This document shows positions 1-64,000 of a stretch of 64,000 bases of DNA, one piece after another. Both the position numbers and the translations under genes were made by a program. Each line of letters starts with the position of its first letter. The first letter of the stretch is position 1. The stretch lies in NCBI RefSeq assembly GCF_004369205.1, contig NZ_QFGA01000001.1:1922001-1986000 (forward strand). The letters are read 5' to 3'. The notes beneath the pieces are model-generated. The model made no database searches. It was not told where the DNA came from and saw only the letters and a program-made list of their open reading frames with translations. The stretch comes from Pelotomaculum schinkii. Its GTDB lineage: Bacteria; Bacillota; Desulfotomaculia; Desulfotomaculales; Pelotomaculaceae.

Positions 1-407
1 GCCACATCATCAAAAACCGTCTCCTCAAAAAATTGCTGTTCCGGCCGTTGGAAGACCAATCCTACTTTGCGCCAGAGCGTACGCCCCGCCTGCTTATCCG
101 AAACATCCCGGCCGCACACCGTTACCTTGCCGCGCGTGGGTTTGAGCAGGCCGTTGAAATGCTGGACGAGTGTGGACTTGCCGGAGCCGGTGGCGCCTAC
201 CACCGCAAGGAATTCGCCTTTGGCTATCTCAAGGGATACATTATCAAGAGAGGTTACCTGAAATGGCGTCCCCGGCGCGTAGACGTGGGTGAGGTTTTCA
301 ACCTTGATGACAGGAGGAAGCAGGGGGACGGTTCTTTTGCTTCCTTTCGGGAAGCAAAAGAACCGTCCCCCTGCTTCCTCGTATCCATTTTGTTTATCCT
401 TTGACAT
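1..407 (-). CDS. ecfA2: EcfA2, energy-coupling factor transporter ATP-binding protein (3' part cut by window edge)
   Basis: Reading leftwards from an ATG at 405-407, the frame gives an ABC ATPase with Walker A GATGSGKST and a Q-loop FQRPEQQ, and it runs off the window at base 1. With EcfA1 and EcfT it would power uptake of vitamins or metals through membrane S components. The oddity is at the N-terminus: residues about 10-31 are translated from a 31-bp-arm inverted repeat (314-380), and the family-like sequence starts only at VIKVENLTH. I see no ATG, GTG or TTG in frame after the repeat, so either the repeat is translated or a non-standard start is used. Family identity is sure; the start is uncertain. 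Confidence 0.88.
   Translation of the reverse strand, partial: MSKDKQNGYEEAGGRFFCFPKGSKRTVPLLPPVIKVENLTHVYAPGTPFQVTSLDNVSLEIAKGEFLAVVGATGSGKSTLVQHFNGLLKPTRGKVTVCGRDVSDKQAGRTLWRKVGLVFQRPEQQFFEETVFDDV
314..380. repeat. REP-like inverted repeat, 31-bp perfect arms, 5-nt loop
   Basis: Arms 314-344 and 350-380 are exact reverse complements built on ggaagcagggggacgg and ttcttttgcttcc. The same unit recurs at 26511-26584, 45395-45459, 35605-35789 and 63557-63585. Here it lies inside the ecfA2 reading frame. Confidence 0.95.
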
Positions 408-512
408 GAGACCACTTCCATAAATTAGTTGGACATAGGCTGATTGCATTCCTCCGGGACCTTGTGCGAATGAATTGGCGCCTGAATTTTAGAAAAGGTT
501 GAAGGCGTCGGT

Positions 513-602
513 AGCAACAAGAACCGCCCCCATGCTTCCTCCCCGTGCATCCTCTGCTTCTTTGTGATCTTTTGGAAGCAAAAGAACCGTCCCTCTGCTT
601 CC
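513..602. repeat. Degenerate REP-like units
   Basis: Two partial copies of the REP-like sequence lie in the same orientation (513-539 and 574-602). The second differs from the intact arms by one base (ccctctgc for cccctgc-type). They sit between ecfA2 and the small gene at 612-824. The rest of 408-611 holds a degenerate copy of the GTGCGAAT palindrome near 468-490. Confidence 0.75.
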
Positions 603-611
603 CTATTCATG

Positions 612-824
612 TCACTTGGGATCATGCGAATAATCTGTCACACTGGCCAGCTCACCAGCGTCAAGCTCTACAGTTTTCAAAATATACTTAAACTTATCGG
701 ATTCATCCTTCCTCCTGGGACTGACCACCTTGTCGTGGTAGGTAAACCCCACCTTTCCTCCCTCTTTATAGTCAAGTGCAAGTCCATAAAGGTACACTGT
801 CCCATTTCTGAGTGTAACTTTCAT
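612..824 (-). CDS. Small hypothetical protein (70 aa)
   Basis: ATG at 822-824 is preceded by a strong Shine-Dalgarno (TGGAGGTGAACTC), which supports a real gene. The product is hydrophilic and charged, has no membrane segment or cysteine motif, and resembles a small beta-rich domain (MKVTLRNGTVYLYG at the start). I do not recognise the family. The last residues (VTDYSHDPK) come from sequence like the nearby intergenic repeats, so the 3' end may have been reshaped by a repeat insertion. It sits between ecfA1 and ecfA2, which are normally adjacent, so it may be co-transcribed with them. Confidence 0.55.
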   Translation of the reverse strand: MKVTLRNGTVYLYGLALDYKEGGKVGFTYHDKVVSPRRKDESDKFKYILKTVELDAGELASVTDYSHDPK

Positions 825-1001
825 GAGTTCACCTCCATTCCTTCTCGGCCTGAATCGAGGATTTTAGCAGAAAGTATCACGTCCATTCGCACCCACATTG
901 TTGGCCGTGTGACGCAAGTGTAAGGAAGGTGTATGTATTCCCCGGGTCGGGCGCCAATGAATTCTGCCAAGTTTCATAAAACGGCAGTGTTATGTGGTTT
1001 C
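825..1001. repeat. Repeat-derived intergenic sequence
   Basis: Contains palindrome remnants (cattcgcacccacattg at 882-898 and an aatgaattc piece near 956-964). From about 998 it has the heptad array ctcacgtctcacgtcccac, which continues into the 3' end of ecfA1 and supplies its stop codon. No other gene seen. Confidence 0.6.
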
Positions 1002-1925
1002 TCACGTCTCACGTCCCACGACCGCTTTTACCAGGTCGTCGGGGGTCAGGATTGGTTGGGGTATTAAAAAGCCCCGCCTTTTCAGGCCGCGGGCAATTTG
1101 GGTGGGAGCGGGCAGTTCCAGTCCCAGCTCTTCCAATATTGTATCCTGGGAGAATACTTCGGCCGGCGTACCCGCGAGGACGGTCTTGCCGCCGGCAAGG
1201 ACCAGGACCCGGCCGGCCCGGGCGGCCTCTTCCATGAAGTGGGTTACCAGGACCACCGTGATCCCAAGGGAACGGTTAAGCCTCTCCAGGGTATCCAACA
1301 GTTCCCGGCGGCCGGCGGGGTCGAGCATGGCGGTGGGCTCGTCCAGGACCAGGCAGGTTGGCTGCATCGCCAGCACGCCGGCAATGGCCAGCCGCTGTTT
1401 TTGGCCGCCGGACAGAAGGTGGGGGGCATGCTGGCGGAACCGGGTAAGCCCGGTCTGTTCCAGCGCCTCCGTCACCCGGGCGCGTACTTCCGAAGGCTCC
1501 AACCCCAGGTTTTCCGTACCAAACGCAACGTCTTCCTCCACCAGTGAACTTACAATCTGGTTGTCCGGATTTTGAAAAACCATGCCCACCCTGCGGCGAA
1601 TTTCCCAGGTGTCCTCCGGACGGCTGGTATCCAGACCGTCTACCAGGACTTTGCCCGTCGAGGGCAGCAGCAGGGCGTTAAAATGCCTGGCCAGGGTGGA
1701 TTTGCCCGAGCCGTTCGGGCCGACCACGGCCAGGTATTCGCCTTTGTTGACGGTGAGGTCAACTCCGGACAGGGCACGGCACTCGCCGGGCTTGCCGCGG
1801 TTGTATATATGGGTGAGACCGGTTACCTCAATAAAGCAGCCGTGCGTCGAGGAAGCCGGGACATGAGAAACAGGATTGTTCCGTACGGAACCGTTGCCCT
1901 CTGTAACAATGCCTGTTACCGGCAT
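1002..1925 (-). CDS. ecfA1: EcfA1, energy-coupling factor transporter ATP-binding protein
   Basis: Complete ABC ATPase with Walker A GPNGSGKST, Q-loop FQNPDNQ, signature LSGGQKQR, Walker B LVLDEPTAMLD and switch His in VTHF. It pairs with EcfA2 to energise ECF vitamin or cobalt-type importers. Two ends look altered by repeats. About 30 residues precede the family-like start (FIEVTGLTHIY). The last residues VVGRET and the TGA stop are read from the heptad array at 998-1020. An alternative GTG start lies at 1937; neither start has a good Shine-Dalgarno. The gene lies downstream of rplQ, as is usual in Firmicutes. Confidence 0.9.
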   Translation of the reverse strand: MPVTGIVTEGNGSVRNNPVSHVPASSTHGCFIEVTGLTHIYNRGKPGECRALSGVDLTVNKGEYLAVVGPNGSGKSTLARHFNALLLPSTGKVLVDGLDTSRPEDTWEIRRRVGMVFQNPDNQIVSSLVEEDVAFGTENLGLEPSEVRARVTEALEQTGLTRFRQHAPHLLSGGQKQRLAIAGVLAMQPTCLVLDEPTAMLDPAGRRELLDTLERLNRSLGITVVLVTHFMEEAARAGRVLVLAGGKTVLAGTPAEVFSQDTILEELGLELPAPTQIARGLKRRGFLIPQPILTPDDLVKAVVGRET

Positions 1926-1937
1926 CTTATCTCTCAC

Positions 1938-2708
1938 GTCTCACACCGTCCCTTTCATCACAGAAAAATATTTCTACTCTACTCTAAAAACAAGTGTTCG
2001 ACTGCACATAGAGATACCACAAAAGTCACATTAGACATACGCGCCGCTATTTTTTTTCCAGTAAACGCAAGATAGCCTCTTGCAATGGTACACCTCCAAT
2101 GAGAATGGGCGTAAGGCGTAGCATATGCTGCATTCCTGAGTGGCAATATGTGAATGAATTCGCTCCTGCACTGGATGTATTACCTGTTTACATTAATTAT
2201 CATGTATGTAGTTTAACCTACATACATCCAAACGTCAACCAAGAGATCTATTGTGGTTTACCTTTGCCCAAGTGTAGCGCTGACGCGCCGTTGTGCGATT
2301 GAAATCGCCCCTACATCGCTTAGTTTTCTTCTCTGCTGGCGTCGCGACAGCGGCTTGTGGAACTACTCCGAAATTCCTGCATCATCGACCCGTGACTGGG
2401 TGGTTTCCCATCCTCGCCAGCGTGAATAAGTTAGGTACCTGGTACCTGACTTAAGCGCAAATGGATCAACGAAAATGAGACAAAGAACCGTCCCCTGTCT
2501 CATTCATATAATGCATTCCTAACGGGTCAAAGTGAATTCAGACGTGGGACGTGGGTATATTCTGCATTCCTGTGGGGTCATATTTGCCCCACATTTTTCG
2601 GGTAGTTAATGACCCTTAAAAGGATACAACGCGGGTTGTAAAGACCTTGGAATTTGCGCCGGCAAATACCGCGATTCTCACTTCCCACGTCTCACGTCCC
2701 ACATCTTA
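1938..2708. repeat. 771-bp gene-free gap filled with repeat modules
   Basis: No gene recognised. Visible modules: a 'gcatatgctgcattcc' core and tgaatgaattcgc palindrome remnant (2115-2172); an inverted repeat gtatgtag/ctacatac (2203-2226); a module at 2268-2316 whose reverse complement recurs near 39168-39215 (gcgctgacgcgccgttgtgcg); a REP-like variant tgagacaaagaaccgtcccctgtctca, split as 2476-2502; and a full heptad element at 2541-2703 with GTGGGAC units on the left and CTCACGT units on the right, ending five bases from the rplQ stop. Confidence 0.75.
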
Positions 2709-3047
2709 TTACACAAGTTCCAGAATGACCATTTCGGCGGCGTCGCCGCGGCGGTAGCCGACCTTGACGATGCGGGTGTAGCCGCCCGGACGGTCGGCGT
2801 ACTTGGGCGCGATGGTATCGAAAAGCTTCTTGACCACGTCTTCTTCATATATATAGGCAAGCGCCTGGCGCCTGGCCGCGAGGTCGCCCTGCTTGGCCGT
2901 CGTCAGCATTTTCTCGGCGATGCTCTTAACTTCCTTGGCCCTGGCCTCAGTGGTGTTAATCCGCTCATCCCGGAAAAGTGATGTGACCAGATTGCGCAGC
3001 ATCGCCTTCCGGTGGCCGGTATTGACACCCAGTTTCTTGTAGCTCAC
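2709..3047 (-). CDS. rplQ: 50S ribosomal protein L17
   Basis: 112 residues. Starts [20 protein letters not shown], the conserved L17 N-terminus, and ends with the typical MVILELV-type strand. It is the last gene of the alpha operon, 16 bp after rpoA. A heptad array begins five bases after its stop. Full length for the family, no anomalies. Confidence 0.98.
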
Positions 3048-3063
3048 TGTCTAATGTCCCTCC

Positions 3064-4011
3064 TTACTCCTCATCCTTCCTGAGTGAAAGGCCGAGTTCA
3101 TCCAGTTTATGGATCACTTCCTCCAGCGACTTTTTCCCAAGGTTCCTGACCTTCATCATGTCCTCTTCATTGCGCTGGATCAGTTCTTCAACCGAATTAA
3201 TGCCAGCCCGCTTCAAGCAGTTGTAAGACCTGACCGAGAGGTCGAGCTCTTCGATAGTCATTTCCATGATCTTATCCTTCTGCTCTTCTTCCTTCTCCAC
3301 CATGATCTCGACGTCGTTCAAGCTTTCCGTGAGACCTATAAAGAGGCGCAGGTGGTCATTGAGGATTTTGGCCGACCAGCTGGTGGCCTCATCCGGCCGG
3401 ATACTGCCGTCGGTCCAAACCTCCAAAGTCAGTTTGTCGTAGTCGGTAATTTGACCCACACGGGTGTTCTCCACGGTATAGTTAGCCTTTTGCACGGGTG
3501 TGAAGGTGGAATCAATGGGAATAACCCCGATGATATGATCACCTTTCTTATTGCGCTCGGCGGAAACATAGCCCCTCCCGCGCGCGACCGTTATCTCCAT
3601 GAAAAGCCTTCCATTGCCGGCCAGAGTGGCGATGGTGAGATCGGGGTTTAAGATTTCCACGTCAGCGTCATGGATGATGTCGGCGGCCTTAACTTCGCCC
3701 TCACCGGTAGCCTCCACCCGCAGGATTTTTTCGTCTTCCCCGTAGAGCTTCAAACGCAAGCTCTTCAGGTTAAGAATAATGTCGGTAACGTCTTCAACAA
3801 CCCCCGGTATGGTCGAGAACTCGTGCAGCACGCTCTCGATCTTGACCGAGGTGGCGGCAGCGCCGGGCAGGGAGGAAAGCAGGATACGGCGCAGTGAATT
3901 GCCCAGGGTGATGCCGTAGCCCCTTTCCAGCGGCTCAACGACGAACTTGCCGTAGGTGTTGTCGTCACTCATTTCAACAATTTCAATTCTTGGTTTTTCG
4001 ATTTCCAGCAT
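3064..4011 (-). CDS. rpoA: DNA-directed RNA polymerase subunit alpha
   Basis: 315 residues from ATG at 4009-4011, which follows AAAGGAGGATCCCATCAA; an upstream in-frame start (4047) would put the Shine-Dalgarno inside the gene. The N-terminal dimerisation domain carries the conserved [20 protein letters not shown] segment. An acidic linker ([12 protein letters not shown]) leads to the C-terminal DNA/UP-element-binding domain ([17 protein letters not shown] and the [10 protein letters not shown] helix-hairpin-helix). It assembles beta and beta-prime and contacts promoter UP elements. Confidence 0.98.
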
Positions 4012-4052
4012 TTGATGGGATCCTCCTTTGGCCGGAACAATGGGCACTTAGC

Positions 4053-4679
4053 CTACCTGGAGTACAGCTCCACGATCAGGTGTTCTTGTACGGGAGCATC
4101 GATTTGATCCCGCGCCGGGAGGGCAACTACGCGACCAACGGCCGGGTCGGCGTCATATTCGAGCCATGCCGGGGGAGTGCGGTCGGCAGCCCTCTCCATA
4201 AGTTCTTTAATCCTGGGTGAATCCTTGCTTTTGTCCCGTACGGCAATTACATCGCCGACCTTGACCAGGAAGGAGGGTATGTTGACTTTCCTGCCGTTGA
4301 CGGTAAAATGTCCATGACGTACCAGCTGCCTGGCCTCGTTGCGGGATGCTCCCAGGCCCAGGCGGTAGATAATGTTGTCCAAACGCCTCTCCAAAAGCCT
4401 GAGCAGGTTTTCACCGGTAACTCCTTGCTGCCGCTCGGCCCTATCAAAGTAGCGCCTGAACTGGCCTTCCAAAATTCCGTACATGCGGCGGGTTTTTTGT
4501 TTCTCTCTTAACTGGAGACCATACTCGGAAACCTTCTTGCGGCCCTGGCCATGCTGGCCCGGGGCATAGGCCCGGCGGTCTACTGCACACCTTGGAGTAT
4601 AGCACCTGTCACCTTTGAGATAGAGCTTCAGGCCTTCCCGGCGGCAGAGCCGGCAGACTGAATCCTTATACCTTGCCAA
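4053..4679 (-). CDS. rpsD: 30S ribosomal protein S4
   Basis: 208 residues, start [16 protein letters not shown]. It retains an N-terminal zinc-type cysteine set (C-x2-C near residues 9-12, then C26 and C31), so it is the Zn-binding form of S4. The S4 RNA-binding domain follows ([20 protein letters not shown]). It is a primary 16S-binding assembly protein and in many bacteria the autogenous repressor of this operon. Lies between rpsK and rpoA. Confidence 0.98.
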
Positions 4680-4694
4680 ATATAGTGCACCTCC

Positions 4695-5084
4695 TTAAAC
4701 TCTCCGGCGCTTGGGCGGCCGGCAGCCATTGTGCGGGATGGGGGTGACATCCTTGATCATGTTTACTTCCAGCCCGGCAGCCTGCAGTGAGCGGATAGCT
4801 GCTTCACGCCCCGCGCCAGGCCCCTTGACCATCACTTCTACTTCCTTCAGGCCGTGTTCCATGGCCTCTTTGGCGGACTTTTCGGCCGCTATCTGGGCAG
4901 CGAAGGGGGTGCTTTTTCTGGAGCCTTTAAAGCCCACCCCACCGGCGCTGGCCCAGGAAAGTGTATTGCCCCTGACGTCGGTAATGGTAACGACGGTATT
5001 ATTGAAGGTGGATTTGATGTGGGCAACGCCCGACTCTATATTTTTGCGTTCACGTTTTTTAGTCCTGGCTACGCGACGCGCCAT
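4695..5084 (-). CDS. rpsK: 30S ribosomal protein S11
   Basis: 129 residues. The conserved core [15 protein letters not shown] and the C-terminal [10 protein letters not shown] tail are both present. It is a platform protein of the 30S subunit that binds with S6/S18 near the mRNA exit. Separated from rpsM by 18 bp holding its Shine-Dalgarno. Confidence 0.98.
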
Positions 5085-5102
5085 TGAAAAACCTCCTCTA
5101 AC

Positions 5103-5474
5103 CTATTTTTTTCTGCGGACGCCAACGGTTTTGCGCGGTCCCTTACGGGTGCGAGCGTTGGTTTTGGTCCGCTGGCCGCGTACCGGCATGCCGCGGCGAT
5201 GCCTGAGGCCCCGGTAGCATCCGATTTCAATCAGGCGCTTGATGTTCAAAGCGATTTCACGGCGCAGGTCACCCTCGACCTTGTGTTCCTTCTCAATCAC
5301 TTCACGCAGCCTGGTAATCTCTTCCTCGGTAAGGTTCCTGACCCGTGTGTCCGGATTGACATTGGTTTCAGCCAGGACCTTCTGTGACGTGGGCTTACCA
5401 ATGCCGAATATATAGGTAAGCGCGATCTCGACCCGCTTATCCCTCGGTAAGTCTACGCCTGCAATACGTGCCAT
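5103..5474 (-). CDS. rpsM: 30S ribosomal protein S13
   Basis: 123 residues. [20 protein letters not shown] start, the helix-two-turn-helix, and the basic tail ([20 protein letters not shown] onward) that contacts P-site tRNA. It follows rpmJ with a normal Shine-Dalgarno. No anomaly. Confidence 0.98.
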
Positions 5475-5496
5475 ATATTATTAAACACCTCCTGGT

Positions 5497-5610
5497 TTAC
5501 CCTTGTGCCTGTTTATGCTTGGGGTTCTCGCAGATAACCATGATTCTGCCCTTCCTGCGGATAATTTTGCACTTTTCGCAGATGGGCTTAACGGACGGTC
5601 TGACTTTCAC
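5497..5610 (-). CDS. rpmJ: 50S ribosomal protein L36
   Basis: 37 residues from a GTG at 5608-5610 that follows GGAGGGTTTAAA. It carries the four zinc ligands (C-x2-C, C, H) of the C+ form of L36: ICEKCK...VICENPKHK. The longer reading frame upstream (to 5760) is only translation of the heptad repeat and is not part of the gene. The heptad array begins immediately 5' of the Shine-Dalgarno. Confidence 0.95.
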
Positions 5611-6002
5611 TTTAAACCCTCCAGTCTGGGACGTGGGTCGTGAGACGTGGGACGTGGGGATAAACTTCATTTCTTTTGGGTCTTTGTGCGAATGAATCCG
5701 CACCTGCATTGGGCTCATAAATCCCATCTTTATTCCCATGTCTTGCGTCTCAATTCTCACATCTGACTTTAATAATTTGATAGTGGGCCGTATATTCCAT
5801 TCCTTTGGGGTCCTTGTGCGAATGAATTCGCACCTACATTTTTTGGTCGTGAGTCCGAATTTCTCATAACTGACTTCAAAAATTTGATTACGATCGCTTT
5901 AAACAATTTTCAACTTCAATCTTTGCCTCTGCATAAGCCGCTTTTCGCAGGATCATCGACCCGTGAGTCCTATCATTCATTCTCACGTCCCACGTCCCAC
6001 GT
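5611..6002. repeat. Two composite heptad elements between infA and rpmJ
   Basis: Left heptads (GTGGGAC/GTGAGAC) at 5626-5660, core 'cttcatttcttttgggtc' to 5682, palindrome 5683-5712, then degenerate right heptads (5733-5766). A second core (5785-5814) and a perfect palindrome GTGCGAATGAATTCGCAC (5817-5834) follow. Right heptads ctcacgtcccacgtcccacgtc close the gap at 5982-6003, abutting the infA stop. No gene seen. Confidence 0.8.
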
Positions 6003-6221
6003 CTACTTATACCGGTAGACGATGCGGCCGCGCGTTAGATCATATGGGGAAAGCTCCACCATGACCCGGTCACCGGAGAGGATCCGGATGAAATTCATCC
6101 TGATCTTGCCTGAGACGTGGGCTAGGACTTTGTGTCCGTTCTGGAGCTCAACACGAAACATTGCGTTTGGCAACGGCTCGATCACGGTACCTTCAACCTC
6201 AATCACATCCTGTTTCGACAT
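6003..6221 (-). CDS. infA: Translation initiation factor IF-1
   Basis: 72 residues of a single OB fold: [20 protein letters not shown] start, [20 protein letters not shown] centre, and [11 protein letters not shown] end. It binds the 30S A-site during initiation. Standard length. Located between the KOW-domain gene and rpmJ, as in other Clostridia. Confidence 0.98.
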
Positions 6222-6259
6222 CAGTTATTGGCCCTACCTCCTTGTATTAAAATGAACAC

Positions 6260-6538
6260 TCAAATTTGTTCAATGAGACTCTTAAGTTCCTTCCGGACAT
6301 CCACATTGGTAATCCTTTTGCCGTTTATCGCCTTGTCAAACACTTCCCCGGCAATCATATCATAAAACTTGAGGTGTTTTACGTTTTTTATTTTGGGATT
6401 ATCAACTTTCCGGACTTCCCCGTCAGCCAGCATGACCCTGGTCTCGTTTACGCTGCCGACCACCAGGTAATACCTGCCGCTGTCACGGCCCTGCATTGAA
6501 CATACAAGGCGCCCGATCTGAGCCGCATTCCCTGACAT
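6260..6538 (-). CDS. KOW-domain RNA-binding protein (L14E-like)
   Basis: 92 residues from ATG at 6536-6538, which sits eight bases after GGAGG; the ATG six bases upstream is too close to it. The N-terminal half fits a KOW/SH3-like barrel (IGRLVCSMQGRDSGRYYLVV), and the C-terminal half is a lysine-rich helix. Small KOW proteins of this kind lie between map and infA in Peptococcaceae and related Clostridia. The function is unproven; a ribosome- or RNA-associated role is inferred from the fold and location. Confidence 0.85.
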   Translation of the reverse strand: MSGNAAQIGRLVCSMQGRDSGRYYLVVGSVNETRVMLADGEVRKVDNPKIKNVKHLKFYDMIAGEVFDKAINGKRITNVDVRKELKSLIEQI

Positions 6539-6558
6539 GGCCATTACCTCCGAATTTA

Positions 6559-6659
6559 GACGTGAGTCGTGTGACGTGGGACGTGGGTATATCCTGCATT
6601 CCTTTTGGGTCGTTGACCCGTGAGACTATCTTTCATTCTCACGTCCCACGTCTCACGTC
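6559..6659. repeat. Short composite heptad element, overlaps map stop codon
   Basis: Left heptads gacgtgagtcgtgtgacgtgg (split 6559-6580), core gtatatcctgcattccttttgggtc, a tgacccgtgag piece, and right heptads ctcacgtcccacgtctcacgtct ending at 6660. The palindrome is missing, so this is a reduced version. The map TGA stop is read from the last heptad. Confidence 0.8.
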
Positions 6660-7399
6660 TTTGACAGTATTTCCGGCTCATCATCGGTAATAGCGACGGT
6701 ATGCTCGAAATGGGCGGAAAGCCTTTTGTCTAACGTAACCACCGTCCAGTCGTTGGAAAGAGTCTTTACCTCGTGAGTGCCCATGTTAATCATTGGTTCA
6801 ATAGCTAATGTCATACCCGCCTTCAGCCTGGGGCCCCGGCCCGGCCTGCCGAAGTTCGGCACCTGGGGATCCTCGTGCGGCTTGGCGCCGATGCCGTGGC
6901 CCACGTAGTCCCGCACTACCCCATAGCCATGTTTTTCCGCCCAGGTCTGAACCGCGTTGGAAATATCGGATAGCCTGTTGCCGTCTCTTGCCTGATCAAT
7001 ACCTTTATAAAGACACTCTTCGGTGACCTTCATGAGGTCTAAAGCTTCACGGCTGACGTCTCCAACCGGAAGCGTCACCGCGCTGTCGCTAAAATAACCA
7101 TTTATTTCCGTTCCAATATCGATACTGATAATATCTCCATTTTCCAATTTTCTTAAACTGGGGAAACCGTGTACCACCTCTTCGTTGACCGAAGCGCAGA
7201 TGGCGCCGGGAAACCCGTAAAGCCCTTTAAAAGCAGGCTTGGCGCCGGACTTGATGATGAATTCCTCTGCGAGCCGGTCCAGTTCCCGGGTGGGCACCCC
7301 TACCTTCACGGCCTTTTTGAGCTCCGCGTGCGTCAGGGCGACAACCCGACCGGCGTCACGCATGTAGTTTAATTCTCTTTCAGACTTGCAGGTAATCAT
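6653..7399 (-). CDS. map: Methionine aminopeptidase, type I
   Basis: 248 residues. Removes N-terminal Met from nascent proteins in the cytosol. The five metal ligands are visible in context: D in ISIDIGT, D in YFSDSA, H in YVGHGIG, E in AIEPM and E in HFEHT. The final codon and the TGA stop (SKT-stop) come from heptad sequence. It starts nine bases after secY; the adk gene normally found between them is absent. Confidence 0.97.
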
Positions 7400-7407
7400 A
7401 ATCTCAC

Positions 7408-8667
7408 CTACCTGATAAAGCCCTGGTAACTGCGCATCAGCAGGTGGGACTCGACCTGCTTCATGGTATCCAGCGCCACACCGACTACAATCAGGAGAGC
7501 GGTGCCGCCGAAGTAGATGTTGGGGATCTGGGTGGCCACCAGCACAAAGCTCGGCAGGATGGCGATCAGGGCCAGGAAAATAGCGCCCGCCAGGGTAATC
7601 CTGTTCATGATCTTAGTGATGTAATCCGCAGTTGGCCGGCCCGGACGCAAGCCCGGTATGAAACCGCCGTATTTCTTGATGTTGTCGGCCACGTCCACCG
7701 GGTTCATAATTACCGCGGTGTAAAAATAGGTAAAACCTACAATTAGAAGCGCGTAAATAATGGTATGCGCTGCCGTTCCCCAGCCGAACCACTGGACGTA
7801 AAAGGCCGCGGGCGCACTGCTGGCGAACCATTGAGCCAGTGACTCGGGGAACATCAATAGGGACGAAGCGAAAATGATCGGGATCACGCCGGCCTGGTTG
7901 ACCTTAAGCGGCAGGTGTGTAGTTTGCCCGCCGTATACGCGACGGCCCACCACCCGCTTGGCGTACTGCACAGGTATGCGGCGCTGGCCTTCCTGGATGG
8001 CTACCACCCCCGCGATAACCAGACCGCCGATAACGACCAGTCCGATAACGCTCAGGATGTTGATGGTACCCGCGTTGAGGTATTCAATCATTCTCGTAAT
8101 GCCCTGCGGCACGCGTGACACGATACCGGCGAAAATCAACAACGAGATACCGTTGCCGATACCCTTTTCGGTAATCTGCTCGCCGATCCACATCAGAAGG
8201 GTGGTCCCGGCAGTGATGGTAAGGGCTGTGGCCAGGTAAGTTAAAACACCCGGGTTAACCAGCGACCCTTTTACGCCGATTACCATGCCCAGTCCCTGGA
8301 CAAAAGCCAGGACCACGGTAAGGTAGCGGGTATATTGGGTGATTTTCTTGGTACCCTCGGCCCCCTCTTTTTTGAGCCGCTCCAGGTGCGGTATAACCAC
8401 GGTGAGGAGCTGCATAATGATGGAGGCGTTGATGTAGGGCGTGATGCCCATCGCAAAGATCGCGAAATTTTTCAGCGCGCCGCCTGATATCACATCAAAG
8501 AAGCCAAAAATCATCCCGCTGCTGACCAGTTCGGCAAATTTTTCGGGGTTCACTCCCGGGATGGGAATGTGCGCGCCCAGGCGGAAAACGAAGATCATTG
8601 CCAGCGTAAACAGGAGCTTTGACCTCAGTTCGGAAACTCTGACCGAGCTCCGTAAACTTTCCAGCAA
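7408..8667 (-). CDS. secY: Protein translocase subunit SecY
   Basis: 419 residues with about ten hydrophobic segments. Contains the plug-region signature ([19 protein letters not shown]), the [15 protein letters not shown] segment and the C-terminal [16 protein letters not shown]. It is the membrane channel of the Sec translocase and partners with SecE (38095-38547). It begins directly after the rplO stop (8668), suggesting translational coupling, and is followed by map. Confidence 0.98.
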
Positions 8668-9108
8668 TTAAATCACCTCTGCTTTACCGCCGGCCGCCGT
8701 TATTTTTTCCTCGGCCGACTTGCTGAACGCCTGAGCATGGACTGTCAGAGCTTTTTCAAGGTTGCCCTGCCCCAGTATCTTGACACCATCACCCGTTTTT
8801 CTGATAATACGAGCTGCCAGCAATGTTTCGGGAGTTACGGTCGTTCCTTCTTCAAAACAATTTAATTGCTCCACGTTGATAGCGATAATTTCTTTGGAAA
8901 ACGGGTTGTAAAAACCGCGCTTGGGCATGCGCCGCTGGAGCGGCATCTGGCCGCCTTCGAAGCCGGGCCGGACACCACCGCCGGAACGGGCCTTTTGCCC
9001 TTTATGTCCGCGTCCGGCCGTCTTGCCGAGCCCTGAGCCAATGCCCTGACCTTTTCTGGTCGGTTTCACACGCGCGCCCGGCGCCGGGCTTAATTCATGC
9101 AGTTTCAT
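8668..9108 (-). CDS. rplO: 50S ribosomal protein L15
   Basis: 146 residues. The glycine-rich basic N-terminus ([18 protein letters not shown]) and the RGFYNPF motif are typical of L15, a late-assembling 23S-binding protein. Located between rpmD and secY as in the standard spc operon. Confidence 0.98.
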
Positions 9109-9120
9109 TGTTCCACCTCC

Positions 9121-9300
9121 TCAGGCTTCCTCCACCTTCAAAAGGTGAGCGACTTTATTAATCATACCCCGTACCTGCGGGGTGTCTTCCCTGACTACCG
9201 AGTGGTTCGACTTGGTCAGACCCATGGCACGCACGGTGACCTTTTGGTCTTCCGGGCGTCCGATCAGGCTCCGGACCAAGGTAATCTTCAGCTTGGCCAC
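9121..9300 (-). CDS. rpmD: 50S ribosomal protein L30
   Basis: 59 residues from GTG at 9298-9300, preceded by GGAGGGAAGAAC. The translation begins [20 protein letters not shown] and ends HLLKVEEA, matching the short bacterial L30. It fills the gap between rpsE and rplO exactly. Confidence 0.95.
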
Positions 9301-9317
9301 GTTCTTCCCTCCTAATC

Positions 9318-9818
9318 CTAGCCCAGTAGTTCTTCTACGGTTTTGCCCCTAAGGCCGGCTACCTTCTCAGGGGTCTTGAGGCTTTTTAAGGCCTCCATGG
9401 TCGCGTGGACCACGTTGTTGGCGTTGTTGGAGCCCAGCGACTTCGTCAGGATGTCCCGTATCCCGGCCAGTTCCAGAATGGCCCGCACAGGCCCCCCGGC
9501 AATCACGCCGGTGCCCGGCGCCGCAGGCTTTAAGAGGACCTTGCCGGCGCCAAAAATCCCGGTTACTTCGTGGGGTATGGTGGTGCCGGACAGCGGTACA
9601 TTGATCATGGACTTTTTGGCGTCTTCAATGCCCTTGCGAATGGCTTCGGGCACTTCACCGGCCTTGCCCAGGCCCGCTCCGACGTTGCCGTTGCCGTCGC
9701 CCACGACCATCAGGGCGGAAAAACTGAACCTCCGGCCGCCTTTGACCACCTTGGCGACACGGTTGATGAACACTACTTTTTCTGACGTTTCCAGTTTACT
9801 GGCGTCAATTCTTGCCAT
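9318..9818 (-). CDS. rpsE: 30S ribosomal protein S5
   Basis: 166 residues. The double-stranded-RNA-binding N-domain ([19 protein letters not shown]) and the second domain with [20 protein letters not shown] are present. It takes part in decoding accuracy and mRNA helicase activity of the 30S subunit. Normal spc-operon position after rplR. Confidence 0.98.
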
Positions 9819-9830
9819 CTATTTCCCTCC

Positions 9831-10199
9831 TTAGAACTCAAGCCCGCCGGCCCTTGCCGCATCAGCCAGAGCTTTGATCCGCCCGTGATATATGTAGCCG
9901 GCGCGGTCGAAAACGACGCTCTTAATCCCTGCTTCAAGGGCCTTCTTGGCCAGCAGCTCACCCACTGCGGATGCCGCGGCGGCATTGCTGCAGGAAGGCA
10001 GCTTGCCTTTGAGCTCAGGAGCCAGGGTTGAGGCCGCGGCCAGGGTGGCGCCTTTATCATCGTCTATGAGTTGGGCGTAAATATTGTTCAGGCTGCGAAA
10101 TACATTCAGCCTGGGCCGCTGTGCGGTGCCGGAAATTTTCTTGCGGACCCGCTGGCGCCTGTTGTCCCGTAGGGCTTTACGGTCAGGTTTCTTCAGCAC
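9831..10199 (-). CDS. rplR: 50S ribosomal protein L18
   Basis: 122 residues. Basic N-terminus ([20 protein letters not shown]) and the C-terminal [20 protein letters not shown] are diagnostic of L18, a 5S rRNA-binding protein of the central protuberance. Standard order rplF-rplR-rpsE. Confidence 0.98.
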
Positions 10200-10218
10200 T
10201 TTTTAAGTCACTCCTCCC

Positions 10219-10767
10219 TTACTTCTTACCTTTGCCGCCGGCCTTGCCGACCTTGCGCCGGACGACTTCACCTTCGTACCGGATCCCCTTGCCCTTGTAA
10301 GGCTCAGGTTCGCGGACCGCGCGAATAACCGCCGCCAGGGCCCCCACCTTTTCCTTGTCAAGGCCTTTGACGCTGATTTTGGTGGGCGCGGGAACTTCTA
10401 TATCGATTCCGGCTTCCGGCTCTATTTCCACCGGGTGGGAGTAACCTACGGCCAGGACAAGCTTCTTGCCCTGCTTGGAGGCGCGGTAGCCGACACCGAC
10501 CAGTTCCAGGTTTTTATTAAAACCGGTGGTCACACCCACCACCATGTTGTTCAAGAGGGTTCTGGTCAGCCCGTGCAGACCCCTGTGCATCTTATTGTCG
10601 GAGGGCCGCTCAATCGTGAGCCTGCCGTCCTCGTATTTAATAATCATGTCCCGGTGCAGTTCTCTTTCAAGCTGCCCTTTCGGCCCCTTGACGCGGACAT
10701 TGTTTCCGTCAATCTGTACTTCCACGCCGGCGGGCACCGTAATGGGCTGCTTTCCAATCCTGGACAT
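10219..10767 (-). CDS. rplF: 50S ribosomal protein L6
   Basis: 182 residues. Duplicated L6 fold: [17 protein letters not shown] start and the C-terminal [14 protein letters not shown] signature, followed by a lysine/glycine-rich tail. Binds 23S rRNA near the GTPase centre. Normal position between rpsH and rplR. Confidence 0.98.
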
Positions 10768-10790
10768 CTAAACCACCTCCTGCGAAAAGA

Positions 10791-11189
10791 CTACCATACG
10801 TAACAAAGTACCTCGCCGCCCAGGCCTTCCTTGCGGGCCTTTTTGTCGGACATAATACCGCGGGAAGTCGAGATAATGGCGATCCCCAGGCCGCCCAACA
10901 CTTTGGGTACCTGGTCTTTCCTGGCGTATACTCTTAAGCCCGGTTTGGATATCCTTTTTAAGCCTGTAATTACCCGCTCTTTATTGGCGCCGTATTTCAT
11001 GTAAATCCTGATGATCCCCTGCTTGCCATCGTCGATAAACTCGTACTCCTTGACAAACCCTTCGTCTTTTAAAATGCTGGCGATGGCTTTTTTAGACCTG
11101 GAAGCAGGAGCTTCAACTTTATCGTGATAAACCGTATTGGCGTTGCGGATACGGGTTAAGAAATCTGCAATAGGGTCGGTCATGACCAT
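10791..11189 (-). CDS. rpsH: 30S ribosomal protein S8
   Basis: 132 residues starting [18 protein letters not shown] from ATG at 11187-11189, ten bases after GGAGG. The longer upstream frame runs through rpsN and is not used. The C-terminal [20 protein letters not shown] signature is present. S8 binds helix 21 of 16S rRNA and represses the spc operon in other bacteria. Confidence 0.97.
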
Positions 11190-11211
11190 ATTCGCGCTAC
11201 CTCCTTCCTGA

Positions 11212-11397
11212 TTACCAACTCGCTTTGCGGACGCCCGGGATTTCACCCTTGTAAGAGAGCTCCCGGAAGCAAATCCGGCAAATCCCGAATTTCCTCATAT
11301 AGGCGTGGGGCCGGCCGCACAGCTTGCAGCGGTTGTAGGCCCGGACAGTAAATTTCGGATCACGTGACTGTTTAACAATCATTGACTTTTTTGCCAC
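11212..11397 (-). CDS. rpsN: 30S ribosomal protein S14, zinc-binding type Z
   Basis: 61 residues from GTG at 11395-11397, seven bases after AAAGGAGG; an ATG three bases earlier is too close to it. Two C-x2-C pairs (CKLCGRPH and CRICFREL) make this the 61-residue zinc form. Follows rplE; upstream sequence (11412 on) is a heptad element that ends at the Shine-Dalgarno. Confidence 0.96.
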
Positions 11398-11633
11398 CAT
11401 CAAACCTCCTTTGGGTCGTGTGTAGTGGGTCGTGGGACGTGGGTATGTGCTGCATTCCTTTGGGGTCCCACTGTATTTCTTTTGGGTCATTGTGCGAATG
11501 AATTGGGTCTTGGGTCGTGAGACTTTCGGGCATTCCCCTGAGGTCTTTGCTCATAAGTCTATCCTTCTTTCTCACGTCTCACGTCTCACGTCTCATTTCT
11601 CACGTCCAATATTCCACGTCTCACGTCTCACGT
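11398..11633. repeat. Composite heptad element between rplE and rpsN
   Basis: From the low end: heptads (ggtcgtgtgtagtgggtcgtgggacgtgg, 11414-11442), two cores (gcattcctttggggtc and atttcttttgggtc), a palindrome cut after its first half (gtgcgaatgaatt, 11493-11505), then a long inverted heptad array ctcacgtctcacgtctcac running to the rplE stop at 11634. Confidence 0.8.
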
Positions 11634-12176
11634 CTAGGCCGCGCGGAAGGGCATGCCCATGAGACGCAGAAGTTCCCTGGCTTCTTCATCGGTCTTGGCG
11701 GTGGTCACGAAGATGATATCCATACCGCGGATCTTGTCAATCTTGTCGTACTCGATTTCCGGAAAAATCAGCTGCTCTTTGATGCCCATGCTGTAGTTCC
11801 CCCGGCCGTCGAACGACTTGGGCGAAATGCCGCGGAAGTCGCGCACGCGGGGCAGGGCAACGCTGAACAGCTTATCCACGAACTCGTACATCCTGTCACC
11901 GCGCAGGGTCACTTTAGCTCCCACGGTCATGCCGGCCCGCAGCTTGAACGCGGCGATGGACTTTTTGGCTTTGGTCACAACCGGCTTCTGGCCGGAGATA
12001 ATCATGATATCGTTAACCGCCGCGTCGATGATTTTGGAATTCTGGATGGCCTCGCCCAGCCCCATGTTCAAAACAACCTTTTCCAGCTTGGGCACTTGCA
12101 TAATGTTTTTGTATCCGAATTTGCTGATCATCGAGGGCACTATATCCTCTTTATACTTGTCTTTCAGTCTGGCCAC
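11634..12176 (-). CDS. rplE: 50S ribosomal protein L5
   Basis: 180 residues from GTG at 12174-12176, preceded by GGGAGGTAGTGCA. The N-terminus [20 protein letters not shown] and the segment RRDR-like [11 protein letters not shown] mark L5, which binds 5S rRNA and P-site tRNA. The longer upstream frame to 12296 is repeat-derived. The TAG stop abuts a heptad array. Confidence 0.96.
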
Positions 12177-12193
12177 TGCACTACCTCCCTTCT

Positions 12194-12314
12194 TGGTCGT
12201 GGGTGGTGAGTCGTGGGTCGTGGGTATATACTGTATTCCTTTTGGGTCAAAGATTTGTGCGAATAAATTCGCACACAAATTTTTCCCAACCACCAACCAC
12301 TAACCACCAACTAC
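12194..12314. repeat. Composite element with divergent right arm (CAACCAC units)
   Basis: Left GTGGGTC heptads (12195-12223), core atactgtattccttttgggtc, palindrome variant gtgcgaataaattcgcac (12257-12274), and a right arm of 7-bp units of a different kind (caaccac caaccac taaccac caactac). Fills the gap from the rplE Shine-Dalgarno to the rplX stop. Confidence 0.8.
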
Positions 12315-12659
12315 TCAAATGTTTTCTCCGCATTTTTTGCAGACGCGGACTTTTTCTCCGTCGTCAAGTATTTTCTTGGCTATCCTGGTGGCTGAATTGC
12401 ACTTGTTGCAGTAGAGCATCACGTTGGAGCTGTGGATGGCGGCTTCTTTTTCAATGATGCCGCCTTGAGGCAGCTTCTGGGTAGGCCTGCTGTGACGCTT
12501 GACCACGTTGACTCCTTCGACGATTATCCGGCTTCTGTCAGGGATAACCGACAGCACCTTGCCCTTTTTGCCGCTGCTCTTGCCGGTAACCACCAGGACT
12601 GTATCACCTTTACGCACGTGAACCTTGCCATTGGTTTTCGGTTCGGGCCTTTTGGCCAT
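12315..12659 (-). CDS. rplX: 50S ribosomal protein L24
   Basis: 114 residues. KOW motif near residues 15-45 (VRKGDTVLVVTGKSSGKKGK), then a C-terminal zinc-ribbon-like extension with two C-x2-C pairs (CNKCNS and CKKCGE). L24 initiates 50S assembly. Upstream heptads end directly at its GGAGGTGC Shine-Dalgarno. Confidence 0.97.
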   Translation of the reverse strand: MAKRPEPKTNGKVHVRKGDTVLVVTGKSSGKKGKVLSVIPDRSRIIVEGVNVVKRHSRPTQKLPQGGIIEKEAAIHSSNVMLYCNKCNSATRIAKKILDDGEKVRVCKKCGENI

Positions 12660-13082
12660 GAATTTTTTGCACCTCCGGTCTGGGTCGTGGGTCGTGGGAC
12701 GTGGGACGTGGGTTCTTTCAGCCCATAGTCACCAGCCACCTGTCCCCCTGACCATATTTGGGTAGTGAGACGTGGGTCGTGGGTATACCGGCATTCCTTA
12801 TAGGTCAATAAACCTCAAGTTTATCAGCAATTTCCACTTTCATTTCTCACGTTTCACATCAACTTTGTGCGAATGAATTCGCACCTTACATTTTGGGTCG
12901 TGGGTCGTGGGCCGTGGGTCGTGTGTCGTGGGTATATCCTGCATTCCTTTGGGGTCGTGTGCGGATGAATTCGCACCTACATTCATTACAAATCAATGAC
13001 CCTCAAGGAAATCATGCAATCTCACGTCTCAAGTCTCATTTCTCACGTCTAATCGCACGTCTCACGTCTAACGTCCCACGTC
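12660..13082. repeat. Tandem composite heptad elements between rplN and rplX
   Basis: Three cores and two palindromes are interleaved: heptads 12680-12716; second heptads 12766-12785 with core ggcattccttataggtc; palindrome 12867-12884 (gtgcgaatgaattcgcac); a six-unit heptad array 12895-12929; core 12930-12952; palindrome variant gtgcggatgaattcgcac (12959-12976); and a long right arm (13020-13082) touching the rplN stop. No coding sequence seen. Confidence 0.85.
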
Positions 13083-13451
13083 TCACAGCACTTCCGGGGC
13101 CAGGGAGACGATTTTCATGAAGTCGCGATCTCTTAATTCCCGCGCCACCGGTCCGAATATACGGGTACCTTTCGGGCTCTGGTCGTCCCTGATCAGTACT
13201 GCCGCGTTTTCGTCGAATTTGATGTATGAACCGTCCGGGCGGTGCACTTCTTTCTTGGTGCGGACCACCACGGCTTTAACTACTTCACCTTTCTTAACCA
13301 CGCCGCCGGGTGTGGCTTCCTTAACAGAACAAACCACGATGTCGCCCACGCTGGCATATTGCCTGAGCGAGCCGCCCAGAACGCGGATGCACATCAGCCT
13401 TTTAGCCCCGGTATTGTCGGCCACATGGAGCATAGTCTGAACCTGAATCAC
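13083..13451 (-). CDS. rplN: 50S ribosomal protein L14
   Basis: 122 residues. [20 protein letters not shown] start and [13 protein letters not shown]-type C-terminus ([14 protein letters not shown]). It forms inter-subunit bridges with 16S rRNA and the RsfS docking surface. The TGA stop is contiguous with heptad sequence (TGAGACGTGGG). Confidence 0.98.
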
Positions 13452-13535
13452 AGCTACAACCTCCTTACACGCGAAATGGGAGGGCAGGATTTATAAAACG
13501 AGTTATCTCCCACGTCTTACGTCTTGACTCGAATC

Positions 13536-13799
13536 TCAGATTTGTTCAGCCCTCTCCAGAATTTCAATAATACGCCAGCGTTTTTCCTTGGATAGAGGCC
13601 TGGTTTCCATCATTTTCACTTTATCCCCGACGCGGCAGGAATTTTGCTCGTCATGCGCCTTAAATTTCTTGGTGCGCCGGATTATTCTTTGGTACAAGGG
13701 GTGCCTGACCAGGGTTTCGACTGCCACGACGACGGTCTTATCCATTTTATCGCTAACCACCTTGCCGGTGAGCACCTTGCGTATTCCACGCTCTTCCAC
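13536..13799 (-). CDS. rpsQ: 30S ribosomal protein S17
   Basis: 87 residues if the GTG at 13797-13799 is used (ten bases after GGGGGG); an ATG at 13808 would add MRQ but overlaps the Shine-Dalgarno. The motif [18 protein letters not shown] and the [14 protein letters not shown] segment identify S17, an early 16S-binding OB-fold protein. The 84-bp gap to rplN holds degenerate heptads (13507-13530). Confidence 0.96.
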
Positions 13800-13816
13800 T
13801 TGTCTCATACCCCCCT

Positions 13817-14020
13817 TTACGCCCGCTTGATTCCCAGTTCACGCTCGCGGATGATGGTCTTTACCCGCGCGATCTTGCGGCGGATTTCCTGCAGCTTCAT
13901 CGGGTTATCCAGCTGCCCTGTAGCCATCTGGAATCTCAGTTTAAAGAGCTCATCCTTGGAGTCAGTGAGCCGCTTGCCCAGCTCGGCGTCGGTCAATTCC
14001 CTAAGCTCCTTAACCTTCAT
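13817..14020 (-). CDS. rpmC: 50S ribosomal protein L29
   Basis: 67 residues from ATG at 14018-14020 after GTGAGGTCA. It is a helical hairpin: [18 protein letters not shown] and [20 protein letters not shown]. It lies at the tunnel exit and helps bind SRP and trigger factor. Its start overlaps the rplP stop by 11 bases, implying coupling. Confidence 0.97.
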
Positions 14021-14441
14021 TGACCTCACCTACTTCCCCGCGTTTCACAAACTTCGATTTTAAAGGCAACTTGTGAGCGGCCAGCCGCAGCGCTTCACGC
14101 GCCACTTCCTCAGATATGCCCGCCAGCTCAAACATAATCCGGCCCGGCTTGACCACGGCCACCCAGTATTCCGGCGCGCCTTTGCCTGAACCCATACGGG
14201 TTTCAGCCGGCTTGGCGGTAACCGGTTTGTCCGGGAATATCCTGATCCATACCTTCCCGCCCCGCTTGATATGGCGAGTCATGGCGATACGGGCCGCCTC
14301 GATCTGCCGGTTGGTTACCCAGGCCGGCTCCAAAGCCTGCAGGCCGTATTCACCAAAGCTTATTTCCTTGCCGCCCTTAGCTCCGCCGGTCATCCGTCCA
14401 CGGTGCTGCTTGCGGTGCTTAACCCTTTTCGGTAACAGCAT
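14010..14441 (-). CDS. rplP: 50S ribosomal protein L16
   Basis: 143 residues. [17 protein letters not shown] start, R/K-rich loop, and the [20 protein letters not shown] signature. L16 contacts A-site tRNA near the peptidyl transferase centre. Five bases separate it from rpsC. Confidence 0.98.
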
Positions 14442-14446
14442 AGTTC

Positions 14447-15142
14447 CTATTCGCCTCCTTCACCAGCAGCTGCCTTGGCTTCCCTGGCCGGGGCTTGAGC
14501 GGGAATTTTGGCTGCCGGTAAAACTTCTCCCTTATAGATCCAAACTTTGATGCCGATTTTGCCGTAAGTGGTGGTGGCTTCGGCTGAACCATAATCGATG
14601 TCGGCGCGCAGTGTGTGCAGGGGCACTTTGCCCTCACTGTACCACTCGGTGCGGGCTATTTCCGCTCCGGCCAGACGTCCGCCGCAGGAGACCTTGATCC
14701 CCTTGGCCCCCATCTTCATGGACCGGGAAACCACTTGCTTCATGGCGCGCCTGAAGGCAATCCTTTTTTCCAGCTGAGACGCCACGTTCTCAGCCACAAG
14801 CTGCGCGTCCAATTCGGCCTGTTTGACTTCCACGATATTGACGCCGACTTGCTTTCCGGTAAGACTTTCCAACTGCTTGCGCAGGTTTTCCACTTCAGTC
14901 CCGCCACGGCCGATCACGATGCCCGGCTTGGCAGTGTGGATCGAGATTTTGAGCCGGTTGGCAGCCCTCTCGATTTGGACCTTGGAAATACCAGCGGCAT
15001 AAAGCTTCTTCTTGATATATTTCCTTATCTTTACGTCCTCGACCAGGAGGTTCGAATAATTCTTCTTGTCAGCAAACCACTTGCTGTCCCAATCTCGAAT
15101 GATTCCAATCCTGAGGCCCTTAGGATTTACTTTTTGCCCCAC
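14447..15142 (-). CDS. rpsC: 30S ribosomal protein S3
   Basis: 231 residues. The KH domain [18 protein letters not shown] and the C-terminal domain with [17 protein letters not shown] are both present; the tail is Ala/Glu-rich. Part of the mRNA entry channel. Standard S10 order rplV-rpsC-rplP. Confidence 0.98.
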
Positions 15143-15163
15143 GAGAAATATATCCCTCCTTCT

Positions 15164-15505
15164 TTATTTGCTCTCTTTTTCAGCCACCACCACGGTAATA
15201 TGGCTGGTGCGCTTGCGAATAATATCGGCGCGGCCCTGAGCACGGGGCATCATACGTTTTATGGTCGGCCCCTGGTCAACAAAACAGACCTTGACGAATA
15301 AATCGTCTTTAGAAAGCTGCAGGTTGTTTTCGGCATTGGCCGCGGCGGATTTTACCACCTTGGTGATGGCTTCGGTCGCCCGGTTTGGCGTATATCGCAA
15401 AATCGCCAGAGCTTCATCGATTTTTTTGCCGCGAATTAGGTCCACCACCGCGCGCACCTTGCGCGGGGACACCCTGATATATTTGGCTATCGCTTTCGCT
15501 TCCAA
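15164..15505 (-). CDS. rplV: 50S ribosomal protein L22
   Basis: 113 residues from TTG at 15503-15505, nine bases after GGGGGTG. The start gives [20 protein letters not shown]; the longer frame to 15574 encodes only repeat-derived residues. The beta-hairpin that lines the exit tunnel is intact ([20 protein letters not shown]). The heptad array stops at the Shine-Dalgarno. Confidence 0.95.
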
Positions 15506-15891
15506 TTGGTTTAACACCCCCGTTTGGGTCGTGAGACGTGGGACGTGGGACGTGCGCATGTTGTTGTCCCCCATCCATAGTCCTTAAACCCTGAAGTTCT
15601 AGTCGTAGGGCGTAGGGCGTTGGGCGTAGGTATATACTGCATTCCTTCCGGTCCGGGAAGGATATATGTTCCTACAGCTCACTGCTTAGCGCCTTACAAA
15701 GTCTTGGTCTTATCGCTGTTGAGGTAGTTGTCGTAAGGGTCGATGTGCGAGTAAATTCGCACCTTCATTTGGCTTAATCACCATGTGTAGCTCATGTGTA
15801 GCTGTTCGGGCGCTGCAGCTTGCATCGTTTACGCCCTACGCCCTACGACATCCCCAGAGGAATACCCTTTATATAGGACATCCCTAAAGAC
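15506..15891. repeat. Class 1 heptads followed by a class 2 (GTAGGGC) element
   Basis: Near rplV: GTGAGAC/GTGGGAC heptads (15527-15556). Then a separate element with left arm cgtagggcgtagggcgttggg (split, 15603-15630), core atatactgcattccttcc, palindrome variant gtgcgagtaaattcgcac (15745-15762) and right arm cgccctacgccctacgac (15831-15848). Both arms share the GTAGGGC class. No gene seen. Confidence 0.8.
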
Positions 15892-16176
15892 CTACTTCAA
15901 AGCAGTAGATCTTTCCGTGTGGTGACCGTGCCCCCTGAATAACCTGGTGGAGGCGAATTCTCCGAGCTTGTGGCCCACCATGTCCTCGGTTATATAAACC
16001 GGGACGTGTTTTCTGCCGTCGTGTACGGCTATGGTGTGACCCACCATTTCGGGATAGATGGTCGAACTTCTTGACCACGTTTTGATAACCCGTTTATCTC
16101 CGGATTCATTCATGCTGTTTATTCTAGCAAGCAGCCGCTCTGCAACGAACGGCCCCTTCTTTAATGAACGGCCCAA
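15892..16176 (-). CDS. rpsS: 30S ribosomal protein S19
   Basis: 94 residues. [20 protein letters not shown] start, [20 protein letters not shown] centre and RLFRGHGHH end. It forms a complex with S13 at the 30S head. Gap to rplB holds a heptad element. Confidence 0.98.
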
Positions 16177-16189
16177 TATTTAGCCTCCC

Positions 16190-16340
16190 TTCTGAGTCGT
16201 GAGTCGTGGGTCGTGGGTCGTGAGTATATCCTGCATTCCCTTGGGTCTTTTTTCTGAATGAACCCGCACCTGGACTTCAAATCTTTGACCCTCAAGAAAA
16301 TCATGCATTCTCACGTCTCACGTCTCAAGTCTCACGTCTT
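16190..16340. repeat. Composite heptad element between rplB and rpsS
   Basis: Left heptads gagtcgtgagtcgtgggtcg (16195-16222), core gtatatcctgcattcccttgggtc, degenerate palindrome ctgaatgaacccgcacc (16253-16269), right heptads ctcacgtctcacgtctcaagtctc to 16339, abutting the rplB TAA stop. Confidence 0.8.
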
Positions 16341-17163
16341 ATTTGGTTCTTCTCTTGACGATCAGCCGATCGCTGGGCTTTTTCTTGCGGGTGCGGGCGC
16401 CGAGCGCCGGTTTGCCCCAGGGGGTAACCGGGTTGCGGCCGACCGGTGAACGGCCTTCGCCGCCGCCATGGGGGTGGTCAACCGGGTTCATGACCACACC
16501 GCGCACCGTCGGGCGGATGCCCAAATGGCGCTTGCGGCCGGCTGTGCCGATGGTTATGTTTTCGTGGTCGACATTGCCGACCTGTCCGATGGTGGCCTTG
16601 CATTCCTGCAAGACAAGCCTCATTTCACCGGACGGCATCCTGAGGTTGGCGTACTTGCCTTCCTTGGCCATCAGCTGCGCTGAGTTTCCCGCCGAGCGGA
16701 CCAGCTTGCCGCCGCCCTTGGGGTAGAGTTCGATGTTGTGGATCATCGTGCCCAGCGGAATGTCTTTTAAGGCCAGGCAGTTGCCCGGTTTGATATCCGC
16801 AGTAGGTCCTGAAACCACCGTTTGGCCTACCGTAAGTCCTACCGGGGCGATGATGTAGCGTTTCTCGCCGTCGGCGTAATGCAAAAGGGCTATCCGCGCG
16901 GAGCGGTTGGGATCGTATTCGATGCTGGCTACCTTGGCCGGAATGCCGTCCTTGTCCCGTTTGAAATCGATAATCCGGTACGCTCTCTTGTGGCCGCCGC
17001 CGCGGTGCCTCACTGTCAACCTGCCCTGGGCATTTCTGCCGCCGCTTTTTTTCAAGGGCGCTACCAGCGACTTCTCCGGCTCAGTTTTGGTGATTTCTTC
17101 AAATGTCGAGACGGTTACAAACCGCCGGCCGGGTGATGTTGGCTTAAATTTCTTTGTCGCCAC
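16339..17163 (-). CDS. rplB: 50S ribosomal protein L2
   Basis: 274 residues. [20 protein letters not shown] and the catalytic-centre-proximal [14 protein letters not shown] loop with its key histidine are intact. L2 is needed for subunit association and peptidyl transfer. Standard position between rplW and rpsS. Confidence 0.98.
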
Positions 17164-17195
17164 AGGGAAACACCTCCTTGTTGGGTCGCTAAAAC

Positions 17196-17483
17196 CTATG
17201 ACATTCCTTCAAATATTTCTATCTTGTCGCCTTGTTTGAGTGTGACAATCGCTTTCTTCCGGTCGGGTGTCCTGCCTTGTATTTGGCGGACCCTTTTCAG
17301 CTTGCCCTTTACGCGCATGGTGTTGACTTTTTCAACCTTGACTTTGAAGAGGCTCTCAACGGCTTGCTTGATTTCCGTTTTATTGGCTTTCGGATCGACT
17401 TCAAAAGTATACTTGTTATCCTGTAAAAGCGAAGTGCTTTTTTCTGTTACCATCGGCTTTCTTAACACCCTGTAGGCATCCAC
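17196..17483 (-). CDS. rplW: 50S ribosomal protein L23
   Basis: 95 residues. [18 protein letters not shown] start, [13 protein letters not shown] loop. L23 docks trigger factor and SRP at the tunnel exit. Its first base overlaps the last base of rplD, so translation is probably coupled. Confidence 0.98.
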
Positions 17484-18103
17484 TACGCGAACACCTCCTC
17501 AACCCTGGCCACGGCGTCTTTGGTTATAACCAGCTTGTCGTAGGCCAGGAGGTCATACACGTTGAGGCCGTTTGCCACCAGGGGTTTGATGTTTGGGATG
17601 TTGCGGGCGGACTTCTCAACAGCTTCGTCCTTGCCCGCAGTTACCAACAGGGCGTCATCCACCTTGAGGGCGCCGAGAATTTTCACCATATCTTTGGTCT
17701 TGGGCCCTTCAAGCGTCAGAGAGTCCAAAACAAGGATGTCTCCATCGTTGACCTTGGCTGACAGGGCGGATTTCAAGGCCAGTCTCCTTACTTTCTTGGG
17801 CAGGCTGTAGCTGTAATCCCTGGGGTGCGGGCCAAAGACGATACCGCCGCTGCGCCAAATGGGTGACCGGGTGGTGCCGGCGCGGGCGCGTCCGGTGCCT
17901 TTCTGGCGCCAGGGCTTACGGCCGCCGCCGCTAACCTCGCCTCTGGTCTTGGTATCATGGGTACCGAGGCGCCGGCTGGCCAACTGCGCCACAACGGCGT
18001 CGTGCAGGACTGACTCGTTGACCTCGGCGCCAAAGATTTCTTCGCTCAGCGCCAGCTCACCGACCTGTTCGCCGCTGGTATTGTACAATGCTACTGTAGG
18101 CAT
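17483..18103 (-). CDS. rplD: 50S ribosomal protein L4
   Basis: 206 residues from ATG at 18101-18103, after AAGGAGGATACGCAC. The tunnel loop [20 protein letters not shown] is intact, and the segment [20 protein letters not shown] follows. L4 is an assembly initiator and, in enterobacteria, the S10 operon repressor. Heptads of class 2 lie directly upstream. Confidence 0.97.
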
Positions 18104-18117
18104 GTGCGTATCCTCCT

Positions 18118-18241
18118 TCAATAGGTCGTAGGTCGTTAGTCGTAGGCCGTAGGTATATTCTGCATTCCTTGCGAGTCTTTGTGCGAATGAATCGCACCTG
18201 CATTTTTTCCTACGCCCTACGCCTTACGTCCTACGACCGAC
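18118..18241. repeat. Composite element with class 2 (GTAGG) arms
   Basis: Left arm aggtcgtaggtcgttagtcg (from 18122), core gtatattctgcattccttgcg, palindrome variant gtgcgaatgaatcgcac (18180-18196), right arm ctacgccctacgccttacg (split, to 18238). The arms are complementary in class. Lies between rplC and rplD. Confidence 0.85.
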
Positions 18242-18258
18242 TTGCATCCGTCATGCAT

Positions 18259-18888
18259 TTACCGGCTTTTGGTGGACGGTTTGACAATCACCAGGCCGCC
18301 CTTCGGGCCGGGGATGGCTCCTTTCACGGCCAGCAGGTTGCGGCCGGCGTCCACCTTGATGATTTCCAGGTTCTGTACCGTCACCCGTTCAGCGCCAAGG
18401 TGGCCGGGCAGTCTCCTGCCTTTGAAAACTCTGGCCGGTCCTTTTGCTCCCAAAGAGCCGGGCCGGCGGTGGTATTTGGAGCCGTGCGCCATGGGTCCGC
18501 GGTGAAAGCCGTGCCGTTCAATACCGCCGGCAAAGCCTTTTCCTTTGGTCGTGCCAACGATGTCGACCTTCTCACCCTGCTCGAAAATGTCGGCCTTGAT
18601 TTCCTGTCCTACCTGATAGGCGTCCGGGTCTTCGACTTTCAGTTCCCGCAAAAAGCGCATCGGACGTACATTGTTCTTGGCGTAGTGGCCTTTGAGCGGC
18701 CTGGTGAAAAGGCGCTCCCTTTTCTCTCCAAAACCAATCTGGATGGCCTGATAGCCGTCTGTTTCCATGGTCTTTTTCTGAACCACGACGCAGGGGCCCG
18801 CTTCAATTACGGTTACCGGGATGGCCAGGCCCTTATCTGTAAAAATCTGTGTCATGCCAATCTTTTTTCCCAGAATTCCTTTGGGCAT
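18259..18888 (-). CDS. rplC: 50S ribosomal protein L3
   Basis: 209 residues. [14 protein letters not shown] start, and the central [20 protein letters not shown] loop that reaches the peptidyl transferase centre. Early assembly protein. Normal S10 order after rpsJ, but separated from it by a 450-bp repeat-filled gap instead of the usual few bases. Confidence 0.98.
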
Positions 18889-19339
18889 TATTTCGCTCCT
18901 CCGTTTGGAAGTCCAACCGGCGGCGCCGGGGTCAGGCTATCGCCGGTACTCCCGGACCTTCGCGTTAGACCTTTATTTTCTTACGGCAAGAGGTTGAGCT
19001 GGTTCCCAACGTTGCACTTTAGTCGTCGGTCGTCAGACGTCGGATGTCGGAATATATTGCATTCCTTTGGGGTCGTGTGCGAATGAATTCGCACCTACAT
19101 TTTTTGGGCTGTTGTTGCTTTTTTAATGTAGGTTCGATTTCAATCGAACAAAACTGCGGAGCAGTTTAAGGGCTTATACGCATCCCCCTGGTTCGTAAAT
19201 CGCGAGTACCGGATATTCCATCTCGAATTCTTGACCCGTGAGTCAATCATTCACTCTCACGTCCCACGTCTCACGTCCAAAATTTCCTCTATTACACTAA
19301 ATGCATGCGCTACACTAAAACCATGTTAATAAAGTAATG
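18889..19339. repeat. 451-bp gap between rpsJ and rplC: class 3 heptads, palindromes
   Basis: Class 3 arm gtcgtcggtcgtcagacg (19021-19045), core atatattgcattcctttggggtc, palindrome gtgcgaatgaattcgcac (19077-19094), then a paralogous palindrome gttcgatttcaatcgaac (19133-19150) and a ctgcggagcag stem. A tgacccgtgagtc piece (19232-19244) precedes class 1 right heptads (19256-19279). Near rplC a short non-repeat stretch remains unexplained. No gene seen. Confidence 0.75.
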
Positions 19340-19648
19340 TTACAACTTGATCTCGATGTCCACGCCGGCGGGCAGGTCGAGGCGCATGAGGGCGTCGACT
19401 GTCTTGGGAGTGGGTTCTAAGATGTCGATCAGCCGCTTGTGGGTGCGCATTTCAAACTGCTCGCGGGAGTCCTTGTTGACATGGGGGCTCCGCAGAATGG
19501 TGTACACGTTCTTTTCTGTCGGCAGGGGGATCGGCCCGGCTACAGAAGCGCCCGTTCTCTTCGCTGTTTCCACGATCTTCTGGGCGGACTGGTCGAGCAT
19601 GTGGTGGTCGTAGGCTTTAAGCCTGATCCGTATTTTTTGGTTTTGCAT
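19340..19648 (-). CDS. rpsJ: 30S ribosomal protein S10
   Basis: 102 residues from ATG at 19646-19648, after AAAGGAGGACCAAAAGAA. The extended frame to 19750 is repeat-derived. Sequence [20 protein letters not shown] and the [20 protein letters not shown] end are typical. S10 is also the NusB/NusG partner in antitermination. Confidence 0.97.
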
Positions 19649-19926
19649 TTCTTTTGGTCCTCCTTTTCGCCCGATTAGCGGACTCCTCAGTGAAAATTCC
19701 CCATTTCGGTCGTCAGACTCGTTGGAATTCGCTTTACGAATTCCTTCCATCCCGATGTCTGACGTCCGACGTCTGACTACCGAACTGGCAACCTCTCACA
19801 TCATCGGATTTATATTTGGTCGTGAGTCGTGGGACGTGGGACGTGGGTATATCCTGCATTCCTTTGGGGTCAAAGATTTATAGGACAATGCATTCACGTC
19901 TGCCACACGTTCACTTACCGTATCGG
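19649..19926. repeat. Class 3 inverted heptads and a class 1 element downstream of tufA
   Basis: Arms cggtcgtcagac (19708-19719) and gtctgacgtccgacgtctgac (split, 19757-19778) are of matching class 3 type around a gaattcgctttacgaattc inverted repeat. Then class 1 heptads (19818-19848) with core gtatatcctgcattcctttggggtc. From about 19816 to 19926 the sequence is nearly the same as 39228-39335 downstream of tufB. Confidence 0.8.
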
Positions 19927-21129
<1,203 letters not shown>

Positions 21130-21188
21130 TGGTCTTTTAAACCTCCTTGAAATTCTAAACTTGTTACTGTTTTTAGCCGGTAGGGCCG

Positions 21189-23282
21189 CTAATTATTACC
21201 AATAGCGTGCCCCTGTCTCCTGGCAATAATTCCTTCAGCTATATTATCCGGCGTTTGGGCGTAGTGGCTGAACTGCATTGAGTAGACACCCCGTCCCTGC
21301 GTGCGTGACCTCAGGTCGGTCGCGTAGCCGAACATTTCAGCCAGGGGAACAAAGGCGTGGATGATCTGGGCCCCGTTGCGGGGTTCCATTTCCTCAATGC
21401 GGCCCCGCCGCGAGTTCAGGTCACCGATAACGTCGCCCATGTACTCGTCGTTGACCGTCACTTCAACCTTCATGACCGGCTCTAACAGGACCGCTCCGGC
21501 CTTGCCGGCAGCGCTCTTGAAGCCCATTGAACCGGCAATCTTAAAGGCCATTTCTGAGGAGTCGACATCGTGGTAGGAACCGTCCAGCAGGGTAACTCCC
21601 ACGTCGACAACCGGAAAGCCCGCCAGGACACCGTTTTCCATGGCTTCCCTGATTCCCGCGTCGACCGCCGGGATGTATTCCCTGGGTACGACGCCGCCGA
21701 TAATTTTATTGGTAAAAAGGTAGCCTTCGCCAGGCTCCCTGGGTTCAATTTCCAGCACCACGTGACCGTACTGGCCGCGGCCGCCGGACTGGCGAATAAA
21801 CTTGCCCTCGGCTTTAACCTTTTTGCGTATGGTTTCCTTGTAAGCCACCTGCGGCCGCCCGACGTTGGCCTCCACCTTGAATTCCCTGAGCATCCTGTCC
21901 ACGATAATTTCCAGGTGCAGCTCGCCCATGCCGTTGATCAGCGTCTGGCCGGTCTCGACATCGGTGTTAACCCTGAAGGTGGGATCCTCTTCCGCCAGCT
22001 TCTGCAGGGCAATACCCATTTTCTCCTGGTCCAGCTTGGTCTTTGGCTCGATGGCCACCTGGATTACCGGCTCCGGAAAATCCATAGCCTCCAGGACCAC
22101 CTGGCTCTTTTCCTCGCACAGGGTGTCGCCGGTGCCGGTCGACTTCAAGCCTACGGCCGCCACGATATCGCCGGCAAAAACCTCGTCGATATCTTCACGG
22201 TGGTTGGCGTGCATCCTCAAGATGCGGCCGATCCTCTCCTTGCGCCCCTTAACTGAGTTGAAAACGTATGAGCCGGTCTTTAACTGGCCGGAGTAGACCC
22301 GAAAGAAGGTCAGCTTGCCCACATAGGGGTCAACTGCAATCTTAAAGGCCAGGGCTGCGAATGGCTCATCATCCCTGGCCGCGCGCTCTTCCTCTCCGCC
22401 GTTTTTAGGGTTTGTGCCCCGGATGGGCGGTATGTCGGTCGGCGCGGGCAGGTAATCCACAATCGCGTCTAAAAGCGGCTGCACTCCTTTGTTTTTAAAG
22501 GCGGAGCCGCATAATACCGGAATCAGTTTTACCGCCAGGGTCGCCTTGCGCAGGCCCTTCATGATTTCTGCTTCTGTGATTTCCTCGTTATTGAGGTATT
22601 TCAGCATCAGGTCTTCATCCGACTCGGCTACCGCCTCAATCAGACTGTCCCGCATGGCTTTGGCTTCTTCAGCCATATCCTGCGGGATATCGGTCTCTTC
22701 ACGGCAAGTGCCAAGGTCGTCCGTGTATATGATAGCCTTATTCCTGATTAGATCGATGACTCCCCGGAAGTTGTCCTCCGACCCGATGGGTATCTGCAGA
22801 GGCGCCGGGTTGGCTCCCAGACGCTCCTTGATCATCTTCACGCCCCGGTAAAAATCAGCCCCCACGCGGTCCATTTTATTAATATAGGCGATACGCGGGA
22901 CACCATACTTGTCAGCCTGCCGCCATACCGTTTCCGACTGCGGCTCAACACCTCCAACCGAGCAAAAAACGGCAACCGCGCCATCAAGCACACGCAGGGA
23001 GCGCTCCACTTCAACAGTGAAGTCCACGTGCCCTGGCGTGTCGATGATATTAATCTGGCTATCACGCCATTGGCAGCTGGTAGCGGCGGACGTAATGGTA
23101 ATCCCCCGCTCCTGTTCCTGAACCATCCAGTCCATGGTCGCTGCCCCGTCGTGAACTTCCCCAATCTTATGCACCCTACCTGTATAAAACAGTATACGTT
23201 CGGTGGTGGTGGTCTTGCCGGCGTCGATATGGGCCATGATGCCAATGTTTCTTATTTTGTCTAATGGAAAATGACGCGCCAC
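21189..23282 (-). CDS. fusA: Elongation factor G
   Basis: 697 residues from GTG at 23280-23282 after AAAGGAGGGTTCTTC. The longer frame to 23447 overlaps rpsG and is not used. GTPase motifs [17 protein letters not shown] and NKMDR are present, then domains II-V ending GHAIGNN. Catalyses translocation. Lies between rpsG and tufA in the str operon. Confidence 0.98.
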
Positions 23283-23295
23283 GAAGAACCCTCCT

Positions 23296-23766
23296 TTACC
23301 ACCTGTAGTGCGCAAATGCCTTGTTGGCTTCCGCCATTTTATGCGTGTCTTCTCTCTTCTTAACAGAACCGCCAGTACCGGCCGCCGCGTCCATGATTTC
23401 GCCGGCGAGTCTCTCCTCCATAGTATGTCCGGCATGCTCACGGGCATATTTGGTCAGCCACCGGATACCCAGTGTCTGCCTGCGGTCATGGCGAACTTCG
23501 ATCGGGACCTGGTAGTTGGCGCCACCTACACGGCGGGCCTTCACCTCGAGCACCGGCATGACGTTTTTCATCGCTGTTTCAAATACTTCCAGCCCGCTCT
23601 TGCCAGTCTTTTCCTGGACGATGTCCAGCGCGCCGTAGACTATTTGTTCAGCCAGGCTTTTCTTGCCGTCCAGCATTACCTGGTTGATCAACTTGGTTAA
23701 AACCTTGCTCCGGTAAACGGGGTCCGGTAAAACTTCTATTTTCGGAGCCGCGCCTCTTCTAGGCAT
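23296..23766 (-). CDS. rpsG: 30S ribosomal protein S7
   Basis: 156 residues. [18 protein letters not shown] start, [20 protein letters not shown] centre and the C-terminal [10 protein letters not shown]. Nucleates the 30S head. Standard str operon order. Confidence 0.98.
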
Positions 23767-23811
23767 ATTTTTCCCCCCTTTGCCGTAAAATTTAAGTATC
23801 TATAATAAATT

Positions 23812-24186
23812 TTACTTTTTAGGCCTCTTGGCGCCGTATTTGGAGCGAGCCTTGTTCCTGTTCTGCACTCCCGCGGAATCCAGGGCGCCGCGCACGATGT
23901 GATACCTGACGCCAGGTATATCCTTGACCCTGCCGCCTCTTACCAAAACGACCGAGTGCTCCTGCAGGTTGTGTCCAATACCGGGAATGTAGGAGGTAAC
24001 CTCAACACCGTGGGTGAGTCTGACACGTGCTACTTTACGCAGGGCGGAGTTCGGCTTTTTAGGGGTGGTAGTGTAAACCCTGGTGCAGACACCCCTCTTT
24101 TGTGGACACTCCTTCAAGGCCGGAGCCGTGGATTTTTTCGTAGTTTCTTGACGACCGCTGCGGATCAGTTGGCTGATGGTTGGCAT
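23812..24186 (-). CDS. rpsL: 30S ribosomal protein S12
   Basis: 124 residues. Contains [18 protein letters not shown] and the [13 protein letters not shown] loop with wild-type residues at the usual streptomycin-resistance sites (KKPNS). Forms part of the decoding centre. Follows rplGB. Confidence 0.98.
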
Positions 24187-24232
24187 ATCGATGCACCTCC
24201 TTTCTTGCTGCTAAAGTATAGGAAAAATACTA

Positions 24233-24484
24233 TTATTCCTCAACTACGGCTGCCGACGCGCAGCCCACCTCAATGTGACAGGCCTTGCCCAGCGCCAGCA
24301 TGGAATCTACCTCGATCACCGGAATACCTTTGGCGGTACTTGCCTGTATAATAGGTTCGATGACATGCCGGTCCGCGCCCTGGGCTACGTAAACCACCTT
24401 GGCGCGACCTTTTTCAATGGCCTTCAGGGTCTCTTTGGAACCGACCGTTCTTTTCTTGGCTGCCATCAGCCTCTTGTAAGCCAT
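24233..24484 (-). CDS. rplGB: L7Ae-family ribosomal protein L7Ae-like (YbxF type)
   Basis: 83 residues. Typical L7Ae/L30e fold: KRTVGSKETLKAIEKGRAKV, then VYVAQGADRHVIEPII. Binds kink-turn RNA in Bacillus. Here it is the first gene of the str operon and lies just downstream of a consensus promoter (24523-24551), beyond which IS copy 1 has inserted. Confidence 0.95.
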   Translation of the reverse strand: MAYKRLMAAKKRTVGSKETLKAIEKGRAKVVYVAQGADRHVIEPIIQASTAKGIPVIEVDSMLALGKACHIEVGCASAAVVEE

Positions 24485-24522
24485 GCCGGCTTACACCTCC
24501 CACAGTCCAGACACACTCAAAT

Positions 24523-24551
24523 ATCTTATCACTTGATGGAGCCATTGTCAA
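24523..24551 (-). promoter_or_regulatory. Sigma-A promoter of the str operon
   Basis: On the minus strand TTGACA (24546-24551), a 17-bp spacer and TAAGAT (24523-24528). It would start transcription about 30 bases before rplGB. The IS copy 1 end lies 17 bp upstream of the -35 box, so the core promoter is intact but the native UP-element region is displaced. Confidence 0.85.
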
Positions 24552-24689
24552 TAATTCCTTCCGTTGGGGATGCTGTCAAGTTAAAGTGGGTCGTATCCGA
24601 TAATTTCCAATGCAACTCAACCAGGTTATAAATTTGACACGATATAGATTGCAAAAAATTTAAAACACGGTGGCGGCGGCCTTGACTGC

Positions 24690-24812
24690 CACCCCCACGC
24701 ATGGTCTGATAAAACATGCCGACGGGGTGGCTCCGGGAACATGTCTACAAAGATAGCGAACCCGTCGTTTCTCCCATTATACCATGCGTGTGGCCCCCGG
24801 CAGTCAAGGCTA
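24690..24812 (-). other. Nested inverted repeat and extended -10 in the IS tail
   Basis: Within the IS 3' non-coding tail, gccttgactgcc pairs with ggcagtcaaggc (12 bp) and cacgcatggt with accatgcgtg (10 bp), enclosing a cgacggg/cccgtcg stem. On the minus strand TGGTATAAT (24776-24784) is an extended -10 pointing out of the IS toward the host promoter. The same structure is present at equivalent places in copies 2 and 3. Confidence 0.6.
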
Positions 24813-24862
24813 CCCTGACGGCGCCGCCCAAAAAAAGCCTCAGGGATTCACCAAAAACATGT

Positions 24863-26362
24863 CTAAAAAATCCAATCTAAAGTGAGACGGCTAATTAGTA
24901 ATGCCAGTTCCCGGCTTTTCTGATTGGGTCCATAAGCTGCCGGCAAGGATGCCCGTACCCAATCCCCAGGATCTTTTGCAGCCAGGCCATCTGTTTGTCT
25001 TCTGGCCCAATAGCCGTCCTGAACTCGTACCGGCTCACTCTCTGGAGTAGGCGGCCCTGGCAGGCGAAGAATATCTATAAGATTACCGTTTCTTTTTGCA
25101 CAACGAACATGGGCGAGATTGTCAGATCCGTTTACCGACCAGGAAGCCCCCTGATGTTTAAACCGACGGGCAATGGTATGCCCCACATTGGGTTCGATAA
25201 CTCCCAATCCCCGGGCCGGGGAAGGGCAGGGACGGTTTCTTTCCCGCCAGTCGGTAATCCCTTCCCAAACGCTATTGATTAGGCTTTGGAAAGCTCTTAG
25301 TTTTTCTTTTCTGGTTTCGTTTGGTTCTTCAATGATCAACGTCCTTAAAAACATATTGAAAGCGGCCCGGCTGTTCGTGTCGTTCGTATAGAGGATTTTC
25401 TCGAGTTTTTTTCTGTGCTGGGGGTTAAACAGGCTAATAAGATCCCTTTTTAAGTGGAACCGGCAGTATTGATATTCGGCCCCTAAAAGATCGGCTCCTT
25501 CCCGGATCCAGTCGGCTCCGTCCCCGGCAATAATTTTTCTTGGGCAGCCGTCAAGATCGTAGAGCCGGCTTAAACGCCGTTCTAAGGCGCCCCAAAATTC
25601 TTCTCCTTTTCCGTGGTAAATGAAGTAAGTGGGGTTGATCAGTTTTGCTCTGCCATTCGGACCTTCTTCCCACCCTTCATAAACTACCGCTGTTTTTAAC
25701 TCAAAGCGTCTCTGCTCACTTCTTTTGTGCCGGCGCTGTTGTTTGATCATCGCTCCGTCTACTTCGACAACCAATAAAGGGACAACACGGATACCGGTAC
25801 CGTCTAAGCCAGTTTCCCCATCCCATTTCTTGAGGTGTTCACCGGCTACTTGGACATCCCGATGGATGGTCTCGTGGCTGATGCTCACCCCCAAAGTGGT
25901 CTTTAAGGTTTCTTTTGCCTTCCTGTAGGTTTGTTCGGCGGCAAGCATTACGGCTATTTCGCTCAACCGGGCAGAGACATGCGCTCTTGCTGGTATACCC
26001 AGCAGTTCGTCCAGCAAAAAGGTGTAAGCGTAAGCTCCGCTTAAAGTGCGCTTTTTGTAGTAGCGTCTTGGGTAGCTGAGCACCCCCAGGGTGGTTTCGA
26101 GGCTTCGCTCCCTTATTTCAACTACTTCCCAACCCTCCCGTTCGGCCGAGTAAAGTATGAGCCGATCAAGGTGTTCTAAAAATGCAGTCAGCATCTGAAT
26201 CAAGTAGTCTCTGGCAATGGTAAATAGTTCTTTTTCTAAAGTATTGAAATTTGTCTTTCCGGCAAGTACACTGTTAAGTAAAGTACTCACTCTTTTCTCT
26301 TGCAGCCAGGAACTTTCTTTCAGATAGTCTTGGGCTGCTTGGATTTGGGGTGATGTATTCAC
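24863..26362 (-). CDS. ISLre2-family (UPF0236-type) DDE transposase, copy 1
   Basis: 499 residues from GTG at 26360-26362 after AAAGGAGGTTTCTTCTA. Likely catalytic acids are D202 (VVEVDGAM), D281 (IIAGDGADW) and E390 (LGVIEPNVGH), with the C-x2-H (C300, H303) that follows the second Asp in Mutator-superfamily transposases. Identical in sequence to copies 2 and 3, which implies recent movement. The family name rests on these motifs, single-gene layout and 9-bp target duplication. Confidence 0.93.
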   Translation of the reverse strand: MNTSPQIQAAQDYLKESSWLQEKRVSTLLNSVLAGKTNFNTLEKELFTIARDYLIQMLTAFLEHLDRLILYSAEREGWEVVEIRERSLETTLGVLSYPRRYYKKRTLSGAYAYTFLLDELLGIPARAHVSARLSEIAVMLAAEQTYRKAKETLKTTLGVSISHETIHRDVQVAGEHLKKWDGETGLDGTGIRVVPLLVVEVDGAMIKQQRRHKRSEQRRFELKTAVVYEGWEEGPNGRAKLINPTYFIYHGKGEEFWGALERRLSRLYDLDGCPRKIIAGDGADWIREGADLLGAEYQYCRFHLKRDLISLFNPQHRKKLEKILYTNDTNSRAAFNMFLRTLIIEEPNETRKEKLRAFQSLINSVWEGITDWRERNRPCPSPARGLGVIEPNVGHTIARRFKHQGASWSVNGSDNLAHVRCAKRNGNLIDILRLPGPPTPESEPVRVQDGYWARRQTDGLAAKDPGDWVRASLPAAYGPNQKSRELALLISRLTLDWIF

Positions 26363-26510
26363 TAGAAGAAACCTCCTTTGTCGGTTTGGCTTACTTGCAT
26401 TGGAGGTTTTCTTCTTTTCTCCGTGGAAAAACTCCTTGTCTTTTCGCCTGGAGATTACTGGTGATCACCCACAGTTATTTTACAGCTACTCCGTTGGGTC
26501 GTGGGATGTG

Positions 26511-26584
26511 GGAAGCAGGGGGACGGTTCTTTTGCTTCCTTCCTCCGGGCAGGAAGGAAGCAAAAGAACCGTCCCCCTGCTTCC
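26511..26584. repeat. REP-like inverted repeat, 34-bp perfect arms, after rpoC
   Basis: Arms 26511-26544 and 26551-26584 are exact reverse complements with a ccgggc loop. It begins 13 bases after the rpoC stop and could act as a stabilising or terminating hairpin for rpoBC mRNA. IS copy 1 lies 12 bases further on. Confidence 0.95.
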
Positions 26585-26597
26585 AAACTGCTTTCTT

Positions 26598-30104
<3,507 letters not shown>

Positions 30105-30548
30105 AAAGGACGCCTCCTTTTGGGACGTGAGTCGTGGGACGTGGGACGTGGGAACCGGGTATTCCTTTTGGGGCCCTGGTTCGCCGCCGGTCACCATCCT
30201 CACTTATCACGAAATCCGCGCATTTTGGGACGTGAGCCGTGAGTCGTGAGTAGTAGGAACCGGGCATTCCTTAGTGGTCCTTAGTCAGGAATAGTGCCAT
30301 GACTCACGTTTTAACTCACTTCACTTTTTAACATATTTGCACTGCGAACAGTTTCAATAATTCATACTGCATTCCTTTTGGGTCGTGGGACGTGGGTCGT
30401 GAGACGTGGGAACCGGGTATTTCTTTTGGGTCTCTTATGCATCGCCGGTCAACATCCTCACTTATCACTAAATCCATACTTTTTGGGACGTGAGTCTTGG
30501 GTCGCAGGTCTTTTTCTCACGTCCCACGTCCCACGTCTCACGTCTAAT
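30105..30548. repeat. 444-bp gap between rpoB and rpoC filled by heptad elements
   Basis: Heptads next to the rpoC Shine-Dalgarno (30123-30150) with a divergent core gaaccgggtattccttttgggg, a second copy (30227-30272), a third core at 30366-30382 with heptads 30383-30410 and core gaaccgggtatttcttttgggtc, and a right heptad array (30511-30545) six bases from the rpoB stop. Cores here read 'ccggg' rather than 'tatcc'. rpoB and rpoC are usually much closer. Confidence 0.8.
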
Positions 30549-33500
30549 TTAATCCAGGTCTTCGTCGAGATCAAAATCTTCGTTCAGGAAGTCCTCGTTG
30601 AACTCGTCGTCCTCGGAGATTTCGGTATCGGTATCGGCTTCGCCTTCTTCTTCCTGTTCATCCACCGGGGTATCGTCCGACTGGATATCTATGCCAAGTT
30701 CCTTGGCGGTCTCGGTGATATCTTCTTCTACTTCTTTAATCTCTATTTCCTTGTCTTCTTCGGAGAGGACCTTGACGTCCAGCCCCAGGCTCTGGAGTTC
30801 CTTGATCAACACTTTAAAGGACTCCGGGACACCCGGTTCCGGCACGTTTTCTCCCTTGACGATGGCTTCGTAGGTTTTGACCCGCCCGACCACGTCGTCC
30901 GATTTGACGGTGAGGATTTCCTGCAGGGTGTAGGCCGAACCATAGGCTTCCAGCGCCCACACTTCCATTTCTCCAAAGCGCTGTCCGCCGAACTGGGCCT
31001 TGCCGCCCAGGGGCTGCTGGGTGACCAGGGAGTATGGCCCGGTGGAACGGGCGTGAATTTTGTCGTCCACCAGGTGGGCAAGCTTCAGCATATATACATA
31101 GCCAACCGTGACCGGATTGTCAAAAGGCTGCCCCGTGCGCCCGTCAAACAGGGTCATTTTGCCGTTTTCGGGGAGCTCCGCCTTTTTGAAGAATTCCTGA
31201 ATGTCCTTTTCAGAAGCTCCGTTAAAGACCGGCGTAGCGATGTGATAGCCCAAAGTCTTGGCCGCCCAGCCAAGGTGAGTCTCCAGGACCTGTCCAATGT
31301 TCATCCGTGACGGAACGCCCAGCGGATTTAAAACGATCTCGATCGGAGTCCCGTCCGGCATAAAGGGCATATCCTCTTCCGGCAGGATGCGGGCGATGAC
31401 GCCCTTGTTGCCGTGCCGGCCAGCCATTTTATCCCCTTCCGATATTTTTCTTTTCTGGGCGATATAGACCCGCACCAGCTGGTTCACTCCGGGGGGGAGT
31501 TCATCCCCGTTGTCACGTGAGAATACCTTGACGTCAACTATTTTCCCGGCCTCGCCGTGCGGCACCCGCAGGGAGGTATCGCGCACTTCCCTGGCTTTTT
31601 CGCCGAAGATGGCCCGCAGGAGCCGCTCTTCCGCGGTCAGTTCCGTCTCTCCCTTAGGGGTAACCTTGCCGACCAGGATATCGCCGGGCCTGACTTCGGC
31701 GCCGGTCCTGATGATACCCCGGTCATCCAGGTCTTTTAGAATTTCCTCACCCACGTTCGGGATGTCCCTGGTGATTTCCTCGGGACCCAGTTTGGTATCG
31801 CGGGCGTCGCACTCGTATTCCTCTATATGAATGGAAGTGAAAAAATCTTCTTTAACTGCCTTCTCGCTGACCAGGATGGCGTCCTCATAGTTGTAGCCCT
31901 CCCAGGGCATGAACGCCACCAGGATATTGCGGCCCAGGGCCAGCTCGCCGTACTCTGTGGATGGACCGTCGGCGATAATCTGGCCTGCTTCCACCTGCTG
32001 GTTCCGCCGCACAATCGGCTTCTGGTTGATGCAGGTACCCTGGTTGGAACGGGTAAATTTTAAAAGTTTGTAGCGGTCAAGCGCGCCGCTTTGCGTCCTG
32101 ATTTCGATATCGTTGGCAGTTACCCTTTCCACTATGCCGCTATTTTTGGCAATAACCACGACCCCGGAATCACGGGCGGCCTTGTATTCCACCCCGGTGC
32201 CGACCAGGGGCGCCTGTGCTTTCAGTAGAGGCACGGCCTGCCGCTGCATGTTGGCGCCCATCAGGGCCCGGTTGGCGTCGTCGTGCTCCAGGAAGGGGAT
32301 CAGCGCCGTGGCGATGGAAAAGACTTGTTTGGGTGAAACGTCCATATAGTCGACCCTGTCGGGAGGGACAACTACGATATCCGGGTTACGGGCGTTGACC
32401 CGGTTGCCGATAAACCAGCCGTCCTCGTCCAGGAGGGCGTTGGCCTGGGCAATCACAATGCCTTCCTCTTCGTCTGCAGTGAGGTAGTGGATCTCGTCGG
32501 TGACTTTCTTGTTTTCCTTGTCGACCTTGCGGTACGGAGTCTCAATAAAACCAAATGAGTTGATGCGCGCGTACGTGCTGAGCGAACCGATCAACCCGAT
32601 GTTGGGACCTTCAGGGGTCTCGATCGGGCACATCCTGCCATAGTGAGAATGGTGCACGTCCCTGACCTCAAAGCCGGCCCTTTCACGGGAGAGCCCGCCC
32701 GGGCCCAGCGCGGAGAGGCGGCGTTTATGAGTAAGCTCGGCCAGCGGGTTGGTCTGGTCCATGAACTGGGACAGCTGGCTGGAGCCGAAAAATTCTTTGA
32801 TCGCGGCTACTACCGGGCGGATGTTGATCAGCACCTGGGGAGTGATCACGTCCACGTCCTGGATGGTCATCCTTTCTCTGACCACCCGTTCCATCCTCGA
32901 CAGGCCTATGCGGAACTGGTTCTGCAGCAGCTCGCCGACAGAGCGCAGCCTGCGGTTGCCCAAGTGGTCGATATCGTCGACTTTACCCTCGCCGTTCATG
33001 AGCCCTAAAAGGTAACGCACGGCTTCTATAATATCTTCCCTGGTCAGTTCCCTGATAAAGTCGCGGTCCTTGGGAACTTCCTTCTTTAAAAACTCGTCAT
33101 ACTCGGTTTCTCCGCCGTCGTTTTCACCGTAACGGTAAAGTATGCCGTGCTTTAATTTCTTCTGTAGTTTATAACGGCCGACGTTGGCCAGGTCGTAACG
33201 TTTGGGGTCGAAAAATAGGGCGGACAACAGGGAACGGGCGCTGTCCACGGTGGGAGGCTCCCCCGGCCGCAGGCGCTTGTAGATTTCTACCAGGGCTTCT
33301 TCCTCGGTGTCGGTGTTGTCCCTGGAAAGCGTCTCCTGGATGTTATTGTCCCCGTCGAACAACTCTGTAATCATGACGTTGGAACTGTAGCCCAAGGCCC
33401 GGATCAGGACCGTGGCAGGGACCTTCCTGGTACGGTCGATCCTTACAAAAATGTGGTCGTTCACGTCTGTCTCAAACTCCAACCAGGCGCCGCGGTTGGG

Positions 33501-33983
33501 TATAATAGTGGCGGTAAACAGCTTCTTGCCGCTGGGGTCGATGGACTCGGCGTAATACACACCGGGAGAGCGGACCAACTGGCTCACGATAACTCTTTCC
33601 GCCCCGTTAATGATAAAGGTGCCCTTTTCAGTCATCAGGGGAAAATCCCCCATGAAAACTTCCTGCTCCTTGACCTCCCCTGTTTCCTTGTTGATCAGCC
33701 TGACTTTGACCCGCAGGGGAGCAGCGTAGGTTACGTCTCTTTCCTTGCATTCCTCTACAGAGTATTTAGGCTCACCCAGGGTGTAGTCCAGGAATTCCAA
33801 AACCAGGTTTCCGGTAAAGTCCTGGATCGGGGAAATGTCCTGAAAAACCTCCCGCAGGCCCTCCTTCAAAAACCAGCTGTAAGAATTGCGCTGGACCTCA
33901 ATCAGGTTGGGAAGCTCCAGCACTTCCTTCAATTTGCCAAAGCTATAGCGTACCCCGGGCCCGACTTTTTCCGCATAAGCCAT
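30549..33983 (-). CDS. rpoB: DNA-directed RNA polymerase subunit beta
   Basis: About 1,144 residues from ATG at 33981-33983 ([15 protein letters not shown]); a GTG at 33995 is the alternative. The rifampicin region is wild-type in appearance ([30 protein letters not shown] split). The catalytic-region motifs GRHGNKG and the C-terminal anchor [20 protein letters not shown] are present. An unusually acidic tail of about 45 residues (many Asp/Glu) ends the protein. It has its own promoter at 34197-34225. Confidence 0.97.
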
Positions 33984-34196
33984 CGCGCGCACCACACCCC
34001 CGTATATTTATGGACAGGATAAACTTATGTTTACTAATCCAGACAATGCAAAAGCAAGGCTTTGTAATCTGACAATACCTCGCTTTTGATACATTATGAC
34101 TATCTAAAATATTATTTCCAGGATACAACCTGGTAATACATTTAATTCCATATATAAGCAACAAAAAGTATAACCGTACTGTGGTGACATTTTATA

Positions 34197-34225
34197 ATGA
34201 TAGCACATTAAGCCTGAATTGTCAA
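34197..34225 (-). promoter_or_regulatory. Sigma-A promoter upstream of rpoBC
   Basis: Minus strand: TTGACA (34220-34225), 17-bp spacer, TATCAT (34197-34202). It would give a leader of about 200 bases before rpoB, AT-rich and without an evident gene. Supports rpoBC expression independent of rplJL. Confidence 0.8.
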
Positions 34226-34254
34226 AAGATATATTGGAGAAATTAAAAAATTTT

Positions 34255-34500
34255 GGTGGGATTTTAAGCTGGATGTGCGAATGAAATTGCACCTGCAGTT
34301 GAGCAATATTGTAGCAGCCAAAATGTTTTCAGGGTAGTTGCTCACGCCGCTATCGCGACGCCACGTATCATGAAAACACCAGCCGATGTAGGTGGTACAC
34401 GGCGCGCCAGCGCAGAACTTGTGGCAGCCCATGTTGCATTTGTGCGAATGAATTCGCACCTACATTTTCAGAGCAGTTGTCCATGCCGACGGCTGCAGCC
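34255..34500. repeat. Palindrome modules between rplL and the rpoB promoter
   Basis: Palindrome variant gtgcgaatgaaattgcac (34276-34293), followed by agcagccaaaatgttttcag (34311-34332), which recurs downstream of the histidine kinase at 43180-43204. A perfect gtgcgaatgaattcgcacctacatt follows at 34442-34466. No heptad arms and no 'gcattcc' core here. Confidence 0.75.
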
Positions 34501-34532
34501 TGCAGAGGCGAGGCCTGTCCAGGAGAAAATAC

Positions 34533-34564
34533 CGGCCGGACGGCTCCAATCAGCAGTCCGGCCG
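34533..34564 (-). terminator. Hairpin after rplL (attenuator between rplL and rpoB)
   Basis: CGGCCGGAC pairs with GTCCGGCCG (9 bp, perfect), followed on the minus strand by GTATTTTCT. It lies 11 bases after the rplL stop, where many bacteria have a partial terminator that lowers rpoBC relative to L7/L12. Confidence 0.75.
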
Positions 34565-34575
34565 TCTCTGAATTC

Positions 34576-34953
34576 TTATTTAATATCCACGGATGCGCCC
34601 ACGTCGGTAAGTTTGGCCTTGATAGCTTCGGCTTCTTCCTTGGAGATTTTTTCTTTAACCGGCTTGGGTGCGCCGTCAACCAGATCTTTGGCTTCTTTCA
34701 AACCAAGGGCGGTGATTTCCCGGACAACCTTGATCACGTTGACCTTCTTGTCGCCTACGGCGGTGAGAATGACGTCAAATTCGGTCTGTTCTTCTACCGC
34801 TGCCGGCGCGGCGGCAGCGCCCGGGGCGGCGGCCACGGCCACGGGGGCGGCGGCGCTTACGCCGAATTCCTCTTCAAAAGCTTTGACCAGTTCGGCCAGT
34901 TCCAGAACGGTCATACCCTTAACGGCTTCGAGAATCTCTTGGACTTTAGACAT
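34576..34953 (-). CDS. rplL: 50S ribosomal protein L7/L12
   Basis: 125 residues: N-terminal dimerisation helices ([20 protein letters not shown]), an Ala-rich hinge, and the C-terminal factor-binding domain ([20 protein letters not shown]). Multi-copy stalk protein recruiting EF-Tu and EF-G. Follows rplJ by 41 bases. Confidence 0.98.
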
Positions 34954-34994
34954 ATTTTTGTAAACCTCCTGAAATTTTAATGTATATGTTCATG

Positions 34995-35522
34995 CTACGC
35001 TTCGCCGGCCCGCTGCTTGCGAACAGCTTCCAGGGCATAGACGAAACTGCGCAGGGTCCCCTGCAGGACTCCTGCAAAACCGTAGAGCGGGGCTTGCATA
35101 CTGCCCAGCACCTTGGCCAGAAGCACTTCCCGTGAGGGCAGGTCGGCCAGTTCCTTGACAGCCTTGGCGTCAATCACCTTACCATCCAGCACTCCAGCCT
35201 TGATCTCCATCTTTTTGGCTTCACGGATAAAATCTGCCAACACTTTGGCGGGGGCAACCGGGTCACTGCTGAAGGCAATCCCAACCGGACCTTCCAGAAA
35301 TGGCTCCAGGGCATCCAGTCCCTGTTTTTTCACCACCAGACCCACCAGAGTGTTTTTGGCCACTTTAAATTCACAGCCGGCTTCACGCAGACGGCGGCGA
35401 AGGCGTGTCGCTTCAGCCACGTTCAACCCGCGGTAGTCCGCCAGGATGGCAACCTTGGCACTATCAAATTTTTCCTTTAACTCTTCAATGATGACTTCCT
35501 TTTCAGCTTTGCTAATAGGCAC
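34995..35522 (-). CDS. rplJ: 50S ribosomal protein L10
   Basis: 175 residues from GTG at 35520-35522 (VPISKAEKEVIIEELKEKF), downstream of AAAGGAGG. An extended frame to 35768 encodes repeats. Conserved ADYRGLNVAEATRLRRRLRE and KVAKNTLVGL are present; the C-terminal helix that binds L7/L12 dimers ends in KQRAGEA. The leader RNA at 35895-36030 probably binds L10 for feedback control. Confidence 0.95.
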   Translation of the reverse strand: MPISKAEKEVIIEELKEKFDSAKVAILADYRGLNVAEATRLRRRLREAGCEFKVAKNTLVGLVVKKQGLDALEPFLEGPVGIAFSSDPVAPAKVLADFIREAKKMEIKAGVLDGKVIDAKAVKELADLPSREVLLAKVLGSMQAPLYGFAGVLQGTLRSFVYALEAVRKQRAGEA

Positions 35523-35539
35523 TTTTCTAAAAACACCTC

Positions 35540-35896
35540 CTTTCATGGGACGTGAGATGTGAGACGTTAGACGTGGGTATATACTGCATTTCTCTGGGGT
35601 CAAAGGAAGCAGGGGGACGGTTCTTTTGCTTCCTTTTTCTAAAAATAGACGCAGTCGCCGCAGTCGCAGGCTGTAAAGCATAGGAGATAAGTAAGATTGA
35701 TTAGTATGCATCGTTTGGCAGATCGAGTTACGCCTTACGCCTGACCATCGAGGAATGCTGGGAAGCAAGAGAACCGTCCCTCTGCTTCCGTAGTGGGTTA
35801 CTGGATGTCGGAACCTAGTATCTCTTTAAGGCTCTTAACCCCATCGCATGATTCCCAAAAGGAATGCATGCATACCCACGTCTCACGTCCCACGAC
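35540..35896. repeat. Mixed repeat region in the rplJ leader
   Basis: Class 1 heptads and core next to the rplJ Shine-Dalgarno (35547-35601); a REP-like unit (35605-35633) and its inverted partner 127 bases away (35761-35789); and a core plus heptad set in the opposite orientation (ggaatgcatgcatacccacg, 35867-35896). This is the only clearly reversed core seen in the window. Confidence 0.8.
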
Positions 35897-36030
35897 TAAA
35901 TAGGGCCTCTGCAGACACACACAGAGGCCCTTCGTTTCTCCAAACGATAGGTTTAAGTCAGGCCTCGGCTGGCGGCGGTGAGCCATTATGCTAAGCACCA
36001 GCGGTCTACAGCTTTTATGTTGTAATTTAT
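35895..36030 (-). promoter_or_regulatory. L10 leader RNA (probable L10(L12)4 binding site)
   Basis: Minus strand reads GCTTAGCATAATGGCTCACC, then GCCAGCCGAGGCCTGAC, AAACCTATCGTTTGGAGAAACGA, and a GGGCCTCTG...CAGAGGCCC stem (35903-35930). Position between rplA and rplJ and the CCGAGG/kink-turn-like layout fit the Rfam ribosomal L10 leader. The stem is followed by only a weak T run, so it is not a clear terminator. Confidence 0.65.
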
Positions 36031-36042
36031 ATTGGGCACGCT

Positions 36043-36741
36043 TTAAGCGGTTATTTTCTGAGTATTAACCTTCACGCCGGGTCCCATTGTAGACGATACC
36101 GAAATGCCTTTGAGGTACTGTCCTTTGGCGGCGGCAGGCTTGGCGCGGATCAGGGTGTCAATCAAGGTGCGCAGGTTTTCCAGCAGCTTATCCGTGTCAA
36201 AGGAAACCTTGCCGATGGGGGCGTGAATGTTGCCGGCTTTATCTACCCGGTATTCAATTTTCCCCGCCTTGACTTCCTGTACCGCCCTTACTATATCAAA
36301 AGTAACCGTGCCGGTCTTGGGGTTGGGCATCAGGCCGCGGGGACCCAGGATCCGTCCCAATTTACCGACGTTACCCATCATATCGGGGGTAGCGATGGCC
36401 ACATCGAACCCCAGCCAACCCTCTTGCTGAATTTTGGCCACCATGTCCTCGGCTCCGACAAAGTCAGCGCCGGCATCTTCAGCTTCCTTAGCTTTATCAC
36501 CCTTGGCAAATACCAGCACAGTCCTGGTCTTACCAGTGCCGTGAGGCAGTACAACAGCGCCCCTCACCTGCTGGTCGGCGTGACGGGGATCGACTCCCAG
36601 CCTTACCGCTACTTCAACGGTTTCGTCAAATTTACCTGGAGCTATTTTCTTTACCAAAGCGAGCGCCTCGGCAGCTTCATAAACGACGCTGCGGTCAAGC
36701 TGCTTGGCGGCTTCCGTATACTTCTTGCCGTGTTTCGGCAT
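36043..36741 (-). CDS. rplA: 50S ribosomal protein L1
   Basis: 232 residues. [20 protein letters not shown] start, [16 protein letters not shown] signature and [20 protein letters not shown] end. Forms the mobile L1 stalk at the E-site. In many bacteria it represses its own operon. Preceded by rplK. Confidence 0.98.
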
Positions 36742-36789
36742 GCTTCCAACCTCCTTGTGGTGTTAACGGAAACGCTTCCTCCCACCTTA

Positions 36790-37218
36790 TTATCCCTCAA
36801 TGATGTCAATACCCATACTGCGGGCTGTGCCCTCAACCATCCTCATTGCAGCTTCAATATCGGCCGCATTCAGATCGGGCATTTTGAGCTCGGCAATTTC
36901 GCGCACCTTGGCGCGGGGAAGCTTGGCTACCTTTTTCTTGTTGGGTTCCCCGGACGCAGTTTCCAGACCTGCTGCTTTCTTGAGCAGTACCGCGGCAGGC
37001 GGGGTTTTGGTGACAAAGGTAAAGGAACGGTCTTCATAAACGGTGATTTCCACCGGGATAATCAGGCCGGCCTGAGCGGCAGTGCGCTCATTGTATTCCT
37101 TGACAAAAGCCATAATATTAACCCCATGCTGGCCCAGAGCCGGACCCACCGGAGGAGCTGGAGTCGCTTTTCCTGCCGGAACCTGAAGCTTGACGATGGC
37201 TGATACTCTTTTTGCCAT
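36790..37218 (-). CDS. rplK: 50S ribosomal protein L11
   Basis: 142 residues. [40 protein letters not shown] and the C-terminal RNA-binding domain ending [13 protein letters not shown]. Part of the GTPase-associated centre. Start follows GGAGGTGTGACAGCTA. Confidence 0.98.
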
Positions 37219-37506
37219 TAGCTGTCACACCTCCTTTCGAAAGACGTGGATAATGGGTCGTGAGACGTGGGACGTGAGTCATGAGTATGCATGTATTCCT
37301 TGTAAGCCATGCTGTATATTCATGATAATAATGCATTACCCCGGAACGGGCGTAAGCCGTAGGGCGTAAGCCGTATTTTATGCTGTATCCCCAAGGTCGG
37401 GCATAGGGCATAAGGCGTAAAGCGTATTGTATACCGTATTCCTTCGGGGTCAAAGATTTGTGCGAATGAATTCGCACCTGCATTGCCGGGTGTCTTGAGT
37501 TTGCTT
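37219..37506. repeat. Nested class 1 and class 2 heptad elements between nusG and rplK
   Basis: Class 1 heptads (37256-37282) with core gtatgcatgtattccttg, then class 2 units gggcgtaagccgtagggcg (37348-37373), tgctgtatccccaaggtc, more class 2 units (gggcataaggcgtaaagcg), core tataccgtattccttcggggtc and palindrome gtgcgaatgaattcgcac (37460-37477). One element appears to sit inside another. Confidence 0.8.
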
Positions 37507-38052
37507 TTAGGAGATTTTTTCTACCTGGGTGAAGTCGAGTTCAATCGGGGTTTCACGCCCAAACATGGATATGATAACACGTATTTTAGCCTTCTCCACG
37601 TTGATATCGTCAATTGCGCCGATAAAGTTCTCAAACGGACCGCTAATCACGCGGACGTTCTCACCCATGCTGAAATTAACGCGGGTCCGGATTTCCTCCC
37701 CGCCCAACTGCCGGATAATCTGCCTGGCCTCACCCTCGTCCAGCGGGATCGGCTTCGAGCCGGAGCCGACAAAGCCGGTAACACCGGGAGTATTACGGAC
37801 AACATACCAGGAGTCATCGGTCATAAACATTTCCACAAGGACATAGCCAGGGAAGATCTTACGCTTGGAGATCTTTTTCTTGCCGTCCTTCATTTCAATT
37901 TCGTCTTCCATCGGGACCAGAATACGAAAGATTTTTTCCTCCATATTCATGGACTCAATACGCTTTTCAAGGTTGGCTTTTACTTTGTTCTCATAGCCGG
38001 AATAGGTATGAACAACATACCACAACTTCTCCATAAAATACAAGGGACCCAT
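37507..38052 (-). CDS. nusG: Transcription termination/antitermination protein NusG
   Basis: 181 residues. NGN domain starting WYVVHTYSGYENKVKANLEK, then the KOW domain (GENVRVISGPFENFIGAIDD). It binds RNA polymerase beta-prime clamp helices and, through the KOW domain, S10 or Rho. The longer N-terminus MGPLYFMEK may start at the second Met (MEKLWYVVHTYSG). Confidence 0.96.
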   Translation of the reverse strand: MGPLYFMEKLWYVVHTYSGYENKVKANLEKRIESMNMEEKIFRILVPMEDEIEMKDGKKKISKRKIFPGYVLVEMFMTDDSWYVVRNTPGVTGFVGSGSKPIPLDEGEARQIIRQLGGEEIRTRVNFSMGENVRVISGPFENFIGAIDDINVEKAKIRVIISMFGRETPIELDFTQVEKIS

Positions 38053-38094
38053 TTGGTAATGTTAGGTCCCTCACCCCCTCAGCAGATAATATCT

Positions 38095-38547
38095 TTAAAG
38101 AAGAAAATTGAGCACAAAACTCAATGCTGAGTCGAAGAGCCAGATCAGGACTCCAACTGCCACAACTGCTACTACAACAACTGAGGTGTATATGATTATC
38201 TCCCGGCGATTAGGCCAGTGCACCTTTTTGAGCTCGTTAAGCGTTCCCTTAAAAAACTTCTGCACCTGCTCGAGACGATTGACCTGCTCCTTTTTAGCCG
38301 GCAAGTCTTTCTTGGCGGGAGGCTCTTTTTTGGCGATCTCTTTTTTTTCTTTGTTCAAGACGATATCTCTTTTGGCTATATCCTTCCCGGATGTATCCTT
38401 TCTGTCCAGACCATCCCGCTTAACTGTGTCTTTTTTTGCCTGATCCTTTTTATTGCTGCTGTCCTGCTTCTTCGTAACAGCCATTTTTGCCACGTCCTTA
38501 TTTTTTTTAAAAAATGTCCCAACACGAGCTATACCTGCGTTGTTCAT
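38095..38547 (-). CDS. secE: Preprotein translocase subunit SecE with long charged N-terminus
   Basis: 150 residues, about twice the usual length. The C-terminal third is a typical SecE: an amphipathic helix (VQKFFKGTLNELKKVHWPNR) and one membrane span (VVVVAVVAVGVLIWLFDSAL). The first 85 residues are Lys/Asp-rich low-complexity repeats of the KKD/KRD/KKE kind. SecE clamps SecY. An internal start (MAVTKKQDSS, residue 22) is possible and would still leave a long charged tail. Confidence 0.92.
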   Translation of the reverse strand: MNNAGIARVGTFFKKNKDVAKMAVTKKQDSSNKKDQAKKDTVKRDGLDRKDTSGKDIAKRDIVLNKEKKEIAKKEPPAKKDLPAKKEQVNRLEQVQKFFKGTLNELKKVHWPNRREIIIYTSVVVVAVVAVGVLIWLFDSALSFVLNFLL

Positions 38548-38574
38548 CCCCGTGGAAAGCGGCTTGTCATGTTG

Positions 38575-38724
38575 TTACCTGGTCTCCTTGTGCAGGGTAT
38601 GGGTTTGGCAGAACTTGCAGTATTTTTTCATTTCGATACGGTTAGGGTCATTTTTCTTATTTTTCGCGGTTGTGTAATTGCGACGTTTGCACTCGCTGCA
38701 GGCCAATGCAACACCTACTCTCAA
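38575..38724 (-). CDS. rpmG: 50S ribosomal protein L33
   Basis: 49 residues from TTG at 38722-38724, eight bases after GGAGG. Translation reads (M)[18 protein letters not shown] and ends [15 protein letters not shown], with both C-x2-C zinc pairs. This is the usual rpmG-secE-nusG arrangement. Confidence 0.93.
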
Positions 38725-39335
38725 CGATGCCACCTCCCCCAAAACCAAAAAAAAAATTTATATGCCTTTTTTGTGAATACCTTATCAAATTTAACACAAT
38801 TAAATATGGATGTCAATAGTTTCCCTGTACGGGAATTGAATAGTAGGGTAGGTATTGCAGGTATAGTTTTATTTTAACAAACTTCCTGCCTTTTTATACC
38901 ACCCAATGGGACGTGAGTTGAGTCGTGAGACGTGGGACGTGAGTATATACTGCATTCCTTTTGGGTCGGACGTAAACCGTGCTGTATGCTGTATTCCCGA
39001 AGGTCGGGCGTAGGCCATACGGCGTAGGGCGTATTGTATACTGCATTTCTCTTGGGTCTAAGAATTGGGCGAATGAATTCGCACCTACATTTTTGGTCGT
39101 GAGTCGTGGGACGTGGGACGTGAGTATATTTTGCATTCCTTTTAGTTTAAGATTTGACACTTCCCAAAATGTAGGCGCCATTTCAATCGCACAACGGCGC
39201 GTCAGCGCCGCACTTGGACATCTAATGGTCGTGGGTCGTGGGACGTGAGACTTGGGTATATGCTGCATTCCTTTGGGGTCAAAGATATATAGGACAATGC
39301 ATTCACGTCTGTCACACGTTCACTTACCGTATCGG
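38725..39335. repeat. 611-bp gap between tufB and rpmG filled with repeat modules
   Basis: AT-rich stretch near rpmG (38725-38900), then heptad/core sets at 38910-38967, 38984-39058 (class 2 units), palindrome gggcgaatgaattcgcac (39067-39084), heptads and core at 39096-39148, a module at 39168-39215 that is the reverse complement of 2268-2316, and heptads plus core at 39227-39284. The last part matches the tufA downstream sequence. No tRNA or gene seen. Confidence 0.8.
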
Positions 39336-40538
<1,203 letters not shown>

Positions 40539-40683
40539 TGGTCTTTTAAACCTCCTTACACATTCACAACCAGTAATTTACATGATTTTAAATTATTCCC
40601 ACACCTGTTTAAACTTATACCATACTGTGGAAAACGATAATTAATTCTGCGTTATGGGCAAAAATCCTCCCCGCACAGAAAAA

Positions 40684-40720
40684 TAAAGACAGGTGATTAT
40701 TATCATCACCCGCCTGTTAT
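40684..40720 (-). terminator. Terminator of the tRNA-Thr/tRNA-Met transcript
   Basis: Minus strand ACAGGCGGGTGATGATAATA then ATCACCTGTC, followed by TTTATTTTTCTG, is a GC-containing hairpin with a U tract just after the tRNA-Met CCA end. Confidence 0.7.
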
Positions 40721-40725
40721 CTGCA

Positions 40726-40802
40726 TGGTAGCGGCGCAGGGACTTGAACCCCGGACACCACGGGTATGAACCGTGTGCTCTAACCAGCTGAGCTACGCCG
40801 CC
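40726..40802 (-). tRNA. tRNA-Met (CAU), elongator
   Basis: 77 nt with encoded CCA. Acceptor GGCGGCG pairs with CGCCGCT-type 3' strand, anticodon stem CACGG/CCGTG encloses loop TTCATAC, T-loop GGTTCAAGTC. Resembles elongator tRNA-Met of Bacillus rather than the initiator at 47830. Confidence 0.93.
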
Positions 40803-40810
40803 ATATTCGG

Positions 40811-40862
40811 TTGCCAGTCGTCGGAGGCCGGATGTCTGATTTCTGACGTCTGACCTCTGAAT
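40811..40862. repeat. Short class 3 inverted heptad element between two tRNAs
   Basis: agtcgtcggaggccggatgtc on one side and tctgacgtctgacctctga on the other form a small stem without core or palindrome. It separates tRNA-Thr and tRNA-Met and may be the minimal form of the element. Confidence 0.6.
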
Positions 40863-40863
40863 T

Positions 40864-40939
<76 letters not shown>

Positions 40940-40948
40940 ATTATAAAA

Positions 40949-40979
40949 GGGGCCTTGAACACGGTAACTTACCGGCCCC
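40949..40979 (-). promoter_or_regulatory. Leader hairpin with U run upstream of tRNA-Thr
   Basis: Minus strand GGGGCC...GGCCCC with an inner GGTAAGTTACC, followed by TTTT and then the tRNA. It would form within the first bases of the primary transcript. Could be an attenuator, a processing signal, or a terminator for transcripts arriving from the IS. Confidence 0.5.
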
Positions 40980-40988
40980 GCAGAATAT

Positions 40989-41018
40989 AGAGTAGCATAT
41001 CATCGCGACATTTGTCAA
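40989..41018 (-). promoter_or_regulatory. Sigma-A promoter of the tRNA-Thr/tRNA-Met operon
   Basis: TTGACA (41013-41018), 18-bp spacer, TGC-TACTCT extended -10 (40989-40994). The IS copy 2 end is 16 bp upstream of the -35 box. Confidence 0.7.
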
Positions 41019-41034
41019 GCAAGGTTTCTCTGGT

Positions 41035-42955
41035 GATGCTGTCAAGTTAAAGTGGGTCGTATCCGATAATTTCCAATGCAACTCAACCAGGTTATAAATT
41101 TGACACGATATAGATTGCAAAAAATTTAAAACACGGTGGCGGCGGCCTTGACTGCCACCCCCACGCATGGTCTGATAAAACATGCCGACGGGGTGGCTCC
41201 GGGAACATGTCTACAAAGATAGCGAACCCGTCGTTTCTCCCATTATACCATGCGTGTGGCCCCCGGCAGTCAAGGCTACCCTGACGGCGCCGCCCAAAAA
41301 AAGCCTCAGGGATTCACCAAAAACATGTCTAAAAAATCCAATCTAAAGTGAGACGGCTAATTAGTAATGCCAGTTCCCGGCTTTTCTGATTGGGTCCATA
41401 AGCTGCCGGCAAGGATGCCCGTACCCAATCCCCAGGATCTTTTGCAGCCAGGCCATCTGTTTGTCTTCTGGCCCAATAGCCGTCCTGAACTCGTACCGGC
41501 TCACTCTCTGGAGTAGGCGGCCCTGGCAGGCGAAGAATATCTATAAGATTACCGTTTCTTTTTGCACAACGAACATGGGCGAGATTGTCAGATCCGTTTA
41601 CCGACCAGGAAGCCCCCTGATGTTTAAACCGACGGGCAATGGTATGCCCCACATTGGGTTCGATAACTCCCAATCCCCGGGCCGGGGAAGGGCAGGGACG
41701 GTTTCTTTCCCGCCAGTCGGTAATCCCTTCCCAAACGCTATTGATTAGGCTTTGGAAAGCTCTTAGTTTTTCTTTTCTGGTTTCGTTTGGTTCTTCAATG
41801 ATCAACGTCCTTAAAAACATATTGAAAGCGGCCCGGCTGTTCGTGTCGTTCGTATAGAGGATTTTCTCGAGTTTTTTTCTGTGCTGGGGGTTAAACAGGC
41901 TAATAAGATCCCTTTTTAAGTGGAACCGGCAGTATTGATATTCGGCCCCTAAAAGATCGGCTCCTTCCCGGATCCAGTCGGCTCCGTCCCCGGCAATAAT
42001 TTTTCTTGGGCAGCCGTCAAGATCGTAGAGCCGGCTTAAACGCCGTTCTAAGGCGCCCCAAAATTCTTCTCCTTTTCCGTGGTAAATGAAGTAAGTGGGG
42101 TTGATCAGTTTTGCTCTGCCATTCGGACCTTCTTCCCACCCTTCATAAACTACCGCTGTTTTTAACTCAAAGCGTCTCTGCTCACTTCTTTTGTGCCGGC
42201 GCTGTTGTTTGATCATCGCTCCGTCTACTTCGACAACCAATAAAGGGACAACACGGATACCGGTACCGTCTAAGCCAGTTTCCCCATCCCATTTCTTGAG
42301 GTGTTCACCGGCTACTTGGACATCCCGATGGATGGTCTCGTGGCTGATGCTCACCCCCAAAGTGGTCTTTAAGGTTTCTTTTGCCTTCCTGTAGGTTTGT
42401 TCGGCGGCAAGCATTACGGCTATTTCGCTCAACCGGGCAGAGACATGCGCTCTTGCTGGTATACCCAGCAGTTCGTCCAGCAAAAAGGTGTAAGCGTAAG
42501 CTCCGCTTAAAGTGCGCTTTTTGTAGTAGCGTCTTGGGTAGCTGAGCACCCCCAGGGTGGTTTCGAGGCTTCGCTCCCTTATTTCAACTACTTCCCAACC
42601 CTCCCGTTCGGCCGAGTAAAGTATGAGCCGATCAAGGTGTTCTAAAAATGCAGTCAGCATCTGAATCAAGTAGTCTCTGGCAATGGTAAATAGTTCTTTT
42701 TCTAAAGTATTGAAATTTGTCTTTCCGGCAAGTACACTGTTAAGTAAAGTACTCACTCTTTTCTCTTGCAGCCAGGAACTTTCTTTCAGATAGTCTTGGG
42801 CTGCTTGGATTTGGGGTGATGTATTCACTAGAAGAAACCTCCTTTGTCGGTTTGGCTTACTTGCATTGGAGGTTTTCTTCTTTTCTCCGTGGAAAAACTC
42901 CTTGTCTTTTCGCCTGGAGATTACTGGTGATCACCCACAGTTATTTTACAGCTAC
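41035..42955 (-). mobile_element. ISLre2-type insertion sequence, copy 2 (1,921 bp)
   Basis: Same ends and length as copy 1. 9-bp target duplication ttctctggt at 41026-41034 and 42956-42964. Inserted upstream of the tRNA-Thr promoter, same strand. Confidence 0.96.
41329..42828 (-). CDS. ISLre2-family DDE transposase, copy 2
   Basis: 499 residues, identical to the transposase at 24863-26362, GTG start after AAAGGAGG. D202, D281 and E390 intact, so the copy looks functional. Confidence 0.93.
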   Translation of the reverse strand: MNTSPQIQAAQDYLKESSWLQEKRVSTLLNSVLAGKTNFNTLEKELFTIARDYLIQMLTAFLEHLDRLILYSAEREGWEVVEIRERSLETTLGVLSYPRRYYKKRTLSGAYAYTFLLDELLGIPARAHVSARLSEIAVMLAAEQTYRKAKETLKTTLGVSISHETIHRDVQVAGEHLKKWDGETGLDGTGIRVVPLLVVEVDGAMIKQQRRHKRSEQRRFELKTAVVYEGWEEGPNGRAKLINPTYFIYHGKGEEFWGALERRLSRLYDLDGCPRKIIAGDGADWIREGADLLGAEYQYCRFHLKRDLISLFNPQHRKKLEKILYTNDTNSRAAFNMFLRTLIIEEPNETRKEKLRAFQSLINSVWEGITDWRERNRPCPSPARGLGVIEPNVGHTIARRFKHQGASWSVNGSDNLAHVRCAKRNGNLIDILRLPGPPTPESEPVRVQDGYWARRQTDGLAAKDPGDWVRASLPAAYGPNQKSRELALLISRLTLDWIF

Positions 42956-43035
42956 TTCTCTGGTTATTTTGCCTCGAGTTTGGCAGCAGTTTCACATCTG
43001 ACGAGTCGCCCGTAGAAGAAGAAAACTTAACAATA

Positions 43036-43140
43036 ATGCAGCTAACCCGCGACATTATCAAGGAGTTGGTAAGACACGGTATCTTTAGAGAATTAAAACT
43101 CAGCTATGTGGGTGAGGCCTTTTCACACCGCATATCTTAA
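43036..43140 (+). pseudogene. Possible gene remnant, 34 codons, unrecognised
   Basis: A plus-strand frame reads MQLTRDIIKELVRHGIFREL and ends in SHRIS-stop; the frame stays open upstream to about 42965, next to IS copy 2. No Shine-Dalgarno is clear. It has amphipathic helix character, unlike translated repeat sequence nearby. It could be the 3' end of a gene lost upstream, or chance. Confidence 0.2.
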
Positions 43141-43220
43141 GAGCATTGCGAATGAATTCGCACCTACATTTGAGCGGCATTGCAGCGGCCGAAATGTTTT
43201 CAGGGCAGTTACTGCCCCGC
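43141..43220. repeat. Palindrome plus 'aaatgttttcag' module at the kinase 3' end
   Basis: tgcgaatgaattcgcacctacattt (split, 43148-43172), then attgcagcggccgaaatgtt (43181-43200) and ttcagggcagttactgccc. The same pair of modules occurs at 34276-34350. The kinase TAA stop (43209-43211) is read from this module. Confidence 0.7.
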
Positions 43221-45287
43221 GTTGTCCGGACGAAGGAACCTGAAGAAAAAGGTGGAGCCGTCGGAGCCGGTCTCAATCTTTATTGTCGCCCCGTGGCGCG
43301 CGGCAATACTGTAACAAACCGCCAACCCCAGCCCGGTGCCCTGCTCCTTGGTAGTGAAAAACGGGTTGCCGATTTTCTCAATGATGTCAGGTCCTATTCC
43401 CGTGCCCTGATCCTGGACCGACAGGACCACCTCATTGCCCTCGGTAAAAGTCCTTATAGTCAGGCAGCCCCCGGGGGGCATTGCCTCCAGCCCGTTGCGC
43501 ACCAGGTTTAAAATAACCTGGCGTATTTCTTTTTCATCGAAGGGCAAATCCGGAATATCTCCAAGATCAACTTCGGCATACTTGTCCTGGATCAGCGCGC
43601 TTGCAAGAATTAACGGGAAAACAGCTTCTATAATTGCGTTCAGGCTCTGGACCTTAAAGAGTACCGCCCTGTCCTTGGCCAGAGAGAGAAATTCCTGAAT
43701 AATTGAATTGGCCCGGTCCAGTTCCTCAATCATCAAATCAAGGTACTCTTTATATTTGAGACACTCGGGCTTACCCCTCAAAACCTGTAAAAGACCGCGC
43801 ACCGACGTCATCGGGTTTCTGATTTCGTGGCCGAAGCTGGCGGCCATTTCGCCGACAAGGTGGAGCCGGTCCAGGCGGACCATTTCCCCTTCCACCTGCC
43901 TTCGCCTGGTAATGTCCCTGACGATAGCCACCGCGCTTTCCTTTCCCCCGATGACGGCCCGTTTTAAGCTTACTTCAATTGACAAGGACGACCCATCACT
44001 ATCCTTCAGCACACTCTCAAAAAGCAGCGGTTCCCCTTTGGCGGCCTCCGCCATCCACTTTGCCGTACTATCCCGTGTGTACTGCGGCAGGTTGATGAGC
44101 CGTCCGTCCAGATCCGGGCTGCTCTCCAGCGGCTTGCAGCCGAACAATTGACAAGCTTTTTGGTTGACATCGGTAACGACGCCGGTGTGCAGATCATGCA
44201 CCAAAATGGCGTCATCGGCCCCGTCGAATATTGCCCGGTAGTTGGCCTCCGAGATGCGGAGGGCATCTTCGGAGCGCTTGCGGTGAACGGCAATGGCGTA
44301 GAGATCCGCCAGGCGCTCGATCAGCGACAGATCCTGCTCCCTGTAATCGCGGGGTGAATTGGCCAGAGTGACGAGTCCAACCAGCGTTTCGTTAAAAATA
44401 GCCGGAGCGGCGATTACACGGTCGATGGGGATATGGCCGGGAGGCGTTCCTGCTGAACGCGGGTCTTGAGCAGGGGTGTTGGTCAGCAGTGATTTTTTGT
44501 TCCGGATGACCCACCCGCCCAAATCACCAAAGCGCTTGTAGACAATGTCCTTGTCTTTAACCTTACAGTTATCCCAGATATCCTTGGTCATGGTACAACA
44601 AATGAGATAACCCGTCTCAGGCTCGATATAGCCGACATAACCGTATTTGCTGCCGGTAAGGCGCTTGGCATGATCCAGCACCAGGATGGAAATATCCTCA
44701 ATCGCGGCAGGTGATAGAAGCTTGCGTGAGAGTTCGGTGATAGCCAGGCTTATCTCCAACTGCCGCGAAAGGGCTTCCTCCACCTGCCTGCGCTTTACTA
44801 TTTCCAGCGAAAGCTGCCGGTTGAGCTTTTTATACCCGGCTGTACGATCGAGCGCCATTTGCTCAAGCCAGGCCCGGCCTTGTTGTAGTTCATTATCCAA
44901 CAGCTTGAGCCTGGTAATGTCTCGTACAATTATTCCCAGCATGTAGCCTTTGGCGGTCATGATGGAAAAAGCCGTCATCTGAATAATTTTGCGTATTCCA
45001 TCGGGCCACTGAATAGCTGCTTCGCCCATGGCCGGGGATCGCCCGGTTTCCAGCATATGCAAGATGTTTGTTTTGAGCCTTTCGTATAAGGCCTTTGTTT
45101 TAGTCTTACTTGACAATAATTGGAAATACACATCCCAGCAAGGGCGTCCCACTACCTCGCTGCGCTTTAGCCCTGTAATATGTTCCAAACTGCTGTTCCA
45201 TTCGATAAATCCTCCCTGCTCGTCGGCAAAAGCAATTCCGTCAAATGACTGCTCCAAGATAAAGCTGTACAAACTTTGGTTGCTCAA
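43209..45287 (-). CDS. PAS-GAF-PAS sensor histidine kinase (orphan, sporulation-kinase type)
   Basis: 692 residues from TTG at 45285-45287 after GGAGGACGCC. Order: PAS (about 1-120, SFDGIAFADEQGGFIEWNSS), coiled coil, GAF (about 175-340), second PAS (about 345-460), HisKA with phospho-acceptor His in GHEIRNPMTSVRGLLQ, and HATPase with N box (NLVRNGLEAM), G1 (DQGTGIG) and G2 (GTGLGLAV). No membrane segment is seen, so it is probably cytoplasmic. No response regulator is adjacent; orphan kinases of this layout often feed the Spo0A phosphorelay, which is inference here. Confidence 0.92.
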   Translation of the reverse strand: MSNQSLYSFILEQSFDGIAFADEQGGFIEWNSSLEHITGLKRSEVVGRPCWDVYFQLLSSKTKTKALYERLKTNILHMLETGRSPAMGEAAIQWPDGIRKIIQMTAFSIMTAKGYMLGIIVRDITRLKLLDNELQQGRAWLEQMALDRTAGYKKLNRQLSLEIVKRRQVEEALSRQLEISLAITELSRKLLSPAAIEDISILVLDHAKRLTGSKYGYVGYIEPETGYLICCTMTKDIWDNCKVKDKDIVYKRFGDLGGWVIRNKKSLLTNTPAQDPRSAGTPPGHIPIDRVIAAPAIFNETLVGLVTLANSPRDYREQDLSLIERLADLYAIAVHRKRSEDALRISEANYRAIFDGADDAILVHDLHTGVVTDVNQKACQLFGCKPLESSPDLDGRLINLPQYTRDSTAKWMAEAAKGEPLLFESVLKDSDGSSLSIEVSLKRAVIGGKESAVAIVRDITRRRQVEGEMVRLDRLHLVGEMAASFGHEIRNPMTSVRGLLQVLRGKPECLKYKEYLDLMIEELDRANSIIQEFLSLAKDRAVLFKVQSLNAIIEAVFPLILASALIQDKYAEVDLGDIPDLPFDEKEIRQVILNLVRNGLEAMPPGGCLTIRTFTEGNEVVLSVQDQGTGIGPDIIEKIGNPFFTTKEQGTGLGLAVCYSIAARHGATIKIETGSDGSTFFFRFLRPDNAGQ

Positions 45288-45394
45288 GGCGTCCTCCGAT
45301 ATTTTGGCAAAATATTTCCTTATCCAGGTAAATTCAGCAAAAAACCGGAAACTCCTTTGTTTTTGTGTAAAATTTCATAAATAAAGGAAGTCAA

Positions 45395-45459
45395 GGAAGC
45401 AGGGGGACGGTTCTTTTGCTTCCTTTTTTCGGAAGCAAAAGAACCGTCCCCCTGCTTCC
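45395..45459. repeat. REP-like inverted repeat, 29-bp perfect arms, before NifX-like stop
   Basis: Arms 45395-45423 and 45431-45459, loop ttttttc, followed by an extra cctgcttcc half-unit that touches the stop codon of the gene at 45468. It lies between that gene and the kinase start. Confidence 0.93.
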
Positions 45460-45467
45460 CCTGCTTC

Positions 45468-45809
45468 CTAGCGGGCGTGGTTTCCACTACCTCGACAAGC
45501 GGCCCCAGTTAGCAGTTCGCCGCTGAGGAAATCCTTGGCAACCTGTTCTACCTCACCGGAGGCTCTGGTGATAACCCGTATGCCGTTGTAAAAAAACATT
45601 TCCACCACCGGGCGGCTGATCACATTGGCGATAACGACCTCCACCCCTTCGTTCTGAAACATACCGACCAGGTCTCCCAGAGCAGTTTCGCTGGTGAGAA
45701 TTTTTTTGCCGGTGATCATACCGTCATCCGCTTCAACGATGATGAATTCACCATTCCTGCCAAAATATTCATCCACCGTGCCATTCAGGTAAGGCATCGC
45801 AATTTTCAT
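45468..45809 (-). CDS. NifX/NafY-type dinitrogenase cofactor-binding domain protein
   Basis: 113 residues. MKIAMPYLNGTVDEYFGRNG start, an FIIVEADDG strand and the GVEVVIANVISRPVVEMF region fit the NifB/NifX/NafY C-terminal-like fold, which in nitrogenase systems binds iron-molybdenum cofactor precursors. Many Clostridia carry such proteins away from nif genes, with unknown metal-cluster roles. It follows the DUF134 gene (34-bp gap), a recurrent pair. No nif genes are visible here. Confidence 0.85.
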   Translation of the reverse strand: MKIAMPYLNGTVDEYFGRNGEFIIVEADDGMITGKKILTSETALGDLVGMFQNEGVEVVIANVISRPVVEMFFYNGIRVITRASGEVEQVAKDFLSGELLTGAACRGSGNHAR

Positions 45810-45842
45810 CTTCTGTGACTCCCTTGTTAATTGACTTTTGCT

Positions 45843-46244
45843 TTACTCAGTTATCTGCCAGTCTTTTTGGGCGCAGGCCGGGCAAACAGTGCGCCTGCAG
45901 CAGACTGTTCCCACCCATTGATGACCGCAACGGCGACACTCCAGTTTGTGTTGGGCCAATTTAAAGCTGCCTCCGGTTACTTTCAAGGCTGCCCCATTAA
46001 TCAGAGCAAATGCAATTTTTTTTCTGGCCGAGGCCAGGATGCGGTGAAAGGTAGGCCGCGAGACCAACATCTTTTCAGCGCATTCTTCATGCTCCAGCTC
46101 CAGTAAATCTCTAAGCCGGATAGCCTCAATTTCTTCCACAGAAATAACAACCTCATCAAGTTCTGTACCCGGTATTCCCGCAGGCTTAAAGCAGGTAACC
46201 ATGGGAAACTGCTCCACTCTCCTGCATTTTGGCGGTCTAGGCAT
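45843..46244 (-). CDS. DUF134-family putative DNA-binding protein
   Basis: 133 residues. MPRPPKCRRVEQFPMVTCFK start, a helix-turn-helix-like segment (EAIRLRDLLELEHEECAEKM then SRPTFHRILASARKKIAFAL) typical of DUF134, and a C-terminal zinc ribbon (CRRCGHQW...CCRR.VCPAC). Likely a regulator or nucleic-acid-binding partner of the NifX-like protein next to it. Promoter at 46298-46327. Confidence 0.88.
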   Translation of the reverse strand: MPRPPKCRRVEQFPMVTCFKPAGIPGTELDEVVISVEEIEAIRLRDLLELEHEECAEKMLVSRPTFHRILASARKKIAFALINGAALKVTGGSFKLAQHKLECRRCGHQWVGTVCCRRTVCPACAQKDWQITE

Positions 46245-46297
46245 GCGATCACCTCTTTACTTAAAAGACTCTATATTATAATTCTCAATTTTCCCCC

Positions 46298-46327
46298 ATC
46301 ATACAGCGCTGAAAGGGTGCGGGTCAA
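46298..46327 (-). promoter_or_regulatory. Sigma-A promoter of the DUF134/NifX-like genes
   Basis: Minus strand TTGACC (46322-46327), 18-bp spacer, TATGAT (46298-46303), about 50 bases before the ATG. Confidence 0.75.
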
Positions 46328-46506
46328 CAGAATACTTGCCGGGGCAGTTCCACATGAATAATTATATAAATAATATTGAGCATATGTCAATAATACAACA
46401 AAGCGCTGTAATCGCTTACAATAATTGAGAGAAATTTAAATTTTCTTTAATGGATTTTTAATAAATTGCTGGTAGGCTGTTTTAAAAGGCTTCTGGAGGG
46501 ATTAGT

Positions 46507-46575
46507 TTGATTAATGCGCTTATTTTGATTATCCTTGTCGTAGCGTTAATCGGTATTTTGGGAACGATCATGTGA
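46507..46575 (+). CDS. Possible small membrane peptide (22 aa)
   Basis: The only plausible plus-strand gene in the window. TTG start at 46507-46509 preceded by GGAGGGATTAG, product (M)INALILIILVVALIGILG then TIM, a single hydrophobic span. A hairpin (46595-46632) follows. Small hydrophobic proteins of this size are common in Firmicutes; the function is unknown. The divergent 46328-46506 stretch is AT-rich with no convincing plus-strand promoter. Confidence 0.45.
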   Translation: MINALILIILVVALIGILGTIM

Positions 46576-46594
46576 AATATTGCAATAAAAGCTC

Positions 46595-46632
46595 AACACC
46601 AAGCGCCCCAATCCTTTGGGAAGCTTGGTGTT
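46595..46632. terminator. Hairpin between the small peptide and GH18 genes
   Basis: AACACCAAGC pairs with GCTTGGTGTT, with an inner CCCAA/TTGGG stem. On the minus strand it is followed by GAGCTTTTATT, so it probably ends the GH18 transcript, and it may also serve the plus-strand peptide. Confidence 0.65.
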
Positions 46633-46697
46633 AGTTTCAATGACGGTACTATAGCGGTCTGCTGTGGGGATAGCTCCTTCTTAGTAACAATCAGCTT

Positions 46698-47657
46698 TCA
46701 GCGCATCCTCAGCAATTCCCAAATTCGCGGATCCTCCAGACCCAGCCTCCACACAGCGATACCCATTATCCCTTCTTGAAAAGCCAGGTTTAGTTTTACT
46801 GCAAAGCTCCGCACATCTTCAAACCAGACAATATGGTTTACTCCATTTGCCGTGTAGGTGTAGGTTGATTCCTGCGCCTCTTCATCATAGCGGATGGCAA
46901 CTCCATGGCGGGAGGCGGTGGTTATAGCTTCTTCGAAGGACAGTTCCCTGGGAAGTTCTGTCCCGGGGGACCAATCACGCCCGTACACGGCCATTCCCAG
47001 ACGGATCTTTTCCCGCGGTATCACTGACAAGGCATAGGTCAGCACTTGACGGACAAAGCCGTAAGAGGCGATGGGACCGGGAATTGCGACATGTTCATCG
47101 TAAGCCAGGAGATACAGCTGGTCGCTGTACCTGGCCAGGTCGGAGTAGCTGAACGCCCCCGAAAATGGGTGGGCCGGATCGTCTTTAAGTTCAGGAGGAA
47201 CGGATATGGTAACCAAAAGCCCATACGGTTTTAATGCCGTATAAAGCTCTGCCATAAACATAGTCAAATACTGTCTGTCTTCCGGCGGCACAAATTCAAA
47301 GTCCACATTCACGCCAATAAACCTTTTACTAAGGAGCATATTTAAAATGTTTATTATAAGAGTCTGGCGCAGGCTGGGGATGGTCAAAATCTTGTGAATG
47401 GCTCCGGCCAAATTATAGACTAAAGCCACCACAGGCAGGCCTAATTGCTGCAGCGTCGCCAGAGTATCGGGGTCGGACTGGTCACTCAGGGTCCCCTGCT
47501 CGGTTGCCCCAAACCAGTAGGGGACAAAATAAGTAATATCTTTACCGTGAACCTGCAGATCCACCAGCGCCCAAGGATCCGTAACGTAATACCAATTGTT
47601 TTCAAAATAAAACCGCTGTCTTAACATTGGCTTTCCTGTATCATTCGGCAAGCGCAT
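46698..47657 (-). CDS. Glycoside hydrolase family 18 protein (YaaH/SleL-like catalytic domain)
   Basis: 319 residues from ATG at 47655-47657 after AAAAAAGGAATGCTTAAA (a GTG at 47708 is the alternative). The GH18 active-site strand reads FIGVNVDFEFVPP, with the catalytic Glu in DxE position. The barrel ends with GIMGIAVWRLGLEDPRIWEL. It lacks a signal peptide and LysM repeats, so it resembles the hydrolase domain of spore-cortex N-acetylglucosaminidases without the binding domains. The substrate is inferred. Confidence 0.85.
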   Translation of the reverse strand: MRLPNDTGKPMLRQRFYFENNWYYVTDPWALVDLQVHGKDITYFVPYWFGATEQGTLSDQSDPDTLATLQQLGLPVVALVYNLAGAIHKILTIPSLRQTLIINILNMLLSKRFIGVNVDFEFVPPEDRQYLTMFMAELYTALKPYGLLVTISVPPELKDDPAHPFSGAFSYSDLARYSDQLYLLAYDEHVAIPGPIASYGFVRQVLTYALSVIPREKIRLGMAVYGRDWSPGTELPRELSFEEAITTASRHGVAIRYDEEAQESTYTYTANGVNHIVWFEDVRSFAVKLNLAFQEGIMGIAVWRLGLEDPRIWELLRMR

Positions 47658-47792
47658 TTTAAGCATTCCTTTTTTCCTATAATATACATTGACGGCAAGG
47701 AATGTCACATTAAATCAAATAAAAGAACCGGCTGAGCCGGCAGGTTAAATATCCGCTCTAAGATTATTGCATGGTCCTCCGGCTCCTAAATT

Positions 47793-47818
47793 AAAAAACC
47801 CCGCAATTGCTTGCGAGG
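47793..47818 (-). terminator. Terminator after tRNA-fMet
   Basis: CCTCGCAA-GCAA-TTGCGGGG followed by TTTTTT on the minus strand, 11 bases past the tRNA CCA end. Confidence 0.85.
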
Positions 47819-47829
47819 ATTGATTTCTT

Positions 47830-47905
<76 letters not shown>

Positions 47906-47920
47906 ATATCGACAAAACTT

Positions 47921-47949
47921 ATTATATCATATCAGGAGCCCTTTGTCAA
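47921..47949 (-). promoter_or_regulatory. Consensus sigma-A promoter of tRNA-fMet
   Basis: TTGACA (47944-47949), 17-bp spacer with TGA before TATAAT (47921-47926). Starts just before the tRNA. Confidence 0.9.
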
Positions 47950-47976
47950 ACGACCAGGGCCCCCGCTTAAAAGCGA

Positions 47977-48061
47977 TGGTGGAGGGGGCTGGATTCGAAC
48001 CAGCGAAGTCGTCGACGGCAGATTTACAGTCTGCTCCCTTTAGCCACTCGGGAACCCCTCC
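47977..48061 (-). tRNA. tRNA-Tyr (GUA)
   Basis: 85 nt with a long variable arm and CCA. Acceptor GGAGGGG/CCCCTCC, anticodon stem GCAGA/TCTGC around CTGTAAA. Confidence 0.93.
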
Positions 48062-48091
48062 ATATTTAGATGTGGGTATCGCTTCTCAGTT

Positions 48092-48167
48092 TGGAGCCGG
48101 CGATGGGACTCGAACCCGCAACCTGCTGATTACAAGTCAGCTGCTCTGCCAATTGAGCTACGCCGGC
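48092..48167 (-). tRNA. tRNA-Thr (UGU)
   Basis: 76 nt with CCA. Acceptor GCCGGCG/CGCCGGC, anticodon stem GCTGA/TCAGC around CTTGTAA. Co-transcribed with tRNA-Tyr 30 bases downstream. Confidence 0.93.
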
Positions 48168-48182
48168 GCTGACACAGTAGCT

Positions 48183-48211
48183 ATTATAAGCTATTATGGC
48201 GGTGCTGTCAA
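48183..48211 (-). promoter_or_regulatory. Consensus sigma-A promoter of tRNA-Thr/tRNA-Tyr
   Basis: TTGACA (48206-48211), 17-bp spacer, TATAAT (48183-48188). IS copy 3 ends 16 bp upstream of the -35 box. Confidence 0.9.
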
Positions 48212-48227
48212 CCTGAAATAAATTGGC

Positions 48228-50148
48228 GATGCTGTCAAGTTAAAGTGGGTCGTATCCGATAATTTCCAATGCAACTCAACCAGGTTATAAATTTGACACG
48301 ATATAGATTGCAAAAAATTTAAAACACGGTGGCGGCGGCCTTGACTGCCACCCCCACGCATGGTCTGATAAAACATGCCGACGGGGTGGCTCCGGGAACA
48401 TGTCTACAAAGATAGCGAACCCGTCGTTTCTCCCATTATACCATGCGTGTGGCCCCCGGCAGTCAAGGCTACCCTGACGGCGCCGCCCAAAAAAAGCCTC
48501 AGGGATTCACCAAAAACATGTCTAAAAAATCCAATCTAAAGTGAGACGGCTAATTAGTAATGCCAGTTCCCGGCTTTTCTGATTGGGTCCATAAGCTGCC
48601 GGCAAGGATGCCCGTACCCAATCCCCAGGATCTTTTGCAGCCAGGCCATCTGTTTGTCTTCTGGCCCAATAGCCGTCCTGAACTCGTACCGGCTCACTCT
48701 CTGGAGTAGGCGGCCCTGGCAGGCGAAGAATATCTATAAGATTACCGTTTCTTTTTGCACAACGAACATGGGCGAGATTGTCAGATCCGTTTACCGACCA
48801 GGAAGCCCCCTGATGTTTAAACCGACGGGCAATGGTATGCCCCACATTGGGTTCGATAACTCCCAATCCCCGGGCCGGGGAAGGGCAGGGACGGTTTCTT
48901 TCCCGCCAGTCGGTAATCCCTTCCCAAACGCTATTGATTAGGCTTTGGAAAGCTCTTAGTTTTTCTTTTCTGGTTTCGTTTGGTTCTTCAATGATCAACG
49001 TCCTTAAAAACATATTGAAAGCGGCCCGGCTGTTCGTGTCGTTCGTATAGAGGATTTTCTCGAGTTTTTTTCTGTGCTGGGGGTTAAACAGGCTAATAAG
49101 ATCCCTTTTTAAGTGGAACCGGCAGTATTGATATTCGGCCCCTAAAAGATCGGCTCCTTCCCGGATCCAGTCGGCTCCGTCCCCGGCAATAATTTTTCTT
49201 GGGCAGCCGTCAAGATCGTAGAGCCGGCTTAAACGCCGTTCTAAGGCGCCCCAAAATTCTTCTCCTTTTCCGTGGTAAATGAAGTAAGTGGGGTTGATCA
49301 GTTTTGCTCTGCCATTCGGACCTTCTTCCCACCCTTCATAAACTACCGCTGTTTTTAACTCAAAGCGTCTCTGCTCACTTCTTTTGTGCCGGCGCTGTTG
49401 TTTGATCATCGCTCCGTCTACTTCGACAACCAATAAAGGGACAACACGGATACCGGTACCGTCTAAGCCAGTTTCCCCATCCCATTTCTTGAGGTGTTCA
49501 CCGGCTACTTGGACATCCCGATGGATGGTCTCGTGGCTGATGCTCACCCCCAAAGTGGTCTTTAAGGTTTCTTTTGCCTTCCTGTAGGTTTGTTCGGCGG
49601 CAAGCATTACGGCTATTTCGCTCAACCGGGCAGAGACATGCGCTCTTGCTGGTATACCCAGCAGTTCGTCCAGCAAAAAGGTGTAAGCGTAAGCTCCGCT
49701 TAAAGTGCGCTTTTTGTAGTAGCGTCTTGGGTAGCTGAGCACCCCCAGGGTGGTTTCGAGGCTTCGCTCCCTTATTTCAACTACTTCCCAACCCTCCCGT
49801 TCGGCCGAGTAAAGTATGAGCCGATCAAGGTGTTCTAAAAATGCAGTCAGCATCTGAATCAAGTAGTCTCTGGCAATGGTAAATAGTTCTTTTTCTAAAG
49901 TATTGAAATTTGTCTTTCCGGCAAGTACACTGTTAAGTAAAGTACTCACTCTTTTCTCTTGCAGCCAGGAACTTTCTTTCAGATAGTCTTGGGCTGCTTG
50001 GATTTGGGGTGATGTATTCACTAGAAGAAACCTCCTTTGTCGGTTTGGCTTACTTGCATTGGAGGTTTTCTTCTTTTCTCCGTGGAAAAACTCCTTGTCT
50101 TTTCGCCTGGAGATTACTGGTGATCACCCACAGTTATTTTACAGCTAC
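48228..50148 (-). mobile_element. ISLre2-type insertion sequence, copy 3 (1,921 bp)
   Basis: Same ends and length as copies 1 and 2. Target duplication taaattggc at 48219-48227 and 50149-50157. Lies between sigH and the tRNA-Thr promoter, same strand. Confidence 0.96.
48522..50021 (-). CDS. ISLre2-family DDE transposase, copy 3
   Basis: 499 residues, identical to the other two copies, with all catalytic residues. GTG start after AAAGGAGG. Confidence 0.93.
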   Translation of the reverse strand: MNTSPQIQAAQDYLKESSWLQEKRVSTLLNSVLAGKTNFNTLEKELFTIARDYLIQMLTAFLEHLDRLILYSAEREGWEVVEIRERSLETTLGVLSYPRRYYKKRTLSGAYAYTFLLDELLGIPARAHVSARLSEIAVMLAAEQTYRKAKETLKTTLGVSISHETIHRDVQVAGEHLKKWDGETGLDGTGIRVVPLLVVEVDGAMIKQQRRHKRSEQRRFELKTAVVYEGWEEGPNGRAKLINPTYFIYHGKGEEFWGALERRLSRLYDLDGCPRKIIAGDGADWIREGADLLGAEYQYCRFHLKRDLISLFNPQHRKKLEKILYTNDTNSRAAFNMFLRTLIIEEPNETRKEKLRAFQSLINSVWEGITDWRERNRPCPSPARGLGVIEPNVGHTIARRFKHQGASWSVNGSDNLAHVRCAKRNGNLIDILRLPGPPTPESEPVRVQDGYWARRQTDGLAAKDPGDWVRASLPAAYGPNQKSRELALLISRLTLDWIF

Positions 50149-50204
50149 TAAATTGGCTCCGTCTCCAAGTGTGTCCCGGACAGCACCCATATCGGGCCAG
50201 CATA

Positions 50205-50231
50205 GAAAAACCTTTAACCGCCGGTTAAAGG
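50205..50231 (-). terminator. Terminator of sigH
   Basis: CCTTTAACC-GGC-GGTTAAAGG followed by TTTTT on the minus strand, 20 bases after the sigH stop. Confidence 0.88.
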
Positions 50232-50250
50232 CAACCTGTCAGTTAACTGG

Positions 50251-50925
50251 TTATGCTTCGCGCTTTTCTAGGTAGCGTTCGAGTTTCCGCTTCACGCGCT
50301 GCAACGCGTTGTCGATTGACTTGACGTGGCGCTTTAAGTCTTCGGCGATTTCCTGGTAGGACTTGCCTTCCAGGTAGGACATCAAGACTTTCCACTCCAG
50401 CGAACTTAAGATCTCGCCCATCTTCTCTTCGATATCGTCAAACTCTTCCCTGGAGATTATTAACTCCTCGGGATCCGTGATTTTCGAACCCGATAGCACA
50501 TCCAGCAGGGTGCGGTCCGAATCCTCATCGTATATGGGCTTGTTAAGGGAGACGTAGGAGTTCAGCGGTATATGCTTTTGCCTGGTGGCAGTCTTGATGG
50601 CAGTGATAATCTGCCTGGTAATGCAGAGCTCGGCAAAAGCCCTGAATGAGGATAGCTTGTCCATCCGGAAGTCCCGGATTGCCTTATATAACCCGATCAT
50701 ACCTTCTTGGATGATGTCTTCGCGATCGGCCCCGATCAGAAAATATGACCGGGCTTTGGCGCGGACAAAATTTTTGTACTTATTAATCAGGTATTCCAGG
50801 GCTATTTCGTCACCCTCCCGGGCAAATTCCACAACTTCTTCGTCAACCAGCAGCTGAAATCCGTTGTAAACTTCCGTCTGGGCTTGAAAAATCACTATTC
50901 TCCCCCTCTTTTTCCCATCAACCAA
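50251..50925 (-). CDS. sigH: RNA polymerase sigma-H factor (Spo0H)
   Basis: 224 residues. Region 2 with EDIIQEGMIGLYKAIRDF and the melting motif SFRAFAELCITRQIITAIKT, then region 4 (YQEIAEDLKRHVKSIDNALQ). It directs early sporulation genes, which supports a spore-forming host. Standard position after rae1 and rlmB. The true start may be the Met at MVDGKKRGR or a later codon. Confidence 0.95.
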   Translation of the reverse strand: MVDGKKRGRIVIFQAQTEVYNGFQLLVDEEVVEFAREGDEIALEYLINKYKNFVRAKARSYFLIGADREDIIQEGMIGLYKAIRDFRMDKLSSFRAFAELCITRQIITAIKTATRQKHIPLNSYVSLNKPIYDEDSDRTLLDVLSGSKITDPEELIISREEFDDIEEKMGEILSSLEWKVLMSYLEGKSYQEIAEDLKRHVKSIDNALQRVKRKLERYLEKREA

Positions 50926-51097
50926 CGAGAAAAAAAATAAAAAACCCCACCCTCGCTAATTGACAATGCCCAGGCCTTCAGCCCGGAATGCACTTTTTCT
51001 TTTCACGGGGCTAGGCATATGTTGATTATAGTTTCGGTCAGGTTCCTAACTTATTATAACGAAGCGGTGGAAGCTCGTCAAGGTAAAATTGGACGGG

Positions 51098-51613
51098 CTA
51101 GCCCTTTCCCCGCCTCCATTGTTCAAATTTGGAGCGCACCTTTTCCAGCAAACGGTTTTCCAGGTAACCGTCCACCGGCTTGCTTTGCTGGTAGTGGACC
51201 TTGCTTTCCTCTTTGGTCCGCCGCACTTGCTCGCGCAGTTCACCTGGAGTCAGGCGAAACGCTCCCCTGCCAAAAATGATCACCTGTTCGGCCCAGTCCG
51301 AGGTGGCTACATATACCGTCCCCCCGTCCTCTGGAAAGGAGCCGGCCATGCGCTCGATCAGTGAGTCGGCTGTTTCCCCCTGCTGGGTGTAAATTACCTC
51401 CACCCCGTCTACAACTTCCGTTCTTTCAGCGCCGCCTTTAATTTGGTGGGCGTCAAAGACGACCACCACTTTCAACCCGGTTAGAGCCGCGTGGTCGGCA
51501 AGTATGGACACCAGCTTTGACCTGGCGTAATCCAACCCGGTTTCCCTGTTCTTATTAAATTCGGGCCAGGCATAAATAATATTATAACCGTCAACGATGA
51601 GATGACCCTTCAT
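51098..51613 (-). CDS. rae1: NYN-domain ribosome-dependent endoribonuclease (YacP/Rae1)
   Basis: 171 residues. PIN-like NYN fold: LIVDGYNIIYAWPEF with the first Asp, VVVVFDAH, and TVYVATSDWAEQ with further acidic residues. In Bacillus the homologue cleaves mRNA in the ribosomal A-site. Overlaps the rlmB 3' end by 23 bases. Confidence 0.92.
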   Translation of the reverse strand: MKGHLIVDGYNIIYAWPEFNKNRETGLDYARSKLVSILADHAALTGLKVVVVFDAHQIKGGAERTEVVDGVEVIYTQQGETADSLIERMAGSFPEDGGTVYVATSDWAEQVIIFGRGAFRLTPGELREQVRRTKEESKVHYQQSKPVDGYLENRLLEKVRSKFEQWRRGKG

Positions 51614-52379
51614 TTAAAGCGATTCTCCTCTGGCGCACTACTTCATAGGCCAGCAGGGCGGCTGCAACTGAAGCATTTAATGAGTTTACACGACCGGACA
51701 TGGGCAGGCGCACCAGGAGGTCACACCGCTCTTTGACCAGACGGCCCAAGCCCTTGCCCTCACCGCCTATGACCAGGCCAAGCGGTCCCTCCAGGCGGGC
51801 GTCCCAATAAAGTTCCTGTCCCTCCGGATCGGCGCCTACCATCCAGAGGCCTTGCTTTTTCAATGTTTCGATAGTCTGAGGCATATTGGCGACCCTGGCC
51901 ACCGGCACATATTCAATGGCCCCGGCCGATGCCTTGGCTACAGTTGGCGTCAGCGGGGCGGAGCGGCGGCGCGGAATGACAACTCCGTGCGCGCCGGCGG
52001 CGTCAGCGGTACGGAGGATGGCGCCAAGGTTATGCGGGTCGTTGATCTCATCTAAAAGGATCAGAAACGGCGATACGCCGGGACCGGCTCCAGCCAGGAT
52101 GTCTTCCACTTCCACATACTCTTTGGCGGCTGCCAGGGCTATCACACCCTGGTGGGCGCCATCGGGGGCGAATTTGCCCAGCCGCTGCCTGTCCACCTTC
52201 TGCACGGGGATGTTTTTCTCCCTGGCCGCGCCGTAGATTTCCAACAGGGGCCCGGACAAAGGGCCTTCGGCTATTAGTATTTTATTGATGGGGCGGCCGG
52301 ACCGCAACGCTTCCCGGACCGGGTTGCGTCCTGCAATGACGTCTTCCAGGCGAAGTCTCTCCTCTTCTATCATAATCAC
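51591..52379 (-). CDS. rlmB: 23S rRNA (guanosine-2'-O-)-methyltransferase RlmB (SpoU/TrmH family)
   Basis: 262 residues. N-terminal L30e-like substrate domain (IAGRNPVREALRSGRPINKI) and the knotted SPOUT domain with LDEINDPHNLGAILRTADAA, LVIGGEGKGL and RLPMSGRVNSLNASVAAALL. Methylates the 23S peptidyl-transferase loop. The GTG start overlaps the TAG stop of the MazG-like gene by one base and there is no strong Shine-Dalgarno, so translation seems to depend on the AT-rich cassette upstream. An ATG at 52373 is an alternative. Confidence 0.95.
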   Translation of the reverse strand: MIMIEEERLRLEDVIAGRNPVREALRSGRPINKILIAEGPLSGPLLEIYGAAREKNIPVQKVDRQRLGKFAPDGAHQGVIALAAAKEYVEVEDILAGAGPGVSPFLILLDEINDPHNLGAILRTADAAGAHGVVIPRRRSAPLTPTVAKASAGAIEYVPVARVANMPQTIETLKKQGLWMVGADPEGQELYWDARLEGPLGLVIGGEGKGLGRLVKERCDLLVRLPMSGRVNSLNASVAAALLAYEVVRQRRIALNEGSSHR

Positions 52380-52705
52380 TAACTACTAACAACCTCAAGT
52401 AGCATTATTTTATCGTTAAATCCACCTCTATCAGATAGTTTCTTGAGCCTATACAATTCAAATTCTTTTTTATCAACACCCATCGAAGCAACGATTCCAT
52501 ATATAACCTCCACAACATCTACTAATTCCATAATATTATGTGACTGAAGATACTCATTAACTTCTTCAATCAGCTTTTCTTCTAAAGCCATAATATATTC
52601 CTGACCGTCCAGATTTTTAGTATAACAGATCTTGCCCTCAGCCTCTATGCAGCTAGGCACCTTATCCCTTACTAATTTGTTGTATATAACCATCGAATTC
52701 ACCAT
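52379..52705 (-). CDS. MazG-like / phosphoribosyl-ATP pyrophosphohydrolase-fold protein
   Basis: 108 residues. Starts near YNKLVRDKVPSCIEAEGK, a hallmark of small all-alpha NTP pyrophosphohydrolases. The metal-binding motifs are E-E-x2-E (residues 47-51) and E-x2-D (60-63). Such enzymes hydrolyse NTP to NMP and pyrophosphate. Its ATG overlaps the end of the HIT gene by seven bases (GCATGGTGA) and its stop overlaps rlmB. AT-rich like its three upstream partners. The substrate cannot be told. Confidence 0.82.
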   Translation of the reverse strand: MVNSMVIYNKLVRDKVPSCIEAEGKICYTKNLDGQEYIMALEEKLIEEVNEYLQSHNIMELVDVVEVIYGIVASMGVDKKEFELYRLKKLSDRGGFNDKIMLLEVVSS

Positions 52706-53406
52706 GCCTTAAGCCTACCCTTATATTTATTCAATATTTCCATATAAATACTATTAATATCAACACTATTTAACCTATTAAAGGTATCTACAATATAATC
52801 AATTCCAATGTACTCCTTCCAGTTCCAATTTTCTAAAACACCTAACTTATCAGCTAATATCTGTCGAATATATTGAGAAGGGATATTTTTACCTTCAATA
52901 ATATACTTTATCCCATGATTGTTCTGATAAAAAATATAGGGCTTATGAGAAAGATATTGCATCTTTAAATCATAGAAAGAATCAATCTTTCTAACCTCGA
53001 ACCCGTCATCAATTATATCAGGTAATATATCCCCATTATAAGGTAATATATGTAGATGCGTGTGATTAACACAACAACCACCCAGATTTTCATCTGTCAC
53101 AGCACCATGTTCAAAGGCTATTGTGCTTAATTTGTATATGTTTTTTAATAAACTATCAACGGTTTGAAGCAAACACTCCAATTCAAGCAGAAGATAAGTT
53201 GGAACAGAACCAATTGAAAGAAAGTGCTTCTCAGTAATGATTAACAAATAACCGGCAACAAATGAACCAAGTGCTGGTATTAGCAACCAATTCTTAGTTT
53301 TATATAAAAACCTATGACTCATATTAATATATTGGGAGACCATTGTATTAAAAAGGTTATTCTCTTCATCCATAGTTATTTCGGAGCAAAAGCTACATTT
53401 ATTCAT
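52699..53406 (-). CDS. HIT-superfamily protein
   Basis: 235 residues. N-terminal C-x2-C (C4, C7), core strands, and the histidine triad NHTHLHILP (H115, H117, H119), so a nucleotidyl hydrolase or transferase of the HIT/GalT superfamily is likely. A C-terminal half of about 110 residues has no motif I recognise. Start follows GTGAGGAGTAAAGATT, five bases after the PRTase-like gene. Codon use is AT-rich. Substrate unknown. Confidence 0.8.
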   Translation of the reverse strand: MNKCSFCSEITMDEENNLFNTMVSQYINMSHRFLYKTKNWLLIPALGSFVAGYLLIITEKHFLSIGSVPTYLLLELECLLQTVDSLLKNIYKLSTIAFEHGAVTDENLGGCCVNHTHLHILPYNGDILPDIIDDGFEVRKIDSFYDLKMQYLSHKPYIFYQNNHGIKYIIEGKNIPSQYIRQILADKLGVLENWNWKEYIGIDYIVDTFNRLNSVDINSIYMEILNKYKGRLKAW

Positions 53407-53411
53407 AATCT

Positions 53412-54341
53412 TTACTCCTCACCACGACTCATTAATAAATTTTCAATATATTCGTCTGATAGTGTTAATATTGAATAAACATTAATATTAAGAGCTTTTA
53501 GCTTTTCCAAACCTCTCCATTCCGATCTATGTACTAAACAGAAGAATGCCAATATATTTATACCACTCGGAAATTTATTAATACTTTTTATAACTTGCTC
53601 AGCTTTCACTAATACGTCATGAACAAAAATTATATTCTCATTTGAGTTAAGTTTTCCGTCCCAATACTGATCCTGTCTAATCTTGGGATTTTCCCTCATT
53701 TTAACAAATGGCTTTTTCATTCTCTCAGCGACTTTTAAACCTAAAAGGAAGTTGCCTTCAGTTGTGACAACAATCTTATCAATTTTACTCAACTCTCTTT
53801 CATCCATACTTGATTCTATGAGATTCACCATCATTGAAACTAAATCATAAGCAAAAAAATTATCGAACATAATATCCGTTAAATTAACATAATAATTTAC
53901 TGCATTATATAAAACACTTGGGATTCCTTTTTGATTTATTAAGGCGAAATCACTAATGCATATATGCTCTAACCTCTTTCTAATATTTTCCCACGTATCC
54001 ATTGGAGGGGACTTACGCAACTTGATAATTTCATATTTAACTTGTTCAAACTGCTCACTATTTAAGCCCAATTGAGCCAAGAATTGTCTAATTCGCTCAT
54101 CCTTATACTGCATTAATAAATTGTGATCTTCGGTAAATATTTGAGAAATACACTGATATGTATTCGCTTTAATATAATTAATATTATCTTTCTCTCTTTT
54201 CCTTTGTATTGCAGAAAACCAAGGAATATTAATTCCCTTGTGATCCAATATATCGAAAAAAGTAACTACTGCTAAGAAACATAAAATTAAATACCCGATG
54301 AAATCTTGAAAACATTTATAATATTCTGTCATGTGTTCCAC
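53412..54341 (-). CDS. Membrane-anchored phosphoribosyltransferase-fold protein
   Basis: 309 residues from GTG at 54339-54341 after GAGGTGATCAAAT. One membrane helix near residues 14-32 (FIGYLILCFLAVVTFF), a helical middle, and a C-terminal part like orotate phosphoribosyltransferase: IVVTTEGNFLLGLKVAERMK (190-209) and KPFVKMRENPK. Where the PRPP loop should be, FVHDVLVKAEQ (239-249) replaces the usual D-D/E-x-x-T-T-G-x-S, so PRPP catalysis is doubtful. It may bind a nucleotide as a sensor or effector. Third of four closely packed AT-rich genes. Confidence 0.65.
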   Translation of the reverse strand: MEHMTEYYKCFQDFIGYLILCFLAVVTFFDILDHKGINIPWFSAIQRKREKDNINYIKANTYQCISQIFTEDHNLLMQYKDERIRQFLAQLGLNSEQFEQVKYEIIKLRKSPPMDTWENIRKRLEHICISDFALINQKGIPSVLYNAVNYYVNLTDIMFDNFFAYDLVSMMVNLIESSMDERELSKIDKIVVTTEGNFLLGLKVAERMKKPFVKMRENPKIRQDQYWDGKLNSNENIIFVHDVLVKAEQVIKSINKFPSGINILAFFCLVHRSEWRGLEKLKALNINVYSILTLSDEYIENLLMSRGEE

Positions 54342-54352
54342 ATTTGATCACC

Positions 54353-55765
54353 TCATATAACCGAAAAACTATCGTATACATCTTGCATTTTTCCACATGA
54401 CAATCTTCCTTCAGGGCAATTCCTTGTCATAAAACATGCTGGGCCAACTCTACCAAATATGTTAGGTGCAATTCTTCTTAATTTTCTCAACATATCTATA
54501 GCAATTAAGCGAATTTCCCATTGAGCCCTATTACATGATCTTAGTTGTATAAAATGAAACAACTCTCTCGCATTCATAGTTGTAACCACATCTAAAACAT
54601 TTCCACTCAAATACAAATAAACCAAATCCTCATCAACAATACCTAAGGAATGAAATTCATTAAAAAAAGCAATATGATTTTTCCAAATTGCATGATACCT
54701 TGACAATAAAGTTGGATTGGAGGCTATAGTATTCGGTATAATATACCGATCGCTAATCCCGAATTCCGTAAATGATGGTACATTAAGGGATTGCATCCTG
54801 TGCCGAACAAGGTGAGTTAGACCAGCTAGGGAAATATTATTAATCCGAAATGTAAAATTAATTTGCTCTAGTTCACGCTTCCTCTTATCATTACATACTA
54901 TTTCCAACAATTGATTATGCAAACTTGCATCTGATTCAATTAATTCCGATGCTTTGTTCGTCGAACATAGTTTATGATTAATGATTGCCGTAAGTGCAAC
55001 AATTTTTTCCGGGTCATTTGTATAACTAATTATTTCGGTAGTTTCATTGGAATTACTTTTCTCAATAATTTTAGCATCAAGAAAATCTCTTAGCTTAAAT
55101 TCTTTATCCTCATTACCCGCTTCAAGTTGCTCAGTTTTATTAAAGATGCTTGGACATATCTTTGATGCCTGTAAAAGTAAGGATTCTCCTAATTTATTTA
55201 TTTCGGGAAATCCACTCCCCCTACCATATTTTGCAGAATATATAATGTGCATCAACTCACGTGCATTAACAGTACAATAAAAGTTACTAAAATAACAATA
55301 TGGCAGAAGAAACCTTGCATCTTCTTTTATTATACCGTTATTAACAAAATATTTATACTCCATGAATAAATAATTCATTTGCTCTGTGTACTTCTTAAAT
55401 ATATATTCTTCCGTTGCAGTAGATTCAGATTTTAGCCTAAATTTGGGAATATAATAGCCCATATTTCCAAAGTCAACATATCTCCGAGATTTAACAGTAA
55501 ACGAAGCTAGTCTAAATTCAATGATAAATTGCTCAACAAAAGCTGAAACATTTTCAAAAGCTATTGTGAAGTTGACATGCTCAATAAAGGATTTATGCCC
55601 AGAATCTAATACTTTTGATATTAGGCTATAATTATTGCTTTTCACTACTTCTTCAAAAATATCAATAGAAGAACCTAATTTAGTTGAAATCCTTGCGGCA
55701 GCAGTGCATATCTTTTCTGGTTCAGGTGTATGAGCTATAATTAAAGCTCTTGAATGATGAGGCAT
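54353..55765 (-). CDS. Double-length ThyX-type (flavin-dependent) thymidylate synthase-like protein
   Basis: 470 residues, about twice a normal ThyX. Two ThyX-like halves are visible. The N-terminal half has EFR-x7-S at 83-93, keeping the S-x-R-Y (93-96) of the dUMP site but not RHR. The C-terminal half has RHR-x7-S (321-331) and NAREL...LR...AQWEIR (398-419), but FTE replaces S-x-R-Y. A C-terminal cysteine tail (C444, C450, C457) follows. ThyX makes dTMP from dUMP with FAD, NADPH and methylenetetrahydrofolate. It begins an AT-rich operon with three nucleotide-related genes. Could make dTMP or act on another pyrimidine. Confidence 0.85.
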   Translation of the reverse strand: MPHHSRALIIAHTPEPEKICTAAARISTKLGSSIDIFEEVVKSNNYSLISKVLDSGHKSFIEHVNFTIAFENVSAFVEQFIIEFRLASFTVKSRRYVDFGNMGYYIPKFRLKSESTATEEYIFKKYTEQMNYLFMEYKYFVNNGIIKEDARFLLPYCYFSNFYCTVNARELMHIIYSAKYGRGSGFPEINKLGESLLLQASKICPSIFNKTEQLEAGNEDKEFKLRDFLDAKIIEKSNSNETTEIISYTNDPEKIVALTAIINHKLCSTNKASELIESDASLHNQLLEIVCNDKRKRELEQINFTFRINNISLAGLTHLVRHRMQSLNVPSFTEFGISDRYIIPNTIASNPTLLSRYHAIWKNHIAFFNEFHSLGIVDEDLVYLYLSGNVLDVVTTMNARELFHFIQLRSCNRAQWEIRLIAIDMLRKLRRIAPNIFGRVGPACFMTRNCPEGRLSCGKMQDVYDSFSVI

Positions 55766-55940
55766 ATTTCGTTAACTCCAATCAAATATAGGGTTAGCTT
55801 TTCGCTTTCAAGGAGATTTCATGCAACTTCAAGAAATATAAATAATACAAATCAAAACCTAAATTATAGCTTAACTATCTGCATGTAATTCAAATTAGTC
55901 CATACTTACTTAGCTTCATAAGACAAAGATCCGCCCCTTC
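55766..55940 (-). promoter_or_regulatory. Upstream region of the ThyX cassette
   Basis: 175 bp, AT-rich like the cassette. A TATAAT (55863-55868) with a possible TTGAAT 19 bp upstream is the only promoter candidate. GGAG lies 11 bases before the ATG. No terminator for mrnC is seen, so read-through from cysS-mrnC is possible. Confidence 0.4.
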
Positions 55941-56327
55941 TTATTCACGTCCCATCTCCAGCGCCAGGGCCAGGATCTCCTCGAGGCGGTCCTTGTCGCC
56001 TTTGAGATAGAGATAGCCGATCAGGCATTCGAAAGCTGTGCTTTGCCGGTAATCGATCACACCGGCGCTGCGGGGGGTATGGGGAGACTTGGCGTTGCGG
56101 CCGCGGCGGATTACAGCTGTTTCTTCCTCTGTGAGGATCCCTTCCAGCTCTCTGAGCAGCCTGGCCTGTGCTTTCGCATGTACATATTTTACAGCTTCGT
56201 CATGCAGCCGTTTTACCCTTGATATCCCGCTTTCGACAAGATGCGAGCGCACGGCCAGTTCATAGACGGCGTCCCCGATGTAAGCCAGCGCCAGCGCCGG
56301 CAGTTCACCTGGTTGAATATTTTTCAA
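55941..56327 (-). CDS. mrnC: Mini-ribonuclease III
   Basis: 128 residues. RNase III catalytic domain without a dsRNA-binding domain: LALAYIGDAVYELAVRSHLV with the conserved E/D, and STAFECLIGYLYLKGDKDRL. Matures 23S rRNA in Bacillus. Six bases after cysS. Confidence 0.95.
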   Translation of the reverse strand: MKNIQPGELPALALAYIGDAVYELAVRSHLVESGISRVKRLHDEAVKYVHAKAQARLLRELEGILTEEETAVIRRGRNAKSPHTPRSAGVIDYRQSTAFECLIGYLYLKGDKDRLEEILALALEMGRE

Positions 56328-56333
56328 CCCCCA

Positions 56334-57803
56334 TCACTGCTTCTTCCAGCGAACGCCCTGAGGAGTATCCTCAAGGACCACGCCAAGTTCTTTCAAACCG
56401 TCCCTGATCCGGTCGGCGACTACCCAGTCTTTCTTCTTGCGGGCTTCTTGCCGGATCTCAATAATCAGGTTGATTAACCCTTCCGCCAGGCTGGAACCAT
56501 CACCTGCGTCACTATCTAAAAGGATCCTGCCGCTTTGCGGTTCAACCTTAAAAAGCCCCATGACCCCGTTGAAATTCTGAAACAGGTCATAAGCGCGCCG
56601 GAGAGCCTCCCGGTCCGGGCCGGAGACCTCGTTTCCCGCCTTCTGGACGGCGCTGTTGACCTCTCTGGCCAGGTCAAAGATGACTCCCATGGCCAGAGCA
56701 GTGTTGAAGTCATCGTCCATGGCGGAATCAAAGGCGGCTTTTAAGTTTTCAAGGGAGGCTGTTAAGTCCGCCGCCCAACCGGAACCAGAGCGGGCGGTGG
56801 AAACCTCTCCCTTCCTCTCCAGGGCTTCGGTCAACAGCCGGATGCTGGTCTTGATCCTTTCCAGTCCTTTCCCGGCAGAAACCAGGTTTTCATCGGCAAA
56901 GTCGAGGGGGCTGCGGTAATGGGTGGAGAGGAGGAAAAAGCGGACTACTTCCGGCGAAAATTTGGACAGGATGTCCCTGACCAGGAAGAAGTTGCCCAGC
57001 GACTTGGACATTTTCTCGTCGTTTACGGTAATAAAGCCGTTATGCAGCCAGTAGCGGACAAAAGGTTCTCCGGTTGCCGCTTCAGCCTGAGCGATTTCAT
57101 TTTCATGGTGGGGAAAGATCAGGTCACTGCCTCCGCCATGGATGTCGAAGTTGGTCCCGAGGTATTTTTGCGACATGACCGAGCACTCGATGTGCCAGCC
57201 CGGCCTGCCCGGCCCCCAGGGGCTGTCCCAGGACGGCTCGCCCGGCTTGGCGGCCTTCCAAAGGGCAAAATCCATGGGGTCTTGCTTGCGGGTATCCACA
57301 TCCACGCGGGCGCCTGCCTGCATGTCGTCGAAGGTACGGCCGGAAAGCCTGCCGTAAGGCTCAAACTTGCGCACTGCAAAATAGACGTCCCCGTCTACCT
57401 CATAAGCAAAGCCGTTTTTGATCAGCGCTTCAACAGTCCCGATGATATCGGGAATATGCTCCGATACCTTGGGGTGTTGATCAGCCCGGCGGACGTTAAG
57501 GGCGTCGGCGTCTTTAAAATATTCATTAATATACATATGGGAGAAAGCGAGAGGGTCCTCCCCCTGTTCCCTGGCGCGGTTGATAATCTTGTCGTCGACG
57601 TCGGTGAAGTTCTGGACGTAAACTACCTCGTAGCCTTTGTAGTCAAAATACCGCCGTACCGTGTCAAAAAAGACCAGCGGCCTGGCATTGCCGAGGTGCA
57701 CATAGTTATAGGTCGTCGGGCCGCAGACATAGATGCCGACCCGGCCCGGGTCTCTCGGCTGGAAGGTCTCCTTCCGCCTGGTCAGGGTGTTATAAATCTC
57801 CAT
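56334..57803 (-). CDS. cysS: Cysteinyl-tRNA synthetase
   Basis: 489 residues. Class I signatures: [20 protein letters not shown] (HIGH variant HLGN, zinc Cys in CGPT) and [11 protein letters not shown] (KMSKS); the zinc-site [15 protein letters not shown] is present. Charges tRNA-Cys. Overlaps the cysE 3' end by 14 bases, so cysE-cysS are coupled. Confidence 0.98.
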
Positions 57804-58527
57804 CTTTTAAGAAACACCTCTCTCGGCAGCCCGTCAGTTCCTCCCGGCGCAGGCCTGCCAGTTGAAGATTCTGGTCCTCCAGTTCTCTGACCCGCTTTTG
57901 CAACCTTTCTATACTTTTATGCATACATACAAGCACGTCTGTAACCGGGTCGGGAAGCTGATCGTGGCGCAGGTTTACCTCGCCGGGCGCCTGCCGGGGA
58001 TCTACTTTATGGCCGTCCATAACAACGATCTTGCCGGGAACTCCGACCACAGTGCAGTCGGAGGGCACGGCCTTTAAAACCACAGAACCGGCGCCAATCC
58101 TGACGTTGTCACCAACCGTAAAGGATCCAAGGACCTTGGCGCCGGCGCTGATCATTACGTTGTTGCCGATCGTGGGATGCCTTTTGCCTTTTTCCTTGCC
58201 TGTCCCCCCCAGGGTAACCCCCTGGTAGACGGTAACATTGTCCCCGATTTCAGCAGTCTCACCGATAACGACGCCGGAGCCGTGGTCGATAAAAAAACCT
58301 TCTCCGATCCTGGCGCCGGGGTGAATTTCGATACCGGTTATAAAACGGGCGAACTGGGAAATGAGCCGGGCGATAACAAACCAGCCCCGGCGATAAAAAC
58401 CGTGCGCGAGCCTGTGCATAAGAACAGCGTGAAGACCGGGATAGCACAGGACCACTTCCAATACGGATTTGGCGGCGGGATCCCGCTCCATCACAGCCCG
58501 GATATCCTTGCGCAGCCGGTCGAACAT
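57790..58527 (-). CDS. cysE: Serine O-acetyltransferase
   Basis: 245 residues from ATG at 58525-58527 after GGGGGTATTGGA. N-terminal helical part ([20 protein letters not shown]) and left-handed beta-helix hexapeptide repeats ([40 protein letters not shown]). It makes O-acetylserine for cysteine synthesis, next to cysS as in many Firmicutes. The C-terminal 40 residues are a charged extension. The frame upstream to 58620 is repeat sequence. Confidence 0.96.
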
Positions 58528-58544
58528 TCCAATACCCCCTATGC

Positions 58545-58735
58545 AGGTCGTAGGGCGTAAGGCATAGGGCGTAGGTATAAACTGCATTTCTCCGGGGTCA
58601 ATGGGCGAATGAATTCGCACCTACATAAACCAGAGCTTAGAGCCTGTCGGCATTCTACGCCTTACGCCTGACCATTAGGAATGCAGTATTAGCTTACGCC
58701 TGACCCTTAAGAACTGCAGTATAAGACCTCGCCTG
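58545..58735. repeat. Class 2 composite element between gltX and cysE
   Basis: Left arm gtcgtagggcgtaaggcata (from 58547), core ggtataaactgcatttctcc, palindrome gggcgaatgaattcgcacct (58603-58622), right arm tctacgccttacgcctgacc (58653-58672), then a second acgcctgacccttaagaact piece running into the gltX 3' end. Arms are both GTAGGGC class. Confidence 0.8.
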
Positions 58736-60172
58736 TTCAAGTCGTGTGGCGACACCGGTTTGGCCGAGGATGGCCATGATCCGGTTTAAATCGGGTCCGT
58801 GGGTTTTTCCGGTCAGCGCTACCCGGACCGGCATAAAAATTTCTTTGCCTTTGACGCCCAGCTCTTTGCCGACTTCCTTGAGCAGAAGTCTGGCGCCTGC
58901 TTCGGTGAGGGCGGGACCTGTAGTAACCTTGGCTTTGAGGGCTTCCAAAACAGCCGGGACCTGGTTGCCGGCCATGATCTCCCTGGCTTCGTCTTCTTCT
59001 ATGTCGACCTTGTCGCTAAAGAAAATAGCGGCGTGGTCCGTGATTTCCTCCAGACAGTTCAAATAATCCCGTACTAAGGCAACCACCATTTTAACCCACT
59101 CATACTTCTTAGCAGTAAGCGGTTGACTTATATAGCCCCCCTCTTCTAAATATGGTATGGCCAGTTCGGTAATCCGTTCCAGGGAGGCGGTACGGATATA
59201 GTGGCCGTTGAGCCAGTTTAGCTTATCGAGGTCAAAAACGGCGGGACTTTTGGACACCCGCTCCAGAGAAAAATGCTCCACCAGCTGTTCCAGGGAAAAA
59301 ACCTCTTCTTCTCCTCCGGGGGACCAGCCCAGCAGCGCCAGAAAGTTAACCAGGGCCTCGGGCAGGTAGCCTTTTGCCTGGTACTGCTCAATAGCGGTGG
59401 CGCCGTGGCGCTTGCTCATCTTGCTGCGGTCCTGGCCCAGGATCAGCGACACATGGGCAAACTCCGGGATCTGCCAGCCCAGCGCTTCGAAAATTAAAAT
59501 CTGGCGCGGTGTGTTCGACAGGTGTTCCTCGGCCCTGATTACGTGGCTGATTCCCATGGTGTGATCATCTATGACCACAGCGAAATTGTAGGTGGGAATA
59601 CCGTCGGATTTTACAATAATGAAGTCGCCAATGCCGCTGCAATCAAATGAAACCTCGCCCCGGACGAGGTCGTTGACCTGGATGACATGGTTTTCCGGCA
59701 CCCTAAAGCGTATCACCGGCTTGCGGCCTGCCGCTTCCAGGGCGGCGCGCGCTTGCGGCGTGAGGTTGCGGCAGCGGCCCATATAGCGGACCATCTCGCC
59801 TTTTTCCAAAAGCTCTTCCCGCTCGGCCGCCAGTTCCTCCTCCGTACAATAGCAACGGTAAGCCTGGCCGCTTTCCAGTAAGGTGTCCGCATACCGGCGG
59901 TAAAGGTCCAGCCTTTCCGTCTGGCGGTAGGGCTCGTTGGGGCCCCCAACCTGGATCCCCTCATCCCAGTCCAGGCCGAGCCAGCGCAGGGCATTGAGGA
60001 TGTTTTCCTCAGATTCCCTGGTAGAACGCTCCAGATCGGTATCCTCGATCCGGACTATTAAAGCGCCCCCGTAATGGCGGGCAAAAAGCCAGTTAAACAA
60101 CGCCGATCTGGCCCCCCCGATATGAAAAGGACCGGTGGGACTCGGCGCAAAACGGACTCGTACCGGCAACAA
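58694..60172 (-). CDS. gltX: Glutamyl-tRNA synthetase
   Basis: 492 residues. [20 protein letters not shown] (HIGH) and [11 protein letters not shown] (KMSKS) motifs, with the discriminating type expected where GatCAB is used. The last residues ([10 protein letters not shown]) are next to repeat sequence. Promoter at 60252-60281. Leads the gltX-cysE-cysS-mrnC transcript. Confidence 0.97.
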
Positions 60173-60251
60173 AATGGTTCCTCCTTAAGGCGCAAATCAG
60201 CCGGAAGTCATATCTAACGGCTGGTTAAATGACCCTTTTTTATCGTAGCTT

Positions 60252-60281
60252 ATTATAACACCTGTTTTATCCGGCAGGCAA
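60252..60281 (-). promoter_or_regulatory. Sigma-A promoter of gltX
   Basis: TTGCCT (60276-60281), 18-bp spacer, TATAAT (60252-60257), about 75 bases upstream of the gene. No T-box core sequence is evident. The rest of the 280-bp gap (60173-60452) is AT-rich with an AGGCTTTTCGAGAGCC stem near 60393-60408. Confidence 0.65.
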
Positions 60282-60452
60282 ATGGTCAATAGCAATTCAT
60301 AAAAAAATGTGAGTGTTAATTAATATAAAACATAGTTATGTATTTCAATCTAAATGCGAGTTTATCTAATGGGTAAAGGTAATTGTTAACTGGCTCTCGA
60401 AAAGCCTCTGGGGTAGTGGGAACGGCGCCGCGATAACGGCCGGGCAACTGCC

Positions 60453-60935
60453 CTAAGTCCCCGGACCGCCTTCGAGAAGCGCCGCGCCATAAGCGGCAAT
60501 ACCCTCGCCGGTACCGGTAAAGCCAAGTCCCTCGGTCGTCGTTGCCTTAACGTTGACCTTGGAAGAGCTAATCCCCAGCGCTTCCGCCATCTTTAGCTTC
60601 ATTTCTTCCATATAGGGAGCCAGTTTCGGTCTCTGGGCCACAACCACCGCGTCTATGTTCCCCACCGTGAAACCCTTTTCGTTCAGCGCTTCACCGACTT
60701 TTGACAAGAGGATCAGGCTGCTAATTCCTTTATAGCGTTCATCGGTATCGGGGAAATGCCGGCCGATATCACCAGCCCCGGCGGCGCCCAGCAGGGCGTC
60801 CATAACGGCATGCACCAGCACATCCGCGTCGGAGTGCCCCAAAAGCCCCTTGTCATATGGGATCTCGACACCACCCAGGACCAACGGCCTTCCTTCGACC
60901 AGCCTGTGGACGTCATAGCCAAACCCCACCCTCAT
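60453..60935 (-). CDS. ispF: 2-C-methyl-D-erythritol 2,4-cyclodiphosphate synthase
   Basis: 160 residues. [12 protein letters not shown] with metal-binding D and [19 protein letters not shown], and the [20 protein letters not shown] end. Acts in the MEP isoprenoid pathway after IspD/IspE. ATG overlaps the ispD stop (ATGA). Confidence 0.98.
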
Positions 60936-61642
60936 TTTTGACCACCCCCGGCCTGAGAGGCCTCGAGCAGGGCCGAAGCCACGATGAGGTCTTCGGGAGT
61001 TGTAATTTTGATATTCCGGTAACTGCCATCCACCAATTTCACCGCCATCCCCAGCCTTTCAACCAGCGCCGCGTCGTCCGTGGCCCTGAAGTTTTCCTCA
61101 TGAGCACGGCGGTGCGCGTCCAGAATAACCCCGTAACGGAAAGCCTGAGGTGTCTGGGTCAACCACAGCCTGTTTCTGGGCAGGGTTTCGGCCACAAAAC
61201 CGTCCTCCCGGGCTAGTTTAACCGTGTCTTTTACAGGCACGGCGCAGGTTGCGGCGTCAAACGCAAGGGCGGCCCCGACGACCATCTCCAGGTTTTCATC
61301 GCTCAACAGGGGGCGGACCCCGTCATGTATGACCACAATATCCGTATCAGGCGCAAGCGCCAGGAGGCCGCTGTAAACGGAATCCTGGCGCTCTTTACCA
61401 CCTTGTACGACGGCTGTTATTTTCTTTAGCCCCAGCTTGTCGACCACAGCCCGGCGGCAATATTCCTCTTCACCTTCGCCTACGGCTACCACTATGGTCT
61501 GCACCAGCTTGCTGGCTTCAAGAATTCTTAATACGTACCCCAGTATGGGCGCCCCGGCCAGAGCAATAAACTGCTTCTTCACATCCGACCCCATCCGGCT
61601 CCCGCAACCGGCGGCAGGCACCACAGCGGCAACCTTAACCAA
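60932..61642 (-). CDS. ispD: 2-C-methyl-D-erythritol 4-phosphate cytidylyltransferase
   Basis: 236 residues from TTG at 61640-61642 after [32 protein letters not shown] is the CTP-binding signature; IHDGVRPLL and the [11 protein letters not shown] end are conserved. Overlaps the upstream PIN/TRAM gene by eight bases. Confidence 0.97.
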
Positions 61643-62771
61643 TGGCGTTCACCTCACCCAGATGAGCTTGTCCTTCGCCGCGTTTTTCATACTTGGGCTT
61701 GGCAAAAATCATCCGCCCGGCGGCAGTCTGGAGAACACTGGTGACCAGCACCGGGATAGTCTGGTTCATATAACGCTTGCCGTTGTCCACCACGATCATG
61801 GTACCATCATCCAGGTAGGCAACTCCCTGGCCCATCTCTTTTCCGTCCTTGACCAACTGCACCACCATTTCCTCACCCGGCAGAACTACCGGCTTCACGG
61901 CGTTGGCCAGCTCGTTGATATTTAGAACCTTAACACCGTGCAGTTCTGCAACTTTGTTCAGGTTATAGTCGTTGGTAATGATTTTGCCGCCCAGTTTCTG
62001 AGCCAGCTTGACCAGCTTGGTATCCACTTCCGCAACATCTTCCAGTCCCCGGTTGTTGTCGTATATTTGGACTTTTATGTCAACATCTTTCCTCATCTTA
62101 TTAAGTATATCCAGGCCCCGCCTGCCCCGGTTCCTTTTCAAAAGGTCGGGAGAGTCAGCTATATGGCGCAGCTCTTCCAGCACAAAGGCGGGAATAAGCA
62201 TAACTCCCTCAATAAAGCCGCTTTCGCACAGTTCGGCGATCCGTCCATCAATAATCACACTGGTATCCAGAATCTTAAAATGCCCCGCTTTGAGCTCGGA
62301 TTTCAAAGCCCGGTCCTTGCCAAACTTGGGGAAACTGGCGAACAGCGCCAGTAGTTCTTCACGCTTTTTGATGCCGATGCTTAAGCCAAGGTAAGACAAA
62401 AATAGTGTAATCAGAATCCATACCAGCTTACCGACAGGACCTAAAAAGGACAGGAGATTGCCTATTAAATTTGCAATTATAAGTCCAATAATCAAGCCGA
62501 CCGAGCCCATGACCAGATCCTGAGTCGGGGTCCTCTGCAGGTACTGCTCGGCAATTACAGTCAATCGCACTGCTCCGCTCATGAGCGGCCGGGCCAGCAG
62601 AATTCCGGCAAGCAGGCCGATCAGGGTGGATAAGCCCACCACCCCAAGCCTGAAATGTTGAGGCAGGTCGGTTAAAAAGGTCACCAGGCCACTGTTAACC
62701 AGAAAAAAACCAAAAGCCACACCGGAACCGGTAAAAGCAGCCAATAAAATAAAATAAACTGCTTTTTTCAC
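61635..62771 (-). CDS. PIN/TRAM-domain membrane protein (YacL type)
   Basis: 378 residues from GTG at 62769-62771. Four hydrophobic segments in the first 125 residues, a PIN nuclease-like domain (about 165-280: ILDTSVIIDGRIAELCESGF with acidic residues, and IITNDYNLNKVAELHGV), then a TRAM RNA-binding domain ending near residue 355. Usually beside ispD and carD in Firmicutes. A ribonuclease role is inferred from the domains. Confidence 0.93.
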   Translation of the reverse strand: MKKAVYFILLAAFTGSGVAFGFFLVNSGLVTFLTDLPQHFRLGVVGLSTLIGLLAGILLARPLMSGAVRLTVIAEQYLQRTPTQDLVMGSVGLIIGLIIANLIGNLLSFLGPVGKLVWILITLFLSYLGLSIGIKKREELLALFASFPKFGKDRALKSELKAGHFKILDTSVIIDGRIAELCESGFIEGVMLIPAFVLEELRHIADSPDLLKRNRGRRGLDILNKMRKDVDIKVQIYDNNRGLEDVAEVDTKLVKLAQKLGGKIITNDYNLNKVAELHGVKVLNINELANAVKPVVLPGEEMVVQLVKDGKEMGQGVAYLDDGTMIVVDNGKRYMNQTIPVLVTSVLQTAAGRMIFAKPKYEKRGEGQAHLGEVNAIG

Positions 62772-62831
62772 TGTCTTTTTTTCACCCCCTTTCTAAATTT
62801 AACGATACTCTGAACAATTTTATATAGCTCT

Positions 62832-62861
62832 ATTATATTTGTTTAAGGAATCGCACATCAA
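62832..62861 (-). promoter_or_regulatory. Sigma-A promoter of the PIN/TRAM-ispDF genes
   Basis: TTGATG (62856-62861), 18-bp spacer, TATAAT (62832-62837), about 60 bases before the start. Confidence 0.75.
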
Positions 62862-62890
62862 GCAAAAATAATGGAGTTTTAGCGACATAT

Positions 62891-62919
62891 AAAAATAAAG
62901 CGCCAGTTTAACCTGGCGC
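62891..62919 (-). terminator. Terminator of carD
   Basis: GCGCCAG-GTTAAA-CTGGCGC followed by TTTATTTTT on the minus strand, two bases after the carD stop. Confidence 0.9.
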
Positions 62920-62921
62920 CA

Positions 62922-63398
62922 TTAGGCGAAGGCACCGTCGAGCATCGATTGCGCTTTATCCTCTTCAAGTTCTGTAGCCAGAACCAGTTCGCTGATTAAA
63001 ATCTGCCTGGCGTTCTCCAGCATTTTTCGCTCACCCGAGGAAAGGCCTTTTTCACGGTCCCTTTTAATTAAATTACGCACCACCTCGGCAACCTCAAAGA
63101 CATTGCCGCTTTTTATTTTTTCCAGATTGGCGCGGTACCGCCGGTTCCAATTGGGAGACATGGCCGAAGACTGCTGGCGCAGAATCTGCAAAACTTCTTT
63201 GACGCCTTCCGAATCAATGACCTCCCTGAGTCCAACACCTTCACCATTGTTGATTGGAATCATCACCTTCATATCGCCGACAGGGAGCCGCAGTATATAA
63301 TACTGACGCTTTTCCCCGAGGACTTCCTTCTCCTCGATGGCCTCGATGACTCCAGCACCGTGCATCGGGTACACCACTTTATCTCCTATTTTGAACAA
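62922..63398 (-). CDS. carD: CarD-family transcriptional regulator
   Basis: 158 residues. N-terminal RNA-polymerase-interacting domain (FKIGDKVVYPMHGAGVIEAI) and helical C-terminal DNA-binding part with the conserved Trp (SPNWNRRYRANLEKIKSGN). CarD-type proteins stabilise open complexes, notably at rRNA and housekeeping promoters. Two tandem promoters lie just upstream. Confidence 0.96.
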   Translation of the reverse strand: MFKIGDKVVYPMHGAGVIEAIEEKEVLGEKRQYYILRLPVGDMKVMIPINNGEGVGLREVIDSEGVKEVLQILRQQSSAMSPNWNRRYRANLEKIKSGNVFEVAEVVRNLIKRDREKGLSSGERKMLENARQILISELVLATELEEDKAQSMLDGAFA

Positions 63399-63432
63399 GG
63401 CCGTACCCTCCTTAGAAGTTTACCACGTTTAA

Positions 63433-63500
63433 AGTATAGCATAAAAGGTATCCCTTGTCAAATAAACTATAATTTTAGCATAGCCTTAACATAGTGTCAA
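63433..63500 (-). promoter_or_regulatory. Two tandem sigma-A promoters of carD
   Basis: Distal: TTGACA (63495-63500), 17 bp, TAAAAT (63472-63477). Proximal: TTGACA (63456-63461), 17 bp, TATACT (63433-63438). Both have perfect -35 boxes and optimal spacing. Confidence 0.85.
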
Positions 63501-63556
63501 CATCATTTTGGGAATATTTTTATCATTTTCTCCCAGGAAACATTAGCCCAAAAAAG

Positions 63557-63589
63557 GGAAGCAGGGGGACGGTTCTTCTGCTTCCTTTT
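63557..63589. repeat. REP-like half unit after disA
   Basis: ggaagcagggggacggttct, then tctgcttcc (63557-63585), lies directly after the disA stop. Only one arm is present, with one base change (ttctg for ttttg). Confidence 0.85.
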
Positions 63590-64000
63590 TTAACTGTGTC
63601 TATCCTGCAGCAACAGGTCGCGATAGCGGCTTAAACCTTCCTTGATGGAGCGGGCACGGACCTCCCCTATGCCCTCTACCTCGTCCAGTTCCTCAATAGT
63701 GGCTAACAATATTTTATTCAATGCCCCAAAGGTCTTAACAAGGTTATCAATCACAGGCAGGGGCAGCCGTGGCACCTTCTGCAAAATGCGATAGCCCCGC
63801 GGCACGACGTGCTGGTCCAGGATACTGGCGCTGCCCGGGTAACCCAGGGCGCGGGCGAGCAAGGAGAGGTCCAGGAAGTCCTCGGCGGGCCAGCTGCCGA
63901 TTACGCCCAGGATGGCGGCAGGCGTCTTGTCGGCCAGGGTGGTCGCGTAGTCCTGGATAATCAAGAGGCCCTCTTCCTCGACATTGGATACCAGTTCCTC
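63590..64000 (-). CDS. disA: DNA integrity scanning protein DisA (5' part beyond window)
   Basis: The frame is open to the right edge (EELVSNVEEEGLLIIQDYAT). The visible 136 residues match the end of the helical linker and the C-terminal helix-hairpin-helix DNA-binding domain (TIEELDEVEGIGEVRARSIK). DisA makes c-di-AMP with its N-terminal domain, which is outside. Position beside carD is typical. Ends one to four bases from a REP-like unit. Confidence 0.9.
   Translation of the reverse strand, partial: EELVSNVEEEGLLIIQDYATTLADKTPAAILGVIGSWPAEDFLDLSLLARALGYPGSASILDQHVVPRGYRILQKVPRLPLPVIDNLVKTFGALNKILLATIEELDEVEGIGEVRARSIKEGLSRYRDLLLQDRHS

Follow-up and report, generated by a model that had tools for sequence, protein, structure and literature searches.

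Complementary division of active-site residues between two fused ThyX domains in a tandem protein of Pelotomaculum schinkii

A tandem ThyX gene at the mrnC-rlmB locus

The window, i.e., the whole 64,000-nucleotide stretch of Pelotomaculum schinkii DNA analysed here, carries an open reading frame (ORF) on the minus strand (54353..55765) that starts with ATG, encodes 470 aa, and has no internal stops. The encoded protein consists of two ThyX (Thy1) domains in one chain. The entire protein scored 259.6 bits against the Pfam profile PF02511 (cut-off 24.8 bits) and 176.3 against TIGR02170 (equivalog cut-off 87.9), and each half singly exceeded the Pfam cut-off (139.5 bits for the N-half and 124.9 bits for the C-half). 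By profile score, the whole chain and both of its halves thus belong to the ThyX family. The gene, its parts, and the three genes next to it are as follows:

54353..55765, minus strand: tandem (fused) ThyX, 470 aa, by Pfam/TIGRFAM profile scores; the genome's only thymidylate synthase candidate
55130..55765, minus strand: N-half, residues 1-212 (Z 18.0 to TM0449)
55049..55129, minus strand: linker, residues 213-239, of a length that varies between homologues
54356..55048, minus strand: C-half, residues 240-470 (also modelled separately with AlphaFold2)
53412-54341, minus strand: PRTase-like gene (weak family match)
52699-53406, minus strand: HIT-like gene (weak family match)
52379-52705, minus strand: PRA-PH/MazG-like gene (weak family match)

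The tandem gene sits between mrnC and rlmB, the slot that a single thyX occupies in relatives. A genome of the same genus (G001, locus L027) has an ordinary single thyX at this position, and tandem genes are also found there in G099, G140, and the G284 family described below. In the window, mrnC and rlmB enclose 3.5 kb of DNA, containing the tandem gene and the three others, with a G+C content of ~0.31 against ~0.55 in the flanks. On the basis of this difference, the PRTase-like, HIT-like, and PRA-PH/MazG-like genes (52379-54341) arrived together with the tandem thyX, and this is most simply explained by a foreign cassette that took the place of the resident thyX at its own locus. The three-gene block may be a cassette for nucleotide-linked conflict or modification. 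Its HIT protein matched one other genome among 398 and had no match in phages, and its PRTase protein had no match in plasmids.

In Parabacteroides (L072), a tandem ThyX stands in a row with an AAA ATPase (PADLOC IetA-like match), HIT, PRA-PH, and DHFR genes, and a short ORF following the tandem gene in L136 (6540-6806) resembles the PRTase. Elsewhere in the window, we observed a ribosomal protein L10 leader (RF00557, 35888-36029, minus strand, 48.4 bits) and a UPF0236 protein (48522-50021, minus strand, 199 bits) directly downstream of a sigH-like gene; members of the UPF0236 family are often transposase-like.

Active-site residues are split between the two halves

Residues are given in the numbering of Thermotoga maritima ThyX (Tm), mapped through the alignments made here, or in that of the window protein itself. 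The N-half keeps H53, S/T55, S88-x-R90-Y91, and R147 (Tm) and lacks RHR, R174, and QWE; the C-half keeps RHR, R174, and AQWEIR and lacks H53, S/T55, R90, Y91, and R147 (Tm). The segments concerned, with their conservation in 88 homologues, are the following:

55577..55600, minus strand: N-half GHKSFIEH (Tm H53, S/T55, E58); H, S/T, and E invariant; role-B contact to FAD according to PMC6514825
55511..55519, minus strand: N-half E83-F84-R85 at the RHR position; E 98%, F 99% in the family
55478..55489, minus strand: N-half S93-R94-R95-Y96 (S-x-R-Y, Tm 88-91); 88/88
55313..55324, minus strand: N-half E148-D149-A150-R151 (Tm R147); 88/88
54866..54883, minus strand: C-half R295-K-R297-E-L-E300 at the GHx[S/T]xxE position; R295 in 86/88, R297 and E300 in 88/88
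54797..54805, minus strand: C-half R321-H322-R323 (RHR, Tm 78-80); 88/88
54764..54775, minus strand: C-half S331-F332-T333-E334 at the lost S-x-R-Y, by aligned position in the 88 homologues
54509..54544, minus strand: C-half L408-R409-SCNRAQWEIR (Tm R174 and QWE helix); L/R/Q/W/E 88/88

In the window protein, the dUMP pocket of the N-half corresponds to S93, R95, Y96, and R151, and S59 and R169 to the contacts with the FAD of a neighbour, while the AQWEIR of the C-half is A414-Q415-W416-E417-I418-R419. The first-pass annotation had described an N-half that retains S-x-R-Y, with EFR for RHR and without the LR...AQWEIR strand, and a C-half that retains RHR and AQWEIR; the translation of the ORF agrees on every one of these points (R321-H322-R323 and L408-R409...R419 in the C-half). 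Its further claim that the C-half has lost S-x-R-Y is correct for R90 and Y91, where T333-E334 are found, but not for the serine, which is still present as S331, although only about half of the homologous C-halves have it. Two more complementary losses emerged, as R147 and the GHx[S/T] segment survive only in the N-half. R80, E58, and R165 (Tm) are retained by both halves, and Tm position 75, a Q in ordinary ThyX, is altered in both (H in C-halves). A canonical single-domain ThyX has RHR...SxRY and R174 within one domain, which neither half of the window protein does. Since the motifs are split, we classify the protein as a ThyX-family variant rather than as a canonical ThyX.

Homologues and conservation of the split

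A search across the phylum (398 genomes) retrieved full-length relatives in six other genomes. Scans of genome contigs and of viral contigs with a single-sequence query gave no match, and an alignment-based scan of 84,980 species gave 260 relatives. Among the best 80 of these 260, all 80 yield a tandem ORF, and nearly all are Clostridia from metagenome assemblies. The aligned family contains 88 tandem proteins from 85 distinct records, many of them derived from metagenome-assembled genomes (MAGs).

In the 88 N-halves, H53, S88, R90, Y91, and R147 are each conserved at 100%, as is S/T at position 55, whereas the positions of the other residue set have changed to E (78, 98%), F (79, 99%), and M/A (174). 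In the 88 C-halves, RHR, R174, Q180, and W181 are all at 100%, position 53 is R in 98% and position 55 is R in 100%, and the residues at 90, 91, and 147 are lost. Single-domain ThyX proteins (47 cellular and 70 viral) have both residue sets within one chain, so that the loss is a feature of the tandem form. The conservation of the split in 88 homologous sequences indicates that it is due neither to chance nor to local decay. Furthermore, RHR followed by SxRY occurs in none of the halves of 107 tandem ThyX proteins, bacterial and phage. The asymmetry suggested for the window protein is therefore kept in all the tandem proteins examined, and the case that would have spoken against it, a homologue with both motif sets in one half, is absent among these 107. 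Overall, the split is real and conserved, and the protein is very probably functional.

Among viral contigs, the best matches were single-domain ThyX, as judged by match length. One relative with 42% identity is located on a fecal contig classed as phage. A record labelled Bacteriophage sp. (L071, MT835736.1) carries tmk and genes for penicillin-binding-like and peptidase-like proteins besides the tandem thyX, and looks like a fragment of a bacterial chromosome. A MAG labelled Desulfobacteraceae (L073, JAUWZV010000007.1) encodes a tandem ThyX 60% identical to that of the window, with tmk 38 bases downstream; this is either a cross-phylum transfer or a case of mis-binning.

Predicted structure

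The AlphaFold2 model of the whole chain had a pLDDT of 92.7 and a pTM of 0.89, which predicts two folded halves with a definite packing. The N-half of the model superposed on TM0449 with Z 18.0 (206 residues, rmsd 2.4), and the C-half modelled alone (pLDDT 92.7) reached a TM-score of ~0.75 to the same structure. Both predicted halves thus have the ThyX fold. The model also matched PolB with Z 16.6, a value that does not separate PolB from ThyX. Among solved structures, we found no tandem ThyX; among predicted viral proteins, a 491-aa protein of Microcystis phage LMM01 and a 461-aa entry aligned along the entire model.

Other types of tandem ThyX

A second tandem family, here type III (the G284 family: L063:4358-5698 and L234-L242), has 10 sequences of 446 aa at the mrnC-rlmB locus. 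Its N-half contains SQRYV and EDARY, and its C-half YGHxSIxEQ, RHR, and ERICxNAQWEI. Like the window family it is fused and complementary, but the split differs: GHxS sits together with RHR in the C-half, and the N-half keeps only SQRY and R147, a partition that is nonetheless self-consistent. Type II is found in Parabacteroides, Euzebya, Miltoncostaea, Bacillus/Paenibacillus plasmids, and the Tunturi_5 phage. It shares the overall partition of the window family (the N-half has the pocket residues, and the C-half has RH(x)R and R174), although the Parabacteroides protein is only ~23% identical to that of the window and motif details vary, with RHNR in the Bacillus group.

In the trees, N-halves cluster with N-halves and C-halves with C-halves. 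This points to a single fusion in the window family; for the tandem types taken together, the long branches in the trees are compatible with one or several fusions. We also considered the extra ThyX paralogues of G047 and G012 (L258:1080-1814 and L260:1169-1990), which have SRHPH for RHR, as complementary halves encoded by separate genes, and rejected this because they keep both SxRY and R174 intact.

Tandem ThyX as the candidate dTMP source

In the window genome (100% complete), we found no ThyA, other ThyX, thymidine kinase, or DHFR. Extending the search to 16 tandem-ThyX genomes (this one and 15 others) likewise revealed no other ThyX, thymidine kinase, or DHFR, and a single weak partial match to ThyA, in G099. 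From this we infer that the tandem ThyX is, very probably, the dTMP synthase of these 16 genomes, and in many gut Clostridia dTMP is likely to come from this enzyme alone, as far as gene content tells. The tmk gene, which encodes the next enzyme, acting on dTMP, is present in 38 of 80 homologous loci, many of which are incomplete, and lies within 1.6 kb in 36 of them, mostly in divergent orientation.

An improbable alternative is that the fused protein acts on a related substrate rather than as the housekeeping dTMP synthase, either on UMP, as PolB does, or on a modified-nucleotide base together with its PRTase-, HIT-, and MazG-like neighbours. The setting of the window gene, in a foreign low-G+C cassette with three genes of nucleotide-handling type, would fit such a role, as would the AAA ATPase, HIT, and PRA-PH genes adjoining the Parabacteroides tandem ThyX, and PolB shows that a ThyX can accept UMP (PMC7226160). 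However, a genome that lacks both another thymidylate synthase and thymidine kinase argues against it, as does the position of the gene in the ordinary thyX slot; moreover, the usual neighbour in the wider family is tmk and not the cassette.

A proposed two-live, two-dead tetramer

The proposal that each ThyX active site is built by different subunits of the tetramer is borne out by published structures, which give three subunits per site. In the M. tuberculosis and H. pylori enzymes, FAD is bound by the RHR of subunit A with Ser71 and Arg190 of B, and dUMP by Arg95 and Arg199 of A with Arg87, Ser105, and Arg107 of C, whose Tyr108 acts as a lid (PMC6514825). In PBCV-1 ThyX, Gln-75 and Arg-182 come from one monomer and Ser-88 and Gln-89 from the other (PMC3498832), a division that agrees with these roles. 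Mapped by our alignments to Tm numbers, the residues are 78-80 and 174 for role A, 55 and 165 for role B, and 88, 90, and 91 for role C. The N-half of the window family has kept roles B and C and lost A; the C-half has kept A and lost B and C, except for R165, which is present in both halves.

There are three ways to place two N and two C domains in a 222 tetramer. Enumerating them with the published roles, we found that only one of the three yields live sites in the window family (A and D taken by C-halves, B and C by N-halves), and that two sites are then live. The G284 split also has exactly one live arrangement, with C-halves at A and B and again two live sites. By chance, a perfect split has p = 0.029 with the seven positions of documented role, and p = 0.0013 with twelve, which include positions whose roles the cited papers do not document (53, 147, 169, 180, and 181); neighbouring positions are not independent. 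From these enumerations, two different splits that are both compatible with the tetramer would be unlikely under random decay.

We therefore propose the following model. A ThyX would have duplicated and fused, and the two halves would then have lost complementary parts of the active site. Two fused chains would pair into one pseudo-tetramer, in which the C-halves give RHR (for the FAD phosphates and dUMP) and R174 (for dUMP), the dUMP pocket with S-x-R-Y comes from the N-half of one chain, and the S/T55 and R165 that contact FAD come from that of the other chain. With C-halves at A/D and N-halves at B/C, there would be two live sites per tetramer, each made of one C-half and two N-halves. Since a live site needs a C-half, an N-half, and the N-half of a second chain, the working unit would comprise two fused chains and four sites, two of them live and two dead. 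The other two sites, where the EFR of an N-half meets the R295/R297 and TE remnants of C-halves, would be dead for FAD and dUMP and are probably kept as scaffold. In these predicted dead sites, E83 (Tm position 78, 98% E) and R297 (Tm position 55, 100% R) would be opposed at the place of the FAD phosphates, and a buried E83-R297 pair, conjecturally a salt bridge, may replace the missing phosphate.

The first-pass annotation had put forward one good composite site, formed by the N-half pocket and the flavin side of the C-half, with the other site decaying. Conservation, the published roles, and the status of the protein as sole enzyme all support this idea in its basic form; it needs extension in one respect, as a live site would draw on three domains and not on one fused pair. 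Overall, we hold it highly likely that the window protein is a working flavin-dependent thymidylate synthase that originated by ThyX duplication and fusion followed by complementary loss, with activity, oligomeric state, and arrangement as predictions of the model.

Composite sites could also have another geometry, with longer oligomers, or with R80 and R165 of the other half in use, so that all four positions are partly functional (e.g., in FAD binding). R80, E58, and R165 are indeed present in both halves, but in two of the four predicted sites the dUMP-contacting and FAD-phosphate-contacting residues are missing, and we regard this geometry as unlikely. A decaying duplication that has left a remnant of poor or no catalytic activity, with dTMP supplied by an unrecognised salvage kinase or an unknown enzyme, would fit the incomplete ThyX sequence of either half, but is very improbable given complementary residues strictly conserved down to ~40% identity, the absence of thymidine kinase in 16 of 16 genomes, and the high-confidence predicted fold.

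Going beyond the window protein, it seems reasonably likely that thymidylate synthase has, in fused ThyX, a second and widespread form: a homotetramer turned into a two-live/two-dead enzyme by complementary loss along two routes (B and C versus A; A and B versus C), each with exactly one live 222 arrangement. The conserved E83-R297 pair may close off the dead FAD site.

Comparison with known systems

ThyX is a drug target and has been studied as a homotetramer. In a homotetramer, any mutation reaches the four sites together and affects each of the three subunit roles; the fused form puts these roles in different halves, so that a mutation can address each residue's role separately. Tandem ThyX also provides a clear example from nature of a homo-oligomer that became asymmetric after fusion, with two different outcomes to compare.

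The window protein and ordinary ThyX (PF02511, TIGR02170; e.g., TM0449 and M. tuberculosis ThyX) share the fold, the residues, the predicted reaction, and the mrnC-thyX-rlmB slot. The window genome is also like ThyX genomes in being without DHFR, whose absence is common with ThyX. The window protein differs in having two domains per chain, each with a partial active site, and two predicted live sites instead of four.

The duplicated form itself is already known to exist. In the open-access library searched for duplicated, fused, or tandem ThyX, we found nothing beyond Valas and Bourne (2009), and no previous account of how the residues divide in a complementary way, how conserved this division is, or how it matches the tetramer. 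These authors mention a Chloroflexi ThyX with a domain duplication as uncharacterised (PMC3224940); as in the window protein, the duplication lies within one ThyX, and the part of the paper that deals with it gives no residue analysis. A parallel is offered by ABC exporters with one degenerate nucleotide site, which are unrelated to ThyX in protein and chemistry (PMC7756269 deals with such exporters). They, too, are formerly symmetric multi-site proteins with one good and one degenerate composite site.
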